64,000 bases of DNA from NCBI RefSeq assembly GCF_015487465.1, contig NZ_WFPS01000082.1:1-64000 (forward strand), written 5' to 3'. This DNA comes from Persephonella sp. Lineage in GTDB: Bacteria; Aquificota; Aquificia; Aquificales; Hydrogenothermaceae. Below are positions 1-64,000 of the stretch, piece by piece. Positions within the stretch are counted from its first letter, which is position 1. Every line of letters begins with the position of its first letter. The translations under genes and the position numbers were made by a program. Below the pieces are notes generated by a model. The model saw only the letters and a program-made list of their open reading frames with translations, was not told where the DNA came from and did not search any database.

Positions 1-2429
1 GAAAGGTGGTTAAGAGACTTGAAAAAACATTAAAAAAAGAACAGATACCAACAGTTGAGCAGGTTCAGGATATAGTTGAACAGATATTGATAGAGGAAGG
101 TATGGCGAAGGTTGCAAAAGCTTACATCCTTTACAGACAGAAAAGGGCTGAAATAAGAAAGGAAAAACAGCAGATACTTGGGAAAAAAGAGATAGATGAG
201 ATAGACAAAAGGTTTGACATTAACGCATTAAGGGTTTTAGCCTCAAGGTATCTTTCAAAAGACAGGGAAGGCAGAATAATAGAGTCTCCAAAGCACCTGT
301 TTGAAAGGGTTGCTGTTCATACAACAATTCCATCATTGCTTTACGACAAAAGGGTTTACTCATTAAAAAGACTGAAGAAAAAACAAAAAGATGAGGATTT
401 TGATCCTGTAAAACTTGAAGGAAGATTGAAAATAGGTGAATACAAGCTTAACAGATACCATATTGAAGGGCTTATCAGGGTCTATAAAAGGCTCAACAGC
501 CACAGGCATATGAAAAAGCCCCTTTCAGAAATAATCAAAATGCTTGAAAAAGGGGAGTTTGATAACTACCAAATTGAGATAAAGGAATATTTTGATCTAA
601 TGACCCACAAAAAATTTATGCCTAACACCCCTGTTCTTGTTAATTTTGGAAATCCACTTGGAATGGGGATGGCCTGTTTTGTTCTTGACATGGAAGACTC
701 AATTCTTTCAATAATGGAAACACTAAAAAGGGCAGCCCTTATTTTTAAAGCTGGAGGTGGGTGCGGGTACAACTTTTCAAAACTGAGACCAAAAGGTGAT
801 TACATAAGCACAACACACGGAAAAAGCTCAGGCCCTATAGCCTTTATGACCCTTTACGACAAGATGACAGATGTTATAAAACAGGGGGGCGTCAGGAGAG
901 GGGCAAACATGGGGATACTGAACTCAAACCATCCTGACATTGAGGAGTTTATTGTTGCAAAAAAGGGAAACAAACAGCTTACAAACTTTAATATATCAGT
1001 TTTTATAAAGGAAGACTTCTGGGATTACTACAGAGAAAACAAACCTTATCCTCTTATAAACCCAAGAGATGGGAGTGTATGGAAGTATGTAAACCCAAGG
1101 GCTTTATTTGATATGATAGTTTATCAGGGCTGGGAGTCTGCTGAACCGGGACTTCTTTTTGATGACAACATAAACAGGTATAACCCTCTATTAAAAGTCT
1201 TTGGAAGAATATACGCAACCAATCCCTGTGGTGAGGTTGTTCTTTATCCAAATGAAAGCTGTGATCTCGGATCTCTAAACCTGTGGGCATTTATAAAAGA
1301 AGATTACGATGGAGAGAAAAGAAAAGTATATTTTGATTGGGAAGATTTTAAAAAAGCTGTAAAGACGGCAACAAAATTCCTTGACAACGTTCTTGATATA
1401 AACAAATATCCCTTCCCTGATATTGAAAAAACAACCCTTAGAAACAGAAAAATAGGTCTTGGAATAATGGGGCTTGCAGATATGCTTTTTGAGCTTGAGG
1501 TTCCATACAACAGTGAGGAAGGAAGAAGATGGATGGAAAAGGTTATGGAGTTTGTGAATTACTATTCAAAAGAGCAGTCAATAGAAAGGGCGATAGAAAG
1601 AGGAAAGTTTCCCACATACAACAAAAGCTTTTATCCTGAAGGAAAACTCCCAATAAGAGGGTTTGAAGATAAAAAAAGCTGGAACCTTGACTGGGAAGGA
1701 CTTGTAAAAAAAATAAAAAAATATGGGCTTAGGAATGCATTCACAACAGTTATTGCCCCTACAGGATCAATAAGTATGATAGCCGGTACATCTTCAGGAA
1801 TTGAGCCTGTTTTCAGCCTTGTTTATGAAAAAAAGGTAACAGTTGGAACATTTTATTATGTTGATCCTGTATTTGAGAAAACAATGGAGAGGGAGGGGCT
1901 TTTTGATGATTATCTTATAAAAGATGTATCAAAAAATGAAGGAAGCATCCAGAACATAAGATACATCCCAGAAAAATGGAAAAAAGTATTTGTAACATCA
2001 ATGGACATATCAGCTGAAGATCATGTGAAAGCTCTCGCCTCAGTTCAAAAATGGACAGATTCTTCAGTTTCAAAAACGATAAACTTTCCAGAGGACGCAA
2101 CTGTTGAGGATATGAAAAAGGCTTATCTGCTTGCCCATGCTCTTGGTTGTAAAGGGTTAACAGTCTATAGATACAAATCAATAAAAGGGGTTTATGTTGC
2201 AGGAATTGAAGAAGAAAAAAAGGAAGAAACAAAGCTGACATCACTGAAAGATGTTAAGGTAAAAGGTCCAACAATATACAAAGAGGCAGGAAGTTTCTCT
2301 CCTGAGAAAGAGGAGGAAGCTCAGCAGGAAGAGGGTATTGAAAAATGTCCTGTATGTGGTTCACCCCTTGTTAATATGGAAGGTTGCAAAAAATGTCCTG
2401 TATGTGGGTGGAGTGTGTGTGAGCTATGA
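1..2429 (+). CDS. nrdJ: Adenosylcobalamin-dependent (class II) ribonucleotide reductase, 5'-truncated by window edge
   Basis: Reduces ribonucleotides to deoxyribonucleotides using adenosylcobalamin. The frame is open to base 1, and the first visible residues (VKRLEKTLKKEQIPTVEQVQ) match the second half of an ATP-cone domain, so the true start lies upstream and the GTG at 6 is internal. Counting from that GTG, a disulfide-forming Cys lies near residue 224 (MGMACFVLD), followed by a Gly-rich GGGCGYNFS segment. The catalytic N-P-C-G-E motif is at about 406-410 (Asn, radical Cys, Glu). The C-terminus has CPVCG twice, as expected for the reductant-accepting tail or zinc ribbon of class II enzymes. 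The next gene overlaps by 4 bp and makes the cofactor, which supports the class II call. About 808 residues are visible. Confidence 0.93.
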   Translation, partial: KVVKRLEKTLKKEQIPTVEQVQDIVEQILIEEGMAKVAKAYILYRQKRAEIRKEKQQILGKKEIDEIDKRFDINALRVLASRYLSKDREGRIIESPKHLFERVAVHTTIPSLLYDKRVYSLKRLKKKQKDEDFDPVKLEGRLKIGEYKLNRYHIEGLIRVYKRLNSHRHMKKPLSEIIKMLEKGEFDNYQIEIKEYFDLMTHKKFMPNTPVLVNFGNPLGMGMACFVLDMEDSILSIMETLKRAALIFKAGGGCGYNFSKLRPKGDYISTTHGKSSGPIAFMTLYDKMTDVIKQGGVRRGANMGILNSNHPDIEEFIVAKKGNKQLTNFNISVFIKEDFWDYYRENKPYPLINPRDGSVWKYVNPRALFDMIVYQGWESAEPGLLFDDNINRYNPLLKVFGRIYATNPCGEVVLYPNESCDLGSLNLWAFIKEDYDGEKRKVYFDWEDFKKAVKTATKFLDNVLDINKYPFPDIEKTTLRNRKIGLGIMGLADMLFELEVPYNSEEGRRWMEKVMEFVNYYSKEQSIERAIERGKFPTYNKSFYPEGKLPIRGFEDKKSWNLDWEGLVKKIKKYGLRNAFTTVIAPTGSISMIAGTSSGIEPVFSLVYEKKVTVGTFYYVDPVFEKTMEREGLFDDYLIKDVSKNEGSIQNIRYIPEKWKKVFVTSMDISAEDHVKALASVQKWTDSSVSKTINFPEDATVEDMKKAYLLAHALGCKGLTVYRYKSIKGVYVAGIEEEKKEETKLTSLKDVKVKGPTIYKEAGSFSPEKEEEAQQEEGIEKCPVCGSPLVNMEGCKKCPVCGWSVCEL

Positions 2430-2980
2430 TTTATGTTTTTACTGGGAATGGAAAAGGAAAAACAACCGCTGCGATAGGAACAGGCATAAGGGCTGTTGGA
2501 GCAGGTTTAAAGGTTTTAATGGTTCAGTTTATGAAAGTCAAGGAACTTTCTTCTGAATACAATGTGTTAAGCAAACTGGAAAATTTTGATATAGAAAGTT
2601 TTGGCAGAAAAGGTTTTTATCTTCCAAAGGAGGAACTTGAAAAAAGACCTGAGCTTGAAAAAAAAGGTTTTAAACCTTTTTCAGAGATAGATTACAGACT
2701 TGCACAGGAAGGAATAGAGTTTGTTAAAAACTGTGTTTTCAGGGAAAAATACGATCTTTACATACTTGATGAGATATGTGTAGCCCTCCACTACCGTCTT
2801 GTTGACGAAAACATTTTAAAAAAACTGCTTATAGAGCACAGAGAAAAGACTGATTTTATTCTTACTGGAAGGTACTGTCCCGACTGGCTAATAGAAATAT
2901 CAGACCTTGCTACAGAAATGACAGAAATAAAACACCCTTTCAAAAAAGGTATCCCAGCAAAAAAAGGGATTGATTACTGA
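2426..2980 (+). CDS. cobO: Cob(I)alamin adenosyltransferase (CobA/CobO/BtuR type)
   Basis: Transfers the adenosyl group of ATP to cob(I)alamin, giving the cofactor required by the class II reductase just upstream. The P-loop TGNGKGKTTA lies at residues 6-15, the N-terminal position typical of the CobA/CobO family. Later come YDLYILDEI (Walker B-like) and a C-terminal TEMTEIKHPFKKGIPAKKGIDY, both typical. Length is 184 aa, normal for the family. The ATG overlaps the reductase TGA as ATGA, so the two are translationally coupled. Pairing enzyme and cofactor supply in one operon is biologically sensible. Confidence 0.92.
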   Translation: MIYVFTGNGKGKTTAAIGTGIRAVGAGLKVLMVQFMKVKELSSEYNVLSKLENFDIESFGRKGFYLPKEELEKRPELEKKGFKPFSEIDYRLAQEGIEFVKNCVFREKYDLYILDEICVALHYRLVDENILKKLLIEHREKTDFILTGRYCPDWLIEISDLATEMTEIKHPFKKGIPAKKGIDY

Positions 2981-3024
2981 TCTATATTATAAGAATATTC
3001 ACAGGTTTGGACTAATATATTAAC

Positions 3025-4773
3025 ATGAGAGCTTTTTTCATATTTTTGATGCTTTTTAATGTCTGTTTATCCTCTGAGATTAAATGGTTTTCCTACGAAG
3101 ATGGAATAAAGAAGGCAAGATCAGAAAAAAAATTAATACTCCTTGATATCTATGCCCATTGGTGCCACTGGTGTAACGTTATGGAAAATACTACTTACAG
3201 AGATCAAAAGGTTGTAACCCTTATATCACAGTATTTTGTTCCTATTCGTGTAGATGCAGAAGAAAGACCTGATCTGAACAAAAAGTATAATCAGGGTGGA
3301 CTTCCAACAACGGTTATTATGGACAATGAGGGAGAAATTTTGTGGGGAGGAATTTATGTATCTCCAGAAGATATGGAAAAACTTTTATCTTATTTTTTAT
3401 CCCTTGATGAAAAGCAGATAAAAAAGATAGCAGAGCTTAATAAAAAAAAGCAGGAAAAGGCATACAAAAGATTTTTCAAAAAAATAAAACCAAAAGAACC
3501 TTCAAAAAAGTATATAAAAAAGGTTTTTAGATCTATAAAAATAAGGTTTGACAGTGAAAACGGAGGCTTCTACGGAGCACCAAAATTTCCCAAGGAAGAG
3601 CTTCTTCATTTTCTTCTGCTTTACTGGAAGTTTTTAGGTGATGAAGAAGCTAAAAAAATGATGATAAAAACAGCTCAGGGATATATGAAGCTGATAGATC
3701 CTGTTGAGGGGGGAATATACAGATACAGCGTAAATCAGTACTGGACACAACCCCATTATGAAAAACTTCTAAAAGATCAGTCTGACTTATCCCTAACTTT
3801 TTTTGATATCTACTCCCAGACAGGAGATGAAAGATTTTTCAAATCTGCACTTTCTCTTATTAATTTTTCTATAAACAAATTGTATGACAGAAACAGAAAG
3901 CTATTTTACAACTCACAGGGGGCTGATATTGTAGATGATGAAGGAACTATATTGATGACAGGTGAAGAGTTTTTTGAGCTGGGAAGGGAGGAAAGAAAAA
4001 AAGCTGTAAAAAAGCTTGGATATCCGCCAAAATTAGAAAAAAGCTTCTACTACGGTAATAATGCACTTATCTCAAAATCTTTATTTTATGCCTACATATT
4101 TACAGGAGAGAAAAAATACCTGAATACAGCAAAAGATGTTTTAGATACTGTTTTGGAAAAGGCTTTTTCACAAAGAGGGGTTATATACTCTGAGAATGGA
4201 GGATATTACCTAAGTGAGAATGTTTACACACTGGAAGCATTAATCACAGCTTACCAGATGACAGGAAATAAAAAGTATCTGAAAAAATCTATTGATCTTT
4301 TAAGGATACTGCAAAGGTATTATTACTCAAAAAAATTAGGTATTCTTACAGATCCTGAAGATACAGGAATAAGCCTGAAAAGAATATCATTTATTGATGA
4401 TATTATCCTGCTGAATGTAAGGGCTGTAAAAAGCATCTACGCACTTTCTGTTATGACAAAAAATCTGAAATACCAGAGTTTTGCAGATAGCATCATAAAA
4501 CATCTTCCGACAAATGTTAATATTAGCTCAGGGATAGGATTTTTTGTGTATCTGTATCCTCCTGTTGTTGTTCATGTGAAAGAAAAAAACAAAAGTGCTG
4601 ATCTGGTGAGAAAAATATTAAAAATATTTCCCTACTGGACATCTGTTCATTTTGATAAATCAGAAAATGGATATTCTATATGCAACAGTCAACTCTGTTT
4701 TTTCAGAACTGATAACCTTGAACAGGTTCCTAAACTACTGAAAGAAGCACTTGAAAGTTACAAAAACATGTAG
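3025..4773 (+). CDS. Exported thioredoxin-domain DUF255 (YyaL/SPATA20-like) protein
   Basis: The N-terminus (MRAFFIFLMLFNVCLSS) looks like a signal peptide, so the protein probably acts in the periplasm. A thioredoxin-like DUF255 domain follows, with CHWC at residues 47-50 in the family context Y-A-H-W-C-H-W-C, then a cis-Pro-like segment GGLPTTVI. The rest (about 160-582) is the alpha-helical region typical of YyaL proteins, related to six-hairpin glycosidases, with FDSENGGFYGAPKFP. Members of this family are usually 600-700 aa and cytosolic; this copy is shorter (582 aa). Its biochemical role is not known. It follows cobO by 44 bp on the same strand and may share its transcript. The start has no strong ribosome binding site. 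Confidence 0.8.
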   Translation: MRAFFIFLMLFNVCLSSEIKWFSYEDGIKKARSEKKLILLDIYAHWCHWCNVMENTTYRDQKVVTLISQYFVPIRVDAEERPDLNKKYNQGGLPTTVIMDNEGEILWGGIYVSPEDMEKLLSYFLSLDEKQIKKIAELNKKKQEKAYKRFFKKIKPKEPSKKYIKKVFRSIKIRFDSENGGFYGAPKFPKEELLHFLLLYWKFLGDEEAKKMMIKTAQGYMKLIDPVEGGIYRYSVNQYWTQPHYEKLLKDQSDLSLTFFDIYSQTGDERFFKSALSLINFSINKLYDRNRKLFYNSQGADIVDDEGTILMTGEEFFELGREERKKAVKKLGYPPKLEKSFYYGNNALISKSLFYAYIFTGEKKYLNTAKDVLDTVLEKAFSQRGVIYSENGGYYLSENVYTLEALITAYQMTGNKKYLKKSIDLLRILQRYYYSKKLGILTDPEDTGISLKRISFIDDIILLNVRAVKSIYALSVMTKNLKYQSFADSIIKHLPTNVNISSGIGFFVYLYPPVVVHVKEKNKSADLVRKILKIFPYWTSVHFDKSENGYSICNSQLCFFRTDNLEQVPKLLKEALESYKNM

Positions 4774-4775
4774 AA

Positions 4776-5309
4776 CTACTTTATCTGCTGAAAGCCATCG
4801 TATGTGTACGTAATCGTTGATAAAACAGTGAAAAATGATGCTGTGTAGATGATCCAGTCAACAAAGTTCTGGGGTATGTAGGTAATATTGGCAACAAGAA
4901 CAGCCACAACAGAAAGTATCTGAAAAAATGTAGTTGCCTTACCGAACACTGAAGGTCTGACATCGAGATATCCTTTCATAAAATATATAAGAGCACTTCC
5001 AAGAAGTATGTATATGTCTCTGCTTATGACTATAACAACATACCAGTATGGAAACTTAACTTGAAGATCAGATGTATATATAAAAATAAACCCACTAACA
5101 AGCAAAGCCTTGTCTGCGATCGGGTCGAGAATTTTTCCAAGGGTGGTGATCTGGTTAAACTTTCTTGCTATAAAACCGTCTAAGGCATCTGTTAAACCTG
5201 CAATAATAAAAACTATCAGTGCATAAAGGGGTTTGTTGTATCCTATCAGAATAATAAAAACAGGTATTAAAAATATTCTTAAAATTGTAAGCTGGTTTGC
5301 AAAACCCAT
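4776..5309 (-). CDS. pgsA: CDP-diacylglycerol--glycerol-3-phosphate 3-phosphatidyltransferase
   Basis: Integral membrane enzyme making phosphatidylglycerol phosphate from CDP-diacylglycerol and glycerol 3-phosphate, the committed step to phosphatidylglycerol. The CDP-alcohol phosphotransferase signature is complete: D41, D44-G45, A48-R49, G58, D62 and D66 (TDALDGFIAR then GKILDPIADK). There are about four to five hydrophobic helices over 177 aa, the normal size. It is the last gene of a six-gene minus-strand operon and starts 2 bp after the upstream stop. Another CDP-alcohol transferase substrate is possible, but length and the start (MGFANQLTILRIFLIP) favour PgsA. Confidence 0.88.
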   Translation of the reverse strand: MGFANQLTILRIFLIPVFIILIGYNKPLYALIVFIIAGLTDALDGFIARKFNQITTLGKILDPIADKALLVSGFIFIYTSDLQVKFPYWYVVIVISRDIYILLGSALIYFMKGYLDVRPSVFGKATTFFQILSVVAVLVANITYIPQNFVDWIIYTASFFTVLSTITYTYDGFQQIK

Positions 5310-5311
5310 AA

Positions 5312-5767
5312 CTAATTTGTTTTCCTTGCCTTTTCAATTATCTTGGTTGTTGATATGTCGTAAACAAAATCTATAGTAACAACCTTCCCTCCATAAGACA
5401 TGACAAAATCAGCTCCTACTATATTTTCAACACTCCAGTCTCCACCTTTAACAAGAACATCAGGCTTTATCTGTTTTATAAGTCTCTCCGGTGTATCTTC
5501 CTCAAAAATAACAACAAGATCAACAGATTTTAAGGCTTCAAGCACTCTTTTTCTGTGTTCCTGAATGTTTACGGGTCTGTCTTTTCCTTTTATTCTTCTG
5601 ACGGACTCATCGCTGTTTAGTCCCACAATCAGAACATCTCCAAAGGATTTTGCCTTTTCAAGATAATCAACATGACCTGCATGGATAATATCAAAACAGC
5701 CGTTTGTGAATACTATCTTTTTTCCCTCTTTTTTCCATTTTTTTACTTTATCTTTCCAATCCATCAA
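5312..5767 (-). CDS. rfaE2: D-glycero-beta-D-manno-heptose 1-phosphate adenylyltransferase
   Basis: Adenylyltransferase forming ADP-heptose for the lipopolysaccharide inner core. It is a single nucleotidyltransferase domain (151 aa), equivalent to the C-terminal half of the bifunctional HldE/RfaE. The nucleotide-binding HxGH motif is at residues 29-32 in TNGCFDIIHAGHVDYL. Family motifs GLNSDESVRRIKG, RPVNIQEHRKRVLEAL and DVLVKGGDW follow, and the end YDISTTKIIEKAR supplies the S/T-T-K-II motif. The kinase partner is not in the window. It overlaps the upstream membrane protein gene by 4 bp. Confidence 0.9.
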   Translation of the reverse strand: MMDWKDKVKKWKKEGKKIVFTNGCFDIIHAGHVDYLEKAKSFGDVLIVGLNSDESVRRIKGKDRPVNIQEHRKRVLEALKSVDLVVIFEEDTPERLIKQIKPDVLVKGGDWSVENIVGADFVMSYGGKVVTIDFVYDISTTKIIEKARKTN

Positions 5768-6138
5768 TTTTCCCTCTCAACTGACTTTTTTGTTGGAAGT
5801 AGTAAAAGGCAGCTTGCTAAAAATATAGGATAAGATATTAAAAAATATGTGTAATTAAAATGGACTATTGACAGAACTGTTCCAATGATCAGTGGAATCT
5901 GGCTGAATACAAGGAGTTTTATATATACTTTTTTCTCAAAGATATATCTTGTTTTCTTTAAAAAAAGTATTACTGCAGGAACGATCCCTGTAAGCCCAAG
6001 TATTGTCTGGGACATTACATCAGGCTGTGAATGTTTCACACTGCTTCCTAAAATAAGAAGAAGTATTCCAAGATATACAAAAGATAGATACAAAAAAGAA
6101 AAGTAAAACCTGCGAAGATCAAACAGTTTTTCATTCAT
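5764..6138 (-). CDS. Unknown four-helix membrane protein
   Basis: I do not recognise this 124-residue protein. It has a short charged N-terminus (MNEKLFDLRRFYFS) and four hydrophobic segments of about 20 residues (roughly 13-32, 44-60, 72-90, 94-112), with a basic connection KKTRYIFEKKVYIK between the second and third. It ends in a polar tail. It is translationally coupled in an operon, overlapping the ModE-like gene by 8 bp upstream and the heptose adenylyltransferase by 4 bp downstream. The tight overlaps support that it is a real gene. No function is implied. Confidence 0.75.
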   Translation of the reverse strand: MNEKLFDLRRFYFSFLYLSFVYLGILLLILGSSVKHSQPDVMSQTILGLTGIVPAVILFLKKTRYIFEKKVYIKLLVFSQIPLIIGTVLSIVHFNYTYFLISYPIFLASCLLLLPTKKSVEREN

Positions 6139-6460
6139 TTTTTGACAGCTTTTTTGTTAATTTTTCAAACTCTTTGGTTATTTTTTCAAACTCATTAAGA
6201 AGTTTTTTTGCTTCTTTTGTCAAAACTGCTCCTCCTCCCCCTTTTCCACCTCTCTGTGTCTGTATCAGCTTTATACCCAGCCTTTTCTCCATTGCTTTAA
6301 TAAAACTCCATGCTTTTTTGTAGGACATGCCTACTTCTTTTGCCGCTTTTGAAATTGAGCCTAACCTGTCTATTTCTCTAAGAAGTTTATCTCTACCAAG
6401 ACCCATTACGATATCCTTGTCCTTTTCAAGCCATACCTTAAATTTTATTTTATATCTCAC
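6131..6460 (-). CDS. ModE-type winged-helix DNA-binding protein (N-terminal domain only)
   Basis: Resembles the N-terminal DNA-binding domain of ModE: a winged helix with GSISKAAKEVGMSYKKAW as the helix-turn-helix and the wing TQRGGKGGGGAVLT, a hallmark of the ModE/LysR-type fold. It lacks the TOBE domains that bind molybdate, so any metal-sensing role is uncertain. The C-terminus is a short Lys/Glu-rich helix. I chose the GTG at 6460 (109 aa), because it overlaps the prepilin peptidase stop as GTGA, has a run of G residues 7 bp upstream, and gives the family-like start RYKIKFKVWLE. An in-frame GTG at 6481 lacks such a site. Confidence 0.82.
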   Translation of the reverse strand: MRYKIKFKVWLEKDKDIVMGLGRDKLLREIDRLGSISKAAKEVGMSYKKAWSFIKAMEKRLGIKLIQTQRGGKGGGGAVLTKEAKKLLNEFEKITKEFEKLTKKLSKNE

Positions 6461-7236
6461 ATCATACCCCCAAGATACCACTCTTTTATATTCTCCCCAA
6501 AGAAAAGATAAATAATAGATGCAAATGCCAGAAAAGGTCCAAAGGGTATCTCAAATTTTCCTTTATCTTCAGATTTTGACACATAAGCTCCTAATATACC
6601 GACAATAGCACCTAAAAAAGAGCCTACAAAAATTGTAAACAGAGCTCCGAACCAACCCAGATAAGCTCCAACAAATGCCATCATCTTAACATCGCCCATT
6701 CCAAGCCCTTCAATACCTCTGAATCTGAGATAAAAGTAGGCTATTCCCCACAAAAAACCAGCCCCAACGACAATGCCTGCAATACTGTCAAAAATATTCA
6801 TCTTTAGAAGGGAATAGATAATTCCTATAATAAAACCAAACAGGTTAAGCTGGTCAGGTATTATTCTAAACTGAATATCAATGAATGTTATAGCTATCAT
6901 AATTGCAACAAAACCAAAAATAAAAAAATACTCATATGATAAACCGGTTTTCAGGTAAGAAAGAGCTGATCCTATCCCTGTCAGCAGTTCCACAAAAAAA
7001 TACCTGAAGCTGATAGGGCTTTTACAGTTCCGACATTTTCCTCTTAAAATCAGATAAGATATGAGAGGTATGTTGTCATACCATTTAATCTTGCTTCCAC
7101 ATGAAGGACAAAAGGAAAAGGCAGGTTTTACTATGGATTTTCCCCTTGGAAGCCTGTAAATAACAACATTAAGAAAGCTTCCGATGATTGTCCCGAATAT
7201 AAATGATGCCACCAGAAAAAATGTGTTTATCATCAC
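6457..7236 (-). CDS. pilD: Type 4 prepilin leader peptidase / N-methyltransferase
   Basis: Polytopic aspartyl protease that cleaves and N-methylates type IV pilin or type II secretion pseudopilin precursors. The N-terminal methyltransferase domain has the paired zinc cysteines C43/C46 and C68/C71 (FCPSCGSKIKW, KCRNCKSPISFRY). The peptidase aspartates lie in FIDIQFRIIPD (D120) and GLGMGDVKM (D182), the GxGD motif. Length is 259 aa, typical. No pilin or secretion genes are in the window, so it acts on substrates encoded elsewhere. It overlaps both neighbours by 4 bp. Confidence 0.94.
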   Translation of the reverse strand: MMINTFFLVASFIFGTIIGSFLNVVIYRLPRGKSIVKPAFSFCPSCGSKIKWYDNIPLISYLILRGKCRNCKSPISFRYFFVELLTGIGSALSYLKTGLSYEYFFIFGFVAIMIAITFIDIQFRIIPDQLNLFGFIIGIIYSLLKMNIFDSIAGIVVGAGFLWGIAYFYLRFRGIEGLGMGDVKMMAFVGAYLGWFGALFTIFVGSFLGAIVGILGAYVSKSEDKGKFEIPFGPFLAFASIIYLFFGENIKEWYLGGMM

Positions 7237-7559
7237 TCTTTTTCAGCTTTCTCCTGCCGGGCAATTTTTTCAGCCTCCTCCTCCACCTCTTTTTTTAGTT
7301 TTGTTCCAACTTTTACAAGAAAGTATATCTGAAATACTGTAAAACCTAAAAGAACAGACACTATTCCTCCAACACCTGCTATACTTCCGATAAGAGCTGC
7401 GACAACCGGTATAGGAAGTCTTAAAAACATACTCCTTAGAACCTTTCCTTTTTCTGTTCCGTACATATTGACGCTTTTAAACAGATGGGTAAAGTATAAA
7501 AAACCTGCGATCAGTCCCAGAACAAAAAGTGGAAAATAGAAGAGAACTTTAACTGACAT
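7233..7559 (-). CDS. Small membrane protein, possibly AtpR/ATP synthase I-like
   Basis: The 108-residue protein has three hydrophobic stretches (about 4-25, 45-67, 68-86) and a highly charged C-terminal tail (KKEVEEEAEKIARQEKAEKE). The middle pattern, an FTHLFKSV segment then FLRLPIPVVAALIG, is reminiscent of the AtpR subunit of N-ATPases, but no ATP synthase genes are nearby and the match is weak. It is the first gene of the operon ending at pgsA, with a 106-bp divergent intergenic region in front. I would treat it as a hypothetical membrane protein. Confidence 0.65.
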   Translation of the reverse strand: MSVKVLFYFPLFVLGLIAGFLYFTHLFKSVNMYGTEKGKVLRSMFLRLPIPVVAALIGSIAGVGGIVSVLLGFTVFQIYFLVKVGTKLKKEVEEEAEKIARQEKAEKE

Positions 7560-7665
7560 TAATTTACCTCTTTCTTAATTTGGATATATTTTATCATGAA
7601 GCTATAGACATCATTTCCTTTTTCTGAGAAAATTTAAATTAAGATAATCAGGAGGTTCTTCTGTA

Positions 7666-8118
7666 ATGGACAGACAAAAGATGGAAAAGTTTAGAAAGAT
7701 ACTGCTTGAGAAAAAGAGACAGATACTTGACAGATATCTGAAACAGGAAGAGACGATAAAAAAGCTGACAGATGAAGGGTTAAATCTGCCTGAGGATCTG
7801 GAGGATTATGCAAGGATAGATTATACAGAGATCGTCCTTGGTGAGCTTGAGGATATAGAAATAGAAATACTCAGAGCGATTGATCAGGCTCTTGAAAAGA
7901 TGAGAGAGGGAAGTTACGGCTACTGTGAGGTGTGTGGAGAGGAGATAGAAGAAGACAGGCTTGAGGCTGTTCCATGGACAACTTTGTGTAAAAAGCATGC
8001 AGAAGAGGCAGAGAAAAATAAAGATTTTGTTGATAGGAGATACAAAGAGTATTTTGACCGTATATCCCCTTCTCCAAGCCCGGCACCTCCTGCAACACCT
8101 GAAGAACATGAGCTTTAA
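7666..8118 (+). CDS. DksA/TraR-family zinc-finger protein
   Basis: Proteins of this family bind the secondary channel of RNA polymerase and modulate initiation. An N-terminal coiled coil (about residues 1-80, rich in Lys, Glu and Leu) leads to the zinc module YGYCEVCGEEIEEDRLEAVP and then LCKKHAEEA. The second half of the zinc motif is Cys-x-x-His rather than Cys-x-x-Cys. The tail is a Pro/Ala/Ser-rich segment (SPSPSPAPPATPEEHEL) unlike DksA. Length is 150 aa, near E. coli DksA (151). The ATG has a good CAGGAGG site 10 bp upstream. It starts a probable dicistron with gatA (10-bp gap). Confidence 0.85.
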   Translation: MDRQKMEKFRKILLEKKRQILDRYLKQEETIKKLTDEGLNLPEDLEDYARIDYTEIVLGELEDIEIEILRAIDQALEKMREGSYGYCEVCGEEIEEDRLEAVPWTTLCKKHAEEAEKNKDFVDRRYKEYFDRISPSPSPAPPATPEEHEL

Positions 8119-8128
8119 GGGGTGAAAA

Positions 8129-9586
8129 ATGAAGCTGTGGAAGATGGGATTAAAAGAGCTTTCAGACCTTGTAAAATCAAAACAGATTAAACCTTCTGAG
8201 GTGGTTGACTCTTTTTTAGATAGAACATCACAGATAGAACCTAAAATAAACAGCTATGTAACAAACCTTATTGATAAAGCCCTTGAAGAAGCAAAAAAAA
8301 GGGACAAAGAGCTGAAAAATTTAGATCAGATACCTGATCTTTTTGGTCTTCCTATAGCTGTAAAAGACAATATCTCAACAAAAGGTATTAAAACAACATG
8401 TTCATCAAAAATACTTGAAAATTACATACCGCCATTTGATGCAACGGTTGTTGAAAAACTAAAAAAACAGAGATACATACTGACAGGTAAAACAAACCTT
8501 GATGAGTTTGCGATGGGATCATCAACAGAGAACTCTGCATTTTTTCCAACTAAAAACCCGTGGAATTATGAAAGGGTTCCGGGAGGGTCTTCTGGAGGTT
8601 CTGCTGCTGCTGTTGGTGCAGGTATTGTTCCTGCCGCTTTAGGCTCTGATACAGGAGGATCTATAAGACAACCTGCAGCTTTTTGCGGAGTAGTAGGTCT
8701 TAAACCAACTTACGGAAGGGTTTCAAGATACGGTCTTGTTGCCTTTGCCTCATCTCTTGATCAGATAGGACCTATAACCCGGAATGTTGAAGACAGTGCT
8801 TTACTTCTCAAAGTTATTGCAGGAAAAGATCCAAAAGACTCTACATCAGCAGATATGGAGGTTCCGGACTACCTGTCTTACTTAGGAAAGGACATAAAAG
8901 GTATAAAAATCGGACTTCCTAAAGAGTTTTTTATAGAAGGTCTTGACAGCAAGATAAAAGAAACGGTTCTCAACGCAGCAAAACAGCTTGAGAAAGAAGG
9001 TGCTGAGATTTTGGAAGTCTCAATGCCAACAACAAGATATGCGATAGAGGCTTATTACATAATTGCCCCATCTGAAGCATCATCAAACCTTGCAAGATAC
9101 GATGGTGTAAGATACGGATACAGGGCAAAAGACTACAAAGATCTTGAGGAGATGTATTCAAAGACAAGAGATGAGGGATTTGGTGCAGAGGTCAAAAGAA
9201 GAATAATGCTCGGCACATACTCACTGTCTTCAGGCTACTATGATGCTTACTATCTTAAAGCCCAGAAGGTTAGAACCCTTATCTATCAGGATTTTATGAA
9301 TGCCTTTGAGAGTGTTGATCTTCTTTTAACGCCAACAACTCCTGATATTGCCTTTAAGATCGGGGAAAAAGTCTCTGATCCTCTCCAGATGTATCTGTCC
9401 GATATATTTACAGTCTCTGTGAACATGGCAGGTGTTCCGGCTGTAAGCATCCCATGTGGTTTCAAAGATGGAATGCCTGTAGGTATGCAGCTTATCGGAA
9501 AGCCTTTTGATGAGGGAACTATACTTCAGACTGCTTATTACTACGAAAGACTGAATGATTTTTACAGGAGATTTCCGGGGGAGTGA
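8129..9586 (+). CDS. gatA: Asp-tRNA(Asn)/Glu-tRNA(Gln) amidotransferase subunit A
   Basis: Amidase subunit of GatCAB. It releases ammonia from glutamine to amidate Glu-tRNA(Gln), and Asp-tRNA(Asn) where AsnRS is absent. The Ser-cisSer-Lys triad is K79 (LPIAVKDN), S154 ([10 protein letters not shown]) and S178 (DTGGSIRQP), at the same numbering as well-studied GatA proteins. Length is 485 aa, the normal size. GatB and GatC are not in the window, which is common in Aquificota, where the subunits are scattered. An AGGGG site lies upstream of the ATG. Its last codons and stop lie inside a terminator hairpin shared with the convergent chemoreceptor gene. Confidence 0.95.
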
Positions 9587-9599
9587 TTACTCCCCTTTT
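9578..9599 (+). terminator. Rho-independent terminator overlapping gatA and chemoreceptor stop codons
   Basis: A perfect 7-bp stem GGGGAGT / ACTCCCC with loop GATT (9578-9595) is followed by TTTT on the plus strand. The gatA TGA is at 9584-9586 and the minus-strand chemoreceptor TAA at 9587-9589, so the hairpin is built from the last codons of both genes. The T-run favours termination of gatA. The minus-strand side lacks a U tract. Confidence 0.75.
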
Positions 9600-11236
9600 A
9601 GTTTAAATCTGTTTACCTCCTCTTTTACCTCCTGGGCAACCTCGGTCAGCTGTTGTATTTCTGCCGACATCTCTTTATTTTTATCTGTTATTTTTTCTGA
9701 TATTTTTGTTATGCTGTGTATATTTTTTGACATATCCTGAATTGATCTGTTCTGGTCGTTTATGTTGTTCGTTATCTGATCTATGAGCTGTGACATTCTG
9801 CTGTAATTTTCAGCCATTTCAGAATACCCTTTGTCTGTTTTTTCCATTGCCTGAGATGCTTTTTTAATGTTTTCAAAAATCTCAACAACCATCTCCTGAA
9901 TGTCCTTAGCAAAATCTGATGTTGTTTCAGCAAGTTTTCTCACCTCATCTGCTACAACAGCAAACCCTCTACCAATTTCTCCAGCTCGTGCTGCCTCAAT
10001 CGCAGCATTAAGGGCAAGCATGTTTGTCTGATTTGCTATATCCAGTATGCTTCCTACAGCCTGATGTATCTTTTCACCGGCTTCTGTTAATTTTTTGATT
10101 GAACTTTCCATCTCTTTTATATTTGCTTCCCCTGTCATTATGTCTTCCTGAACTCTTTTGTTTATATCATAGACTATTAATGAATTTTCTGAAATTGCTT
10201 TTATTTTTTCTGATATACTGATTATTGAGTTTTTAATCTGGTGAATACTTGTGTTCTCACTGTCCATCTCTTTTGATATCTCAGCGATCTGATCTGCCAC
10301 CAAATTAAGCTGATCAAGTATTCTTGAAAATCCTTCAATGGTCATTTTCAGTGTTAGAGAAAGAGAATCAATGCTTTTGTTTATGTTCTGCCTGAGGGTT
10401 TCAAACTCACCCTCCATTTTCTTTTCAATTCTTTTTGTAAGGTCAGCTGAAGCAAGAGAATCCATAACATTTTTAATCTCTGAAAAATTCTGGTTCAGTT
10501 CTTCCATAAACAGGTTGAACTCTTTAACTGTGATGCCTGCCTCATCTTTAAGATCAGTATTTATCCTGTTTGAAAAATCCCCTTTGATTGCGTTTGCCAT
10601 AGCCTGTTTTAGCTTTTCAAAAATGTTCACATACTTACCTACAAAGACATACATATAAGCCCCTGAAAGGAAAAATACAATGACAGAACCAAGTAAAATA
10701 AGAACAGTTGTTTGAAATGCGTAAGACCTTACCTCTGAAATGTCTGTTACTATACTTATCGCCCCCAAAACAGTTCCTTCTTTAACCTGATGACATGTAA
10801 GGCAGTTTATCTCTTTTCCCTTTTCAGCTATGTAGGGGATTGTTATTCTGTATTTCACATGTCCAAGACTTTCTATTAGCTTTTTTTGAACTTTTCCGGT
10901 CTTTAAAGCCTGAATATCAAGTTCATCTCTCACAACCTCATCATTTTCTCCTCTGCCAAACTGCTTTATAACAGCTTCTCCTCTTACTATCCATAGATCC
11001 TCTATCTCCTTTATGTTTTCAATCTGGTTCAAAAAGTAATGTCTCATATCCATTGTTCCTGTCATCATATGTGCTGTGAGACCGTCCCTGACAAGCTCAG
11101 CTATTATTCGTCCTGATCTGTCTGCATTATGAATTCCGTATCTTCTGAATGTAAAGGCATTGATAGCTATAGTAAATATAAGAATAACTATAAGAATAAT
11201 AGAGATCCTTAAAATAAACTTTTTCCTTAAGCTCAT
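9587..11236 (-). CDS. Methyl-accepting chemotaxis protein with periplasmic c-type heme motif
   Basis: Transmembrane chemoreceptor of 549 aa. TM1 lies at about 9-28, a periplasmic sensor domain at about 30-172, TM2 at about 176-198, a HAMP region at about 200-260, then the cytoplasmic signalling hairpin with the conserved tip ([19 protein letters not shown] and [14 protein letters not shown]). The sensor domain carries CLTCH at 145-149, a CxxCH c-type heme attachment site, shortly before TM2. This arrangement resembles heme-containing receptors such as DcrA of Desulfovibrio and DUF3365-type sensors, so redox, oxygen or NO sensing is plausible. A sigma-28-like promoter lies about 35 bp upstream of the ATG. 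No CheA, CheW or CheY genes are present here. Confidence 0.93.
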
Positions 11237-11269
11237 CTCACCACCACTCTGTATTTTTATTAATATTAT

Positions 11270-11297
11270 TTATCGGTTAATAATATTATTATATTTA
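11270..11297 (-). promoter_or_regulatory. Sigma-28 (FliA)-type promoter for the heme chemoreceptor
   Basis: On the minus strand the elements read TAAATATA (11290-11297), 12 bp, then ACCGATAA (11270-11277). The consensus is TAAAGTTT-N11-GCCGATAA, so the spacer is 1 bp longer. The -10 differs from consensus at one base. Late flagellar and chemoreceptor genes are typical FliA targets. The -35 overlaps the 3' end of the upstream permease gene. Confidence 0.6.
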
Positions 11298-12521
11298 AAT
11301 TCTCCTTAATGCTTCGACAGGTTTTATATTTGAGGCTTTGTAAGCTGGATAAATTCCAGATAAAATTCCAACTAAAACGGACAGAGAGAAGGATAAAAAA
11401 ACCCAATGGAGATTTAATGTTTTTGGAAGATCAAAAAGTAAAAATATAAGTTCTGAAACAAAAACTCCCATAACAACCCCAAAAAAACCCCCAGCAATGG
11501 ATATAAAGCTTGACTCAAGTATAAACTGGAGTAATATATCTGTTTTTTTAGCCCCTAAGGCTCTCCTTATTCCAATCTCCTCAGTCCTTTCATTTATTAT
11601 CAGGATCATTATAGAAAGAATACCTATCCCTCCTATCAAAAAGGATATGGTTGCAGATACCCCTCCTAACACGCTAAATATGTGTATTGCTTCTTTTTCC
11701 ATTCTCAGGTAATCGTCGGGAGACAGAACTGTAAAATCATCTTTTTCACCTTTTTTGATGTGGTGTCTTTTTCTCAGAAGCTGACGAATATTCTTTTTTA
11801 CATACGGGATATTTTCCCTATTGTCCACCTGAACATATATCGTGTTTATGTAATCAACATTTGCAAGTCTTCTCATTGCTGTTTTTAATGGAGTGTAGAT
11901 CAGAGAATCCTGATCTTCACCTGAAATGTCAACCCCTTTTTCTTCCATCACCCCTATTATCTTGCAGGGTACCCTGAATATCAGAATAGTTTTTCCTATA
12001 GGATCCTCATTTTTAAAAAGATCCTTTGCCACCTTATACCCTAAAACTATAACCTTTTGACCTGTTTTTTCTTCGTCTTCTGTGTAGAACCTTCCTTTTT
12101 CCACATAGATGTTTCTCAACTGTGGGTACTCTCTCCCAACCCCAATTATAGTAGAAAACACCGTTGTTCCTCCCCTTCTAACAGGATAGGCTATCTGGAA
12201 TGAGGGGAGAACCTTCACAACATGATCCACCTGCTGTTTTATAAAGTAAGCATCAGACAGTTTTAATGTTTTTGCTGTTGTAATACTCCTTTCTCTCCTT
12301 CTAAATACCCTTACCTTTCCAGATTTTACAACAACAAGATTTTTCCCAAACTTTTCAACCTCAAGCCTGCTTTTTTCCTTCATTGAGTTTGATATGGAAA
12401 TCATTGTTATCAATGCAAAAGTCCCAAATGCCACACCTAAAACAGACAGTGCAGATCTTAATCTATACTCTCTGAATATCCTTATTATCACAGCAAATAT
12501 AAGGAAAATTTTGTGCGTCAT
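11295..12521 (-). CDS. MacB/FtsX-like ABC transporter permease (second copy)
   Basis: Membrane subunit of a type VII (MacB/LolCE-like) ABC system, 408 aa. One N-terminal TM helix (about residues 22-45) leads to a large periplasmic MacB_PCD domain (about 50-265). Three C-terminal helices form the FtsX domain, with the conserved cytoplasmic ERTEEIGIRRALGAKKTDIL between the first and second. It overlaps the upstream paralogous permease by 4 bp. No ATP-binding subunit or adaptor is adjacent, so the ATPase must be encoded elsewhere. Substrate is unknown: lipoproteins, siderophores or peptides are possible. Confidence 0.88.
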   Translation of the reverse strand: MTHKIFLIFAVIIRIFREYRLRSALSVLGVAFGTFALITMISISNSMKEKSRLEVEKFGKNLVVVKSGKVRVFRRRERSITTAKTLKLSDAYFIKQQVDHVVKVLPSFQIAYPVRRGGTTVFSTIIGVGREYPQLRNIYVEKGRFYTEDEEKTGQKVIVLGYKVAKDLFKNEDPIGKTILIFRVPCKIIGVMEEKGVDISGEDQDSLIYTPLKTAMRRLANVDYINTIYVQVDNRENIPYVKKNIRQLLRKRHHIKKGEKDDFTVLSPDDYLRMEKEAIHIFSVLGGVSATISFLIGGIGILSIMILIINERTEEIGIRRALGAKKTDILLQFILESSFISIAGGFFGVVMGVFVSELIFLLFDLPKTLNLHWVFLSFSLSVLVGILSGIYPAYKASNIKPVEALRRI

Positions 12522-13732
12522 TCTCTTATAGCCTCAATAGGATTGAGTCTTGATGCTTTTATTGCAGGATTTAAAACAGATATAACCCCAACTATTACAG
12601 ACACTATAACTCCAAACAAAAAGGATAGTAATGAAAACTTTATGGGAAATTGGGCTATTTTTGTCAGTCCGTAAGCACCTGCGAATGAAAGGATAAAACC
12701 TAAAACCGATCCTATAAGTGTTATCAATATAGCTTCAAGTAAGAACTGGATAAGAATATCTTTTCTTTTTGCCCCCACAGCCCTTCTTATACCTATCTCT
12801 TTTTTCCTTTCATTCACAGAAAGAAGAAAAAGGTTTGCAAGAACAAACCCACCAACGGTAAGTGATATTATTGATGAAAGTCCAAGAAAAAGAACAAGGG
12901 TACCTGTAAGATTAACAAGAAATCTTATTATCTCTGTAGGAGAAAGAATAAAAAAGTCATCTGGCTGATCAGGTCTCAGGTGGTGATTTTGCCTCAATAT
13001 CTGGCGCACCTTCTCCACTAATTTTTCAACATCTGAACCTTTCTCAAACCTGATCCTTATTGAGTTTATATACTTAAAGTCACGGTTAATTTTGGACATA
13101 ACGGTTGTGTAAGGCATAAGTATCCTGTCGTCAAGGTTTCTCCCTGTAGGTGTGGTTCCCCTTCTTGATAAAACTCCTAAAACCTTACAGGGAAGTTTGT
13201 TTACAAGTATCATTTTGCCGATCGGATCTGTTTTCTCAAAAAGCTCTTTCTTTACATAAAGTCCTATAACACATACATTTTTTTTCCTTCTAAGCTCTTC
13301 TTCATTAAACATTCTTCCTTCAATAAGATACCAGTTCCATGCCTCTTCAAACTGGGTGGAAACCCCGTAAGCTCTCGTTGTTATTATGTTCCCCCTGTAA
13401 TACACCTGTGCCTCATCAACATACAGGACAGGCATTATCAGTTTTATCTGGGGAATGTTCTTTTTGAGAACCTCTATATCCTGCATAGTAAGGGTTTTTT
13501 TTCTCTGTCTTATTCCTCTTTCTTCCCTTGAACCGCTGAAAATCAGTATACTTTCAGGTCCAAAAACCTCTATAGTCTGGTAAGCCCGGTGATACGAACC
13601 TTGAACAGATGCAACTATTATTGATAGAGAAGCAACCCCAAATGCTATACCTAAAAGGGAAAAGAACGTCCTGAGCTTATACGATCTGACGGCAATAAAT
13701 GACTGTTTTAACAGGTTTATAAATCTTTCCAT
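12518..13732 (-). CDS. MacB/FtsX-like ABC transporter permease (first copy)
   Basis: 404-residue paralogue of the next gene, with the same layout: N-terminal TM helix, periplasmic MacB_PCD domain (with DPIGKMILVNKLPCKVLGV) and three C-terminal FtsX helices containing NERKKEIGIRRAVGAKRKDI. Two related permeases in tandem suggest a heterodimeric transporter, as in LolCE. The start ATG follows the TonB-like gene stop directly. The three genes (TonB-like, permease, permease) look cotranscribed, hinting at a role in envelope transport. No ATPase is found in the window. Confidence 0.88.
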   Translation of the reverse strand: MERFINLLKQSFIAVRSYKLRTFFSLLGIAFGVASLSIIVASVQGSYHRAYQTIEVFGPESILIFSGSREERGIRQRKKTLTMQDIEVLKKNIPQIKLIMPVLYVDEAQVYYRGNIITTRAYGVSTQFEEAWNWYLIEGRMFNEEELRRKKNVCVIGLYVKKELFEKTDPIGKMILVNKLPCKVLGVLSRRGTTPTGRNLDDRILMPYTTVMSKINRDFKYINSIRIRFEKGSDVEKLVEKVRQILRQNHHLRPDQPDDFFILSPTEIIRFLVNLTGTLVLFLGLSSIISLTVGGFVLANLFLLSVNERKKEIGIRRAVGAKRKDILIQFLLEAILITLIGSVLGFILSFAGAYGLTKIAQFPIKFSLLSFLFGVIVSVIVGVISVLNPAIKASRLNPIEAIRE

Positions 13733-14482
13733 TTACATAGTTTTAAATCTTATTGTTGTTACCGCCCACTGCTTTTCATCTCTATCTATCTCATTGAACT
13801 TCCAGCTCTGGACATATTCTTTGATCTTTTGGTCAATCTTTTTGTTTCCTGTTGTTTCAAGAAGCTGAACCTTGTAAACAGTTCCATCTTTTCTAATCCA
13901 CAGCTTTACCTTGACAGAAGGTGGTGGCACAGCGGTTTTTATTACCGGAGGGTCAGGTCTGTATATGAGCTTTCTTCCCAGAGCTGTTCCTTTTGCTGAT
14001 CTGTCAAACTTTGAGAGTTCAGTCCCAAAGGAAGGATTAAACTTACCTACTGTGACAGCTTTAAACTCTTTTATCTTTCCTGTTTCTACAGGAATATCGG
14101 AAAATTCTCCTATATCAACCTCATTTTCAGGTAAAGTTATCTCCTTGTCTGAAAGATTTTCAACTTCAGGTAAAGGTGGTGTGACAGCAGGAACAGAAGG
14201 GGCTTTACTAACTTTTTTCCCTGAAGATACAGCAGGTTTAGAAACTTTTTTGTTAATAGTTTTTTTCTTCTGTATCTTTTTCTTTACTGTTTTTTTCTTT
14301 TTTGGAACAGGCTTTAACGGCACATACCTGATCTTTGGCTCTTTATTCACAACAGGTTGAACATCGGTGGTGAAAAATTCCAGAGCTCCCAGAAAAGCAA
14401 GGTTGACAATAAGACCTATCAGTAGTGAAATAATAAGTACTTTCCTATTGAGATAGCTCTGGTTTTGAAAATAAATCTCCAT
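13733..14482 (-). CDS. TonB-like energy transducer
   Basis: 249-residue protein with TonB layout. A short cytoplasmic N-terminus and one TM helix (about 13-37) precede a long Pro/Lys-rich periplasmic spacer (about 50-110, e.g. [16 protein letters not shown]). The C-terminal domain has [20 protein letters not shown] and VQSWKF, as in TonB C-terminal domains. TonB couples inner-membrane proton motive force to outer-membrane receptors. ExbB, ExbD and a TonB-dependent receptor are not nearby. Some TonB-C proteins act as barrel- or lipoprotein-transport partners, and its placement before two MacB-like permeases may fit that. Its start region faces gpsA. Confidence 0.8.
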
Positions 14483-14521
14483 AGGTATATTTTATGCCAT
14501 GGATTAGATGCAGGCAAGGAA

Positions 14522-15520
14522 ATGGAGTTTAGAAATTTAGCTGTTTTAGGTGCTGGAAGCTGGGGAACTGCCCTTGCTCAGGCATTTTCTGAAAAGTTTG
14601 AGAATGTTTTTATATGGGGCAGAAATTCTGAGGTAATAAACAGTATAAACAAAAGAATGGAAAATCCCAGATACCTTCCTGGTATCCCTTTGAAAAAAAA
14701 TATACGGGGCAGTGTTGATCTAAATTTTGTTTTTGAAAGAGGCGACATAATTATAATAGCCATTCCCACACAAAGTATAAGGGATATTCTTAAAAAAATA
14801 GATTATCATGTTGAGAAACCTGTAATATCAGCATCAAAGGGGATTGAAATCCAGAGTATGAAACTTATCTCTGATGTTATTAAGGAAACATTAAAAATAG
14901 ATAAAAACCTGATATTTGTTCTTTCTGGTCCCTCTTTTGCAAAAGAGGTTGCCCTTGGACTTCCCACAGCTGTAACCCTTGCTGGAGAGATAAATCTGGG
15001 AGAAAGAATTCAAAGTAAGATGAACACAAGCTCTTTCAGACTTTATCTGAATGAAGATATTAATGGTGTTCAGATCGGCGGAGCTGTAAAGAATGTTATA
15101 GCGATAGCAACAGGAGCAAGTGATGGTCTTGGTCTTGGAAACAATGCAAGGGCAGGTCTTATAACAAGAGGTCTTTTTGAAATGACCAAGATTGCAAAAT
15201 TATTCGGTGGAAAGCCCCAGACCCTTTACGGACTTTCAGGAATGGGTGATCTGGTTCTTACAGCTACAGGGGAACTATCAAGGAACAGAAAATTTGGATT
15301 TCTTCTTGGAAAAGGTCATCCTGTGGAAGAAGCATTAAAAGAGGTGGGACAGGTCGTTGAGGGGGTTAAAACTGTTAAAGCCATAAAGAAAATTATAGAC
15401 GAAAAGGGGGTAGACCTTCCAATATCAGATGTCGTTTACAGGGTTGTTTATGAAGATCTTTCTCCTTCTGAGGCTGTTAACATACTGATGAACAGACAGC
15501 CAAAAAGGGAAGAATTTTAG
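14522..15520 (+). CDS. gpsA: NAD(P)H-dependent glycerol-3-phosphate dehydrogenase
   Basis: Reduces dihydroxyacetone phosphate to glycerol 3-phosphate for phospholipid synthesis; PgsA, also in this window, uses the product. The Rossmann dinucleotide motif GAGSWG is at residues 10-15, and [15 protein letters not shown] and [19 protein letters not shown] with the catalytic Lys are present. Length from this start is 332 aa, typical. I chose ATG 14522 because AAGGAA lies just upstream and homologues begin shortly before the Rossmann motif. An in-frame ATG at 14465 would add 19 atypical residues and overlap the divergent TonB-like gene. Confidence 0.93.
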
Positions 15521-16041
15521 ATAACTTTATGTTTTTTGGCTATCGTTATCAAAAGGTATGCTATACCTATTCCTGTTATAACAAAAAACAGAACTATGCC
15601 AATATTTCCGTATTTGAGCACCATCTGCATAACTTCCCTGTTTTTCTGCTGTGTTTTTTTTGCTTCTATTAAAAACTGCTCGTAGGCTTTTAATGTTTCC
15701 ATAAGCTGTTTTTCAACGAACTTATTTTCCTCTTTTAATGCCCTCTGGGTAAGCCTGTACATTATGTAGTAATAAACCTCTTTGTTATAAGCCTCTGAAT
15801 ACCCTAACTTTTCAAAACCTTTTCTTGGGTCAACAGCCCTGTATGTGTCATCTGAAGGGTCGTAATATATCAATCCTATCTGCAGGTCAGGGTATTTTTC
15901 TAAAATTTTTTTTACCATATCCCCTTTCTCAATTTTATAAAGATAAACAGACAATCTTCCGTAAGCTGAGGCTTTTTCTTCCTGATCACTGCAGCCGTAT
16001 AAAAAAGCTGTAAAAATAAGAAGAATTAAAAATATCCTCAT
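15517..16041 (-). CDS. Putative lipoprotein with C-terminal membrane helix, unknown function
   Basis: From the ATG at 16041 the protein is 174 aa. A hydrophobic signal ends in FLYGC, a lipobox-like Cys at about residue 17, so it may be lipidated. The middle is charged and helical with aromatic clusters ([16 protein letters not shown]). A single hydrophobic helix (about 144-166) lies near the C-terminus before a short basic tail. A lipid anchor plus a C-terminal TM segment is unusual. An ATG one codon earlier or a TTG at 16071 are other possible starts. It ends the run of minus-strand genes from mutS2 and overlaps the gpsA stop by 4 bp. I do not recognise the family. Confidence 0.65.
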
Positions 16042-16060
16042 CATCTTATAAATATATTCT

Positions 16061-16474
16061 TTATTCTGCAAAAAGCTTTGCTATTGACTTGAAAAAATCC
16101 TTCTGGGGTATGAAAAGCTGATCCTCAGAGAATAAGGTTGTTATTTCAGGATCAACTCCTGCTTTAAAAAGGATTTCCGGATTTTTAATTTTTCCTGTAA
16201 AACCTTCTTCAGAGGGCAGGAATGATCCAAGCTGATCTATAATAAGCTCTTTTTCTGTAAAAAGAAAACTGATTTTTTTATTTTGTTTATCAGATTTGAT
16301 ACTCATTACTGCTTTAAGAGAGTTATTTTCAATGGAAATAGATGAAACCTCAAAATCTAAACCTCTTAAGTTGAAACTTATCTGATCTAATATCTGAATG
16401 TTTATATCTGGATATTCAATCAATACTGATACATTATTCCCAAGTCTGTTAAAAACTAAATTTTGAACTTTCAT
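16061..16474 (-). CDS. Hypothetical protein
   Basis: 137-residue soluble protein of unknown function without signal peptide or TM segment. It looks beta-rich in its first two thirds, with alternating hydrophobic residues (VSVLIEYPDINIQILDQISF, then SIKSDKQNKKISFLFTEKEL), and has a short amphipathic C-terminus (FFKSIAKLFAE). It overlaps the ROK kinase stop as ATGA, so it is translationally coupled, which supports that it is real. No motif that I recognise. Confidence 0.65.
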   Translation of the reverse strand: MKVQNLVFNRLGNNVSVLIEYPDINIQILDQISFNLRGLDFEVSSISIENNSLKAVMSIKSDKQNKKISFLFTEKELIIDQLGSFLPSEEGFTGKIKNPEILFKAGVDPEITTLFSEDQLFIPQKDFFKSIAKLFAE

Positions 16475-17346
16475 CTTTTTATTTTTTCTGCAAGAGCCAT
16501 TGTCCCGAAAGCTCCGCTGTATTCACCTAAGTCTGCCTTTTTTATCTCAACATCTCTGAAAGGAAGCTCAAAGGCTATTTTCTTCAGCTCAGCTGTGGCA
16601 AGGTCAATAACCGCAGGGTAGTACTCAGGTATCCCTCCTCCTATTATTACCCTGTCTGGATTAAATATATGAAGTATGTTCATAAGACCTATCGCAAGAT
16701 GTCTGGAAAATTCCTCAAGTGCTTTCATCGCTTCAAGTTTACCCTCATTTGCAAGGGTGATGATCTGTGTTGAGGGTAAATTCTGATCTGTGAGAAAGAA
16801 ATAAAACCTCTCAAGCCCGTAAGATGAGACATAAGCCTCAAGACAACCTTTTCTTCCGCAGTGGCATCTCCAACCGTTTAGATCAATCGTGATGTGACCT
16901 ATTTCCATTGCACTACCGGAAACTCCGCTTATCAGTTCTCCGTTAATAACTACACCTCCTCCAAGTCCTGTTCCAAGGGTAAGGCACACAACTATTTTCC
17001 CATCTTTTCCTGCCCCATATACATACTCCCCGTATGCCGCAGCTGATGCGTCATTTTCAATAATAATTGGGATATTAAGCTCTTCTTCTAATATCTCTTT
17101 TAGATCAATACCTTCTAAAAACTTTATGTTTGGAGAGGCTGTCAATCTGCCTGATTTTTTGTCGTAAAGCCCTGCTATTCCTATCCCAAGCGACTTGGGG
17201 TGGAAATTTTTGCACAGCTTTTTTATCTCAGCAAGAATACTGTCAAACCTGTTTTCTGTGGGAATTTTACCTTTTTTTATGTCGCTACCTGACTTTCCTA
17301 CAAATTTTATAAATGTTCCTCCAATATCTATACCTAAAACGCTCAT
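16471..17346 (-). CDS. ROK-family sugar kinase (glucokinase-like)
   Basis: Probably phosphorylates glucose or a related hexose with ATP. The phosphate-1 motif GIDIGGTFIK is at residues 5-14. The ROK signature is present: CLTLGTGLGGGVVINGEL, then GHITIDLNGWRCHCGRKGC with the zinc-binding His and three Cys. The catalytic Asp is expected in IIENDASAAAYGE. Length is 291 aa, typical of bacterial ROK glucokinases. It has no DNA-binding domain, so it is an enzyme rather than a NagC-type repressor. It overlaps the DJ-1 gene by 4 bp. Exact sugar specificity cannot be read from sequence. Confidence 0.88.
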   Translation of the reverse strand: MSVLGIDIGGTFIKFVGKSGSDIKKGKIPTENRFDSILAEIKKLCKNFHPKSLGIGIAGLYDKKSGRLTASPNIKFLEGIDLKEILEEELNIPIIIENDASAAAYGEYVYGAGKDGKIVVCLTLGTGLGGGVVINGELISGVSGSAMEIGHITIDLNGWRCHCGRKGCLEAYVSSYGLERFYFFLTDQNLPSTQIITLANEGKLEAMKALEEFSRHLAIGLMNILHIFNPDRVIIGGGIPEYYPAVIDLATAELKKIAFELPFRDVEIKKADLGEYSGAFGTMALAEKIKR

Positions 17347-17861
17347 ACCCTCTCCTTTAAAATTGATATCAGTATCTTCATCATCTCAGGCATCGCTTTT
17401 GGATCGGTGGCTGTTATTAGATTTCCATCAACCTCAACAGGTTTTCCTGTGTATATAGCCCCTGCATTCTGAATATCGTCTTTGATTGAAAAAAAGCCTG
17501 TTACCCTTTTACCTTTTATAATTCCTGCAGATATTAAAGCCCATGGACCATGGCATATTGCTGCGACTATTTTGTTTTCTGTGTAAGCTCTCCTGATAAA
17601 CTCAAGTGTCTCTCTGTCCCTCCTAAATCTGTCAGGTGCATAACCTCCCGGTATAAAAACAGCCTCATACCGGTGTGCATTTTCAGGATCAACCCTGTGT
17701 GATGAATGGAATATCAGACCTTTTTTTCCTTTAAACTCTCCCACTTTTGGTGCCAGAACATCAACGATAAAACCTTCCTCCTTGAACCTGTAAAATGGAT
17801 ATATAAACTCAACATCTTCAACAAAATCCTCAAGAAGAATGGAAATCTTTTTACCGTCCAT
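17343..17861 (-). CDS. DJ-1/PfpI-family protein
   Basis: 172-residue protein of the PfpI/YhbO type. The nucleophile elbow is VAAICHGPWALISAG with the reactive Cys followed by His. The conserved upstream Glu is expected in FIYPFYRFKEEG and a further motif is EAVFIPGGYAPDRFRRD. Members have been described as proteases, glyoxalases or protein and nucleotide deglycases, and sequence alone does not decide. It lies 11 bp after mutS2 and overlaps the ROK kinase gene by 4 bp. Confidence 0.88.
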   Translation of the reverse strand: MDGKKISILLEDFVEDVEFIYPFYRFKEEGFIVDVLAPKVGEFKGKKGLIFHSSHRVDPENAHRYEAVFIPGGYAPDRFRRDRETLEFIRRAYTENKIVAAICHGPWALISAGIIKGKRVTGFFSIKDDIQNAGAIYTGKPVEVDGNLITATDPKAMPEMMKILISILKERV

Positions 17862-17872
17862 AATAGCCCTCC

Positions 17873-20188
17873 TTATTTTATGTGAACTATTGTAACCCCC
17901 ATGCCTCCTTCATTGTAAGGGGCATCTTCATAATCAATTTTATAAGGGAGTTTATCAAGATACTCCCTTATGGCTTTTCTTAAAACCCCTGATCCGTATC
18001 CGTGTATAATCCTGAGTGTTGAAAAACCCTCAACAACAGCTCTGTCAATGAAATGTTCAAGCTCTTTAACAGCCTCTTCTTTTGTTTTTCCTATAAGCTT
18101 GATCTCAGGTTTAAAGGGGGTTTCTCTTTTTCTGCTGAAAGAAAAGCTGGTCTTTTTTTCTTTTTTTTCTTCATTAACCTTTTCAATATCTGAGATGTCA
18201 ACCCATATCTTAATGCCGTTAAAGTTTATGTTTGCCCTGTTTTCTCTTATTGATATAACCTCTCCAACAGAGTTTTTTCCTTTTATCTTTACCTTATCTC
18301 CGATGTAAAACTCTTCTCTTTTTGTTTCTTCTTGGTGAATATTTATCTGCTTTTTTTTCTGTTTTATAAAATCTTCAAGAGATTTTCCTGATCCTGAAGT
18401 TTTCAGTTCCTGAAGTATCCTGTATCCTTCTTCTCTTATACTCTTTATGTAGTTTTCAGCCTCTTCTTTGATGATCTTCCAGTTTTCCTTCCTATACTTT
18501 TCAAGTTTTTCATTTAATCTGGCATACTTTTCCTTCTCTTTTATAAGCTCTTTTTTTAGTTTTTCCACTTGTGAAAGTTCTTTTTCATGTTTTGATTTGT
18601 AAATATCCAGCTCTTTTAATGCTTCCTCAAATCTATGGTAGTTTTCATTAATATATTTCTTTGCTGTTTCAAGTATTTCCTGATCAAATCCTAATTTTTC
18701 AGCTATGTAAAAAGCCATGCTTTCACCAACAGAGTTGTAGTGGAGGGTGTATGTGGGTGTCAGTCTTTCCTTGTCAAAACCTACAGATGCAACAGAAAAA
18801 TAGCTATCTGAAAGGGCGTATATCTTTATCTGCCTGAAGTGTGTTGTTGCCATAACATAACAACCTGTTTTTTTTAGTTTTTCAAGCACTCCTATACCTA
18901 TGGCAGAGCCTTCGTCCGGATCTGTTCCCGGAATCAGTTCATCAAGAAGAACAAGACTTCTTTCTGTTGCATTTTTTAATATACCGTCAATGTTTAGTAT
19001 ATGTGCCGAAAATGTGGACAGATTTTGTTCTATAGACTGCATATCTCCTATGTCTGCAAATATGCCGTCAAAAACAGGTATACTACTTCCTTCTTCCACA
19101 GGAACAGGGATACCTGATTGAACCAGAATGGCAGAAAGTCCTGCTGTTTTTAGCGCTACAGTTTTTCCTCCTGTATTTGGACCTGTTATCACTATACCTC
19201 TGTTTATTTTTATATCAATCGGTTTAAAGTTCTTTCTCAGCATAAGGAAAACAGGGTGTTTTGCTCCTTTAAGCTCAAATCTTCCTGATACTTCAGGAAA
19301 TCTACACCTGTATTCTTTTGAGTATTTGCCGATGGTGTAAAGGGTATCAATCTGTATAATGGTTTTAAAGGATTTTTTAATAAGATCAGCCTTCTTTCTG
19401 AGTATGTCTGTTATAAATTTCAAAATTCTTCTAATCTCTATCTGCTCTCTAAGTTTCAGATCTGAAAGTCTGTTATTAAGCTCAACAACAGATACCGGCT
19501 CAAGGTATACGGTCTGTCCTGATGAAGATCTGTCCTGTATTATCCCTTTTATTCTTCCTGAAAAATTTTGTTTTACCGGTATAACATACCTGTCCCTTCT
19601 TACTGTTACAATCCGTTCCTGAATAATGTCAGAATACTTCTGGCTGTTTATTATTCTTTCAAGAGTTGATATTATCTGTTTTTCTATCTCTTTTATCCCC
19701 TTTCTTATGTTATACAGATCCCTGCTTGCCGTATCTTTTACCATTCCTGAATCATCTATACTTTCTGCTATTATTCTCTCTGTTTCCCTTGATGAGTATA
19801 GATTTTTATATATCTTTATCAGATATTCTGTATTTTTCACATCTTCAGAAAGGAAATTTTTTAGGGTTCTGGATATCTTCAGTATCCTGTAAATATCAAG
19901 TATGTTCTGGGCTGTTAAAACACTTTCCTGTATGAAAAGAAGTTCCAGAGGCTCAGATATATCAGGAAATTCTGACAGGGGGATATACCCTTCTTTGTTT
20001 AGGATATTAACAAATTCCTGTGTTAGATTTATCTTTTCTAACACCCCTTTTTGATCTGTTTCAGGCTTTATAGACAGTATCTTCTCTTTTGTTGTGTCAT
20101 TAGGTGTCAGTTTTGATAGCTCTGTTAAGAACTTATCAAACTCAAGAAGTTTAAGATCTTTTTCTCTCATGCTTTTTGTTTTTACCAA
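17873..20188 (-). CDS. mutS2: MutS2 family ATPase/endonuclease
   Basis: MutS-like protein without the mismatch-recognition domain; the family suppresses homologous recombination and acts in ribosome collision rescue in some bacteria. The Walker A GPNTGGKTVALKTAG is at about 336-343 and Walker B at LVLLDELIPGTDP. A coiled coil follows (about 515-610), a KOW-like region (IGDKVKIKGKNSVGEV), and a C-terminal Smr nuclease domain with RIIHGYGSGVLRKAIREYL. Length is 771 aa, typical. The start is probably TTG at 20188, since AAGGAGG lies 12 bp upstream. The next in-frame ATG at 20170 is too far from that site. Confidence 0.93.
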   Translation of the reverse strand: MVKTKSMREKDLKLLEFDKFLTELSKLTPNDTTKEKILSIKPETDQKGVLEKINLTQEFVNILNKEGYIPLSEFPDISEPLELLFIQESVLTAQNILDIYRILKISRTLKNFLSEDVKNTEYLIKIYKNLYSSRETERIIAESIDDSGMVKDTASRDLYNIRKGIKEIEKQIISTLERIINSQKYSDIIQERIVTVRRDRYVIPVKQNFSGRIKGIIQDRSSSGQTVYLEPVSVVELNNRLSDLKLREQIEIRRILKFITDILRKKADLIKKSFKTIIQIDTLYTIGKYSKEYRCRFPEVSGRFELKGAKHPVFLMLRKNFKPIDIKINRGIVITGPNTGGKTVALKTAGLSAILVQSGIPVPVEEGSSIPVFDGIFADIGDMQSIEQNLSTFSAHILNIDGILKNATERSLVLLDELIPGTDPDEGSAIGIGVLEKLKKTGCYVMATTHFRQIKIYALSDSYFSVASVGFDKERLTPTYTLHYNSVGESMAFYIAEKLGFDQEILETAKKYINENYHRFEEALKELDIYKSKHEKELSQVEKLKKELIKEKEKYARLNEKLEKYRKENWKIIKEEAENYIKSIREEGYRILQELKTSGSGKSLEDFIKQKKKQINIHQEETKREEFYIGDKVKIKGKNSVGEVISIRENRANINFNGIKIWVDISDIEKVNEEKKEKKTSFSFSRKRETPFKPEIKLIGKTKEEAVKELEHFIDRAVVEGFSTLRIIHGYGSGVLRKAIREYLDKLPYKIDYEDAPYNEGGMGVTIVHIK

Positions 20189-20240
20189 AATATTTATTTA
20201 CCTCCTTTTTTCCTGAAAAATAGTGATTTTTAGGATATTT

Positions 20241-21632
20241 TCAAGCATGCTTTCTGTATCTTGAAGGGTCAATCTGGTATTTTTTTAGAAGTTTTTGTAA
20301 TGACTGCCTCTCAATTTTTGCAAGCTTTGCAGCTTGGGATATGTTTCCTCCAGTGATTGAGAGGAGAACTCCAAGGTATGTTTTCATAAATTTTTCTGTG
20401 TAGCTTTTTTTTGCTTTACTGTATTCAAGGGGAAAGTCCTCAACAACAACTTTTACCTCAGGATCAAGATGTTCTAATTTTATAAATTCTCCGTCGTCGG
20501 CTAATATTACTGCTTTTGATACAATACTTTCAAGCTGTCTTATGTTTCCCGGCCAGTCGTATTTTATCAGTGTCTCAAGGGCATCAGGTTTTATTCCCAG
20601 AATATTTTTATTGTATTTCTTGTTATACTTATCAATAAAATGTTTCACAAGTATGGGAATATCATCTTTTCTTTCCCTTAACGGAGGGATCTCCACCTTA
20701 AAACCTCCTATTCTGTAATACAGATCTTCCCTGAACTGTCCTTCTTCAATCATCTTTTTCAGATCCCTGTTTGTAGCTGCAACGATCCTGACGTCCACTT
20801 TTATTGGTTTTTCATCTCCAACCCTTCTAATCTCTTTACTTTCAAGAAATCTCAGAAATTTCGCCTGTATGTCAAAAGGTATTTCTCCTATCTCATCAAG
20901 AAAAACGGTTCCCCCGTTAGCCTTTTCTAATATTCCTTTTTTGTCCTCTGACGCCCCTGTAAATGCACCTTTTTTGTAACCGAAAAATTCTGCTTCCATC
21001 AGTTCAGTTGATATGTTTGCACAGTTTACAGGTATAAACGGCTTTTCTTTTCTTGGACTTAATTTATGTATTCCTTTTGCTATTAATTCCTTACCTACAC
21101 CACTTTCGCCGTATATGAGAACTGTATTGTCAAAAGGAGCAATCTTCTTAACAAACTCAATAATGCTGAGCATCGTAGGATTTTTTGTTATTATAAAATC
21201 AATGTCAGATCTTTTTATCTCAAGCTCATACTTTAGTTTTTGATTTTCTTTGAGTATTTTAGCCTTTTCTACAGCCTCTTCTATAAGTTTCCAGACCTTA
21301 GGGTCGTTGAAATCAACAGGTTTTGTGATGTAGTGAAAAGCTCCTTCTTTCATACATCTAACAGCATTTTCTATAGTTCCGTAAGCTGTCATAACAATAA
21401 AACTTGTTATTTTGTTAAATCTTCTCATCTGGATAAGAAACTCTTCTCCTGTCATCTCAGGCATTCTCATATCAGAAAGGACAAGATCAAAATCCTCATT
21501 TTTTAAAATTTCCAGAGCTTTCTTTGCCTTAGATACAGTTTTTACATGGTAACCTTCATCTTCAAGAATAACCTCAAATGTGTGGAGTATATCCTCCTCA
21601 TCGTCAACTATCAGTATTTTCCCTTTTTCCAT
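20241..21632 (-). CDS. Sigma-54-dependent response regulator (NtrC/FlgR-like)
   Basis: 463 aa with three domains. The receiver domain has phospho-acceptor D54 (LVLSDMRMP) and acidic pair D10/D11. The AAA+ domain has Walker A GESGVGKE (175-182), the sigma-54 contact loop GAFTGA (222-227) and Walker B VFLDEIGE. The C-terminal Fis-type helix-turn-helix has GGNISQAAKLAKIERQSLQK. It activates RpoN-dependent promoters on phosphorylation. It follows the sensor kinase by 5 bp with a GGAGG site, and the FliM/FliN-like genes lie just upstream, so an FlgR-like role in flagellar gene control is the best inference. NtrC- or ZraR-like roles are not excluded. Confidence 0.93.
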   Translation of the reverse strand: MEKGKILIVDDEEDILHTFEVILEDEGYHVKTVSKAKKALEILKNEDFDLVLSDMRMPEMTGEEFLIQMRRFNKITSFIVMTAYGTIENAVRCMKEGAFHYITKPVDFNDPKVWKLIEEAVEKAKILKENQKLKYELEIKRSDIDFIITKNPTMLSIIEFVKKIAPFDNTVLIYGESGVGKELIAKGIHKLSPRKEKPFIPVNCANISTELMEAEFFGYKKGAFTGASEDKKGILEKANGGTVFLDEIGEIPFDIQAKFLRFLESKEIRRVGDEKPIKVDVRIVAATNRDLKKMIEEGQFREDLYYRIGGFKVEIPPLRERKDDIPILVKHFIDKYNKKYNKNILGIKPDALETLIKYDWPGNIRQLESIVSKAVILADDGEFIKLEHLDPEVKVVVEDFPLEYSKAKKSYTEKFMKTYLGVLLSITGGNISQAAKLAKIERQSLQKLLKKYQIDPSRYRKHA

Positions 21633-21637
21633 TTTTA

Positions 21638-23665
21638 TCAGTCCTCCGACAGGGGAAGTTTTATTATAAATTCTGTTCCCTCACCTTCCTTGCTTATAAC
21701 TTCTATTTTACCGCTGTGGTCTTTGACTATTCTGTTGACAACGGAAAGACCAAGTCCTGTGCCCTTTTCTTTAGTCGTAAAGAATGGATCAAAAATCTCC
21801 TCAATGAGATCCTCCGGTATTCCCGGTCCGGTATCTTTTATGGAGACCACAGCATACTGTTCATTTTTTGAAAGTTTAATTTCTATTTTTCCTTTATGGT
21901 TCATGGCTTCTGCAGCATTTATAAGAATATTGATAAATATCTGCTGGAGGGCACTTTTATCCCCGTATGTGTATACACCCGATTTAAGCCTTTTGTGGAT
22001 TTTTATATCCTTCTTTTTTGAGTCAGGAATGGCAAAATCTATAGAAGAAATTAAGGTTTCCTTTAGATCAACATTTTCAGCCTTGTAGTATGAAGGTTTT
22101 GCGTAATTCAGCAGTCTGTTTATTATCTCTGCAGCCCTTGAGCTGTTTTTTTCTATTTTTTTTGCAAGCTCTATTATCTTGCCATCTTCTAGTGTCTCTC
22201 CCCTTTTCTTAATAGCAAAGGCTGACGCTGATATTGCTGCAAGGGGGTTTTTGATGTCGTGGGAAAGTCCAGCCGCCATCTTTCCTATTACAGCATGCTT
22301 TTCTGTTTCAAGCAGTTGGGCTTCAAGGTTTTCCTTTTCTGTCACATCTTCAATTACTATAACAACCTTGTCCACATCAACATTGTCGGAGGATATTAAC
22401 GGCAGTGCTTTTATTCTGTAAATTGATCCTTTTCTGTTTATTGAGGATAGTATTGTGTCTATGGTTTTTTTATTCTGAATTACCTGTTTTATCTCTTCTT
22501 TTAACGGCTGGATTTCAGGGACTATCTCAAATATATCCCCTTCAGGTTTTTTCCCTGTAATATTTTCCAGTGCTTTGTTTGCCCTTTCTATTTTGAAATC
22601 TTTATTTATTATTGCTATCCCTATGTCTACAGACTCAAAAGTTTTCTCAAGGAGTTCCTGTAGTTTGTTTATCTCTTTGAAGTATATTGTTTTTGTTATA
22701 GAAATGGCAACGGAGTTTGCGTATGTGGACAGATACTCTATCTCCTTTGGAGATATACCCTCTTTTTTGTAAACCCCTAAAACTCCTATCTTTTCTTTGT
22801 CGCTTTTAAGGGGCAGAAATATATGTTTCTCGTCGTCTGAAATGGTTATTTTGTTTATCTTTTCAAACTTTTCCTCAAGGTAGTTTTTTACATAAGGAAA
22901 AAACCCGCTCTTTTTAAAAACGTAATAATTGCCGAAATTAACATAAAGAACTACACCTGAATACCCTAAGTTATGGAGACCTTCAACAACCCTTTCGGCT
23001 ATATCTTCTATCTCTGACGGCGATAGGGTGTAATTGCTGAGTTTAAAAATCTCTTTCAGCTTTTTGTATGTGATTTTTAACTCGTCATCAAGTTCAGCAT
23101 ACTGTTTTTGTATCTCGCTATTTATGGCTCTATCAACAAAATCCCTGTATCTTCTTTTTTCTTTTTCAAGCTGTTGGAAAAGGTTTGAAACGCTTTCTCT
23201 TATAAAATAGAACACAAAAGGAATGTTCATGTAATAGAAAATTTCTTTCCCCAGCAGATAAGAGAAAGATGCCAGAGAGGTTATAATTATCCAGATTAAC
23301 ATATCAGTCTTGGAACTGTACCTCTTGAAAATAAGCAGTAGTCCAGATAAGGGAACAATAAATTTTGAAATTTCAGGATTAAGGAAATAGGAGATTATGA
23401 AGGATACCAGAACACCTAAATAAACCGTTGAAAAAAGTAATCTATACCCGGTGTTACTTTCTGTTGTTATGTGTAGAAACAAAAAGTAAAAGTAAACTAT
23501 AAAAAGTCCGTCAGTTATCGGAAGGCTCCCTGCATATGCGTTTATTGATAAATAGGATACTAATGTGAGTAAAGCACCTATAAGATATATTGATTTTCTG
23601 AACTCCCCATCAAGAAAATAAGACCCTACAATATATGTAAGCCACGAGAAGATGAGAGCCTGCAT
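21638..23665 (-). CDS. Membrane sensor histidine kinase with GAF and PAS domains
   Basis: 675 aa. About five or six TM helices fill residues 1-155, followed by a coiled region (160-210), a GAF-like domain (about 215-325) and a PAS domain (about 340-450). HisKA has the phospho-acceptor His near 469 (GLSHDIKNPLAAI). HATPase has N (INILINAAEAMNH), G1 (IKDTGPGIP) and G2 (KGTGLGLSVV) boxes. The layout resembles PrsK-type kinases. It pairs with the sigma-54 activator downstream and begins immediately after the FliN-like stop codon (TAGATG). That context suggests FlgS-like flagellar control, but the signal is unknown. Confidence 0.92.
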   Translation of the reverse strand: MQALIFSWLTYIVGSYFLDGEFRKSIYLIGALLTLVSYLSINAYAGSLPITDGLFIVYFYFLFLHITTESNTGYRLLFSTVYLGVLVSFIISYFLNPEISKFIVPLSGLLLIFKRYSSKTDMLIWIIITSLASFSYLLGKEIFYYMNIPFVFYFIRESVSNLFQQLEKEKRRYRDFVDRAINSEIQKQYAELDDELKITYKKLKEIFKLSNYTLSPSEIEDIAERVVEGLHNLGYSGVVLYVNFGNYYVFKKSGFFPYVKNYLEEKFEKINKITISDDEKHIFLPLKSDKEKIGVLGVYKKEGISPKEIEYLSTYANSVAISITKTIYFKEINKLQELLEKTFESVDIGIAIINKDFKIERANKALENITGKKPEGDIFEIVPEIQPLKEEIKQVIQNKKTIDTILSSINRKGSIYRIKALPLISSDNVDVDKVVIVIEDVTEKENLEAQLLETEKHAVIGKMAAGLSHDIKNPLAAISASAFAIKKRGETLEDGKIIELAKKIEKNSSRAAEIINRLLNYAKPSYYKAENVDLKETLISSIDFAIPDSKKKDIKIHKRLKSGVYTYGDKSALQQIFINILINAAEAMNHKGKIEIKLSKNEQYAVVSIKDTGPGIPEDLIEEIFDPFFTTKEKGTGLGLSVVNRIVKDHSGKIEVISKEGEGTEFIIKLPLSED

Positions 23666-24250
23666 CTAAATATACAGTTCCACTATTTTCAGCTTAAAGT
23701 TTTCTGCCTCTTTTTTCAAAATTCCCTTCCCTATAATATCACCATTTACAAGAAGTTCCACATCAAACTGATCTGAGTTTGACAGCAAGACCTGTGATGT
23801 TTCTCCAATGCTGTCAATCTCTGAAAGAGGTATTTCCTTACTGAAAAGTTTAATGACAACAGGCAGAGATATATCTTTTGTCTTTTTCTGTTCAGGTTGT
23901 TGGTGGGGCTTTTTTTTGTTTATTTTGGTTGTTTTTACGATTATCCCGTAATCAAAAAGCTGTCCCTCGTTTTCAATATCAAAAACAATGTCTTCAGGTA
24001 GCACGTCGACTGTTTCGTACACATCTGTATGGATTTCTCCTGATCCAAAAATATCTCTGAAAAGATTTTCTCCCCAGTCAGAGCCTTTTATGAAAACAAG
24101 CATTACAAAAAGATCGCTTCTGATAAATATGCTGCTACTTTCATCTGTAACACAGTAGTAATTTTCTTCTCTTTTTTCACGGCTGTTTACTGTTCTTTCT
24201 TTTACCTTTTCTAACCTTTCAGACAGTTTTTGTTTGATTGAATCTTTAAT
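23666..24250 (-). CDS. fliN: FliN-like flagellar motor switch protein (SpoA domain), apparent ATT start codon
   Basis: The C-terminal 75 residues form a SpoA domain as in FliN/FliM: ISLPVVIKLFSKEIPLSEID, then DVELLVNGDIIGKG and a hydrophobic end. The coding frame continues well upstream of the first ATG (24103), through EENYYCVTDESSSIFIRSDL, to ATT at 24248-24250. A strong Shine-Dalgarno AGGAGG ends 5 bp before it. No ATG, GTG or TTG occurs in frame between. With ATT the protein has 194 aa: a basic helical N-terminus, a middle domain of about 80 residues, a Lys/Gln-rich linker and SpoA. FliN forms the cytoplasmic C-ring with FliM. The neighbouring gene upstream is FliM-like, ending 9 bp before. 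Confidence 0.78.
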   Translation of the reverse strand: MKDSIKQKLSERLEKVKERTVNSREKREENYYCVTDESSSIFIRSDLFVMLVFIKGSDWGENLFRDIFGSGEIHTDVYETVDVLPEDIVFDIENEGQLFDYGIIVKTTKINKKKPHQQPEQKKTKDISLPVVIKLFSKEIPLSEIDSIGETSQVLLSNSDQFDVELLVNGDIIGKGILKKEAENFKLKIVELYI

Positions 24251-24255
24251 CTTGC

Positions 24256-24260
24256 CCTCC
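24256..24260 (-). promoter_or_regulatory. Ribosome binding site that decides the ATT start of the FliN-like gene
   Basis: On the minus strand the sequence reads AGGAGG, then GCAAG, then ATT. The site overlaps the last bases of the FliM-like TAG stop. Spacing of 5 bp to the ATT is normal. The first standard start codon in frame (ATG, 24103) is about 150 bp away and has no such site. Confidence 0.75.
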
Positions 24261-25006
24261 TAAAGCATAATATCCTTTATTTTTATTTTTAGATCTATCT
24301 CATTTCCTACCTTAAGATCTTTACTATCTATCACAACAGGCTCAGACTCAATTTCAATCCTGATTTTTAAAAGATCTTTCAACCTTTTTAATTTCTTTTT
24401 ACCAAGTGATGTTGGTGGTGAGAAAATAAATGGTGATATCTCCCCATTTTCAAGAAGCTCTTTTTCTAACCAGATGGAGAACTCAGTTCTTGATTCTTCC
24501 AGACTGAAGATATACTCAAGTTTTACAAACTTATCTTCATAAAACTGGAGCGATGAGCTGTTTATCTTTTTATAAGAGAAGGGTAGGTCTTTTTTTAGTT
24601 CCGAGATGAAGCTCTCTGACAGGTTTTCTATAAAATTTTGGACATTAAACTTTTCATCAAAAAGCCTATAAAGATCTCCTTCTGCTTTTTTTATCACATC
24701 TTCTATGTTTTCTGACACCGTTAGATAAACCCTATATTTTTTTTCAACATCGTAACCTGAAACAAAGAAATTTTTATTATCCACATCACTGCCTTCGTAA
24801 GCCTTAAATGATTTTAGCTGGACTTTGACAGGAAGATTAGATATAAGAAAACCTTTTAGGATATTTTTGTATTTGTAAGCAAGAAAACTGTATTCCTCTT
24901 TTATTTTTAGAGTTTGTGTTGTATAATCTATTTCTCTTTTTTCTGGAGTGCTGTAAACCTCTCTAAAGAGGGCGTCAAGCTCCTCTTTAGAAACTTTATA
25001 TTTCAT
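24260..25006 (-). CDS. fliM: FliM-like flagellar switch protein with CheY-binding-type N-terminus
   Basis: The N-terminus MKYKVSKEELDALFREV matches the FliM motif (S-x-E-E-I-D-A-L-L) that binds phosphorylated CheY. The C-terminus LLKIRIEIESEPVVIDSKDL then KVGNEIDLKIK aligns with the first half of a SpoA domain and then stops, so the usual ending with V-N-G is missing. The middle lacks an obvious GGxG motif of FliM. I chose ATG 25006 (248 aa): a GGGGAG site lies 5 bp upstream and the motif is then at the extreme N-terminus, as in FliM (usually 320-350 aa). It pairs with the FliN-like gene. A divergent FliM is likely, but the short form leaves some doubt. Confidence 0.68.
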   Translation of the reverse strand: MKYKVSKEELDALFREVYSTPEKREIDYTTQTLKIKEEYSFLAYKYKNILKGFLISNLPVKVQLKSFKAYEGSDVDNKNFFVSGYDVEKKYRVYLTVSENIEDVIKKAEGDLYRLFDEKFNVQNFIENLSESFISELKKDLPFSYKKINSSSLQFYEDKFVKLEYIFSLEESRTEFSIWLEKELLENGEISPFIFSPPTSLGKKKLKRLKDLLKIRIEIESEPVVIDSKDLKVGNEIDLKIKIKDIML

Positions 25007-25067
25007 GTCTCTCCCCTTAGAAAAATCCTTAATTATAATTATATACAATTTCATCTGAGAAGGAAGA

Positions 25068-26237
25068 ATGAAAATTGAGATTTATTCTGATAAGGAAGGC
25101 TGGATAGATGGTGTAAAAGGAGCAATATTTGAAAAACCTGTTTTGGTTGGAGTTTTCAATAACAACATCTTTTTTTTAGGAAACAAAAAAATAAAAACAG
25201 AAAATCCTCTCCCATTAATACAGAAAATTATTGAAAAAAACGGTTATTATGCTGCTGGATTTATATCTTATGATTACAAAAGTTATATCTTCAAAGAAAA
25301 GGTAAAAAAAAGAAGAGATATAGGTCTTCCTATTATTTTTGTTGCTTTTTTTAAGGATTTTAAAAAAGGGTTTGAAAATAAAAAGAATGAGGGAAATTTA
25401 ATCAAGTCTGTTTTTATAAAAGAAACTGCCGATAGCTTTTCAAAAAAAGTCCTACAGGCAAAGAAATACATCAGTGAAGGGGATATCTATCAGATAAACC
25501 TATCTCACAGAATACAAATAAATGGTTTTTTTGATACACACAGCATATTTAGAAATCTTATTGATTATCAGCCTTCGCCTTTTTTGATGCATATTAAAAC
25601 TCCCTATTTTTCTGTTATATCAGGATCAATGGAGCTTTTTCTGAAAAAAAAGGGAAAGACAATAACAACAAAACCTATAAAAGGAACAAGACCAAAAGGC
25701 AAAAATAAAGCCCAGACCGAAAAATTAGCTAAGGAACTTCTATCTTCAGAAAAAGAAAGGGCAGAAAACCTTATGATAACAGACCTTATGAGAAATGATC
25801 TTGGAAAGATATCAGAAAAAGGTTCTATAAAGGTGGAAAAGCTATTTGAAGTTGAGCACTATAGCTCTGTCCTCCAGATGAGCTCAACCGTTGTTGGCAG
25901 GCTTAAAGAAGGACTTTCCTTAAAAGATATTGTTCATTCAACATTCCCTCCCGGGTCTGTCACAGGAGCGCCAAAGAAGAGAGCTATTGAGATAATAGAT
26001 CTTCTGGAAGAAAAAAGGAGGGAGATTTACTGCGGGACAACTTTTGTTATAAAACCTGATCTTGATTTTGTTATGAGTGTTGCCATAAGACAGTCTATAT
26101 TCAAAAAAAACAGGTGCTACATCTATGTTGGAAGCGGGATAGTTGCTGATTCTGATCCATATCAGGAATACATAGAGACTTTAATAAAAGCACAGGCTAA
26201 TTTAAAAGCTATGGGCTTAGATCTTGATATTTTCTGA
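25068..26237 (+). CDS. pabB: Aminodeoxychorismate synthase component I (PabB)
   Basis: Converts chorismate to 4-amino-4-deoxychorismate for folate synthesis, with PabA supplying ammonia. Chorismate-binding family motifs are present: GDIYQINLSHRIQI, TTKPIKGTRPKG, DLMRNDLGKI, STFPPGSVTGAPKKRAIEII and YCGTTFVIKP. Length is 389 aa, shorter than typical anthranilate synthase I, and the PIKGTRP signature is usual for PabB. No PabA or aminodeoxychorismate lyase gene is adjacent. It is divergent from the FliM-like gene and overlaps the convergent recombinase gene by 21 bp. Confidence 0.87.
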   Translation: MKIEIYSDKEGWIDGVKGAIFEKPVLVGVFNNNIFFLGNKKIKTENPLPLIQKIIEKNGYYAAGFISYDYKSYIFKEKVKKRRDIGLPIIFVAFFKDFKKGFENKKNEGNLIKSVFIKETADSFSKKVLQAKKYISEGDIYQINLSHRIQINGFFDTHSIFRNLIDYQPSPFLMHIKTPYFSVISGSMELFLKKKGKTITTKPIKGTRPKGKNKAQTEKLAKELLSSEKERAENLMITDLMRNDLGKISEKGSIKVEKLFEVEHYSSVLQMSSTVVGRLKEGLSLKDIVHSTFPPGSVTGAPKKRAIEIIDLLEEKRREIYCGTTFVIKPDLDFVMSVAIRQSIFKKNRCYIYVGSGIVADSDPYQEYIETLIKAQANLKAMGLDLDIF

Positions 26238-27095
26238 TAGAGCTTTTGTTGCTTTAAGAAGCTGTTTCTGACCTACTTTTGCATATCTTGCTGTAGTTAT
26301 CGGGGATGCATGTCCTAAAAGTTCCTGGATTATCCTCAGCTCTGCTCCAGACTGGAGGGCTATTGTTGCTGCTGTGTGTCTTAGTTTATGAGGATGAAGG
26401 GATATACTGCATCTTTTTCCTATATTGACTATCATCTTCCACAGGCTAAAATAAGAGATCGGAAAGACCTTTTCTGAGCTGTTGAACATAAGGTATTCAT
26501 AAAACAGTTTCATAGGTTCTCCTGTTATAGGAACCTCTCTTTCTTTTCCTCCTTTTCCTTCAACCCTTATATAGATTATGTCCTGATCTTTTATATTAAG
26601 GGTGTATATTGAGTCTGTTGTGTAGATCTTTCCTTCATGCTCTATCAGCACATTATTCCTTTTTATCCCAAGAAGTTCTGATGACCTTAAACCTGTTGTT
26701 AACATAAGAACAACTATTACCTTTTCTGTTAATGTTCTTGTTGCGTTAATCACCTTTTTTATCTCTTCGTGGGAAAGAGCTGAGGGTATCTTTTGGGATA
26801 TTTTTGGTCTGTGGGATCTGGTTATTGGTGAAGAGCTTACTATCTCAAGATCAATCAGATACTCAAAAAATGAGTTTATACAGGCAAGCTTTCTTGCGAT
26901 TGTTGATGATTTTCTTCTTTTTGACTGGAGAACCATTCTGAATTTTGCAATGTCTGCTTTTGTTATTTTTTCTACATCTTTATCCCCTACTATCTGCATA
27001 AACTGGTTTAGATCTGCTCTGTAGTTTTTTATTGTGTGTTCAGATTTGTCAGATATGTAAGAAAGAAACAGCTCTGCACATTCAGATATTTTCAT
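26217..27095 (-). CDS. xerC: Tyrosine recombinase, XerC/XerD-like
   Basis: Site-specific recombinase of 292 aa, probably for chromosome dimer resolution. An N-terminal SAM-like core-binding domain (about 1-85) precedes the catalytic domain. The active-site residues are Arg in TTGLRSSELLG (137), Lys in EGKGGKEREVP, His and Arg in HPHKLRHTAA (236, 239), His in ELLGHASP (262) and nucleophile Tyr in TTARYAKV (271). The ATG at 27095 overlaps the ubiX stop as ATGA. No phage or integron genes are near, which favours a housekeeping role. Whether it is XerC, XerD or a single XerH-type enzyme is not decided by sequence here. Confidence 0.85.
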   Translation of the reverse strand: MKISECAELFLSYISDKSEHTIKNYRADLNQFMQIVGDKDVEKITKADIAKFRMVLQSKRRKSSTIARKLACINSFFEYLIDLEIVSSSPITRSHRPKISQKIPSALSHEEIKKVINATRTLTEKVIVVLMLTTGLRSSELLGIKRNNVLIEHEGKIYTTDSIYTLNIKDQDIIYIRVEGKGGKEREVPITGEPMKLFYEYLMFNSSEKVFPISYFSLWKMIVNIGKRCSISLHPHKLRHTAATIALQSGAELRIIQELLGHASPITTARYAKVGQKQLLKATKALSENIKI

Positions 27096-27661
27096 TCCTT
27101 CCACCTTCTGTAAAGGCTGTGCTTTATACCAAAATGATCAAGCACCTTACCAACAACGAAATCAATCATCTCCTCAACGGTTTTTGGATTATTATAAAAA
27201 GCCGGAGATGCAACGGCAACTGTGCCTCCTGCTATTGTTATCTTTTCCATATTTTTGATATGTATAAGTGACAAAGGCATCTCTCTGACAAGCATAAAAA
27301 GTTTTTTCCTTTCTTTCAGGGCAACATCACAAACCCTGTGAATAAGGTTGTTTGATATTCCGTTTGCAACAGCTCCAAGTGTTCCAGTAGAACAGGGGGC
27401 AACTATAACCCCTTTTGTTTCTATAAGCCTTGAACCGCTTGAGATAGGAGCTTCAATCCTATTCTGGTCGTAAAAAATACAATTTTCAGGTAGATCTTTA
27501 AAAAACTCCTCTTTTTTTATTCCTGCTTCTTCTTCCATCACTTTAAATCCGCTTTCTGAAACGATCAGATAAACAAAATGATCCTTTAAAAGTTGTTGAA
27601 GCAGTCTTTTTCCGTATAAAAATCCGCTTGCCCCTGTTATACATAAAACTATCTTTTCCAT
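27092..27661 (-). CDS. ubiX: UbiX/Pad1-family flavin prenyltransferase
   Basis: Makes prenylated FMN, the cofactor of UbiD-type decarboxylases. The N-terminal motif LCITGASGFLYGKRLLQQL binds FMN. VAPCSTGTLGAVANGISNNL is highly characteristic, and so is KLFMLVREMPLSLIHIKNM. Length is 189 aa, typical. A UbiD partner is not in the window. A UbiA-like prenyltransferase (51.4 kb) and a UbiE-like methyltransferase (43 kb) suggest quinone synthesis as one use. It overlaps the recombinase gene by 4 bp and is divergent from dedA. Confidence 0.92.
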   Translation of the reverse strand: MEKIVLCITGASGFLYGKRLLQQLLKDHFVYLIVSESGFKVMEEEAGIKKEEFFKDLPENCIFYDQNRIEAPISSGSRLIETKGVIVAPCSTGTLGAVANGISNNLIHRVCDVALKERKKLFMLVREMPLSLIHIKNMEKITIAGGTVAVASPAFYNNPKTVEEMIDFVVGKVLDHFGIKHSLYRRWKE

Positions 27662-27706
27662 AGGACGATTATGCCATAGGTTATAATAATATTCTATTAG
27701 TTTATC

Positions 27707-27711
27707 GGAGG
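27707..27711 (+). promoter_or_regulatory. Ribosome binding site that decides the ATA start of the DedA gene
   Basis: GGAGG at 27707-27711 is followed by an 8-bp spacer and ATA at 27720-27722. The 12-mer ATCGGAGGTAAT (27704-27715) also occurs at the flagellin ribosome binding site (57452-57463), and GGAGGTAAT is close to the full anti-SD complement GGAGGTGAT. Confidence 0.75.
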
Positions 27712-27719
27712 TAATTTAA

Positions 27720-28286
27720 ATAGAGAGCCTTGAACACTTTCTACAGAATTACGGATATATTGCTGTTTTTATCGGCACATTTCTTGAAGGTGAACTTTTT
27801 CTGCTTGTTGTTGGCTTTTTCATAAAACTTAAACTTCTTAATCCTTATGTATCTCTTGTTTCTGCAATGGCAGGGGCTTTTCTCCACGAGATAATATACT
27901 TTCTTGTGGGCAAATGGAAAGGAAGGCAGTTTCTCCTCAGAAATAAACATACCAGAAAAGAATATATGAGAGCTAAAAAACTACTCCAAAAATACGGCGT
28001 TTTATCAATCTTTATAATCAGATTTTTGTATGGAATGAGAATGATCCCGATGATGCTTATGGGTGCAACAGGCTTTGGAACTGTGAAATTCATTTTTTTC
28101 AATCTCATATCTCTATTTTTCTGGGCAGTGATTTATCTTTCTGTAGGTTATTTCTTTGGAAAGGCAGCAGAACATTTCTTCGGGGAGGCAAAAGAGTACT
28201 ACTTTATAGCTGTTGGTGTGATAATCTTTTTCCTTTTTCTTATACTTATATATCCGAGGATTGCCGAAAAAATCAGAAAAGAGTAA
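27720..28286 (+). CDS. DedA-family membrane protein, apparent ATA start codon
   Basis: The DedA/SNARE-associated fold is seen in LEGELFLLVVGFF near the start and in IIRFLYGMRMIPMMLMGATG, which holds the conserved R-x3-G-x-R pattern. Several TM helices and a C-terminal helix (VGVIIFFLFLILIYP) follow. DedA proteins act in membrane lipid and proton homeostasis; some flip undecaprenyl phosphate. The coding frame runs upstream of the first ATG (27867) through SLEHFLQNYGYIAVFIGTF to ATA at 27720, 8 bp after GGAGG. No ATG, GTG or TTG occurs in frame between, so ATA is the apparent start (188 aa, near family size). Starting at 27867 would delete the N-terminal helix. Confidence 0.8.
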   Translation: MESLEHFLQNYGYIAVFIGTFLEGELFLLVVGFFIKLKLLNPYVSLVSAMAGAFLHEIIYFLVGKWKGRQFLLRNKHTRKEYMRAKKLLQKYGVLSIFIIRFLYGMRMIPMMLMGATGFGTVKFIFFNLISLFFWAVIYLSVGYFFGKAAEHFFGEAKEYYFIAVGVIIFFLFLILIYPRIAEKIRKE

Positions 28287-28721
28287 TCATTTAACAACAA
28301 GAACAGACTGGTTAGCATACTTAACAAGATTTCCTGCTGTTGTTCCAAGTATCATTCTTTTGAAACCTCCAACACCTCTGTGACCAACAACGATAAGATC
28401 ACACCCGTTTTGATCTGCATATGCCATAAGCTCTTCTGCAGGTTCCCCCTCAACAACTTTTGTTATCGCTTTTACTTCTTTTTCCTCTGCTATCTGTTTT
28501 GCCTCTTTCAAAAACCTCTCTTCTTTGGATATTTCCTCTTTTTCATACTGCTCTATCTCCTCAGGTGGTATGTAATCTATAGCAGCAAACTCAAAAGGTC
28601 TTACAACGCCAACTATGTGAAGTTCTCCCCCGCACATCTTTGCCAGTTCAACAGCTTTTCTTAAGGCTTTCATACTTGCCTCTGAACCGTCATAACCGAT
28701 AAGGATTTTTTTAAAAGCCAT
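28287..28721 (-). CDS. Universal stress protein, UspA family
   Basis: 144-residue single Usp domain. The N-terminal strand and loop ILIGYDGSEASMKAL are typical, and the ATP-binding pattern G-2x-G-9x-G-(S/T) is seen in VGHRGVGGFKRMILGTTAG. The C-terminal strand is QSVLVVK. Such proteins bind ATP and contribute to stress tolerance without a single defined reaction. It follows leuS by 3 bp and its stop abuts the dedA stop on the other strand. Confidence 0.9.
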   Translation of the reverse strand: MAFKKILIGYDGSEASMKALRKAVELAKMCGGELHIVGVVRPFEFAAIDYIPPEEIEQYEKEEISKEERFLKEAKQIAEEKEVKAITKVVEGEPAEELMAYADQNGCDLIVVGHRGVGGFKRMILGTTAGNLVKYANQSVLVVK

Positions 28722-28724
28722 ACT

Positions 28725-31412
28725 TTACCCCTTTACGACAATGTTCAGGATTTTTCCCTTTATAAAGATAACTTTAATAATTTCTTTTCCTTCTGTCCAT
28801 CTTTTAACATTTTCATTCTCAAAGGCTAAATTTTTTACAGTTTCCTCATCTGCATCATAAGGAACAACGATTTTTGCTCTTAATTTTCCGTTAACCTGGA
28901 CGGGAATTTCCTTTGTTTCCTCTTTTAGAGCTTCCTCCTGATGCTCAGGGAATTTCTGGTTTATCGTAAAGCCTTCATTTCCTATCTCTCTCCACATAGC
29001 ATCAGCTATAAACGGGGTGAAAGGCGAAAGCATAAGTATCAGATTTTCAACACATTCTTTTAAAAGCTTTGTATTGTTTCCTTTGTAAGAGGTTAGCTCA
29101 TTGAAAAGCTCCATTATTGCGGCTATCGCTGTGTTAAACTGGTATTCTCTGTTTATGTCATCATTAACCTTTTTTATTGTCTGGTGTAGTTTTCTTCTTA
29201 GCTTTTTGTCTTTTTCATCCAGGTTTCTAAAATCTTGTTGTGAATATTCTACTTCCCTTAGCTGATCTGCCTTTTCTATAACAAAATTCCAGACCCTTTT
29301 TAAAAATCTGTGGGCACCTTCAATACCGCTGTCAGTCCAGTCAAAGCTGTTTTGTGGTGGGGCTGCAAAAAGTATGTAAAGCCTTACAGTATCAGCTCCG
29401 TATCTGTTTATCATCTCGTCAGGATCAACTGTGTTATGTTTTGATTTTGACATTTTGTCTGATTTTCCGTATTTTTCTTCAAGCTCTTTCAGTTTCTCCA
29501 TAGGAAGATCAAGTTTTTCAAACAAAAGTTTTGCGTTATCGTTGATATTTAGATGGTTCTCTTCTAAAAACTCTTTTATCTTTTTGCTGTTTTCCTTATT
29601 TATTCCAAACTTTTTGTAAATATCACCGACAGTATCCTTCTCTGTCAGATCAAAAATCTGGAGAATTTTTTGTATCTTTATCCATTTTTTCAGAACCATT
29701 CCTTGTGTCAGAAGCTTTTTAAAGGGTTCTTTTTGATCAACAAGACCTAACTCCCTTAAAAACTTTGTGAAAAACCTTGCATAAAGAAGGTGAAGGACAG
29801 CATGTTCAATACCGCCTATATAAAGATCAACAGGCATCCAGTAATCTGCCTTTTCCTTATCAAAAGGTTTTCTGTCGTTTTTAGGATCACAGTATCTGAG
29901 GAAATACCATGAGCTGTCAATGAATGTGTCCATTGTGTCTGTTTCTCTCAGAGCTTCTTTTCCACATTTTGGACATTTTGTTTTAACAAACTGTTCCACT
30001 GATGAAAGGGGGTTTCCCATACCTGTAAACTGGACATTTTCAGGTAAGACAACAGGGAGGTCCTCTTCCGGAACAGGAACAGTTCCACAGCTATCACAGT
30101 AAACTATAGGAATAGGGGTTCCCCAGTATCTTTGTCTTGATATATTCCAGTCCCTCAGTCTGAAATTTACTGTTTTTTCTCCGTAGCCTTTCTCTTCAAG
30201 AAGCTGGGTTATCTTTTCTTTTGCTTCAGAAGAAGGTAAACCATCAAAACCGTTTGAATTTATCAGTATTCCCTCATCTTCAAAAGCCTTTTCGTTGTAA
30301 TCCCATTCACCATCTACAGGTTTTATTACAGGTTTTATAGGAATGTTGTATTTTTTTGCAAATTCATGATCCCTCTCATCATGGGCAGGAACAGCCATTA
30401 TAGCTCCAGTTCCGTATCCCCACAGAATGTAGTTTGCTACCCATATAGGTATTTTTTCCCCTGTTATAGGGTTTACGGCGTATCTTCCTGTGAAAACACC
30501 TTCTTTTTCCTCTATTATGTTTCTTTCCTTTGCCGGCATTGTCAGATATTTATTGATAAACTCCTCTACCTGATCTTCCTGATCTGTTCCCTTTGAAAGC
30601 TCCAGAGCCAACGGGTGCTCAGGGGCAAGTGCCATAAATGTGACGCCGAATATAGTATCAGGTCTTGTTGTGAAAACCTCTAATACCGCTGTTGAGTCTT
30701 CAACAGGAAATCTTATTGTTGCTCCTGTTGATTTTCCTATCCAGTTTTTCTGCATTGTTAAGACAGCTTCAGGCCAGTTGCCTTTTAGCTCATCAAGGTC
30801 ATCAAGAAGAACTTCCGCATAATCTGTTATCCTCAAAAACCATGAAGGGATTTCTTTTTGAACAACAGGTGTGTCGCACCTCCAGCATTTTCCTTCTATT
30901 ACCTGTTCGTTTGCAAGAACAGTCATGTCGTGGGGACACCAGTTAACAACAGCAGACTTCCTGTAGGCTATACCTTTTTCATACATTTTAAGGAATATCC
31001 ACTGGTTCCATTTGTAATAATCAGGTGAGCATGTTGTTACCTCCCTGCTCCAGTCGTAAGAAAATCCAAGCCTTTTCAGCTCTTTTCTCATGTAGTCTAT
31101 ATTTTCATAAGTCCATTTTGCAGGGTGAACTCCGCTTTTTATAGCTGCATTTTCTGCCGGCATACCGAAAGCGTCCCAGCCCATCGGGTGAAGGGTGTTT
31201 TTTCCTTTCATTTTGAGGTATCTGTTAACAACATCACCTATGGCGTAATTTCTCACATGTCCCATATGTATCCTTCCAGAAGGATACGGGAACATCTCAA
31301 GAACATAAAATTTGGTTTTTCCTTCTTTTTCTTCTGTTTTAAAAATATCTAAAGATTCCCATTCTTTTAATAGCTTTTCTTCTATCTCTTTGAAATCATA
31401 TTCCTTTTTCAA
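28725..31412 (-). CDS. leuS: Leucyl-tRNA synthetase, single chain
   Basis: Class I synthetase charging tRNA(Leu), 895 aa. The HIGH-type motif is PYPSGRIHMGHVRNY. The CP1 editing domain has the Thr-rich FTTRPDTIFGVTF and GTGAIMAVPAHDERDHEFA. The KMSKS loop is KMSKSKHNTVDPDEM, followed by the anticodon-binding domain and a C-terminal domain. A roughly 70-residue Lys/Glu/Leu-rich segment (coded at about 29470-29690) lies between LLTQGMVLK and KMSKS, at the position of the leucine-specific insertion. In Aquifex aeolicus LeuRS is two separate subunits; here it is one chain. Confidence 0.95.
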   Translation of the reverse strand: MKKEYDFKEIEEKLLKEWESLDIFKTEEKEGKTKFYVLEMFPYPSGRIHMGHVRNYAIGDVVNRYLKMKGKNTLHPMGWDAFGMPAENAAIKSGVHPAKWTYENIDYMRKELKRLGFSYDWSREVTTCSPDYYKWNQWIFLKMYEKGIAYRKSAVVNWCPHDMTVLANEQVIEGKCWRCDTPVVQKEIPSWFLRITDYAEVLLDDLDELKGNWPEAVLTMQKNWIGKSTGATIRFPVEDSTAVLEVFTTRPDTIFGVTFMALAPEHPLALELSKGTDQEDQVEEFINKYLTMPAKERNIIEEKEGVFTGRYAVNPITGEKIPIWVANYILWGYGTGAIMAVPAHDERDHEFAKKYNIPIKPVIKPVDGEWDYNEKAFEDEGILINSNGFDGLPSSEAKEKITQLLEEKGYGEKTVNFRLRDWNISRQRYWGTPIPIVYCDSCGTVPVPEEDLPVVLPENVQFTGMGNPLSSVEQFVKTKCPKCGKEALRETDTMDTFIDSSWYFLRYCDPKNDRKPFDKEKADYWMPVDLYIGGIEHAVLHLLYARFFTKFLRELGLVDQKEPFKKLLTQGMVLKKWIKIQKILQIFDLTEKDTVGDIYKKFGINKENSKKIKEFLEENHLNINDNAKLLFEKLDLPMEKLKELEEKYGKSDKMSKSKHNTVDPDEMINRYGADTVRLYILFAAPPQNSFDWTDSGIEGAHRFLKRVWNFVIEKADQLREVEYSQQDFRNLDEKDKKLRRKLHQTIKKVNDDINREYQFNTAIAAIMELFNELTSYKGNNTKLLKECVENLILMLSPFTPFIADAMWREIGNEGFTINQKFPEHQEEALKEETKEIPVQVNGKLRAKIVVPYDADEETVKNLAFENENVKRWTEGKEIIKVIFIKGKILNIVVKG

Positions 31413-31477
31413 CTCCTGTCCTCCATAAATATTGTGATATTATTATAAACCACAAAGCATAAGGTTGAGAGGTTGAA

Positions 31478-32278
31478 ATGAAAAGGTTGATAGGGTTGTT
31501 TCTGTTGATTTTCGGGATTTCATACAGCGACACGCTTATTCTTACGAGTGGAAAATACCAGACATACATTCAGCAGGAAGAGTTTATGATTGCAGAAGGA
31601 GAAAACATAATAGGTCCTATTTCTCTGCTTCCGATCGCTGTTGTTGATGCTGTTGATGTTTCTGCTGATAACTTATCAATAAAAAGGCTGATAATAGAAA
31701 AAACATCACAGGATTGGAAGAAGAACCTCCTTGGCAAATTTGTTACAGTTGAAGGTGAAGGAAGGGTAATCAGAGGAACTGTTATATCCATAGACGACAG
31801 ATACATAACCATTTCTGGCAAGAAGGGATTTATCGTAACAACCATACCTGAGTTTTCATCAAGAATATCGTCCCACCTTAGATGGGAAGAACTTTTTTCT
31901 CCACAGCTTACTCTGAAAGTCAATTCTCAAGAAGCAAGAACGCAGATATTCAAGGTAAGCTATCCTATAAAAGGGATCAAATGGAAAATTAGCTACATAC
32001 TGAAAATCAGAAATGGATTAAAAATACTCAAAGGCTACATACTGATTGATAACAACACCCCTGTTGACTTTAAAAGAATAAACCTTGTTATAAATGGCAA
32101 GATAAAAAAAACCTTTAAAGATATGGCAATTCCACCTTTTACCCAGAAAAGAATTGAATTTATGAAAAGACAGATACAATCTGCCGATGATCTTAAAGAC
32201 ATTCCTATAGGATATGTTCATATTTATAAAAATGGAGTTTATAAAACTTCCAAAAGATTAAGTGATGTGTTCAGATAA
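31478..32278 (+). CDS. Exported protein with DUF4139-like C-terminal region, unknown function
   Basis: 266 aa with a signal peptide (MKRLIGLFLLIFGISYSDTL). The middle has a beta-rich segment with LLGKFVTVEGEGRVIRGTV, reminiscent of small SH3- or OB-like folds. The second half, IKWKISYILKIRNGLKILKG then DFKRINLVINGK, resembles the W-x3-Y and N-L-V-x-N-G pattern of DUF4139 proteins. No enzymatic residues are recognised. It overlaps rsmI by about 14 bp, so the two are probably cotranscribed. The likely location is the periplasm. Confidence 0.7.
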   Translation: MKRLIGLFLLIFGISYSDTLILTSGKYQTYIQQEEFMIAEGENIIGPISLLPIAVVDAVDVSADNLSIKRLIIEKTSQDWKKNLLGKFVTVEGEGRVIRGTVISIDDRYITISGKKGFIVTTIPEFSSRISSHLRWEELFSPQLTLKVNSQEARTQIFKVSYPIKGIKWKISYILKIRNGLKILKGYILIDNNTPVDFKRINLVINGKIKKTFKDMAIPPFTQKRIEFMKRQIQSADDLKDIPIGYVHIYKNGVYKTSKRLSDVFR

Positions 32279-33110
32279 AAAAGGTGTCCTTTATGTTGTT
32301 GCAACTCCTATAGGAAATCTAAAGGATATAACGATAAGAGCTTTAGAAACTCTAAAAAGTGTAAACATAATAGCCTGTGAAGACACAAGGGTAACAAAAA
32401 AACTTCTTAACTATTATGGTATACACGGAAAAAAGTTAATACCTTACCATGAGCATATTGAGGAAGAAACATCAGAAAAATTGATATCTATTTTAAAGTG
32501 TGAGGAAGATATAGCTCTTGTTTCGGATGCAGGAACTCCGTGCATCTCAGACCCTGGCTACAGGGTTGTAAAAAAAGCGTGGGAAAATGGTATAAGAGTT
32601 GTACCTGTTCCAGGTGCATTTGCAGGTGCTGCGGCACTTTCAGCCTCAGGTCTTCCCTCTGACAAATTTCTTTTTGTGGGTTTCTTGCCTAATAAACCAA
32701 AAAAGAAAGAAAAACTTCTTGAGGAATACATAAAAACAGGTATTACATTTATCCTTTATGAAAGCCCCAGAAGAATTAAAAAGACCATTCAACTTATAGG
32801 GGAGATTTCTCCCGAATCTGATGTTGTGGTTGCAAAGGAGATTACAAAGATCCATGAAAGATTTTTCAGGGGGAAAGCAAAAGAAATATTAAATATTTTA
32901 GATGAAGAAACTCTCTTAAAAGGAGAGTTTGTTATTGTAGTCTATCCGGCAGATATAGAAAAAAAGGAAGATACACAGATACACATGGAAATACAAAAGC
33001 TGATTAGAGAAGGTAAAAAAGCAAAGGAGATAGCCAGAGAAATATCAACAAGATTTGGGATACCAAAAAACAAGGTTTACAAAATTGTTGTCTCCCATCA
33101 AAAAGAGTAA
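32265..33110 (+). CDS. rsmI: 16S rRNA (cytidine1402-2'-O)-methyltransferase
   Basis: Methylates the ribose of C1402 in the ribosomal P site. Tetrapyrrole-methylase-fold motifs are clear: YVVATPIGNLKDITIRALE, CEDTRVTKKLL, LVSDAGTPCISDPGYRVV, VPVPGAFAGAAALSASGLP and FILYESPRRIKKTI. Length is 281 aa from the ATG at 32265; a GTG lies one codon earlier. It overlaps the upstream exported protein gene and the convergent barrel-like gene (13 bp). Confidence 0.94.
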   Translation: MCSDKKGVLYVVATPIGNLKDITIRALETLKSVNIIACEDTRVTKKLLNYYGIHGKKLIPYHEHIEEETSEKLISILKCEEDIALVSDAGTPCISDPGYRVVKKAWENGIRVVPVPGAFAGAAALSASGLPSDKFLFVGFLPNKPKKKEKLLEEYIKTGITFILYESPRRIKKTIQLIGEISPESDVVVAKEITKIHERFFRGKAKEILNILDEETLLKGEFVIVVYPADIEKKEDTQIHMEIQKLIREGKKAKEIAREISTRFGIPKNKVYKIVVSHQKE

Positions 33111-33940
33111 CCTAAACCAAAAAACCCGTAAGAATCTGTTATAACCAGATCGTCTTTATTTAGGTTTAATGCGATATTGTTAATCTTTACATCTTTTAGT
33201 TCCCATCTGTCATATTTGTATCCAGCTGTTACATAAAGCTGTGGTGAAAGGGTCAAAAACAGTATCTTTTTCTTTTCTTTAAAAATATAAAATTTAATTC
33301 CGCCGCCTATGGTCATATAACTGCCGTTTACACTTCCGTCTATACCCCATTTTTCATTTTCAACCTTTCCTGTCTGGTAACCGTATGAGAAAAAGCCAAA
33401 GATGTTTATGCGGGGAAATATCTCATATCCTCCTTTAACCGATCCACCAACCCTGTAAGTTTTTATCTCTGTCTTGCTGTCGGGCAGAGCTGATAAGGTG
33501 TTGTTGTTGTTGCTATCTGTGTTGTAATTTTCTATATATGGTAAAGATATTCCCAAAAAGGCTGAAAATCCAAGATATGAACTTCCTGAATTTAATACAT
33601 CAAACCCAAGATCAATTTGACCGTCAAACCCTTTCAGTTCATACTCCATCTGTGGTTTGTAACCTGGAGTTGGATCATAGGCAGTATTGTATAAATCTAT
33701 TACTTTTCTCTCTTTTTCTGATGACAAAAAGGAAAGATTGTAGCTGTAATAAAGTCTGTTTCCAAATATATTTTTATGCTGTTCTGCAATGGAATAAACA
33801 GTTATATCTTCTTTTATTTCTTTTGAGCTTCCAAAAATATCTGAGCTTACAGAAAAACTCCCTTTCCCAAACCTTAATTCTGCAGAGTTTGATATAGAAA
33901 AAATAAGAAGAATAAATAAGAAAAAGTTTTTCCTTAACAT
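33098..33940 (-). CDS. Probable outer-membrane beta-barrel protein
   Basis: 280 aa with a signal peptide (MLRKNFFLFILLIFSISNSA) and a series of alternating amphipathic strands (NRLYYSYNLSFLSS, GFDGQIDLGFDVLN, YLGFSAFLGISLPY, INIFGFFSYGYQTG, SYMTIGGGIKFYIF, FLTLSPQLYVTAGYKYD). The chain ends in GYSF; a C-terminal Phe is the usual signal for BAM insertion. No family is recognised. It stands alone between the RND operon terminator and rsmI. Confidence 0.72.
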   Translation of the reverse strand: MLRKNFFLFILLIFSISNSAELRFGKGSFSVSSDIFGSSKEIKEDITVYSIAEQHKNIFGNRLYYSYNLSFLSSEKERKVIDLYNTAYDPTPGYKPQMEYELKGFDGQIDLGFDVLNSGSSYLGFSAFLGISLPYIENYNTDSNNNNTLSALPDSKTEIKTYRVGGSVKGGYEIFPRINIFGFFSYGYQTGKVENEKWGIDGSVNGSYMTIGGGIKFYIFKEKKKILFLTLSPQLYVTAGYKYDRWELKDVKINNIALNLNKDDLVITDSYGFFGLGYSF

Positions 33941-33956
33941 TTAGTCTCCTTTTCTC

Positions 33957-33980
33957 AAAAAGGGGGTTTTAAACCCCCCC
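33957..33980 (-). terminator. Rho-independent terminator after the RND efflux operon
   Basis: On the minus strand a GGGGGTTT / AAACCCCC hairpin (33962-33978) is followed by TTTTT (33961-33957). It lies just after the RND permease stop and before the barrel-like gene start, so the barrel-like gene needs its own promoter. Confidence 0.8.
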
Positions 33981-33985
33981 TGTAA

Positions 33986-36900
33986 TTATTTCTCAGGTTT
34001 TTCATCTATAGGAACTGCAGGTGCCATGCCCAGTGTTAATGCTCTTTTTCTTTCTATCATGTAGTAAAGAACCGGAACAACAACAAGGGTTATAAGGGTT
34101 GATGCACCTGTTCCGAATATTAGGGCGATGGCAAGACCGTTAAAAATAGGATCAAATATTATAACAAAGGCACCTACTATTATCGCCGCAGCTGTCAGAA
34201 GAATAGGTCTTGTTCTGACTATCCCTGCCTCAAGGAGAGCTTCCTCAACAGAATACCCTTCCTTTAGTTTATCCTCTGCAAACTGAACAAGAAGGATTGA
34301 GTTTCTCAGAATAATACCTGCTAGAGCTATAAAACCTATCATTGATGTTGCTGTGAAAAACGCACCCATCAGCCAGTGCCCCGGGACTATTCCAACAAGG
34401 GTAAATGGAATTGGAGACATTATAACAGCAGGCATTCTAAATGATCCAAACCAACCAACAAGAAGCATATAAAGAACAACTATAGCAACAGCAAAAGCTA
34501 TTCCCATATCCCTGAATGTTTCGTATGTTATCTGCCACTCACCGTCCCATTTTACATAATATCTGTCTTCAAGCTCAGGCTGGTGGGTTAGAAGCTCGGT
34601 TATACCTTTTCCGTCAGGTGTTTTTATCTGTTTTATCTTGTCCCACAGATCCAGAATTGGATAAACAGGTGAGCCTATTGTATCGTTTATATTCGCTATT
34701 ACATAAACAACTTTCTGGAGATTTTTTCTGTATATATCGTTCTGGGAACTACCCTTTTCTACTTCTACAAATGTTTTTATAGGTATCCCACCTTTTGGTG
34801 TAGGTATTTTCATAGAAAGAAGTTTTTCAAGAGATTCTCTGCTTTTGTCGTTAAGCCTTACAACTATGTTCACAGGGTGAAGATCTTTTCCAGAATGGAT
34901 AAATCCTACAGAATAGCCTGCAAGGGCTATTCTCATTGTTTTCACTATAACTTCTTCATTTAGCTGGTATTTTCTTACCTTTTCCCTGTCTATCTTCAGT
35001 ATATACTCCCTCTGTGGAAGGTTTGCATATATCCCAACATCAATAATACCGGGTGTTTCTTCAAATATCTTTTTTATCTCCTTTGCTATCTGAAGCTGAA
35101 CCTTGTAATCTGGACCATAAACTTCAGCAACTATTGGGGATAAAACAGGTGGTCCTGGAGGAGGTTCAACAACAGCTACATACTTTGCCCCATTTTCTTT
35201 TGCTATTTTGTATATGTCATCTCTTATCCTTTCTGCTATCTCATGGGACTGGGCTTTCCTGTCGTGCTTACCTATAAGGTTTACCTTTATCATTGCATAA
35301 TGGGGGGCTTCTCTAAGATAGTAATGTCTTGCAAGACCATTAAAATCAAAAGGTGCAGGAACACCTGCATATATAACGTAATTTTTTACCTCATTAACAT
35401 TTTTTACATAATCTGCAAGTTTTTTGGCAACTAGATATGTGTTTTCAACTGTTGTTCCTTCAGGCATGTCAAGAACTATGAAAAGCTCGCTTTTGTTGTC
35501 GTATGGGAGCATTTTCACAAGAACAGCCCTGTTTACCAGAAGACCTACAGAAACAACAAGAAGCATTCCCATGGCACCTAAAAACAGCCATCTTTTTAGC
35601 CTGCTTTTGAATAGGGGCATGTATATTTTTTCAAATAGCTTTGCAAGGAAACCTGCGGTTTTCTCTTCCTCTTTTTCAAGGTCTTCAGGGGTAAGCTCTT
35701 TAGCCTCATGTTTCAGCCATCTAATTGCCAGATAAGGTGTTAGTATAAACGCAACAAGCATTGAGAAAAACATAGCAACAGAGGAGTTGATAGGAATAGG
35801 TCTCATGTAAGGTCCCATCATTCCTGTAACAAATGCCATCGGAAGCAGGGCGACAATAACAGCAAATGTTGCCAGTATAGTCGGGTTTCCGACCTCATCT
35901 GTTGCAACGACAGCAGCTTCATCAGGGGGGAGTTTTCTCATCTCAAACCATCTGTGTATGTTCTCAAGAACAACAATAGAGTTATCTACAAGAATACCTA
36001 TTGAGAATATGAGTGCAAAAAGGGTAACTCTGTTCAGTGAGTAGCCATAAAGCTCACTCAGGAAAAGGGCAATGGCAAGTGTAACAGGGATTGTTACAGC
36101 AACAATAAGCGACTCTCTCCATCCGAGTGTAACAGCTATCAGAAGGACTATTGAGAATGTTGCTATCAGAAGGTGTTCAATAAGCTCATTTGCTTTTTCC
36201 GTTGCTGTTTCACCGTAATTTCTTGTTACCTTTACGTATATATCATCGGGGATAACCTTCCCTTTCATATCTTCCAATTTGTGGAGTATCGTATCAGCCA
36301 CTACAACAGCATTGCTTCCGGTTTTTTTAGCTATAGCAAGTGTAACAGCATTAAAAGTCTCATTTCTCTTTCCTTCCCCATGAACCCCGTACCCAAACTG
36401 AACGTAATTTGTAGGCTCACCTTCCCCTTCAAAAACCTGAGCAACATCTTTTATGAATATCGGTTTTCCGTTATACACGGTGATAACAACATTTTTCACG
36501 TCTTCAACACTTTTTAAAAACTCTCCCGTTCTTACCTTTACCCTGTAGTTGTTTTCATCAAACTCTCCTGAAGGGAGGGTAAAGTTTGCCTGTTTAAGGG
36601 ATTGGACGACCTGAGGGAGCATTATGTTGTAGGCATTTAGTTTTACAGGATCAAAATAAATATATATGGTTTTTGGTTTTGACCCTATTATTGTAGTTTC
36701 AGAAACATTTTTCAGCTGTTTTATCTCATCCTCAACCTGCTCAACAAATCTTCTAATCTCGTATGAGCTGTATTTTTTGCTATAAAACGTTAATGAGAGT
36801 ATCGGAACATCATCTATAGATTTTGGTTTCACTATAGGCTGCATTGTTCCCGGGGGCATTCTATACATATTTGAATTAAGCTTGCTGTAGAGCCTTACAA

Positions 36901-37243
36901 GGGCATCTTCAGGGTTTGATCCAACATAAAACCTGACTGTTGTTATACCAAATCCGTCACCTGCGTAAGAGTAAACATACTCAACTCCGGGGATCTCCCA
37001 CATTATTTTTTCAAGGGGTTTTGTTATCATCTTATCAATATCTTCAGCCTGTGCTCCCGGAACAGGAACCATAATGTCTATCATAGGAACAACAATCTGG
37101 GGCTCTTCATCTCTTGGGGTGGTCATAACAGCAAAAAGTCCCATCAGCAATGAAGCAAGAACAAGAAGGGGTGTAAGAGGGGAGTTGACAAAAGCCTTTG
37201 CTATCTTTCCTGCTGTTCCGTACTCTCTTTTTATTTTAGCCAT
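33986..37243 (-). CDS. RND-family efflux transporter permease
   Basis: 1085-residue inner-membrane proton antiporter of the AcrB superfamily. Two repeats of a TM bundle and porter domain are visible: TM1 at about 18-38, the MTTPRDEEPQIVVPMIDIMV segment, TM4 with ILVDNSIVVLENIHRW, and the second half with ILRNSILLVQFAEDKLKEG. The TM4 Asp is followed by Asn, unlike the DD of AcrB and unlike the DFG-type motif of heavy-metal CzcA pumps, so substrate class is uncertain. It is the last gene of a tolC-adaptor-permease operon. Confidence 0.92.
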   Translation of the reverse strand: MAKIKREYGTAGKIAKAFVNSPLTPLLVLASLLMGLFAVMTTPRDEEPQIVVPMIDIMVPVPGAQAEDIDKMITKPLEKIMWEIPGVEYVYSYAGDGFGITTVRFYVGSNPEDALVRLYSKLNSNMYRMPPGTMQPIVKPKSIDDVPILSLTFYSKKYSSYEIRRFVEQVEDEIKQLKNVSETTIIGSKPKTIYIYFDPVKLNAYNIMLPQVVQSLKQANFTLPSGEFDENNYRVKVRTGEFLKSVEDVKNVVITVYNGKPIFIKDVAQVFEGEGEPTNYVQFGYGVHGEGKRNETFNAVTLAIAKKTGSNAVVVADTILHKLEDMKGKVIPDDIYVKVTRNYGETATEKANELIEHLLIATFSIVLLIAVTLGWRESLIVAVTIPVTLAIALFLSELYGYSLNRVTLFALIFSIGILVDNSIVVLENIHRWFEMRKLPPDEAAVVATDEVGNPTILATFAVIVALLPMAFVTGMMGPYMRPIPINSSVAMFFSMLVAFILTPYLAIRWLKHEAKELTPEDLEKEEEKTAGFLAKLFEKIYMPLFKSRLKRWLFLGAMGMLLVVSVGLLVNRAVLVKMLPYDNKSELFIVLDMPEGTTVENTYLVAKKLADYVKNVNEVKNYVIYAGVPAPFDFNGLARHYYLREAPHYAMIKVNLIGKHDRKAQSHEIAERIRDDIYKIAKENGAKYVAVVEPPPGPPVLSPIVAEVYGPDYKVQLQIAKEIKKIFEETPGIIDVGIYANLPQREYILKIDREKVRKYQLNEEVIVKTMRIALAGYSVGFIHSGKDLHPVNIVVRLNDKSRESLEKLLSMKIPTPKGGIPIKTFVEVEKGSSQNDIYRKNLQKVVYVIANINDTIGSPVYPILDLWDKIKQIKTPDGKGITELLTHQPELEDRYYVKWDGEWQITYETFRDMGIAFAVAIVVLYMLLVGWFGSFRMPAVIMSPIPFTLVGIVPGHWLMGAFFTATSMIGFIALAGIILRNSILLVQFAEDKLKEGYSVEEALLEAGIVRTRPILLTAAAIIVGAFVIIFDPIFNGLAIALIFGTGASTLITLVVVPVLYYMIERKRALTLGMAPAVPIDEKPEK

Positions 37244-37265
37244 TATTAACCTCCGGTCTCAATGT

Positions 37266-38432
37266 TTAACGAACCTTGCATCCTTCACATGCTTTGTTAA
37301 CTTCTGAAGAAACTATCTCTACACCTGGTTTCAAACCTGATATTATCTCAACCTTTCCATCAACAATATCTCCTACCTTCACAAATGTCAGGTGTGCCAC
37401 ACCGTCTTTATCTACTGTGAAAACAGCATTCAGCTGACCCCATTTGATCACTGCAGTTTCAGGAATGAGTATTTTTTCTTCCTGCCCTGTTTTTATTTTT
37501 ATTTTTCCATACATTCCCGGTTTTAAATTGCTGTCTTGAGGTAGTTTTGCTTTTATTGAAAATGTTCTGTTCATCGGGTCTATACTGTTTGATTTTTCAA
37601 CGATCTGTGCTGTGTAGCTTTTTCCTGTTGCAGGTATGTATATATCTACTTTGTCTCCTATATTCACCTTGTTTATCAAAGATTCATCAACCATGGAAAG
37701 AAACTTTAAGTTTTTATCCCCTATTATAAAAATTGGCATTCCTGGGGCTGCCATATCTCCAACGTCATTCATTTTCTTGATAATAACCCCATCAAAAGGA
37801 GCCTTTACATAGGCATAACTCTGCATAATCTTTGCATACTTTAGCTTTGCCTTAACCTGTTTTTCCTTTGCATCAAGCTGTTTTAGTTTCGCTTTTATTG
37901 CATCAACCTGTGCTTTTGCTCCTATCATTTTTGTTTCTATTTCTTCAAGCTGCTGTTTTGATACAGCGTTTTCTTTGTAAAGATTTTTGAACCTTTCGTA
38001 AGTTCTTTTTGCAAAGGCATATCCAGCCTCAGCTGCTTTTAAACCTGAAAGTGCTTCTTCCCTTGCCTTTGAAAGCTCTTCAAGACCAGCTTTTGCCTCT
38101 TTTATGTTTTGTTTTATCTCGCTGTCATCTAAAACAGCAAGAAGCTGTCCTTTTTTTACGTAATCTCCTTCTTTTACACTTATCTTCAGAATTTTTGCCA
38201 TGAGTTTTGTTGCTACTTTTGCTGTATTGTTAGATATAACTGAGCCGTCTATCTGGTAGGTTTTTTCAATAACTGTTTTTTCTACCTTTATTGTGGGGAG
38301 TTTAACAACTTTTTTTACCTCTTCCTCAGCATATCCAGGCTCTATCCTTGGACTTAGGTATCCTCCTATCCAGAGGATAAACAGGGATATAGGAGCTACA
38401 AAAAATACAAAGAACCTTATTATGCCGCCCAT
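37266..38432 (-). CDS. RND efflux periplasmic adaptor (membrane fusion protein)
   Basis: 388 aa. An N-terminal membrane anchor (about 5-28) is followed by a half-lipoyl segment (AKILKISVKEGDYVKKGQLL), an alpha-helical hairpin coiled coil (about 100-205), the second lipoyl half (SYAYVKAPFDGVIIKKM), a beta-barrel (IDPMNRTFSIKAKLP) and a membrane-proximal domain. It bridges the RND pump and the TolC-like channel. It overlaps the tolC-like stop by 1 bp. A C-terminal CEGC near the end (ACEGCKVR) is an unusual extra that might bind metal. Confidence 0.92.
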   Translation of the reverse strand: MGGIIRFFVFFVAPISLFILWIGGYLSPRIEPGYAEEEVKKVVKLPTIKVEKTVIEKTYQIDGSVISNNTAKVATKLMAKILKISVKEGDYVKKGQLLAVLDDSEIKQNIKEAKAGLEELSKAREEALSGLKAAEAGYAFAKRTYERFKNLYKENAVSKQQLEEIETKMIGAKAQVDAIKAKLKQLDAKEKQVKAKLKYAKIMQSYAYVKAPFDGVIIKKMNDVGDMAAPGMPIFIIGDKNLKFLSMVDESLINKVNIGDKVDIYIPATGKSYTAQIVEKSNSIDPMNRTFSIKAKLPQDSNLKPGMYGKIKIKTGQEEKILIPETAVIKWGQLNAVFTVDKDGVAHLTFVKVGDIVDGKVEIISGLKPGVEIVSSEVNKACEGCKVR

Positions 38433-39820
38433 TATTTATCTCCTCCGATATTTTCTTTTAACTTTCCAGACTGGTATTTAAGATCAAGAAGAGAGATCTG
38501 TGCATCATAAGTTGCTTTTGCCTTTTCAAACTTTATCTGGTCATACATTGTCTGTGTATCAAGCAGGTCTATCATTGATGCCATCTGGTTTTTGTATCTT
38601 TTTTCTGTTATTTTTAATACTTCTTCAGCATATCTTAGATTTTCTTCAGCAGCTTTCAGTTTACTTTTTGCTGTAATAAGCTCTTTGTAAGCCTTATAGA
38701 CACTGAACTTTATGTATTCCTCAAAACCTTTTTTAAGCTGTGAGTAGCGATTGAAGTTTTCTTTTGCAGCTTTGTATCTGTTATAAGCCTGAAATCCATC
38801 AAACAGTTTCCAATTTAGGGCTATACCCAGTGTGAACCCTGTCCCATCGGTTCCAAACGGATTGTATCTGTCGTCCATCTGGTAGTATCCAAAAGCCCCT
38901 ATTGTGGGAAGCATATCAGCCTTTTGATAATCAATGTATTTTTTTGCGTTTTCAACCCTTGTTCTTAGAGCTATAAGATCTGGTCTTTCTGATAAGGCAA
39001 CCTCCTGCCAGTATCTAACATCTTTGTTTGTGTCTGCAAACTTTAGCTCACCTACAACTTCTATCTGGGCAGGATCAACCTCATCTAACCCCATCGCAAG
39101 AAGAAGACCCCTTTTGGCTATAAGATACTGGTTCTGGGCTTCTTCTATTTTGCTTTTTACTTTTGTTAAATAAACTTTAGCCCTTAATACATCGGCATAT
39201 ATAGCAAGACCGTTGTCATACATAAGTTTTGCAGTATCATAATGTTTTTTTACGCTTTTGTAAGCCTGTTTTGCAAGCTTTATGGCATCTTTTGCAAGCA
39301 GTGCACCGTAGTATGCCTTGGAAACATCATAAATAACCTTTTGTTTTGTTCTTTCCAGATCAAATTTTGCTGCTTCAAACTCTTTTTTTCTCATTTTTAT
39401 TCCTGTTCCGATCTTTCCTCCTGCCCATATAGGAACCTGAAACTGTATCTTTGTCTGCCAGTTATTCCATTCTGGATAATGGGGAGGTTTGAAAAGAGGT
39501 CCAACAAGTACATTAAAAGAGGTCATATCTACATATTTTGATGAGCTGTTCATAGTTAATCTATGCTGGTTCAGCTCATTCATCATTGCCCAACCGGGGA
39601 TATTGGTTCTCATGAACATTTCACTGAAAGTGATTGTCGGCAATCTCAAACCTTTTGCTTCTTTATACTCAAGCTCTTTACTTTTTAGTTTTCTCTGTTC
39701 AGCTTTCAGCTGGTAGCTATTTTTAAGGGCTATTTTTATGGCTTCTTTCAGCGTTAGCTCTCTGGAGTATCCCGATAAAGCTATAACCATAACCAGCAGA
39801 AATATGCTGATTTTTTTCAT
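38432..39820 (-). CDS. TolC-family outer-membrane efflux protein
   Basis: 462 aa with a signal peptide (MKKISIFLLVMVIALSGYS) and two repeated OEP domains. Features are RELTLKEAIKIALKNSYQLK at the start, long coiled-coil helices, WQEVALSERPDLIALRTRVE in the second repeat, and RYKNQMASMIDLLDTQTMYD near the end. It forms the outer-membrane exit duct for the RND pump encoded downstream. It is the first gene of the efflux operon, with a sigma-70-type promoter about 60 bp upstream. Confidence 0.92.
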   Translation of the reverse strand: MKKISIFLLVMVIALSGYSRELTLKEAIKIALKNSYQLKAEQRKLKSKELEYKEAKGLRLPTITFSEMFMRTNIPGWAMMNELNQHRLTMNSSSKYVDMTSFNVLVGPLFKPPHYPEWNNWQTKIQFQVPIWAGGKIGTGIKMRKKEFEAAKFDLERTKQKVIYDVSKAYYGALLAKDAIKLAKQAYKSVKKHYDTAKLMYDNGLAIYADVLRAKVYLTKVKSKIEEAQNQYLIAKRGLLLAMGLDEVDPAQIEVVGELKFADTNKDVRYWQEVALSERPDLIALRTRVENAKKYIDYQKADMLPTIGAFGYYQMDDRYNPFGTDGTGFTLGIALNWKLFDGFQAYNRYKAAKENFNRYSQLKKGFEEYIKFSVYKAYKELITAKSKLKAAEENLRYAEEVLKITEKRYKNQMASMIDLLDTQTMYDQIKFEKAKATYDAQISLLDLKYQSGKLKENIGGDK

Positions 39821-39861
39821 TTTTCACCTCTCAAGATTAATCTTATCTTTATAATAATATT

Positions 39862-39908
39862 AGAATATTCTTATATTTTATTATATAAAAGCACGAACAA
39901 AATTGCAA
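39862..39908 (-). promoter_or_regulatory. Sigma-70-type promoter and operator-like palindrome of the efflux operon
   Basis: On the minus strand TTGCAA (39903-39908), 17 bp, then TATAAT (39880-39885) gives an ideal spacing and a perfect -10. The 10-bp palindrome AGAATATTCT (39862-39871) sits about where transcription should begin, a classic repressor position. A Crp-type regulator gene lies just upstream, but I cannot assign the palindrome to it. Confidence 0.6.
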
Positions 39909-39948
39909 CTTTTTTGTAAAACCTCCCTCCTAACATAAATTGTATCTG

Positions 39949-40632
39949 TTAAGCGATAAGGTCTTCAAGATAATCAGGATCAAGTATCTCTATCTTACCC
40001 CTTTCTGTGTTTACTATTCCTTCTTTTTTCCATTTGCTCATTATTCTTATGGCTGTTTCTACCGTTGTTCCTGTCATTTCTGCAAGATCCTGTCTTGTTA
40101 TTGGTGCCCTGATAACTATCTTCCCGTCTTCCTCTTTTCCTATCTTCCTTGAAAGCTCAAGGAGAAGATTTGCTATTCTTCCCTCAACTTTTTCGGCTGC
40201 AAGGCTCTTTAATCTGTCGTAAGCCTCAAGAAGCATTTTGCTTGCATCACATGTAATTTTGACGGCGAGGGCAGGGTATAGATTGAGTAGTTTAAGAAAA
40301 TCCTGATTTGATATATATAGAACCTTTGTATCCACCAAAGCCTGTGCCGTGTATGTGCTTGTGGGTCTTGATTCACCCATAACAAGCCATCCAAACACTT
40401 CCTTAGGTGTAACAAGCCTTAAAATAACTGTTTTTCCATCTGCTGTTTCTTTTATTAGTTTTACTATACCGTCAATCACGATATATATTCCCGGTTCCTC
40501 GTCCCCTTCAAAAAATATATACTCATTTTTTTTGTATTCTTTAAGGTGGAAGTATGTGGATATTTTTTTGATCTCCTCTGGAGGAATGTCCTCAAGAAGC
40601 GGTATCTCTTTTAGGAAATTTTCTTTGTCCAT
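39949..40632 (-). CDS. Crp/Fnr-family transcriptional regulator
   Basis: 227 aa. The N-terminal cyclic-nucleotide-binding fold (about 10-125) has EYIFFEGDEEPGIYIVIDGI. A long dimer helix follows, and a C-terminal winged helix with APITRQDLAEMTGTTVETAI and RIMSKWKKEGIV. The FNR iron-sulfur cysteines are absent, so it is not a classical oxygen sensor; the effector is unknown. It ends a minus-strand operon headed by cysS and lies 128 bp before the efflux operon, which it may regulate. Confidence 0.88.
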   Translation of the reverse strand: MDKENFLKEIPLLEDIPPEEIKKISTYFHLKEYKKNEYIFFEGDEEPGIYIVIDGIVKLIKETADGKTVILRLVTPKEVFGWLVMGESRPTSTYTAQALVDTKVLYISNQDFLKLLNLYPALAVKITCDASKMLLEAYDRLKSLAAEKVEGRIANLLLELSRKIGKEEDGKIVIRAPITRQDLAEMTGTTVETAIRIMSKWKKEGIVNTERGKIEILDPDYLEDLIA

Positions 40633-40645
40633 AATTTACCTCGTC

Positions 40646-42190
40646 TTAAGGTTTTGGAACACTTCCAAGTAAATATTTTATATCATCATCTCTGAACATA
40701 AATCCTGCACCTACATAAACTCCTATAAGATCACTGTTTAAAAGATCAGACCCTCCAAAGCTGACAAAGAATGGATTGTTTTTAATTTTGTATACAATGC
40801 CAACATCAAGCTGTGGATTGTCCGGTTCATTAAACCCGTACTTTCTGTCAAAATTGTAAAGATCTGCTTTAACAACCAAGTTGTCTGCAAAATAAAGGTC
40901 AAGACCTACATCACCTGTAGAATCTTTTAATCCGCCTCTAACCCAGAGGGATTTTTCCCATAACTTCAATATTCTATGGGCATACTGAACATCAAAAAGT
41001 ATCCCATAATCCCTTTTTACTATCCTTGTTGTTGTGTTGTTGGTTGTTATGTCTTCCTGTCTTGAGATAGAACCGTTGCTGTTTGTTAGAAGACCAACGT
41101 ATATGTAACTTTTTTCTCCTGGAGCTAACCTTCCTGCTATGCCAGCTTTTGCGTCCTCGTTTCCTGTATGTTTTTCTCCGTAAAGAATAATATCAAGTTT
41201 TGTTTTATTTATAACGGAGAAAGGTTTGGAAAACTCTTTTATGCCAGAGTTTGCGTTTTCATAAAGAGAGTCATCATTAACAAGTTTACCTAATGTTCCT
41301 TTTCCTTCATCTATTTTTATAAGTATATTATCAAGCTTCTCTGAAGCATCTTTCAAATTATCTATGGCTATTTTTATGTCTTCTCTGTTTTCCCCAACAG
41401 TTCCCTTTATGATCTTTGCTGCCTTGCTTATCTCATCAAGAACCTCCGGCGTTTTTTCCCTTAGGGCGATAGATGTTTCCTTTAGATTTTTTATAAGCTG
41501 TCTAATATCTTCCCTGTTTTCTCCTGTTATAGCCTCAAGATTTTCTGCGACTTTGTCTATCTTTTTTATAAGGGACGGTAGTTCATTTTTTAGATTTTCT
41601 GTGATAATTGTGATATTGTCTATGGATCTTTTTAGATTTTCTTTGTTTTCCATAACGAGCTGATCTGTATGTTTTGCAAGAATTTTTATATTCTCAATCA
41701 TTTCTTTCAGATTTCCTTTCCCAAGTGCTTCATTGAGGTTGTCCACAAGCTCTCCAATTTTCTTTGCAACGTCCTGTGCAGATGCGAATGCCTCTTCAGT
41801 TGTTGCGTAAACCTGTGTTCTTTTTATAACCCCTTTATCTGATAGCATTCCCGAAGATGGATTTCCCGGATCTATGTATATATATTTATCTCCCATAAGA
41901 CCAAGTGTTCTCACATAAGCCTTTGCGTCTTGGTATATTGGTATGTCTGATTTAATCCCTATTGTTACTTTTACTTTATTATCTTCAAACTCTATTTTCT
42001 CAACCCTCCCTGCTTTTACACCTTTTACCTGAACATCTGCTCCTGGAGAAAGTCCTTCAACAGCGTTAAAATACAGGACATACTCTTTTGTCTTTACTCC
42101 AAACTCTTTTCCACTAAAAGTTATAATAAGATAACCTGCAATCACAGAGATAAATAAAACAAATAGCCCTACTCTAAAGGCTGTATTCAT
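40646..42190 (-). CDS. MlaD/MCE-domain protein with barrel-like C-terminal domain
   Basis: 514 aa. An N-terminal TM helix (about 5-25) is followed by an MCE domain (about 35-115: VLYFNAVEGLSPGADVQVKG, GDKYIYIDPG), typical of phospholipid-trafficking periplasmic proteins. A long helical region (about 125-320) has repeated N-L-K and E-N-R-E-D-I units. The last 180 residues are beta-rich (KSLWVRGGLKDSTGDVGLDL, PFFVSFGGSDLLNSDLIGVY). MlaE permease and MlaF ATPase genes are absent here. Its neighbours are metabolic genes. Confidence 0.86.
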   Translation of the reverse strand: MNTAFRVGLFVLFISVIAGYLIITFSGKEFGVKTKEYVLYFNAVEGLSPGADVQVKGVKAGRVEKIEFEDNKVKVTIGIKSDIPIYQDAKAYVRTLGLMGDKYIYIDPGNPSSGMLSDKGVIKRTQVYATTEEAFASAQDVAKKIGELVDNLNEALGKGNLKEMIENIKILAKHTDQLVMENKENLKRSIDNITIITENLKNELPSLIKKIDKVAENLEAITGENREDIRQLIKNLKETSIALREKTPEVLDEISKAAKIIKGTVGENREDIKIAIDNLKDASEKLDNILIKIDEGKGTLGKLVNDDSLYENANSGIKEFSKPFSVINKTKLDIILYGEKHTGNEDAKAGIAGRLAPGEKSYIYVGLLTNSNGSISRQEDITTNNTTTRIVKRDYGILFDVQYAHRILKLWEKSLWVRGGLKDSTGDVGLDLYFADNLVVKADLYNFDRKYGFNEPDNPQLDVGIVYKIKNNPFFVSFGGSDLLNSDLIGVYVGAGFMFRDDDIKYLLGSVPKP

Positions 42191-42198
42191 AGCATCAC

Positions 42199-43194
42199 CT
42201 ATTTTTCAAGTATGGTTTCTTCAACCTTCATACCAAAATGTCTTCCCGCTTCCTCAACATAGCCTAATATCTCATCTCCCTCCTTCAGATCAACAACGGA
42301 AACAAGTGATCCGTCTCCTTTGACCACCCTGATAGTTTCAGCGTTCTGAAGAACAGCACTCAGTTTTTTTCCTTCGTATTCTGCTTCTATTAACAGCATA
42401 GGTCTTCTTTCTATTTTTGCCCTTCCAACAACGACAGCTCTTCCATTTCCCTCAATATCGTATGCCATAACCTCTTTGCCAGCCTCAAGCTCGCATAGAT
42501 AAACCGTTTTTCCTCCAGGAACCCTTGTGTACATATGAACAGCACCTGCATTCACCCTGAAAGGTCTTGAGGCAACATAAGGGGATTCTTCTGTCTCTGC
42601 GTGGACGAGTATCATTCCTGCAGACGAATTTCCTACAAGCATACCCTCGCCTTTCTTGAAGAGAGAAGTTGTATCAACAGCCACCCTGTCTCCCATTCCA
42701 ACAGGTATTATTGCTGTTACTTTTGCTTTAATCATCTGCACTTTTTCTGTAGTCTCTTTTATCACAGATGCAACCCTTTTTATCTCATTCAGGTCTTCTG
42801 TTTCAAGCACAACCCCTTTTACACCTTTTTCAAGTATTCCTACTGCTATGCTTGCTTCGTCTGCATTTTTAACTACTGCATAGATATTTTCTGACTGAGC
42901 TATAAGGTTCTCAAGGGGAATAATTGTCCAGTCTGTTGTTCTCACAATAACATTTTTTCCAGATTTAGCTAATTTTGCAGCCTTTTCTTCATCTTTTTTG
43001 TCATTTATCGTTATAAAAACAAAGTTATCAGACAGATTTCCTTCTTTGTCTGCTGTTATAAACTTTACCCTTCCTAACTTTTTTGCTTCTTGGAGTTTTT
43101 CCTCAGGCACTATTATGTAATCAGCTCCTGATTCTATCGCCGTTGTTACAATTTTTTTGTCGTAATTAATAGCGTTTACTATAAACTGTTTCAT
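42199..43194 (-). CDS. 3-Dehydroquinate synthase II (archaeal type)
   Basis: Family member of the methanogen enzyme (MJ1249 type) that forms 3-dehydroquinate from 2-amino-3,7-dideoxy-D-threo-hept-6-ulosonate, replacing AroB. Visible motifs are ESGADYIIVPEEKL, GVVLETEDLNEI, GMGDRVAVDTTSLFKKGEGM, LVGNSSAGMILVHAE, RPFRVNAGAVHMY, and the C-terminal EEAGRHFGMKVEETILEK. Length is 331 aa, typical. The partner aldolase that makes the precursor from aspartate semialdehyde is not in the window. It lies in an operon after ubiE (36-bp gap) and before the MCE gene (8 bp). Confidence 0.92.
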   Translation of the reverse strand: MKQFIVNAINYDKKIVTTAIESGADYIIVPEEKLQEAKKLGRVKFITADKEGNLSDNFVFITINDKKDEEKAAKLAKSGKNVIVRTTDWTIIPLENLIAQSENIYAVVKNADEASIAVGILEKGVKGVVLETEDLNEIKRVASVIKETTEKVQMIKAKVTAIIPVGMGDRVAVDTTSLFKKGEGMLVGNSSAGMILVHAETEESPYVASRPFRVNAGAVHMYTRVPGGKTVYLCELEAGKEVMAYDIEGNGRAVVVGRAKIERRPMLLIEAEYEGKKLSAVLQNAETIRVVKGDGSLVSVVDLKEGDEILGYVEEAGRHFGMKVEETILEK

Positions 43195-43230
43195 CTCCTA
43201 TCCCTCTTGTTTTTAAAAATTATAATATCA

Positions 43231-43917
43231 TTAAAACTTAATATCAGCTTCCTTTTTGAATACTGCTATTACCACCATACCTAAAAACCTTTTTTCCATA
43301 AAAACCTTACTGTAGCCTTTTTCCTTAAAAAATTCTTCAAGCTGTTTAGCTGTCATAGAGTTTTCAATAGATTCCATAAAGTAATCATATTCATCTTTTG
43401 AGAATATTTTTTCACCTATAGGTCTAAAAATTTTATTGGCAAAAAAATAGATAGATCCGTAAATAAATTTAGATGGTTTAGATATGTCAAGTATCCCAAT
43501 ATGTCCTCCATCTTTTAAAATTCTGCTGAATTCTCTTGCAGCATTATCTGGCTCTAAATGTCTAAAAACAAGAGAGGTTAGTATGCTGTCTATACTTTTA
43601 TTCTTAAAAGGAAGATCATACGCAGATGCACGGATAAAAAGGTTTTTCTTTTCTTTATTTTTTTCTTTAGCTTTTTTAAGCATGTTAAAGGCAACATCAA
43701 TTCCAACAGGAATGCTATTAGGATAAATACTATGGATTTTTTTTACTACTTCTCCGGTGCCTGTTCCCACATCAAGAGGAAAGTTACCTGCAGGGGTTTG
43801 TTTTACAAGAATCTCCTGCCATCTATCTATAAATCCAAAGGTGGCAAACTTTAAAAATCTGTCGTACCTTTTGACAACGCTATCAAATATTCTGGCTGCG
43901 ATTTTTTCCTGTGCCAT
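43231..43917 (-). CDS. ubiE: UbiE/MenG-like quinone methyltransferase
   Basis: 228-residue class I SAM methyltransferase. Motif I is DVGTGTGEVVKKI, and SAYDLPFKNKSIDSILTSLV and REFSRILKDGGHIGILDISK are the family's other motifs. N-terminal VVKRYDRFLKFATFGFIDRW resembles UbiE/MenG. It probably methylates a naphthoquinone or benzoquinone ring in respiratory quinone synthesis. Aquificota contain methylated or methylthio-naphthoquinones, so the exact product is uncertain. It starts 1 bp after the cysS stop. Confidence 0.82.
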   Translation of the reverse strand: MAQEKIAARIFDSVVKRYDRFLKFATFGFIDRWQEILVKQTPAGNFPLDVGTGTGEVVKKIHSIYPNSIPVGIDVAFNMLKKAKEKNKEKKNLFIRASAYDLPFKNKSIDSILTSLVFRHLEPDNAAREFSRILKDGGHIGILDISKPSKFIYGSIYFFANKIFRPIGEKIFSKDEYDYFMESIENSMTAKQLEEFFKEKGYSKVFMEKRFLGMVVIAVFKKEADIKF

Positions 43918-43918
43918 T

Positions 43919-45406
43919 TTACTTTTTCTTCCATTTTGTGCCTACAGGAGTGTCTTCAAGGATTATTCCCTGCTGTGAAAGTCTGTCTCTGATCATATCT
44001 GCTATCTCAAAATTCTTCTGCTTCCTTGCTATATTCCTTATCTCTATAAGCATCTGGATAAGCTCTTTTTCTTCTTTTTCCATCTGCTCAAGTTCTGCTG
44101 TTTTTTCTACAGCAACCTCTATTAACTCTTCCTTTTCTATGCATGGCTGAAGGCTATCAAAAAGACCAAAAATATCTCTTCCTATCTTATGAATAACATC
44201 TCTTGCCTCTTTGTAGGACTCAAGCGCCTTTTTTGATATTCCACCTTCTTTTACAGCTTTATCTTTCAGTATATTCATCTCCCTTACCAGGCCAAATATA
44301 GACGCAAGTGCTTCCGGTGTGTTAAAGTCATCACTCATAGCCGCATAAAAGCCCTGTTCAGCTTTTGCTATAGCATCATAAAGGTGTTCTTCAAAATCAG
44401 CTTTTTCAGGGAGTTTTTTGAGGGTTTCATACTCATCCATCGTGTTTTTTAGCCTTTCGTAAGCTTTTTTTGTTTCTTCCATTTTTTCCCATGAAAAATC
44501 AAGGGGACTTCTGTAGTGGACTGACAGAACAAGAAGTCTGAGGATATCTGGTTCGTATTTTGAGTATATTTCTTTCAGGGTTATGTAGTTTCCTAAAGAT
44601 TTTGACATTTTTTGTCCGTTTACCGTAACAAGCCCGTTGTGTATCCAGTATCTTGCAAAGGGTTTGTCTGATAATGCCTCTGCCTGAGCGAGCTCATTTT
44701 CGTGGTGGGGAAATGTTAGATCAAGTCCTCCTCCGTGAATATCTATTGTTTCCCCAAGATGCTTAAATATCATCGCACAGCATTCTGTATGCCAGCCGGG
44801 TCTTCCTTTTCCCCATGGGGAATCCCATGCAGGCTCTCCAGCTTTTGATGCTTTCCACAAAGCAAAATCAAGAGGATCTTTTTTCTTTTCCCCTGGTTCA
44901 ACCCTTGCACCTGCTATAAGCTCATCAACACTTCTTTTTGAAAGTTTTCCGTAATCTTTGAACTTTCTAACAGAAAAATAAACATCACCTTCAACCTCGT
45001 ATGCGTAGCCTTTTTCTATCAGCTTTTGTATAAAATCAATAATATCAGGAATGTGTGTAGTAACCCTTGGTTCAACATCTGCAGGTTCTATCCTGAAGTT
45101 TTCAGCATCCTGAAAATACTCTTTTATGTATCTGTCTGCAATAACTGTAAAAGGAACACACTCATTTTTTGCTCTGTTGATTATTTTGTCATCAACATCT
45201 GTAAAATTCCTTACAAATTTAACATTGTAACCCAGATACCTCAGATACCTCCTGATCATATCAAAAACTATAAGGCTTCTTCCGTGCCCAACATGGTTAA
45301 CATCATAAACTGTCACTCCGCATGTATAGATTTTTACTTCGCCGGGATTTATAGGGACAAACTCTTCTTTTTTCCCTGAGAGTGTGTTATATACCTTTAA
45401 ACTCAT
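43919..45406 (-). CDS. cysS: Cysteinyl-tRNA synthetase
   Basis: 495 aa. The HIGH-type motif is [20 protein letters not shown], preceded by zinc Cys in [11 protein letters not shown]. Further zinc ligands are in [16 protein letters not shown] and the His pair [15 protein letters not shown]. The KMSKS loop is [16 protein letters not shown]. The C-terminal part is helical. It is the first gene of the operon cysS-ubiE-DHQ synthase-MCE-Crp. A 14-bp palindrome GTTATAATTATAAC (45426-45439) in the divergent promoter region could hold overlapping -10 elements. Confidence 0.95.
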
Positions 45407-45425
45407 CTCTCCACCTCCAGTTGTT

Positions 45426-45439
45426 GTTATAATTATAAC
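45426..45439. promoter_or_regulatory. Palindrome with overlapping divergent TATAAT-like elements
   Basis: GTTATAATTATAAC is a perfect 14-bp palindrome between the divergent cysS and zinc-ribbon genes. It contains TATAAT on both strands. Matching -35 elements are not obvious on either side, so the assignment is tentative. Confidence 0.35.
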
Positions 45440-45484
45440 TCATTTTATATTTAATAATTGGAAAGACAGGACAAGGAGGCTGTG

Positions 45485-45958
45485 ATGGGCAATAGAAAAG
45501 ACAGGCTTATTAAGGAGTACATTCATGATCCCTATTTTACGAAGGAGAAGTATCCTGATCCGTCAATATGTGAAAGGTGCGGGGTTGTATTCCATGAAGG
45601 TGTTTTTCAGTGGATAGAGCCTCCCCCCAAAAATGCCGAAAAAATGATCTGTCCCGCATGTAGAAGAATAGAAGACAGGTACGAAGGAGGAGTTGTTGTT
45701 TTGGAAGGGGATTTTCTACAATCTCACAAAGAAGAGATAATAAATCTTATAAAAAATGTTGAACAGAACGAGACGGCTTACAGACCCCTTGAAAGAATTA
45801 TTAATGTGGATGATGAAGGGGATAAGATGACAATAACAACAACTTATGAGCATCTTGCAAGAAGAATAGGAGAGGCTGTTCACAGGGCTTACAAGGGAGA
45901 TCTTAACTTTAAATATCCTGAAGGGACAAAATATATCAGAGTTTACTGGAAGAGGTAA
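45485..45958 (+). CDS. BCAM0308-like zinc-ribbon protein
   Basis: 157 aa. An N-terminal basic part (NRKDRLIKEYIHDPY) is followed by CERCGVVFHEGVFQWIEPPP and ICPACRRIEDRYEGGVV, giving two C-x-x-C pairs that should bind zinc. The C-terminal half has TITTTYEHLARRIGEAVHRA and a conserved-looking YPEGTKYIRVYWKR. It resembles the small BCAM0308 family, whose function is not established. ATG 45485 is chosen because AAGGAGG lies 5 bp upstream. It leads an operon with hyuA (9-bp gap). Confidence 0.75.
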   Translation: MGNRKDRLIKEYIHDPYFTKEKYPDPSICERCGVVFHEGVFQWIEPPPKNAEKMICPACRRIEDRYEGGVVVLEGDFLQSHKEEIINLIKNVEQNETAYRPLERIINVDDEGDKMTITTTYEHLARRIGEAVHRAYKGDLNFKYPEGTKYIRVYWKR

Positions 45959-45967
45959 TAGCTCTGA

Positions 45968-47935
45968 ATGATTAAAATAGGGGTGGATACAGGAGGAACA
46001 TTCACAGATTTTGTTTACCTGAAGAATGGAAAATGGGAGATTTTTAAAGTTTTATCCACTCCTGAAGATCCGTCTAATGCTGTTTTGGAAGGTTTAAAAA
46101 AAATCGGCGGTCAGAAAAGGGATATAACACACGGCACAACCGTTGCAACAAACGCAGTTCTTGAAAGGAAAGGTGCAAAAACAGCCTTCGTTACAAACAA
46201 AGGCTTTGAGGACATTATATATATCGGAAGACAGAATAGAAAGGACCTTTACGATCTTACCTACAAAAGACCTCCTCCCTTAATACCTGCAGATCTGAGA
46301 TTTGGAATAGACTGCCGTGTTGACTCAAAAGGTGAAATAATAAAAGATCTTGAAGAAAAGCAGATAACTGATCTAATAGAGATAATAAAAACAAAAAATG
46401 TCCAGTCTGTTGCTGTCTGCTTTCTTTTTTCCTTCCTTAATCCTGAACATGAGAATATCCTGAAAGAAAGATTAGAGACTGAAGGTTTTTATGTCTCTGT
46501 CTCAAACCAGATAGTTCCTGAGTTCAGGGAGTACGAAAGGGCTTCAACGACGGTGGTAAACAGCTATGTGATGCCAAAAATGGAAAGGTATCTGAAAAAG
46601 ATAAGGAGAAACATTCCTGATGCAGACAGGTTCAGGGTCATACAGTCTAACGGAGGGATAATCTCTCCAGAAACAGCCTCATCAGAACCTGTAAGAACAG
46701 TTTTATCAGGCCCTGCTGGAGGGGTGATCGGGGCATTTTTTGTAGGACAGACTGTAGGTAGAAAAAAGCTGATAACCTTTGATATGGGAGGAACATCGAC
46801 AGATGTTTCACTAATAGATGAAAAAATACCATTTACAACAGAATCTTCAATATCTGATTTTCCTCTGAAAATACCTGTTATAGACATTCACACGGTAGGT
46901 GCAGGAGGAGGCTCAATAGCTTACCTTGACGAGGGTGGATCTTTGAATGTTGGACCGGAAAGTGCAGGGGCAAATCCTGGACCTGTCTGTTATGGGAAAG
47001 GAGAAAAACTGACTGTAACAGATGCAAATCTATTTTTAGGAAGGCTCATACCTGACTTTTTCCTTTCTGGGAGTATGGAGCTTGATACAGACAGACTAAA
47101 CTACTATTTTGACCACTACAGTAAAAAGTGGAACATACCTCCTGAAAGTCTTGCAGAAGGTATCCTGAAGATTGCAAACACAAAAATGGAAAGGGCTATA
47201 AGGGTTATATCAGTTGAAAGAGGTCACAACCCAAAAGATTTTTCCCTTTTTACATATGGCGGAGCAGGTGGACTTCATGCTGCTTTTCTGGCAAGAAATC
47301 TCAAAATACCAGAAGTCATAATCCCAAAAAATCCCGGAATTTTTTCTGCTTTCGGTATGCTCCTTTCTGATGTTGTTAAAGACTACTCATTAACCGTTAT
47401 GATAAAGGCAGATTACTCAAAAAGGCAACATATTAAAAAGATGTTCCTTCAGCTTGAAAAGAAGGCTTTTGATGATCTTTTGAGAGAAGGAATTTATAAA
47501 AATGATATTTATATTGACAGATACCTTGACATGAGATATAAAGGACAGTCTTTTGAGCTTATTATTCCCTACTCAGAAAACTTTATAGATGATTTTCACA
47601 AAACCCATCAAAAGATCTATGGTTATAAAACTGACAAAGATGTTGAGATTGTCAATATAAGAATAAGAGCAACAGGCAAAACTGAAAAACCGGCACTTGA
47701 GAGAATAGAAAAAGGGGAAGTAGATCCTGAAGATGCCCTGATAAGATGGGATTATGTGTATTTTGATGGCAAAAAGATAAAAACAATGGTGCTAAGCAGA
47801 GAAAAACTAAAAGCCGGCAACAGAGTAAAAGGTCCGGCAATCATAGTTGAATACTCATCAACAACAGTAATCTCTCCATTTTCAGAATGTTATGTTGATG
47901 ATTACGGAAACTTGATATTAAAGGTTAGAGGGTAA
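45968..47935 (+). CDS. hyuA: Hydantoinase/oxoprolinase subunit A
   Basis: 655 aa, of the ATP-dependent HyuA / 5-oxoprolinase / acetone carboxylase beta family. The N-terminal ATPase motif is GVDTGGTFTDFVYL; HGTTVATNAVLERKGAKTA, NSYVMPKMERYL, LSGPAGGVIGAFF and TFDMGGTSTDVSLI are also typical. GAGGGSIAYLDEGGSLNVGP and TYGGAGGLHAAFLA complete the fold. Length is a little shorter than most (about 680-700). Substrate cannot be fixed: hydantoins, 5-oxoproline or a ketone are all possible. HyuB starts 2 bp later. Confidence 0.88.
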   Translation: MIKIGVDTGGTFTDFVYLKNGKWEIFKVLSTPEDPSNAVLEGLKKIGGQKRDITHGTTVATNAVLERKGAKTAFVTNKGFEDIIYIGRQNRKDLYDLTYKRPPPLIPADLRFGIDCRVDSKGEIIKDLEEKQITDLIEIIKTKNVQSVAVCFLFSFLNPEHENILKERLETEGFYVSVSNQIVPEFREYERASTTVVNSYVMPKMERYLKKIRRNIPDADRFRVIQSNGGIISPETASSEPVRTVLSGPAGGVIGAFFVGQTVGRKKLITFDMGGTSTDVSLIDEKIPFTTESSISDFPLKIPVIDIHTVGAGGGSIAYLDEGGSLNVGPESAGANPGPVCYGKGEKLTVTDANLFLGRLIPDFFLSGSMELDTDRLNYYFDHYSKKWNIPPESLAEGILKIANTKMERAIRVISVERGHNPKDFSLFTYGGAGGLHAAFLARNLKIPEVIIPKNPGIFSAFGMLLSDVVKDYSLTVMIKADYSKRQHIKKMFLQLEKKAFDDLLREGIYKNDIYIDRYLDMRYKGQSFELIIPYSENFIDDFHKTHQKIYGYKTDKDVEIVNIRIRATGKTEKPALERIEKGEVDPEDALIRWDYVYFDGKKIKTMVLSREKLKAGNRVKGPAIIVEYSSTTVISPFSECYVDDYGNLILKVRG

Positions 47936-47937
47936 AA

Positions 47938-49500
47938 ATGAATGATCCTATTATGCTTGAGGTTTTTAAAAACAAGCTTTCTGCAATAGCAGAGGAGATG
48001 GGGGTTCTCCTCCAGAGAACAGCCTTTTCCCCTAACATTAAAGAAAGGAAGGATTTCTCATGTGCTATATTTGACAATAAAGGCAGATTAGTATCTCAGG
48101 CAGCCCACATCCCTGTTCATCTTGGATCTATGCCTTTATCTGTAAAATCTGCTCTTGAACTTGTAAATTTTGAGGAAGGGGACGCTGTTATTTTGAATGA
48201 TCCTTACAGAGGTGGGACACATCTACCTGACATCACCCTGGTCTCACCTGTTTTTATAGAAGGAAAACCAGCTTTCTTTGTTGCAAACAGGGCTCACCAC
48301 GCAGATGTAGGCGGGATATCTTCAGGTTCTATGCCACTATCAAGCTCTATCTTTCAGGAAGGTCTTGTTATTCCTCCTGTAAAGCTGATAGAAAAGGGAA
48401 AAATAAAAAAAGAGATCATTCAGATCATAAAATCAAACACAAGAACACCTGAAGAGAGGGAAGGAGATCTTTTTGCACAGATCTCTGCAAATCTGACAGG
48501 GATAAAAAGATTAAAAGAACTTGTGTCAAACTACTCACTACAGACAGTTTTACAGTATATGGAAGCTTTAAATGATTACTCAGAAAAAATGATGAGAAAC
48601 AGAATAAAGCAGATCCCTGATGGCACTTACACATTTCATGACTACATAGAAGATGACGGTCTTGGAAATAAAGATATAAAAATAAGCGTAGAAATAACAG
48701 TTTCTAAAAATGATGTAAGTCTTGATTTTACAAAAAGCTCTCCCCAAACCCAGGGAAGTGTAAATGCAGTAAGAGCTATAACCGTTTCTGCCGTTTATTA
48801 TGTTTTCAGATCATTGATAAAAAGGGATATCCCAACAAATGATGGTTGCTTTAAACCTATAAATGTAATAACAAAAAAGGGAACGGTTGTTGACTGCACA
48901 TATCCATTTCCTGTTTCTGCCGGAAATGTTGAGACATCACAGAGGATTGTTGATGTTGTTCTTGGAGCTCTTTCAAAAGCTATTCCTGAGGAGATACCTG
49001 CAGCAAGTCAGGGAACAATGAACAACCTTACAATAGGTGGAATTAACCCTGAAACAGGCAGACCTTTCACATATTACGAAACTATAGGAGGAGGAATGGG
49101 AGCTTCCTCAATATCTGACGGGGAATCTGCTATCCAGTCTCACATGACAAACACCCTTAACACCCCTGTGGAAGCTGTTGAGTTTGAGTATCCCTTTATG
49201 GTGGAAAGATACTGTATAAGAAAAGGCTCTGGAGGTGATGGTCTTCTCAGAGGTGGGGACGGAATAATACGCAGTATAAAACTTCTTACAGATGCAGAAA
49301 TAACGGTAATCTCAGAAAGGAGAAGAATTCCACCTTACGGACTTTTTGGGGGAAAACCGGGAGAGGTAGGCAGAAATGAGGTGATCCATAGAGGCAGAAA
49401 GATCATTGAAGCTGGAAAGTTCAGCAGAAAACTTAAAAAAGGAGACACAATTACTATTTATACCCCCGGAGGGGGAGGTTACGGAAAACCTACTCCTTAA
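47938..49500 (+). CDS. hyuB: Hydantoinase/oxoprolinase subunit B
   Basis: 520-residue partner of HyuA. Family motifs are GVLLQRTAFSPNIKERKDFS, LNDPYRGGTHLPDITLVSPV, ANRAHHADVGGISSGSMP, the central FPVSAGNVETSQRIVDVV, and the Gly-rich C-terminal GGGGYG. Together A and B hydrolyse an amide ring or carboxylate a ketone at the expense of ATP. No third (gamma) subunit of acetone carboxylase is adjacent, which favours a hydantoinase or oxoprolinase role. The 3' end overlaps the convergent cyclophilin gene by 11 bp. Confidence 0.88.
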   Translation: MNDPIMLEVFKNKLSAIAEEMGVLLQRTAFSPNIKERKDFSCAIFDNKGRLVSQAAHIPVHLGSMPLSVKSALELVNFEEGDAVILNDPYRGGTHLPDITLVSPVFIEGKPAFFVANRAHHADVGGISSGSMPLSSSIFQEGLVIPPVKLIEKGKIKKEIIQIIKSNTRTPEEREGDLFAQISANLTGIKRLKELVSNYSLQTVLQYMEALNDYSEKMMRNRIKQIPDGTYTFHDYIEDDGLGNKDIKISVEITVSKNDVSLDFTKSSPQTQGSVNAVRAITVSAVYYVFRSLIKRDIPTNDGCFKPINVITKKGTVVDCTYPFPVSAGNVETSQRIVDVVLGALSKAIPEEIPAASQGTMNNLTIGGINPETGRPFTYYETIGGGMGASSISDGESAIQSHMTNTLNTPVEAVEFEYPFMVERYCIRKGSGGDGLLRGGDGIIRSIKLLTDAEITVISERRRIPPYGLFGGKPGEVGRNEVIHRGRKIIEAGKFSRKLKKGDTITIYTPGGGGYGKPTP

Positions 49501-50056
49501 CTATCTGAACTTTCTCAATAACAACAGGTTTTATAGGAATATTTGCCATCCAACCTATATTTGTAACAGGAACCTGTGATATCTCATCAACAACATCCAT
49601 ACCTTTGATCACCTTTCCAAAAACTGTGTATCCCCACTTCTTTGGATTTTTTCCGTAATCAAGAAATGTGTTGTCTGCAAGGTTTATATAAAACTGGGTT
49701 GTTGCACTGTGTGGATCAGATGTCCTTGCCATTGCTATTGTCCCCCTTGTGTTAGAAAGACCGTTGTTTGACTCGTTTTCAACAGGGGGGTGGGTTGGTT
49801 TCTTGTAGTTGAGATCTTTGTCAAAACCTCCACCCTGTATAACAAATCCTTTTACAACCCTGTGGAAGATAAGACCGTCATAAAAGCCCTCTTTTACATA
49901 GGTAAGAAAATTTTTAACAGTTTTTGGTGCTTTGTCAGGGTAAAGCTCAACATAAATATCCCCCATATTTGTTTTTATCACAACAACTGGATTATCCTTT
50001 CCAAAAGAAGAAACAGAAAGGATTAAAGCCATTAGGACAGTAAGTATCTTTTTCAT
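49490..50056 (-). CDS. Exported cyclophilin-type peptidyl-prolyl isomerase
   Basis: 188 aa with a signal peptide (MKKILTVLMALILSVSSFGK), so it acts in the periplasm on folding proteins. Cyclophilin motifs are TNMGDIYVELYPDKAPKTVK, YDGLIFHRVVKGFVIQGG, NTRGTIAMARTSDPHSATTQ and FYINLADNTFLDY, with the catalytic Arg in FHRV. Length is typical of bacterial PpiA. It is monocistronic, with a convergent overlap to hyuB and a divergent radC. Confidence 0.94.
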   Translation of the reverse strand: MKKILTVLMALILSVSSFGKDNPVVVIKTNMGDIYVELYPDKAPKTVKNFLTYVKEGFYDGLIFHRVVKGFVIQGGGFDKDLNYKKPTHPPVENESNNGLSNTRGTIAMARTSDPHSATTQFYINLADNTFLDYGKNPKKWGYTVFGKVIKGMDVVDEISQVPVTNIGWMANIPIKPVVIEKVQIVKE

Positions 50057-50146
50057 CTTATCACCTTTTTTTTAATTTATTATATACCTTCCTGTTGATT
50101 TGTAAAAAATATGAGATTATATTTTGAAAAAAGTGTGTAAGGAGAA

Positions 50147-50836
50147 ATGAGTTTTAAAAAGTATATATACAAAAAAAAGATAAAAGAACTTCCTGAGGAT
50201 CTTCTTCCAAGGGAAAAAGCTCTCAATTATGGTATTGGATCACTTTCAGATGTTGAACTTCTTGCTTTACTACTTGGACAGGGCACAAAGGACCTTAATG
50301 TTTTAGGTCTTGCTGATAAGGTTCTTAATGGTAAAGATCTTATAAACCTGAAAAATATCTCAATGGCAGATCTTTTGAAGATAAAAGGGGTTGGTAAAGC
50401 AAAAGCCCTCCAAATATTAGCCATAAAAGAGATATTAAAAAGAATTGAGGAAGATGAGGAAAAACTGAGCTTCAGCTCACCAGATGATGTTTACAGGCAT
50501 CTCAAGTGGCTATCAAAAGAAAAACAGGAAAAGATGGTAGCGATCTACACAAATACAATGAACCAGCTCTTAGGGGAAGAGATAATCGCCATAGGATCTT
50601 TGAATGTTCTTAATGTTAAACCGAGAGATATATTTGTTCCTGCTTTAAAATACAATTCCTACGGAATTATTCTTGCTCACAACCACCCTGAAGGATCTGC
50701 CGAGCCTTCAAAGGAAGACATAAGTTTTACAGAAAATATTAAAAAGCTATCAATTCAGCTTGGATTTGAGCTTCTTGACCACATCATAATAGGAAAAAAA
50801 GGGTTTTACTCTTTTAGTGCACAAAATCTGATTTAG
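50147..50836 (+). CDS. radC: RadC-family JAB/MPN metalloprotein
   Basis: 229 aa. The N-terminal helix-hairpin-helix region has LPREKALNYGIGSLSDVELL and IKGVGKAKALQILAIKEI. The MPN+ (JAMM) domain has E in QLLGEEIIAIGSLN and the metal motif H-x-H-x7-S-x2-D in LAHNHPEGSAEPSKEDISF. Historically linked to DNA repair, its function is unproven. It is monocistronic with a Shine-Dalgarno AAGGAGA 2 bp before the ATG. A terminator follows about 100 bp downstream. Confidence 0.92.
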   Translation: MSFKKYIYKKKIKELPEDLLPREKALNYGIGSLSDVELLALLLGQGTKDLNVLGLADKVLNGKDLINLKNISMADLLKIKGVGKAKALQILAIKEILKRIEEDEEKLSFSSPDDVYRHLKWLSKEKQEKMVAIYTNTMNQLLGEEIIAIGSLNVLNVKPRDIFVPALKYNSYGIILAHNHPEGSAEPSKEDISFTENIKKLSIQLGFELLDHIIIGKKGFYSFSAQNLI

Positions 50837-50936
50837 TCAGATATTATTAGGAAATGATAATTTTTTAAAAGCGGTTGTTGTCGGAATATGGGTCTTCTTT
50901 TTCACCCAATTTACTATCGGGAGGTTGAGATCGATT

Positions 50937-50957
50937 AAATCCTGTCAGGATTTTTTT
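50937..50957 (+). terminator. Candidate terminator downstream of radC, overlapping fabZ 3' end
   Basis: AAATCC (50937-50942), loop TGTCA, GGATTT (50948-50953), followed by T to 50957 on the plus strand. The stem is AT-rich and short, so termination may be modest. It overlaps the last codons of the convergent fabZ gene. Confidence 0.5.
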
Positions 50958-51391
50958 AATGCCGCCATTAAAACAGCCTCGCATACAACCTGACCGTTCA
51001 CCTTTGCCACACCCTTTATCTTTCCCATGCTTTTTTTTATGTTTATCCCTTCTATCTCAAATATTATCTGATCACCGGGGTGAACAGGTTTTCTGAATTT
51101 TGCACTGTCAATACCTGCAAAAAGAACGGTAAAATCACCATCTGCACCTTCAGATTTTAATTTTTTTATCATAAGATAAGCTCCTGCCTGTGCCATAGCC
51201 TCAATAATCAAAACACCGGGCATCACAGGGTAGTCTGGAAAATGCCCATTAAAAAACTCCTCATTAGCTGTAACATTTTTCAGGGCTTTAACTTTGAGAT
51301 TTGGGATATCAAGCTCAATAATTCTGTCTATAAGCAAAAAAGGGTATCTATGTGGAAGGATATCTTTTATTTCAAGAACATCGGCAAACAT
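50945..51391 (-). CDS. fabZ: 3-Hydroxyacyl-ACP dehydratase FabZ
   Basis: Dehydrates 3-hydroxyacyl-ACP in fatty acid elongation. Hot-dog fold motifs are ILPHRYPFLLIDRIIEL, ANEEFFNGHFPDYPVMPGVL with the catalytic His, and IIEAMAQAGAYL with the acidic residue. Length is 148 aa, typical. The lipid A genes often beside fabZ (lpxA, lpxD) are not here. It follows ubiA by 29 bp on the same strand. Confidence 0.95.
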   Translation of the reverse strand: MFADVLEIKDILPHRYPFLLIDRIIELDIPNLKVKALKNVTANEEFFNGHFPDYPVMPGVLIIEAMAQAGAYLMIKKLKSEGADGDFTVLFAGIDSAKFRKPVHPGDQIIFEIEGINIKKSMGKIKGVAKVNGQVVCEAVLMAALKKS

Positions 51392-51420
51392 TATCAGCCC
51401 TCCTTTTTTCAGCTAATATA

Positions 51421-52278
51421 TCAGATTTTCAAAAAAATATCCAAAATCACAACTATCATATACATTATGCTGATGTAACCGTTTATTGTGAAAAATGCAA
51501 CATTTATCTTTGATAGGTCATCTTCTTTTATCAATGTATGCTCATAAATCAAAAATCCTGTAAGGATCATAAGACCTGCATAGTAAATGTAGCCTAATCC
51601 TGCAAAATAACCTGTCAAAACAAGAAAAACAAATGTGAGCAGATGGAAAAATCTTGCAAAAAAGATCGCTTTTTTTACCCCAAACTTTGCAGGAATAGAA
51701 TGAACGCCGACTTTTCTGTCAAACTCTACATCTTGAAGGGCATAAAAAATATCAAACCCTGCCACCCAGAAAGCCATTCCAAGACCTAAAAAAACTGTAG
51801 AGATCTCAACCTGTCCTTTCAAGGCAACAGACACAGCTATAGGTATGATAAAGTAAACAGCTCCAAGGATCAGGTGAACAAAATTTGTAAACCTTTTTCC
51901 AAGGGGATAAATAATCAAAAGTAAAATAGCAACAGGCGACAGGTAAAAAGCAAGTTTATTAAGCTTATAAGCTGAAAATACTAAAACAGCTGACGATATT
52001 ACGGCGAGAAACAGTATTTCTCCTGCTTTAACAGCACCTGTGACAGAAACCCAGTTTTTTGTCCTTGGGTTTAGCCTGTCAAATGGAAGATCAAAAAATC
52101 TGTTGAATGCCATTCCAGCTGTTCTACCTGAAACAGCAGCGATCAAAATCCAGAAAAGTTTTTCAACGGGTGGAATACCTCTTTCCACAATAAAAACAGC
52201 TGCCAGGACAAAAGGCAGTGCAAAAATAGTATGTTCAAACTTTACAAGCTGTGCGTATAACTTAAGTTTATTTATCAT
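51421..52278 (-). CDS. ubiA: UbiA-family prenyltransferase
   Basis: 285-residue polytopic membrane enzyme with two prenyl-diphosphate/Mg motifs: N-R-F-F-D-L-P-F-D in GMAFNRFFDLPFDRLNPRTK and D-V-E-F-D in LQDVEFDRKVGVHSIPAKFG. About eight to nine hydrophobic helices. It attaches a polyprenyl chain to an aromatic acid; similarity is greatest to 4-hydroxybenzoate (or MqnP-type) prenyltransferases, and in a naphthoquinone-using organism the latter is plausible. It overlaps the HAD gene by 4 bp. Confidence 0.9.
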   Translation of the reverse strand: MINKLKLYAQLVKFEHTIFALPFVLAAVFIVERGIPPVEKLFWILIAAVSGRTAGMAFNRFFDLPFDRLNPRTKNWVSVTGAVKAGEILFLAVISSAVLVFSAYKLNKLAFYLSPVAILLLIIYPLGKRFTNFVHLILGAVYFIIPIAVSVALKGQVEISTVFLGLGMAFWVAGFDIFYALQDVEFDRKVGVHSIPAKFGVKKAIFFARFFHLLTFVFLVLTGYFAGLGYIYYAGLMILTGFLIYEHTLIKEDDLSKINVAFFTINGYISIMYMIVVILDIFLKI

Positions 52279-53069
52279 TCCAGCTTTACCTTCTCTAATA
52301 TTTCCATTAGATTGTGAACAACAATATCCACTTTTGAGCTTTTTTCAAGATCCTTTTCTGTATATTTACCTGTAGTAACAAAAATAGTTTTTAATCCATA
52401 TTTTTTATAACCTTCCAGATCAACAAAAATATCATCGCTTATGATGGCTATATTTTCTTTTTCTTTCACAGACAGCCTGTCAAAAAGAACTCTGTTGTAA
52501 TCTTCCCCCATCTTACCAAAGTGTTTAAAATCCTGATTACACTGGCATGCGATTGAAAACATCTTTGCAACAGTTCCAACGCCCGGAAACAAAAGACCGT
52601 CGTCATCTTTAGATATTATGTTTTTGTTTAATGCATAAAGTTTTGCTTCGTAGATTTTTAATGCTGTTGTTCCTATCTTCATCTTCCGGAAATTGAACTC
52701 CTTATCAAGACCAACAAGAACCCCGTCAACTTCAGGACTTTCTAAAATATCAAAACCTTTATCTTTTAAGAACTTTTTAAGATTTTGTGAACCTATAACA
52801 AAAATTTTTTTAATTTTTTCTTTTTTTAAAACTTCCGGTGCAACTACAAGGGGGGTGATTATCTGGTCTGGAGAAATATCAAAACCATTTTTTTTCATTC
52901 TTGAGATTATCTCCTCAGGTGAAAACCTTGAGTTGCTTGTGGCAATCACAAAGGGAATACCTTTTTTATTGAGATAACTGATAAACTCTACAGCTCCATC
53001 TATAGGAGAAAAGTTTTCATCTTTTGTCAGAACCCCATCAAGATCAATTAAAAAAGCTTTAATCTGCAT
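52275..53069 (-). CDS. HAD-superfamily (NagD-like) phosphatase
   Basis: 264 aa. HAD motif I is FLIDLDGVLTKDE with both Asp, motif II lies in PFVIATSNSRFSPEEI, and motif IV in IISDDIFVDLEGYKKYGLKT. The cap sequence KIGTTALKIYEAKLYALNKN matches class IIA (NagD/PGP). Substrate is unknown; such enzymes remove phosphate from sugar phosphates or nucleotides. It is the first gene of a HAD-ubiA-fabZ operon. Confidence 0.85.
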   Translation of the reverse strand: MQIKAFLIDLDGVLTKDENFSPIDGAVEFISYLNKKGIPFVIATSNSRFSPEEIISRMKKNGFDISPDQIITPLVVAPEVLKKEKIKKIFVIGSQNLKKFLKDKGFDILESPEVDGVLVGLDKEFNFRKMKIGTTALKIYEAKLYALNKNIISKDDDGLLFPGVGTVAKMFSIACQCNQDFKHFGKMGEDYNRVLFDRLSVKEKENIAIISDDIFVDLEGYKKYGLKTIFVTTGKYTEKDLEKSSKVDIVVHNLMEILEKVKLE

Positions 53070-53157
53070 AAAAGTATTATAATTTCTTTCACCGTATTTT
53101 CACAAGGCGGTTGTAGTATTAGATTAATAACCAATAATACCTTTGGAGGATTTTTCA

Positions 53158-54561
53158 ATGAAAAGGTTTGTTTATATGTTCCTTCCTTTACTTTTTGTTC
53201 TTAATCTATCTTACGGAACATCTCTGATGCAGCAGCTTGAGGAAGAAAGGATAAAACTTGTTGAAAAGGTCTCTCCGGGAGTTGCAACTATCTTCACAAT
53301 CAAAGAGGTAAAAGTTGTCAACCCCTTTGCAGGAAATCCTTTTGGAGACTTTTTTGGAGTGCCGAATGTGCCTGAATTCAAAGAAAGACAGGAAGGACTT
53401 GGTTCAGGATTTATTGTAAAAGTGGATCATGAGAAAAAACTTGTTTATCTGCTTACTAATAATCATGTTGTTGAAAATGCCCAGAACATAAAGGTTCAGT
53501 TTAAAAATGATGTTGTGATTGACGCCAAGATAATAGGAACAGATAAAATGAGTGATGTTGCTGTTATCGCTGTTCCCTTTAAAGAGGGAATAGAAAAATA
53601 CGCTGAGGAGCACAAACTCCAGTTAGGGGATTCAGACAGGTTAAAGCCGGGAACAACAGTCATTGCAATCGGTAGCCCTCTTGGTTTGACAGGAACTGTC
53701 ACAATGGGCATCGTTTCTGCCCTTGACAGGGAAATGCCCGGACACCCTGGAGAGGGCTTTATACAGACAGATGCTGCAATAAATCCGGGAAACTCAGGTG
53801 GACCCCTGATAAACCTTAGAGGTGAAGTTATTGGGATAAATACGGCGATTATAATGGGGGCTCAGGGTCTTGGCTTCGCAGTCCCTATTAATCAGGCAAA
53901 ATGGGTTATGGATCAGATACTGAAATACGGCAAAGTCAAAAGAAGCAAAATAGGTGTTGTTATACAGCCTCTTACCCCTGAGCTTGCAAAACATTTTGGC
54001 GTTAAAAAAGGTGTTCTCGTTGCACAGGTTGTTAAAGGAGGACCAGCAGAAAAAGCAGGTATTAAATCTGGGGATATAATAATCGCCGTAAACGATAAAC
54101 CTGTTTCAAAAATCTCCCAGCTTCAAAAATATGTAATGAGAAATCCTCCAGGAACAAAGATTAAAATCACCGTAATAAGAGACGGGAAGAAAAAAGATAT
54201 ATATGTCAAAACAGGTTCATGGGACGGTGAGGAAGTTACTTCAGCAAACATGCAGGAAATGGAAGCAAAATACGGTATTATTGTAAAAGATATAACCCCT
54301 GATCTTGTTGAAAGGTACAGAATTCCTAAAGTTCCTTACGGAGTTTTTGTCTTAGGTGTAAAATATGGATCTGTTGCTGAAGAGGCAGGAGTAAGAACAG
54401 GAGATGTAATTCTCACAATTAACAGAAAGCCTGTAAGATCAGCACAGGATTTCTGGAAAGAAATTAAAAAAGCTGAGAAAGAAGGTAGAGATTCTGTCCT
54501 GCTGTTTATACAAAGAGGCGGTTCTAAAATATTCACAGTTATGCCAATACTGAAAAAATAA
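53158..54561 (+). CDS. degQ: HtrA/Deg-family periplasmic serine protease
   Basis: 467 aa. Signal peptide (about 1-20), trypsin-like domain with triad H103 (TNNHVVENA), D133 (KMSDVAVIAV) and S213 (INPGNSGGPL). Two PDZ domains follow (about 275-365 and 380-465, with VLVAQVVKGGPAEKAGIKSG and VFVLGVKYGSVAEEAGVRTG). The protein handles misfolded envelope proteins. The ATG at 53158 follows GGAGG by 8 bp. It is followed by a strong terminator 6 bp after the stop. Confidence 0.95.
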   Translation: MKRFVYMFLPLLFVLNLSYGTSLMQQLEEERIKLVEKVSPGVATIFTIKEVKVVNPFAGNPFGDFFGVPNVPEFKERQEGLGSGFIVKVDHEKKLVYLLTNNHVVENAQNIKVQFKNDVVIDAKIIGTDKMSDVAVIAVPFKEGIEKYAEEHKLQLGDSDRLKPGTTVIAIGSPLGLTGTVTMGIVSALDREMPGHPGEGFIQTDAAINPGNSGGPLINLRGEVIGINTAIIMGAQGLGFAVPINQAKWVMDQILKYGKVKRSKIGVVIQPLTPELAKHFGVKKGVLVAQVVKGGPAEKAGIKSGDIIIAVNDKPVSKISQLQKYVMRNPPGTKIKITVIRDGKKKDIYVKTGSWDGEEVTSANMQEMEAKYGIIVKDITPDLVERYRIPKVPYGVFVLGVKYGSVAEEAGVRTGDVILTINRKPVRSAQDFWKEIKKAEKEGRDSVLLFIQRGGSKIFTVMPILKK

Positions 54562-54567
54562 AAAGAT

Positions 54568-54587
54568 GCCCCCTTATGGGGGCTTTT
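54568..54587 (+). terminator. Terminator hairpin after htrA, overlapping the nadD leader
   Basis: GCCCCC (54568-54573), loop TTAT, GGGGGC (54578-54583), then TTTT. The GGGGG arm ends 10 bp before the nadD ATG (54593) and is the only purine-rich sequence near that start, so it may also serve as its ribosome binding site. Confidence 0.8.
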
Positions 54588-54592
54588 CATAA

Positions 54593-55222
54593 ATGATGAT
54601 GGTTGGAATTTACGGCGGAAGTTTTGATCCTGTTCATATAGGGCATTTAAGAATTGCAGAAGATGTCAGGGAGTATTACAACCTTCCAAAAATAATCTTT
54701 ATTCCTGCTTATCACTCCCCGCTGAAACCTGAAAGCAGAGCATCTGCTGAGGACAGATTACAGATGATTAAAATATCAGTAAAAAACAATCCATTTTTCA
54801 GCATAGATGATATAGAGATAAAAAGAAAAGGAAAGTCCTTTACCATAGATACGGTGAAAGTTTACAGGGAAAAAGGACTACTACCTGTTTTCATTGTGGG
54901 AACAGATGCTTTCTTAACCCTCCATAGATGGAAAAACTCTGAGGAACTTTCAAGGTTAACCTCTTTTATAGTTTTAGGCAGAGGAAAGGACAGTTATGAT
55001 GATGTAAAGAATTACCTGAAAGAGAATTTTCCCTATATGGATTTAAGGATTGATAACAGTATTTCAAAAAACGAGGGTGCTGTTTACTACTTTGATAGAA
55101 GAAGGATAGATGTATCTTCAACAGAGATAAGGGAAAGGGTAAAAACAAACAGATCAATAAAATACCTTGTGCTTCCTGAAGTTGAAGAATATATTTTTAA
55201 TAAAAAACTATACAGGGGCTAA
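54593..55222 (+). CDS. nadD: Nicotinate-nucleotide adenylyltransferase
   Basis: Forms deamido-NAD from nicotinate mononucleotide and ATP in NAD synthesis. The nucleotidyltransferase motif is VGIYGGSFDPVHIGHLRIAE with H15 and H18. FIVGTDAFLTLHRWKNSEEL and the ISSTEIR-type signature (VSSTEIRERVKTN) are also present. Length is 209 aa. The start has three ATGs in a row (54593, 54596, 54599) and the exact one is uncertain. clpS starts 2 bp after its stop. Confidence 0.93.
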   Translation: MMMVGIYGGSFDPVHIGHLRIAEDVREYYNLPKIIFIPAYHSPLKPESRASAEDRLQMIKISVKNNPFFSIDDIEIKRKGKSFTIDTVKVYREKGLLPVFIVGTDAFLTLHRWKNSEELSRLTSFIVLGRGKDSYDDVKNYLKENFPYMDLRIDNSISKNEGAVYYFDRRRIDVSSTEIRERVKTNRSIKYLVLPEVEEYIFNKKLYRG

Positions 55223-55224
55223 AC

Positions 55225-55497
55225 ATGGGCATAGGTTTTGAGGTTCAAGAGGAAAAAAAGGTAGAGATCGGTATTCCTGCTAAAGTAATAGTTTATAACG
55301 ATGACTGGCATACTTTTGAAGAAGTTATATACCAGCTTATCAAGGCGTTAAAATGTGATCTTTCCACTGCAGAAGCTTTAACCTGGGAGATACACACAAA
55401 AGGAAAGGCTGTTGTTTTTGAGGGGGACCTTGAAGAGGCTCTATATGTCCAGAATGTTCTGGAAGAAATAGATCTATCTGTTGAGGTTGTTATTTAA
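55225..55497 (+). CDS. clpS: ClpS-like ATP-dependent Clp protease adaptor
   Basis: 90 aa. Core motif KVIVYNDDWHTFEEVIYQLI is the N-D-D-x-H/N-T-F/M signature that forms the N-degron pocket. EALTWEIHTKGKAVVFEG matches the A-x3-T-x-E-V-H-x-x-G-x-A-x-V segment. It binds proteins with destabilising N-terminal residues for delivery to a ClpA/C-type unfoldase. No clp ATPase gene is nearby. The nadD-clpS pair ends at a bidirectional terminator. Confidence 0.88.
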   Translation: MGIGFEVQEEKKVEIGIPAKVIVYNDDWHTFEEVIYQLIKALKCDLSTAEALTWEIHTKGKAVVFEGDLEEALYVQNVLEEIDLSVEVVI

Positions 55498-55520
55498 AAA
55501 AGCCCCCGAAGGGGCTTATC
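55495..55520. terminator. Bidirectional terminator between clpS and the small gene after SQR
   Basis: AGCCCC (55501-55506), loop CGAA, GGGGCT (55511-55516). On the minus strand it is followed by TTTTTT, so it is a strong terminator for the SQR-small protein transcript. On the plus strand there is a weaker TTATCTT tail for clpS. Confidence 0.85.
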
Positions 55521-55643
55521 TTAGTGAACTTTCTTTACAAGTTTATTAAAATGAAGTCCCAGCACAATAAATCTGAAAAGTTGGACAAATATATTTTTTC
55601 TGTATCTCCACATTTTTTCCATCATATCTCTTTTTGTAGCCAT
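55521..55643 (-). CDS. Small protein (40 aa) downstream of the SQR-like gene
   Basis: The ATG at 55643 is preceded by CAGGAGG, 7 bp from the start, so translation is well supported. The protein is basic, begins MATKRDMMEKMWRYRKN, has an amphipathic or hydrophobic centre (IFVQLFRFIVLGLHF) and ends KLVKKVH. It lies 20 bp after the flavoprotein stop and before a strong terminator, so the two form one transcript. It could be a small subunit or membrane tether of that flavoenzyme. I know no family for it. Confidence 0.7.
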   Translation of the reverse strand: MATKRDMMEKMWRYRKNIFVQLFRFIVLGLHFNKLVKKVH

Positions 55644-55663
55644 TTTTAATCCTCCTGTTTTTA

Positions 55664-57088
55664 TTAAGGAATAAGTTTCCAGCCAGGTTTCGCCTGGAGT
55701 TTATAGAGGAATGCGTGATGTAAAAACCATTTGAACCATGCACCTGCAAGACCTATCTCGGCAACACAGCTATCCAGATCCCTTCCATATTCAGGATAAG
55801 CTGCCCTGTTTCTTGCAACAGGATATATAGCTATTGTTACAGCTTCACCAGAAAGCAGATGATGTTTTAGCGATGCAACACAGAGCCCCGGTGTTTCTGC
55901 CATTGAGGCTGTGTGAGAAGGCTCTCTACCTTCAATCATATCAACAATGTTCAGTGCAGCTGCTTTTCCTGAAAGCTCGGCTGTATAACCTGTTCTTGGA
56001 GGTGCCGGTGCTATTGGAGAACCATCTGGGGCTTGCTGTGGTTTTGATAGAGGTCCTGGAGGTGCAAAAGCTATACCTGCTGCAAACACATTTTTGTATG
56101 TTGGGTTCTGGTATGTTCTGGGCCAGTCTGGACCGTCAAGCTCAGCATAAGGTTTGCCGTAAACCGCATCAACTTTCACAAATCCTGCAGGATTACACAT
56201 CTTTTCTGTTATGTCATTTCCGTCTTTATCTATCCATTTTATAGGTTGAGCTTTAAACTGGGGTATAAGCATAGCAAAGTCGTACTCTATCTCGTTCTCA
56301 TTTCCGTCAAGGTCTATTGTGTAAATCTTTTTCTCATCAACCTGTTTTACATGGGATCTTATCTGCCACTTTATTCCGTATTTCTCAAATAGAAACTGTA
56401 CCATATCTTCTGAAGTAAAGATCTGTCCTCCGTATTTCATTTCAAGACCATCAATCCCAAAATCACCTAATGCAGGTTCATTTGAAAGCCAGAGTATCTC
56501 AGCTCTGTCTCTTAATCCTCTATCAACAAGATCGTTGTGAACGTTTGAGATATACTCAAATGCGGCACCCTGACATGTGGCAGCACCATGTCCTGTTCCT
56601 ATAACAATCTTTACTTTTTCTCCCTTCTCCATTCTGCTGACGAGGTCAAGGTAAGCAGAAGCTGCTTTTGTCGCATGGGGAGGTGTACATATTGAATGGG
56701 TAAAACCTTTGTCAGGACCAAGTCCCGGAGTTCCTTCAAAATTAAGATAAGGACCAGTTGCCATGATAATGTAATCATAACTTACCTGCTGTGTTCCCCC
56801 ATCAGGTTTTTCAACTACCACGTACTTATCATCTGGGTGAACCTCTGTAACAGCTCCATGGACAAAGTTTATCCCCACCTTGTCGTAAACCGGTTTAAGA
56901 TCAAACTGGACATCTTCTGCTGCCATCTGACCTACACCGACCCAGACAAGAGATGGAATGTAAGTGAATTTTGGAACACGGCTTATTACTGTGATTTCAT
57001 GACTGCCCTTTCCTTTCAGGGCATCTGCCAAGATCAAAGCAGCGTAATGTCCTGCAAATCCTGCCCCTACGACCACTACCTTCGCCAT
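55664..57088 (-). CDS. Sulfide:quinone oxidoreductase-like FAD flavoprotein
   Basis: 474 aa of the disulfide oxidoreductase superfamily. The FAD-binding motif VVVGAGFAGHYAALILADAL is at 4-23, a second nucleotide-fold VIGTGHGAATCQGAAFEY near 162-179, and the third FAD segment NVFAAGIAFAPPG near 333. C172 within A-T-C-Q-G-A-A-F-E lines up with the active Cys of SQR (C-F-G-P-A-Y-E). Other Cys are at 134, 298, 403 and 441. The C-terminal aromatic helix (AGAWFKWFLHHAFLYKL) is of the type that anchors SQR to the membrane. It probably oxidises sulfide with quinone. GGAGG lies 7 bp before the ATG. A long regulatory region lies upstream. Confidence 0.8.
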   Translation of the reverse strand: MAKVVVVGAGFAGHYAALILADALKGKGSHEITVISRVPKFTYIPSLVWVGVGQMAAEDVQFDLKPVYDKVGINFVHGAVTEVHPDDKYVVVEKPDGGTQQVSYDYIIMATGPYLNFEGTPGLGPDKGFTHSICTPPHATKAASAYLDLVSRMEKGEKVKIVIGTGHGAATCQGAAFEYISNVHNDLVDRGLRDRAEILWLSNEPALGDFGIDGLEMKYGGQIFTSEDMVQFLFEKYGIKWQIRSHVKQVDEKKIYTIDLDGNENEIEYDFAMLIPQFKAQPIKWIDKDGNDITEKMCNPAGFVKVDAVYGKPYAELDGPDWPRTYQNPTYKNVFAAGIAFAPPGPLSKPQQAPDGSPIAPAPPRTGYTAELSGKAAALNIVDMIEGREPSHTASMAETPGLCVASLKHHLLSGEAVTIAIYPVARNRAAYPEYGRDLDSCVAEIGLAGAWFKWFLHHAFLYKLQAKPGWKLIP

Positions 57089-57108
57089 AATAATTCCTCC
57101 ATTTAAAT

Positions 57109-57403
57109 ATTAAGTTTATAAGATAGATTATAAACTTATTCTATAATTATTTAAATTGATTCATGTTAATATAGTAATGTCTTTATAGATAGTTAACAAT
57201 AACTAACCAGTTAAAATATTAAACTAACCTGTTATATAATTTTCGGCTGTATAAAATAATTTTCAACAATATATTTTTGAAATGATGTACGCTGATTTAG
57301 ACAAATATTTGCCTGAATGAAAAAATGTCTGGGGTGTATATCTGTATCTTATATAATGTAAGTATTTGAAAATTTTATAAAAACAAAAAATTAATAATTT
57401 TCC
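57109..57403. other. Long AT-rich divergent intergenic region between SQR-like gene and flagellin
   Basis: The full gap is 57089-57468, the longest non-coding stretch in the window. It holds the SQR ribosome binding site at its left edge, two TAACNNGTTA palindromes (57203-57213, 57224-57234), and the flagellin sigma-28 promoter at its right edge. A 12-codon frame at 57283 has no ribosome binding site. I see no RNA gene. Confidence 0.7.
57202..57234. promoter_or_regulatory. Two operator-like repeats upstream of the SQR-like gene
   Basis: ACTAACCAGTTA (57202-57213) and ACTAACCTGTTA (57223-57234) are direct repeats 21 bp apart, two helical turns. Each contains a TAAC-NN-GTTA dyad, as expected for a dimeric regulator. 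They lie 115-146 bp upstream of the SQR ATG. A further GTTA/TAAC pair lies at 57192-57203. Confidence 0.5.
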
Positions 57404-57430
57404 TAAAAAATTAAAAATCACCTCCGATAA
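57404..57430 (+). promoter_or_regulatory. Sigma-28 (FliA)-type promoter of flagellin
   Basis: TAAAAAAT (57404-57411), 11 bp, TCCGATAA (57423-57430), against the consensus TAAAGTTT-N11-GCCGATAA. Spacing is exact, and the -35 octamer is identical to that at flgL. The ATG is 38 bp downstream. Confidence 0.85.
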
Positions 57431-57460
57431 TAAAACTCAACAAAAAACAAAATCGGAGGT
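57420..57460. repeat. Inverted repeat joining flagellin -10 element and Shine-Dalgarno
   Basis: ACCTCCGAT (57420-57428) and ATCGGAGGT (57452-57460) are perfect 9-bp inverted arms 23 bp apart. The left arm contains most of the sigma-28 -10 element, the right arm contains GGAGG. The left arm is probably upstream of the transcript, so pairing would be at DNA level only. Confidence 0.8.
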
Positions 57461-57468
57461 AATCAGTC

Positions 57469-58995
57469 ATGGCACTGAGAATTAATTACAACTTTCAGTC
57501 AGAGTTCACACATGTGAACATTCTGAAAACTGAAAGAAACCTGAATACTTCTCTTGAAAGGTTGGCAACAGGTTATAGGATCAACTCGGCGAAAGACGAT
57601 GCTGCCGGTCTTTTTATAGCTGATCAGCTGAACCTTGTTGCCAGAGCTCTTGAACAGGGATCAAGAAATGCTCAAGACGGTATTTCTGCAGCTCAGATAG
57701 CTGAAGCTTCCCTTTCTCAAATTTATACTAAACTAACAGACATATACACAAAAGCTGAACAGGCTGCCACTGATACAAATGATGCAACTGCAAGACTTGC
57801 ACTCCAGAGGGACATACAAAAACTTGTTGATGCTATTGACAGGATATCAAACAGTGCAGAGTTCAACGGAATTAAACTACTTGATGGAACATTCACAAAC
57901 AAAGTAATTCATTACGGGGCAAGAGCTGATCAAACATTGTCTATCTCTATTGACAGTGCGAGGGCGAAAGATCTTGGAGCTTATGTTATTAATGGAACAG
58001 GAACAACTACAAACGGTGCAGACACTGTAGCTAACGTCATAAGTGGAACAGATTTTGAGTTTGCAACAACAGAAACTATATCTATAGCAGGTAGGACATT
58101 AACACCGACAGCAAACGAAATAACAGATGCTAAAAGAATAGCAGACTGGATCAATGGTGATAATGTTCTGCAAGAGCTTGGAATTGAGGCTACAGCTAAA
58201 AACCAGAGTGTAGCAGACGCTACATGGACAAATATCGCTGTCGGTTCAGATGATTCTGTAGATATTAAGTTTTATGTAGGACCTGAAACAACAGCTGATT
58301 TTACTATATCTTATGGCGGTGGAGAGACAATAACACTTAACGACCTTGTTCAAAAAATTAACTCACAGGCATCTGCTAACGGACTTAATCTGACAGCAAA
58401 AGCCGAAAATAACAAATTAGTACTTGAAACAGATGGGGAAACCGTTGCTGTGGAAATAACTCTAACAGCAGGAGCTACCACTGGTAACACAACCGATATT
58501 AATTTAGGACAGTTTATAAAAGGTGGAACTGGGCAAACCTTGACAGATGCAGCAACAGGAACTGCATCGGGGGTAAAGGTAGGTGATCTAACAGTTTTAG
58601 GTCCAGATACATATAGTTACGATCTTACTGGAGTAAGTGGAGCCCTTGGAGTAACAACAGCTACAGGATCTGCAACGTTGAACAACCTTAATTCTCTTGA
58701 TGTAAGAACCAATGCTAATGCAGAGCTGGCTATGAAAGTTATAGATATAGCAATAAAGAAAGTTGATACTCTCAGATCAACTCTCGGTTCAATCCAGATA
58801 AACCTTCAGGCACTTATTGACAACAACGACTTCTCCTCTGTTCAAACAAGAGAAGCTGAATCAAGGATTAGAAACGTTGACTTTGCTAAAGAGATGTCAA
58901 ACTTCACAAAACAACAAACACTTATGCAGTCTGGTATGGCTATGCTCGCTCAGGCAAATCAGCTTCCACAGCTTGTTCTTCAGCTTCTCAGGTAA
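57469..58995 (+). CDS. fliC: Flagellin
   Basis: 508 aa, structural filament subunit. The conserved N-terminal D0/D1 domain (MALRINYNFQSEFTHVNILK, RLATGYRINSAKDDAAGLFI, SRNAQDGISAAQIAEASLSQ) and C-terminal D1/D0 domain (IRNVDFAKEMSNFTKQQTLM, ending QLVLQLLR) are intact. The centre (about 170-410) is Thr/Ala/Gly-rich and variable, as for surface-exposed D2/D3. It resembles Aquifex flagellin at both ends. Exported by the flagellar type III apparatus with FliS as chaperone. Sigma-28 promoter and an extended GGAGGTAATC site lie upstream, and stem-loops follow the stop. Confidence 0.95.
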   Translation: MALRINYNFQSEFTHVNILKTERNLNTSLERLATGYRINSAKDDAAGLFIADQLNLVARALEQGSRNAQDGISAAQIAEASLSQIYTKLTDIYTKAEQAATDTNDATARLALQRDIQKLVDAIDRISNSAEFNGIKLLDGTFTNKVIHYGARADQTLSISIDSARAKDLGAYVINGTGTTTNGADTVANVISGTDFEFATTETISIAGRTLTPTANEITDAKRIADWINGDNVLQELGIEATAKNQSVADATWTNIAVGSDDSVDIKFYVGPETTADFTISYGGGETITLNDLVQKINSQASANGLNLTAKAENNKLVLETDGETVAVEITLTAGATTGNTTDINLGQFIKGGTGQTLTDAATGTASGVKVGDLTVLGPDTYSYDLTGVSGALGVTTATGSATLNNLNSLDVRTNANAELAMKVIDIAIKKVDTLRSTLGSIQINLQALIDNNDFSSVQTREAESRIRNVDFAKEMSNFTKQQTLMQSGMAMLAQANQLPQLVLQLLR

Positions 58996-59002
58996 TAAAG
59001 TT

Positions 59003-59018
59003 GGGGGATTGTTCCCCC
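59003..59018 (+). terminator. Hairpin directly after flagellin
   Basis: GGGGGA (59003-59008), loop TTGT, TCCCCC (59013-59018), 8 bp after the stop codon. It lacks a U tract, so it may act as a 3'-end stabiliser or partial terminator separating abundant flagellin mRNA from flaG-fliD. Confidence 0.6.
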
Positions 59019-59019
59019 C

Positions 59020-59064
59020 TCCCTTTAGAGATCCCCGACAATTGTCAGGGGGTCTGTAAAGGGA
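59020..59064 (+). repeat. Long imperfect stem-loop between flagellin and flaG
   Basis: Outer arms TCCCTTTA (59020-59027) and TAAAGGGA (59057-59064) pair perfectly. Inner arms GAGATCCCC and GGGGGTCTG pair mostly, around the palindrome GACAATTGTC at 59037-59046. GC-rich compared with its surroundings. It may be a dispersed element or an RNA control structure. Confidence 0.65.
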
Positions 59065-59093
59065 TAAATTAATAAAAAAAACGGGGAATGAAG

Positions 59094-59474
59094 ATGGATA
59101 TTAAAGCTATCTCAGGAACACAGGCAAGTATTAATATGAATTCCCAAAATGTTGAAGCTCTGGACAAAAAGCAGATCCAAAAAGTTCAGCAGGAAGACCA
59201 GCAGAACCAGACGAAGCAGGTTCAGGATCAGCAAGAGGTTAAAAATATCCCACAAGATGTACTGAAAAAAGCTGTTGAAAACATGAACAAAAAATTTGAG
59301 ATGCTCAACTCTCAACTCAAAGTGGAAGTTGACGAAGATACAGGTATAAGGGTGATAAAAATAGTTGACAAGGAAACCAAAGAGGTTGTGAGGCAAATTC
59401 CTCCAGAAGTAATGCTGAAAATTGCCAAATATCTGGACGAAGTTGCAGGACTTTTATTTAATGAAAAGGTGTAG
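59094..59474 (+). CDS. flaG: FlaG-family flagellar protein
   Basis: 126 aa from ATG 59094 (GGGGA lies 6 bp upstream; an ATG two codons earlier is also possible). A Gln-rich disordered N-terminus (KQIQKVQQEDQQNQTKQVQD) is followed by the FlaG domain: LNSQLKVEVDEDTGIRVIKI, VDKETKEVVRQIPPEVMLKI and AKYLDEVAGLLF. FlaG affects filament length in other bacteria. It lies between flagellin and fliD, its usual position. Confidence 0.9.
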   Translation: MDIKAISGTQASINMNSQNVEALDKKQIQKVQQEDQQNQTKQVQDQQEVKNIPQDVLKKAVENMNKKFEMLNSQLKVEVDEDTGIRVIKIVDKETKEVVRQIPPEVMLKIAKYLDEVAGLLFNEKV

Positions 59475-59483
59475 GTGGTAAAA

Positions 59484-60833
59484 ATGGCTGGAGAATTTTA
59501 TATTAGCGGAATTTCAGGATCAGGGTTTGACTATCAATCATACCTTGCCAAGTATCAGGAACTGAAAATGATCCCTGTTAATATGCTGCAAGCAGATCAG
59601 ACCAGACTTATGGCTAAACAGCAGGCTCTCTCATCAATAAAAGAAAAGTTGGACGCTTTTACAGATCCGTTATCTTCTTTACTTCTTGATTCTACCTTTG
59701 ATACGAAAAAAGCTGTGCTTTCCAACTCAGATGTTGCCTCTGTATCTGTTACCAACGATGCTCTGGAAACCTCTTACAGCTTACAGGTAAGCCAACTGGC
59801 ACAGGCAAACACCTTTAAGATTGGAACCGTAAATACTATTACAGACATTAATTCCCAGATAACAACCTCAGGAACATTAACAATAAATTATCTCAAGGAC
59901 GGTTCTGCCAGTTCACTTAGCATAGACTACACTAACAAATCTCTCAAAGAGATTATGGATCAGATTAATCAGTCTTCCGATCTTCAGGCTTCAATAATAA
60001 ACTTAGGCTCGTCTTCTTCTCCAGATTACCAGCTGATAGTCACCTCTAAAAATTCAGGTCTGGATAACAGGATTACAGGAATAGATGACTCGGTTAATCC
60101 TGGTGATGATTCTGCAGGTGTTTTTAGCGAAGATACTGCAAAAACATTTGAAACTGTAGCCGCTCAAGACGCACAGATAGTTTTAAATGGCATAAACTTC
60201 TCAAGTCCTACCAACACATTTGAAGACATAATTACAGGGGTATCTATTACTGTGAAAGATACAGGAACTACAACGATTTCTATTGAGAGAGATAACTCAC
60301 AGATTAAGAACAAGCTGGAATCTGTTGTTAAAGCCTATAACGATCTTCTTGACACTGTGAACTCAGCCACAGACAAAGGTAAACCCCTTGCTGGAGAGGG
60401 AAGTTTAAACACAATGGTTTCCTCAATCTTCCGGATTATATCTGACGGCTTAGGTAAATACGGACTTTTAGATACTATAGGGGACGCAGAAACCACAAAG
60501 GGATATCTGAAAATAAATGAAGATGCCCTGAATGAGTTTTTAAACAGGTCAGATGCTAAAGATATTATTCAAAAATTTGCAAACACCTTAGATAACTATA
60601 TAAACACATATTCAGACAATATATCAAGAATGGATCAAAGGTACAGCAATAATATTAGAGACATAAACGAAAGAATGGAATTTCTTACTGATCGTATCAA
60701 CAAAGAGATAGAAGTGATGAGATTAAGGTTTGCAAGACTTGAAGTATACCTGTCAGAAATGCAGTCCCTCCAACTTAGAATACAAAACTTCGCTTCGGGA
60801 CTTCAGATGTCTAATACGAACACTAATGAATAA
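59484..60833 (+). CDS. fliD: Flagellar filament cap protein FliD (HAP2)
   Basis: 449 aa from ATG 59484 (AGGTGG 5 bp upstream). N-terminal FliD motif GISGSGFDYQSYLAKYQELK, then KEKLDAFTDPLSSL and VTNDALETSYSLQVSQLAQA (D0/D1). The C-terminal domain has YNDLLDTVNSATDKGKPLAG, GSLNTMVSSIFRII, a coiled coil NINERM-type region and LRFARLEVYLSEMQSLQ. It caps the growing filament. It starts 9 bp after the flaG stop. Shorter than many FliD, lacking large variable insertions. Confidence 0.93.
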   Translation: MAGEFYISGISGSGFDYQSYLAKYQELKMIPVNMLQADQTRLMAKQQALSSIKEKLDAFTDPLSSLLLDSTFDTKKAVLSNSDVASVSVTNDALETSYSLQVSQLAQANTFKIGTVNTITDINSQITTSGTLTINYLKDGSASSLSIDYTNKSLKEIMDQINQSSDLQASIINLGSSSSPDYQLIVTSKNSGLDNRITGIDDSVNPGDDSAGVFSEDTAKTFETVAAQDAQIVLNGINFSSPTNTFEDIITGVSITVKDTGTTTISIERDNSQIKNKLESVVKAYNDLLDTVNSATDKGKPLAGEGSLNTMVSSIFRIISDGLGKYGLLDTIGDAETTKGYLKINEDALNEFLNRSDAKDIIQKFANTLDNYINTYSDNISRMDQRYSNNIRDINERMEFLTDRINKEIEVMRLRFARLEVYLSEMQSLQLRIQNFASGLQMSNTNTNE

Positions 60834-60858
60834 AATCTAACCAAAAAGGAGAAAGGGT

Positions 60859-61233
60859 ATGACAAATCCATACGCTGCTTACGTAAAGAGTTCAGAAAGT
60901 GTAGAAACTAAAGAAGAGCTTTTAATTAAGGTATTTGAAGAGATCCTGAGCCTTCTTAACATTTCTATTTATGCTATTGAAGAAGGGGATATAAAAACAA
61001 AAGCTGAAAATCTAACAAAGGTAACAGATGCTGTTGCTGTTCTTCAGGCCTCTCTTGACATGGAAAAGGGAGGAGAAATTGCAAAAAATCTATACAGCAT
61101 ATATGAGTTTTGTCTTGAGGAGTTAATAAAAGCTAATGCCACAAATGATAAGGAAAAAATCAAACAGATAATAGAAGTTTTGACTCCTATTTACGAAGGA
61201 TTTAAAGAAGCAGTTAAAAAAATAAGGGAATAA
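60859..61233 (+). CDS. fliS: Flagellar export chaperone FliS
   Basis: 124-residue helical bundle that binds flagellin C-terminus to prevent premature polymerisation. N-terminal MTNPYAAYVKSSESVETKEE carries the Y-x-x family signature, and LLIKVFEEILSLLNISIYAI matches the FliS helix 1. Residues SLDMEKGGEIAKNLYSIYEF match the helix with the conserved G-G and L-Y. The Shine-Dalgarno AAAGGAGAAAGG is clear. Placed after fliD as in most genomes. Confidence 0.92.
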   Translation: MTNPYAAYVKSSESVETKEELLIKVFEEILSLLNISIYAIEEGDIKTKAENLTKVTDAVAVLQASLDMEKGGEIAKNLYSIYEFCLEELIKANATNDKEKIKQIIEVLTPIYEGFKEAVKKIRE

Positions 61234-61237
61234 TTCT

Positions 61238-61507
61238 ATGGATATTCTTGTAATTTTGAACAATCAAAAATTAAGGTTAGAAGAGATAAAAGATCCAGAT
61301 GAGCTAAAAGAGCTTGTTGACCAGCTAAGGAATATATCAGATGAAGATATTAAAAAATCTATCAGCAGTGAAAACATTCAAAAAATAAACAGCCTAATTA
61401 ATGAGATACTTCAAAAGGTTGATCAACTAAAAAAAGAAACAATATCTGAGATAAAAGAGTCTGGAGAAAAAGTCAAAGGAGTTAGAGAATACCTGAAAAA
61501 TATTTGA
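61238..61507 (+). CDS. Small helical protein at the FliT position
   Basis: 89-residue, charged helical protein (RLEEIKDPDELKELVDQLRN, EIKESGEKVKGVREYLKNI), starting 4 bp after fliS. In other bacteria fliT, the FliD chaperone, lies here, and size and helix content fit, but I see no diagnostic sequence match. Its gene ends next to the convergent flgL stop. The function is inferred from position only. Confidence 0.65.
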   Translation: MDILVILNNQKLRLEEIKDPDELKELVDQLRNISDEDIKKSISSENIQKINSLINEILQKVDQLKKETISEIKESGEKVKGVREYLKNI

Positions 61508-62773
61508 TTAATCAAAATATTTTAAAAGGCTCAGATCTTTATTTTGAGCTATAGATGCAAGGAGAGCCTGATATGCTGTTCTTGCTTTCTCAAGCTCGGT
61601 TATGGCTCCTGCATAATCGGCATCTTCCAGTTTAGAAATGAGGTTTTGAAGCTCTACATACTGCTGTTGACCAATCATCTTTAAATCATCGGCAACATTT
61701 ATCTGGGTTCCTACTATTGATCTATGTTGGGACACTTTGTTAAATCCAAGATCAAAGGTGTCTAATATTCTTCTTGTTTCACCTATTCTTTTACTTAAAG
61801 AACCGGAAGAATCAGATACAGATATGTTTATATCAGGGTCTTTTCCAGATAGCCCTAATCTGTAAACACCGTCTCTATCCTGAAATACAAATGCCTCAAC
61901 CAGTTTATTTCCGTCTGGATCCGTATTAGATGGATTTGTGTTTATAGCATTAACAAGATCGTTAAGGGTCATACTGCTGTCGTAAGCCACGGTAAAAGAA
62001 GATGAACCGTAGCTAATGGTAAGGTTTCCAGTTTCTCCTGCTCCTACTATGTTATCTGTTGGGGAGGTATATCCCATATCAGAGTAATATGCCGGCAGTT
62101 TGGAAAGATCTCCCTGATCAATTATCTGGAGAATATCGTCTATCGCTTTCACAACACCTATTTTATAGCTGACTTCGTCAGGATCAACGGTATTATTTGA
62201 GTTGGAGTCTACCCATACGCCTGATTGAATAGTTCCAAGATAATCTTTTCCAATAAATGTTGTATTAAGTTCAACACCGGGAGCTACAGGGACGGTTGTA
62301 TCAACAAACTCACCCTGATATATACCCCTTTGATCAAATGGATCTATCTGGGATTTTACACCTCCAAATATTCTTGAATCTCCTATAGATACATTTGCCT
62401 GTTTTATTATGTAATTTCTCATTGACTGGAAATAGTCCTTAAAAATCTGGGCATCTTCATAATCAAGAACACCTGTATTGAGAATGTTGACTATGTCAAC
62501 CCTTACCTCTTTACTGGTTTCTACAATGTCTCCCAATGTGGATTCTGCGATGTCTAAACTGGTTTTTACAAGATCTATGTTTCTGTTGAAAGTCTGAATG
62601 TCCTCACTTAATCTTTTGAAACGGAGAGATCTTACATTATCAACGGTATTGTCAGAAGGAGTTAGAATTTTTTTGCCAGAGGCAAGCTCTTTTGTATATC
62701 TTTCAAGATCCTTTTCTCTTATCCTGTCGTATTTTATAAATGTATCAAAAAAGGCTATATCAGGAATTCTCAT
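61508..62773 (-). CDS. flgL: Flagellar hook-associated protein FlgL (HAP3)
   Basis: 421 aa from ATG 62773 (AGGTGA 7 bp upstream). N-terminal RIPDIAFFDTFIKYDRIREK and ELASGKKILTPSDNTVDNVR are typical of the flagellin/FlgL D0-D1 domain, and FNRNIDLVKTSLDIAESTLG and NVSIGDSRIFGG are FlgL motifs. The C-terminus LQNLISKLEDADYAGAITEL with AYQALLASIAQ is characteristic. It joins hook and filament. Expressed from its own sigma-28 promoter upstream, and probably also read from flgK. Confidence 0.93.
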   Translation of the reverse strand: MRIPDIAFFDTFIKYDRIREKDLERYTKELASGKKILTPSDNTVDNVRSLRFKRLSEDIQTFNRNIDLVKTSLDIAESTLGDIVETSKEVRVDIVNILNTGVLDYEDAQIFKDYFQSMRNYIIKQANVSIGDSRIFGGVKSQIDPFDQRGIYQGEFVDTTVPVAPGVELNTTFIGKDYLGTIQSGVWVDSNSNNTVDPDEVSYKIGVVKAIDDILQIIDQGDLSKLPAYYSDMGYTSPTDNIVGAGETGNLTISYGSSSFTVAYDSSMTLNDLVNAINTNPSNTDPDGNKLVEAFVFQDRDGVYRLGLSGKDPDINISVSDSSGSLSKRIGETRRILDTFDLGFNKVSQHRSIVGTQINVADDLKMIGQQQYVELQNLISKLEDADYAGAITELEKARTAYQALLASIAQNKDLSLLKYFD

Positions 62774-62808
62774 AACCAATCACCTGACTTTATTCAGTTT
62801 TGAGCTTA

Positions 62809-62835
62809 TTATCGGTATTAATAATTTATTTTTTA
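62809..62835 (-). promoter_or_regulatory. Sigma-28 (FliA)-type promoter of flgL
   Basis: On the minus strand TAAAAAAT (62828-62835), 11 bp, ACCGATAA (62809-62816). The -35 octamer and spacing are the same as at flagellin, and the -10 differs from the consensus at one base. It lies between flgK and flgL, 36 bp before the flgL ATG. Confidence 0.82.
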
Positions 62836-62839
62836 GTAA

Positions 62840-64000
62840 TCACTTAACAAGATTTAAGACAGTCTGTAAAAGCTCATCTGTTACATTTATTATTTTAGCA
62901 GAAGCCTCATATGCCCTTTGGAGTTTTGTCAGGTTAATAAGTTCCTCATCAATATTTACTGAAGATATTTCCTTTATCTTCTGGTCTATACTCTCAAGTA
63001 AAAATCCAGAATCTTCAGCAAGGGTTTTTATCTTTGAAAGTTCAGAAGACACAGGTGCTACCATATTTGAGCTGTAAAACTCATGGAATGATTTTTCTTT
63101 TATAAGGTTATAGTTTACGGTGTTATTCAGGTTGTATGTTATCCCACCAATGGTGATAGATCCATCTGCAAGCAGGTCTGTTTCCTCAGCAGCGGTTAAA
63201 ACACCGGTTATGTCATCTTTAATCTTAATTATCTTCTTTATATTTGTGTTGTCTGAATTTGTGTAAGCAGGGTCTGATGCAGCAGCTATCTGTTTTGGGT
63301 CTGTTATGTTTACAACTATATTTGATGCATCAATATTTGTTAGTGAGCTTTCTGGATCTATTCCAAAAAAGTCAATACCTGTGTTTCCATTAAGATCATA
63401 ACCCTGTCTGTGCTGTTTGTTTACCACAAGTGTGAGTGTTGCTGTAAAATCATTCAGCTGATTTATAGCTTCATTTACTTTTTTTATCCCCTTTAAATAT
63501 CCACCTATTTTGCCGTTTCCTAATATATCTGTTATATCGTTTCCTCCCACCCTTACAACAGGATTTCCTGAGCTGTCTGTTTCAAATGTTGCATTGCTCA
63601 CCTGATCGTATACAACAAGGGAAAAGCCTTTTGCCGTAAAAAGATCAACGGTTTTGTCCTCGTTTATCCTGATTTTCACATCAATGAGAGATGAGATCTC
63701 TTTAAGAACCCTGTCCCTTTCATCTAAAAACTCATTCAATCTTACTTCATCGTTGAAAAAGAACTTTATATTTTTGTTTACATAGGCAAGCTGTTTTGTA
63801 AGGTTGTTAAGTTTCTGGAGGTTGTCTTTTATGGAAAGGGAGGTTTTTTCTTTTATATTCTGGAGAGAGTTGTAATCATTTCTGATCCTGCCTACAAGGG
63901 CTGTAGCTTTTGATATAACAGAGTATCTTGCCGCAAGGTCGTCCGGATTGACAGCAACATCGTTAAACGAGTTGAAAAAATCATTAAGTTGGGAAGAAAG
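62840..64000 (-). CDS. flgK: Flagellar hook-associated protein FlgK (HAP1), 5'-truncated by window edge
   Basis: The frame is open to base 64000, so the N-terminal D0/D1 part is outside the window and the ATG at 63739 is internal. The first visible residues (SSQLNDFFNSFNDVAVNPDD then LAARYSVISKATALVGRI) match the FlgK D1 region. Further on are VNKQHRQGYDLNGNTGIDFF, and the C-terminal ELINLTKLQRAYEASAKIIN with DELLQTVLNLV, the FlgK D0 signature. 386 residues are visible of a usual 500-650. It forms the first junction layer on the hook, and precedes flgL. Confidence 0.93.
   Translation of the reverse strand, partial: LSSQLNDFFNSFNDVAVNPDDLAARYSVISKATALVGRIRNDYNSLQNIKEKTSLSIKDNLQKLNNLTKQLAYVNKNIKFFFNDEVRLNEFLDERDRVLKEISSLIDVKIRINEDKTVDLFTAKGFSLVVYDQVSNATFETDSSGNPVVRVGGNDITDILGNGKIGGYLKGIKKVNEAINQLNDFTATLTLVVNKQHRQGYDLNGNTGIDFFGIDPESSLTNIDASNIVVNITDPKQIAAASDPAYTNSDNTNIKKIIKIKDDITGVLTAAEETDLLADGSITIGGITYNLNNTVNYNLIKEKSFHEFYSSNMVAPVSSELSKIKTLAEDSGFLLESIDQKIKEISSVNIDEELINLTKLQRAYEASAKIINVTDELLQTVLNLVK

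Follow-up and report, generated by a model that had tools for sequence, protein, structure and literature searches.

The membrane-protein gene dedA of Persephonella sp., a hot-vent bacterium, is predicted to begin with an AUA codon that is conserved across the family Hydrogenothermaceae. In the window, the 64,000-nucleotide stretch of DNA analyzed here, this codon lies at 27720, and we put the probability at roughly three in four that it is the true start of dedA, kept by selection, most likely with a low and IF3-dependent output. The position of the start, its conservation and the set of genes that share its type come from sequence comparison, and from these we infer AUA initiation, low output and IF3 dependence. 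The features at and around the locus are as follows.

23666..24250, minus strand: FliN-like gene with an AUU start (ATT 24250-24248)
27092..27661, minus strand: divergent neighbour of dedA, a flavoprotein gene (UbiX-like; PF02441)
27682..27687, plus strand: TATAAT -10 box
27707..27712, plus strand: Shine-Dalgarno sequence GGAGGT
27717..27719, plus strand: in-frame stop TAA directly 5' of the AUA
27720..27722, plus strand: predicted AUA initiation codon
27720..28286, plus strand: gene for a DedA-family (VTT domain) membrane protein, 188 codons
27867..27869, plus strand: first in-frame ATG, rejected as start and read as internal Met50

Positions 27707-27725 read GGAGGTAATTTAAATAGAG, and the dedA frame contains no ATG, GTG or TTG between the TAA and the ATG at 27867. 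The Shine-Dalgarno sequence matches AAGGAGGUGAU over the 6-mer GGAGGT at an aligned spacing of 8 to the AUA, a spacing that recurs in most relatives, a few of which carry a weaker GGGGG. The first-pass annotation had placed the start at this ATA after GGAGG and called the Shine-Dalgarno site extended; the strong match at a suitable spacing stands, but the adjective is slightly generous for a match of six bases. No 16S anti-Shine-Dalgarno tail turned up in this assembly. Because GGAGG-N5-9-ATA is common by chance, with 15 matches observed in the window against 9 expected, rarity of the motif was dropped as an argument, and the case for dedA rests on conservation instead.

An exact TATAAT is found 36 to 38 nt upstream of the AUA in 13 of the 14 genomes of the genus, and a perfect TATAAT at this distance also occurs in several other genera. 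From the position of this box, transcription of dedA would start near 27695 and produce a leader of about 25 nt, too short to hold a further start. The dedA TATAAT is absent from the results of the promoter scan of the window, as it has no accompanying -35 match. Only 58 bases separate the ATG of the UbiX-like gene from the AUA, an interval that hardly allows a different arrangement. Among members of the Sulfurihydrogenibium clade, dedA apparently lies directly behind a tRNA-like end (GGTTCAARTCC...CCAGGGACA) and is without a TATAAT of its own.

Comparison with related genomes, a check proposed in the first-pass annotation, supported the AUA start across the family. Orthologues of dedA were gathered from 25 family genomes and 12 further named genomes, giving 37 distinct Hydrogenothermaceae genomes, and in 26 of these the start is unambiguously AUA (24) or AUC (2), with no AUG, GUG, UUG or CUG available. 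The codon is ATA in all 14 genomes of the genus, where the preceding in-frame codon is TAA or TAG in 12 and ACC or ACT in 2; across relatives this codon varies further (TAA, TAG, ACC, ACT, AGA, AAA and others), and so cannot serve as the dedA start. An ATG lies one codon upstream in 6/37 genomes, all of the Sulfurihydrogenibium type (ATG-ATA/ATC/ATT-GAA), and a TTG or CTG takes this place in 5/37. In one of the genomes, the P. marina-like G015, the Shine-Dalgarno sequence is only ~3 nt from the TTG and 6 from the ATA, so that AUA may be the dedA start in this genome as well; in G021, CTG is the better spaced codon. With an AUH codon (H being A, C or U) kept at the homologous place and no AUG, GUG or UUG available, the dedA AUA is, as judged from these alignments, a real feature conserved across the family, and its use as a start is probably regulatory.

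The product of the gene is a member of the DedA family, its VTT domain matching PF09335 with E=6e-13 and 49.7 bits (Pfam cut-off 33.9). The NCBIfam equivalog for the undecaprenyl-phosphate transporter UptA scored 43 bits against a cut-off of 250, so the assignment stops at the family and does not extend to a subfamily. Homologues align from residue 1, and 14 of the first 25 positions are invariant. Over codons 2-49, synonymous change is high and replacement change is low, about equal to or less than that over the remaining codons, a pattern indicating strong purifying selection on the N-terminal 49 codons. The invariant positions and the low replacement change together argue that the 49 residues before ATG 27867 are part of DedA, in agreement with the earlier suggestion that the frame upstream of this ATG is coding.

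This conservation bears directly on a shorter product of 139 residues initiated at 27867, which the first-pass annotation had named as one outcome that would speak against the AUA. The ATG at 27867 is the first in frame and the one that automatic callers may pick, but protein-level conservation is strong upstream of it and synonymous changes are in excess there, making the shorter protein very improbable. We regard as similarly far-fetched an initiation upstream or in another frame, followed by frameshifting or read-through into the dedA frame: the TAA or TAG that precedes the AUA in most genus genomes is readable as the end of an upstream frame, but the leader predicted from the TATAAT is only ~25 nt long, and the codon before the AUA varies among relatives and is often a sense codon that is not a start. 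Least credible of all is a sequencing or assembly error concealing a true ATG. Although the window genome is represented by one draft assembly, the same ATA appears in independent assemblies of many species, as does the ATT of the FliN-like gene, which disposes of the clustered base errors raised at first pass.

The ATT start that had been noticed 3.5 kb away proved to be that of the minus-strand FliN-like gene, identified by a weak FliMN_C match and conserved in relatives: all 12 genus genomes in which the gene was examined have ATT at this codon, and G015 has ATA. Across most of the genus, the Shine-Dalgarno sequence of the gene overlaps the stop codon of the upstream gene (TAGGAGG). The gene lies behind another minus-strand gene, and an ordinary ORF listing shortens it to ATG 24103. 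The copy in the draft relative G011 has an in-frame TAA at codon 13, reflecting either decay or an assembly error.

Further AUH starts were sought by an orthologue survey, used in place of a column-by-column search of the window for start-like codons, which was too noisy. Stretches of ~560 kb from each of two relatives yielded 366 orthologue pairs, in which we looked for homology that reached, in both genomes, well beyond the most 5' ATG, GTG or TTG, combined with a Shine-Dalgarno sequence and an AUH codon at the head. Only dedA, the FliN-like gene and rsfS emerged; three is a lower bound, since a gene is visible to the survey only if more than 7 conserved codons precede its first ordinary start. 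DUF58-like and mutS2-like genes may also have AUH starts. Together with infC the three genes form a small conserved set, which does not support a general relaxation of start-codon choice, offered earlier as an explanation. A second family of the order, used as control (G025 vs G027, replacing a G025 vs G033 pairing that shared too few genes) gave 0 convincing cases in 89 pairs, a sample too small to show a difference from 3/366.

The clearest further case is rsfS, the ribosome silencing factor gene (PF02410 and TIGR00090 matches), whose start is AUH in 21 of 24 family genomes (ATA 15, ATT 3, ATC 3) and never AUG, GUG or UUG in these 21. The same position is ATG in Desulfurobacteriaceae-type outgroups and in one inner clade. 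Like IF3, RsfS is an anti-association factor. The gene upstream of rsfS stops 2-3 nt before the rsfS start in much of the genus, an arrangement that suggests translational coupling. The infC start is ATT across the family, with ATC in one genome, and in the genus the gene follows an almost invariant leader, AAATAAAACTGGAGGTAAATTAGTC. G is rare at the third base, with 5/24 and 3/12 four-fold columns lacking it, so absence of a third-base G in any single gene is not improbable; what carries the case is the number of genes (four), the many genomes compared and the way A, T and C replace one another in rsfS. One other gene in the window, of 771 residues (17873-20197, minus strand), shows AAGGAGGT with ATT at spacing 9 and TTG at 12, and relatives carry CTG or TTG at this site, leaving its start uncertain.

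We propose that the ordinary initiator tRNA would begin dedA translation at AUA 27720, with a well-placed GGAGGT on a short leader as its guide, and that the AUA would be kept by selection across the family. Such a start would hold DedA synthesis low and, as with infC, allow more of it when there is little IF3 for the 30S subunits present; dedA, infC, rsfS and the FliN-like gene, with the same type of start, would then make up a small co-regulated set. Among the 29 tRNA genes found were one ordinary initiator (C1-A72, GGG/CCC anticodon stem) and two other CAT tRNAs, with no sign of a special AUA-reading initiator. IF3 discriminates against AUU, AUC and AUA, and it destabilises 30S complexes wherever the start codon has a final base other than G (PMC4611024). 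In S. aureus, infC, ccpN and cvfC1 have conserved AUA and AUU starts with strong Shine-Dalgarno sequences, and the measured output of such starts is ~10% of that of AUG, rising to 30% for ccpN in rich medium (PMC13009471). The dedA start has the same anatomy, which, with the discrimination by IF3, points to a true start of low and IF3-dependent output, and compensation of the AUA by the strong Shine-Dalgarno sequence, matching the published cases, is plausible.

The main rival accepts the AUA as the true start and holds that it sets a fixed low level of DedA without response to IF3. This has a precedent in E. coli pcnB, cited in PMC13009471 and PMC4227106, and a strong Shine-Dalgarno sequence with a weak codon could suffice without IF3. 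It also suits the placement of rsfS and the FliN-like gene: both closely follow other genes, and a weak start in such a position would lower the product ratio. UUG, GUG or a weaker Shine-Dalgarno sequence could, however, give the same output, and a codon class shared with infC hints at IF3; we consider a fixed level the less probable account.

The IF3-dependent reading of dedA has partial parallels in known systems. The infC genes of E. coli and S. aureus (AUU/AUA) likewise combine a start discriminated against by IF3 with a good Shine-Dalgarno sequence and conservation among relatives, but dedA encodes no translation factor and thus would form no direct autoregulatory loop. Another parallel is ccpN of S. 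aureus and B. subtilis, a non-translation gene with an AUA start, conserved between genera and with a strong Shine-Dalgarno sequence (PMC13009471); it differs in being a different gene in another phylum and in having been shown experimentally, whereas dedA is known by comparison and belongs to an AUA/AUU/AUC class common to several genes of one family. A weak start codon is also found in E. coli pcnB (AUU), a different gene, where it limits translation.

No earlier report of an AUH start in dedA, rsfS or Persephonella was found in the open literature, outside which most subscription journals lie, so the AUH starts of dedA and rsfS and their family-wide conservation appear to be unreported, although the kind is known from infC, pcnB and S. 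aureus ccpN. A previous re-annotation of Aquificales accepted ATT and CTG as starts (PMC4227106). As most gene callers ignore starts other than AUG, GUG and UUG, genes of this type are likely shortened or missed in public annotation. A family-wide set of AUH starts common to two ribosome factors, IF3 and RsfS, is also a natural setting in which to ask whether bacteria regulate genes other than infC globally through IF3 proofreading.

An IF3+RsfS tree with outgroups left the base of the family unresolved. In a tree of DedA+RsfS, one clade (99/98) holds the three genomes whose rsfS starts with AUG; in their dedA genes, the ATA is preceded by ATG or TTG. A more tentative extension of the proposal is a start-codon regulon of the Hydrogenothermaceae, in which infC, rsfS, dedA and the FliN-like gene would be set jointly by free IF3/30S and this clade would have reverted rsfS and dedA to AUG (or UUG). 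The use of AUG (or UUG) for dedA and AUG for rsfS indicates that the AUH start is dispensable there. The ATG of this clade's dedA lies only 3-4 nt from the Shine-Dalgarno sequence and is followed by Ile, suggesting that a new ATG was gained before the old AUA.
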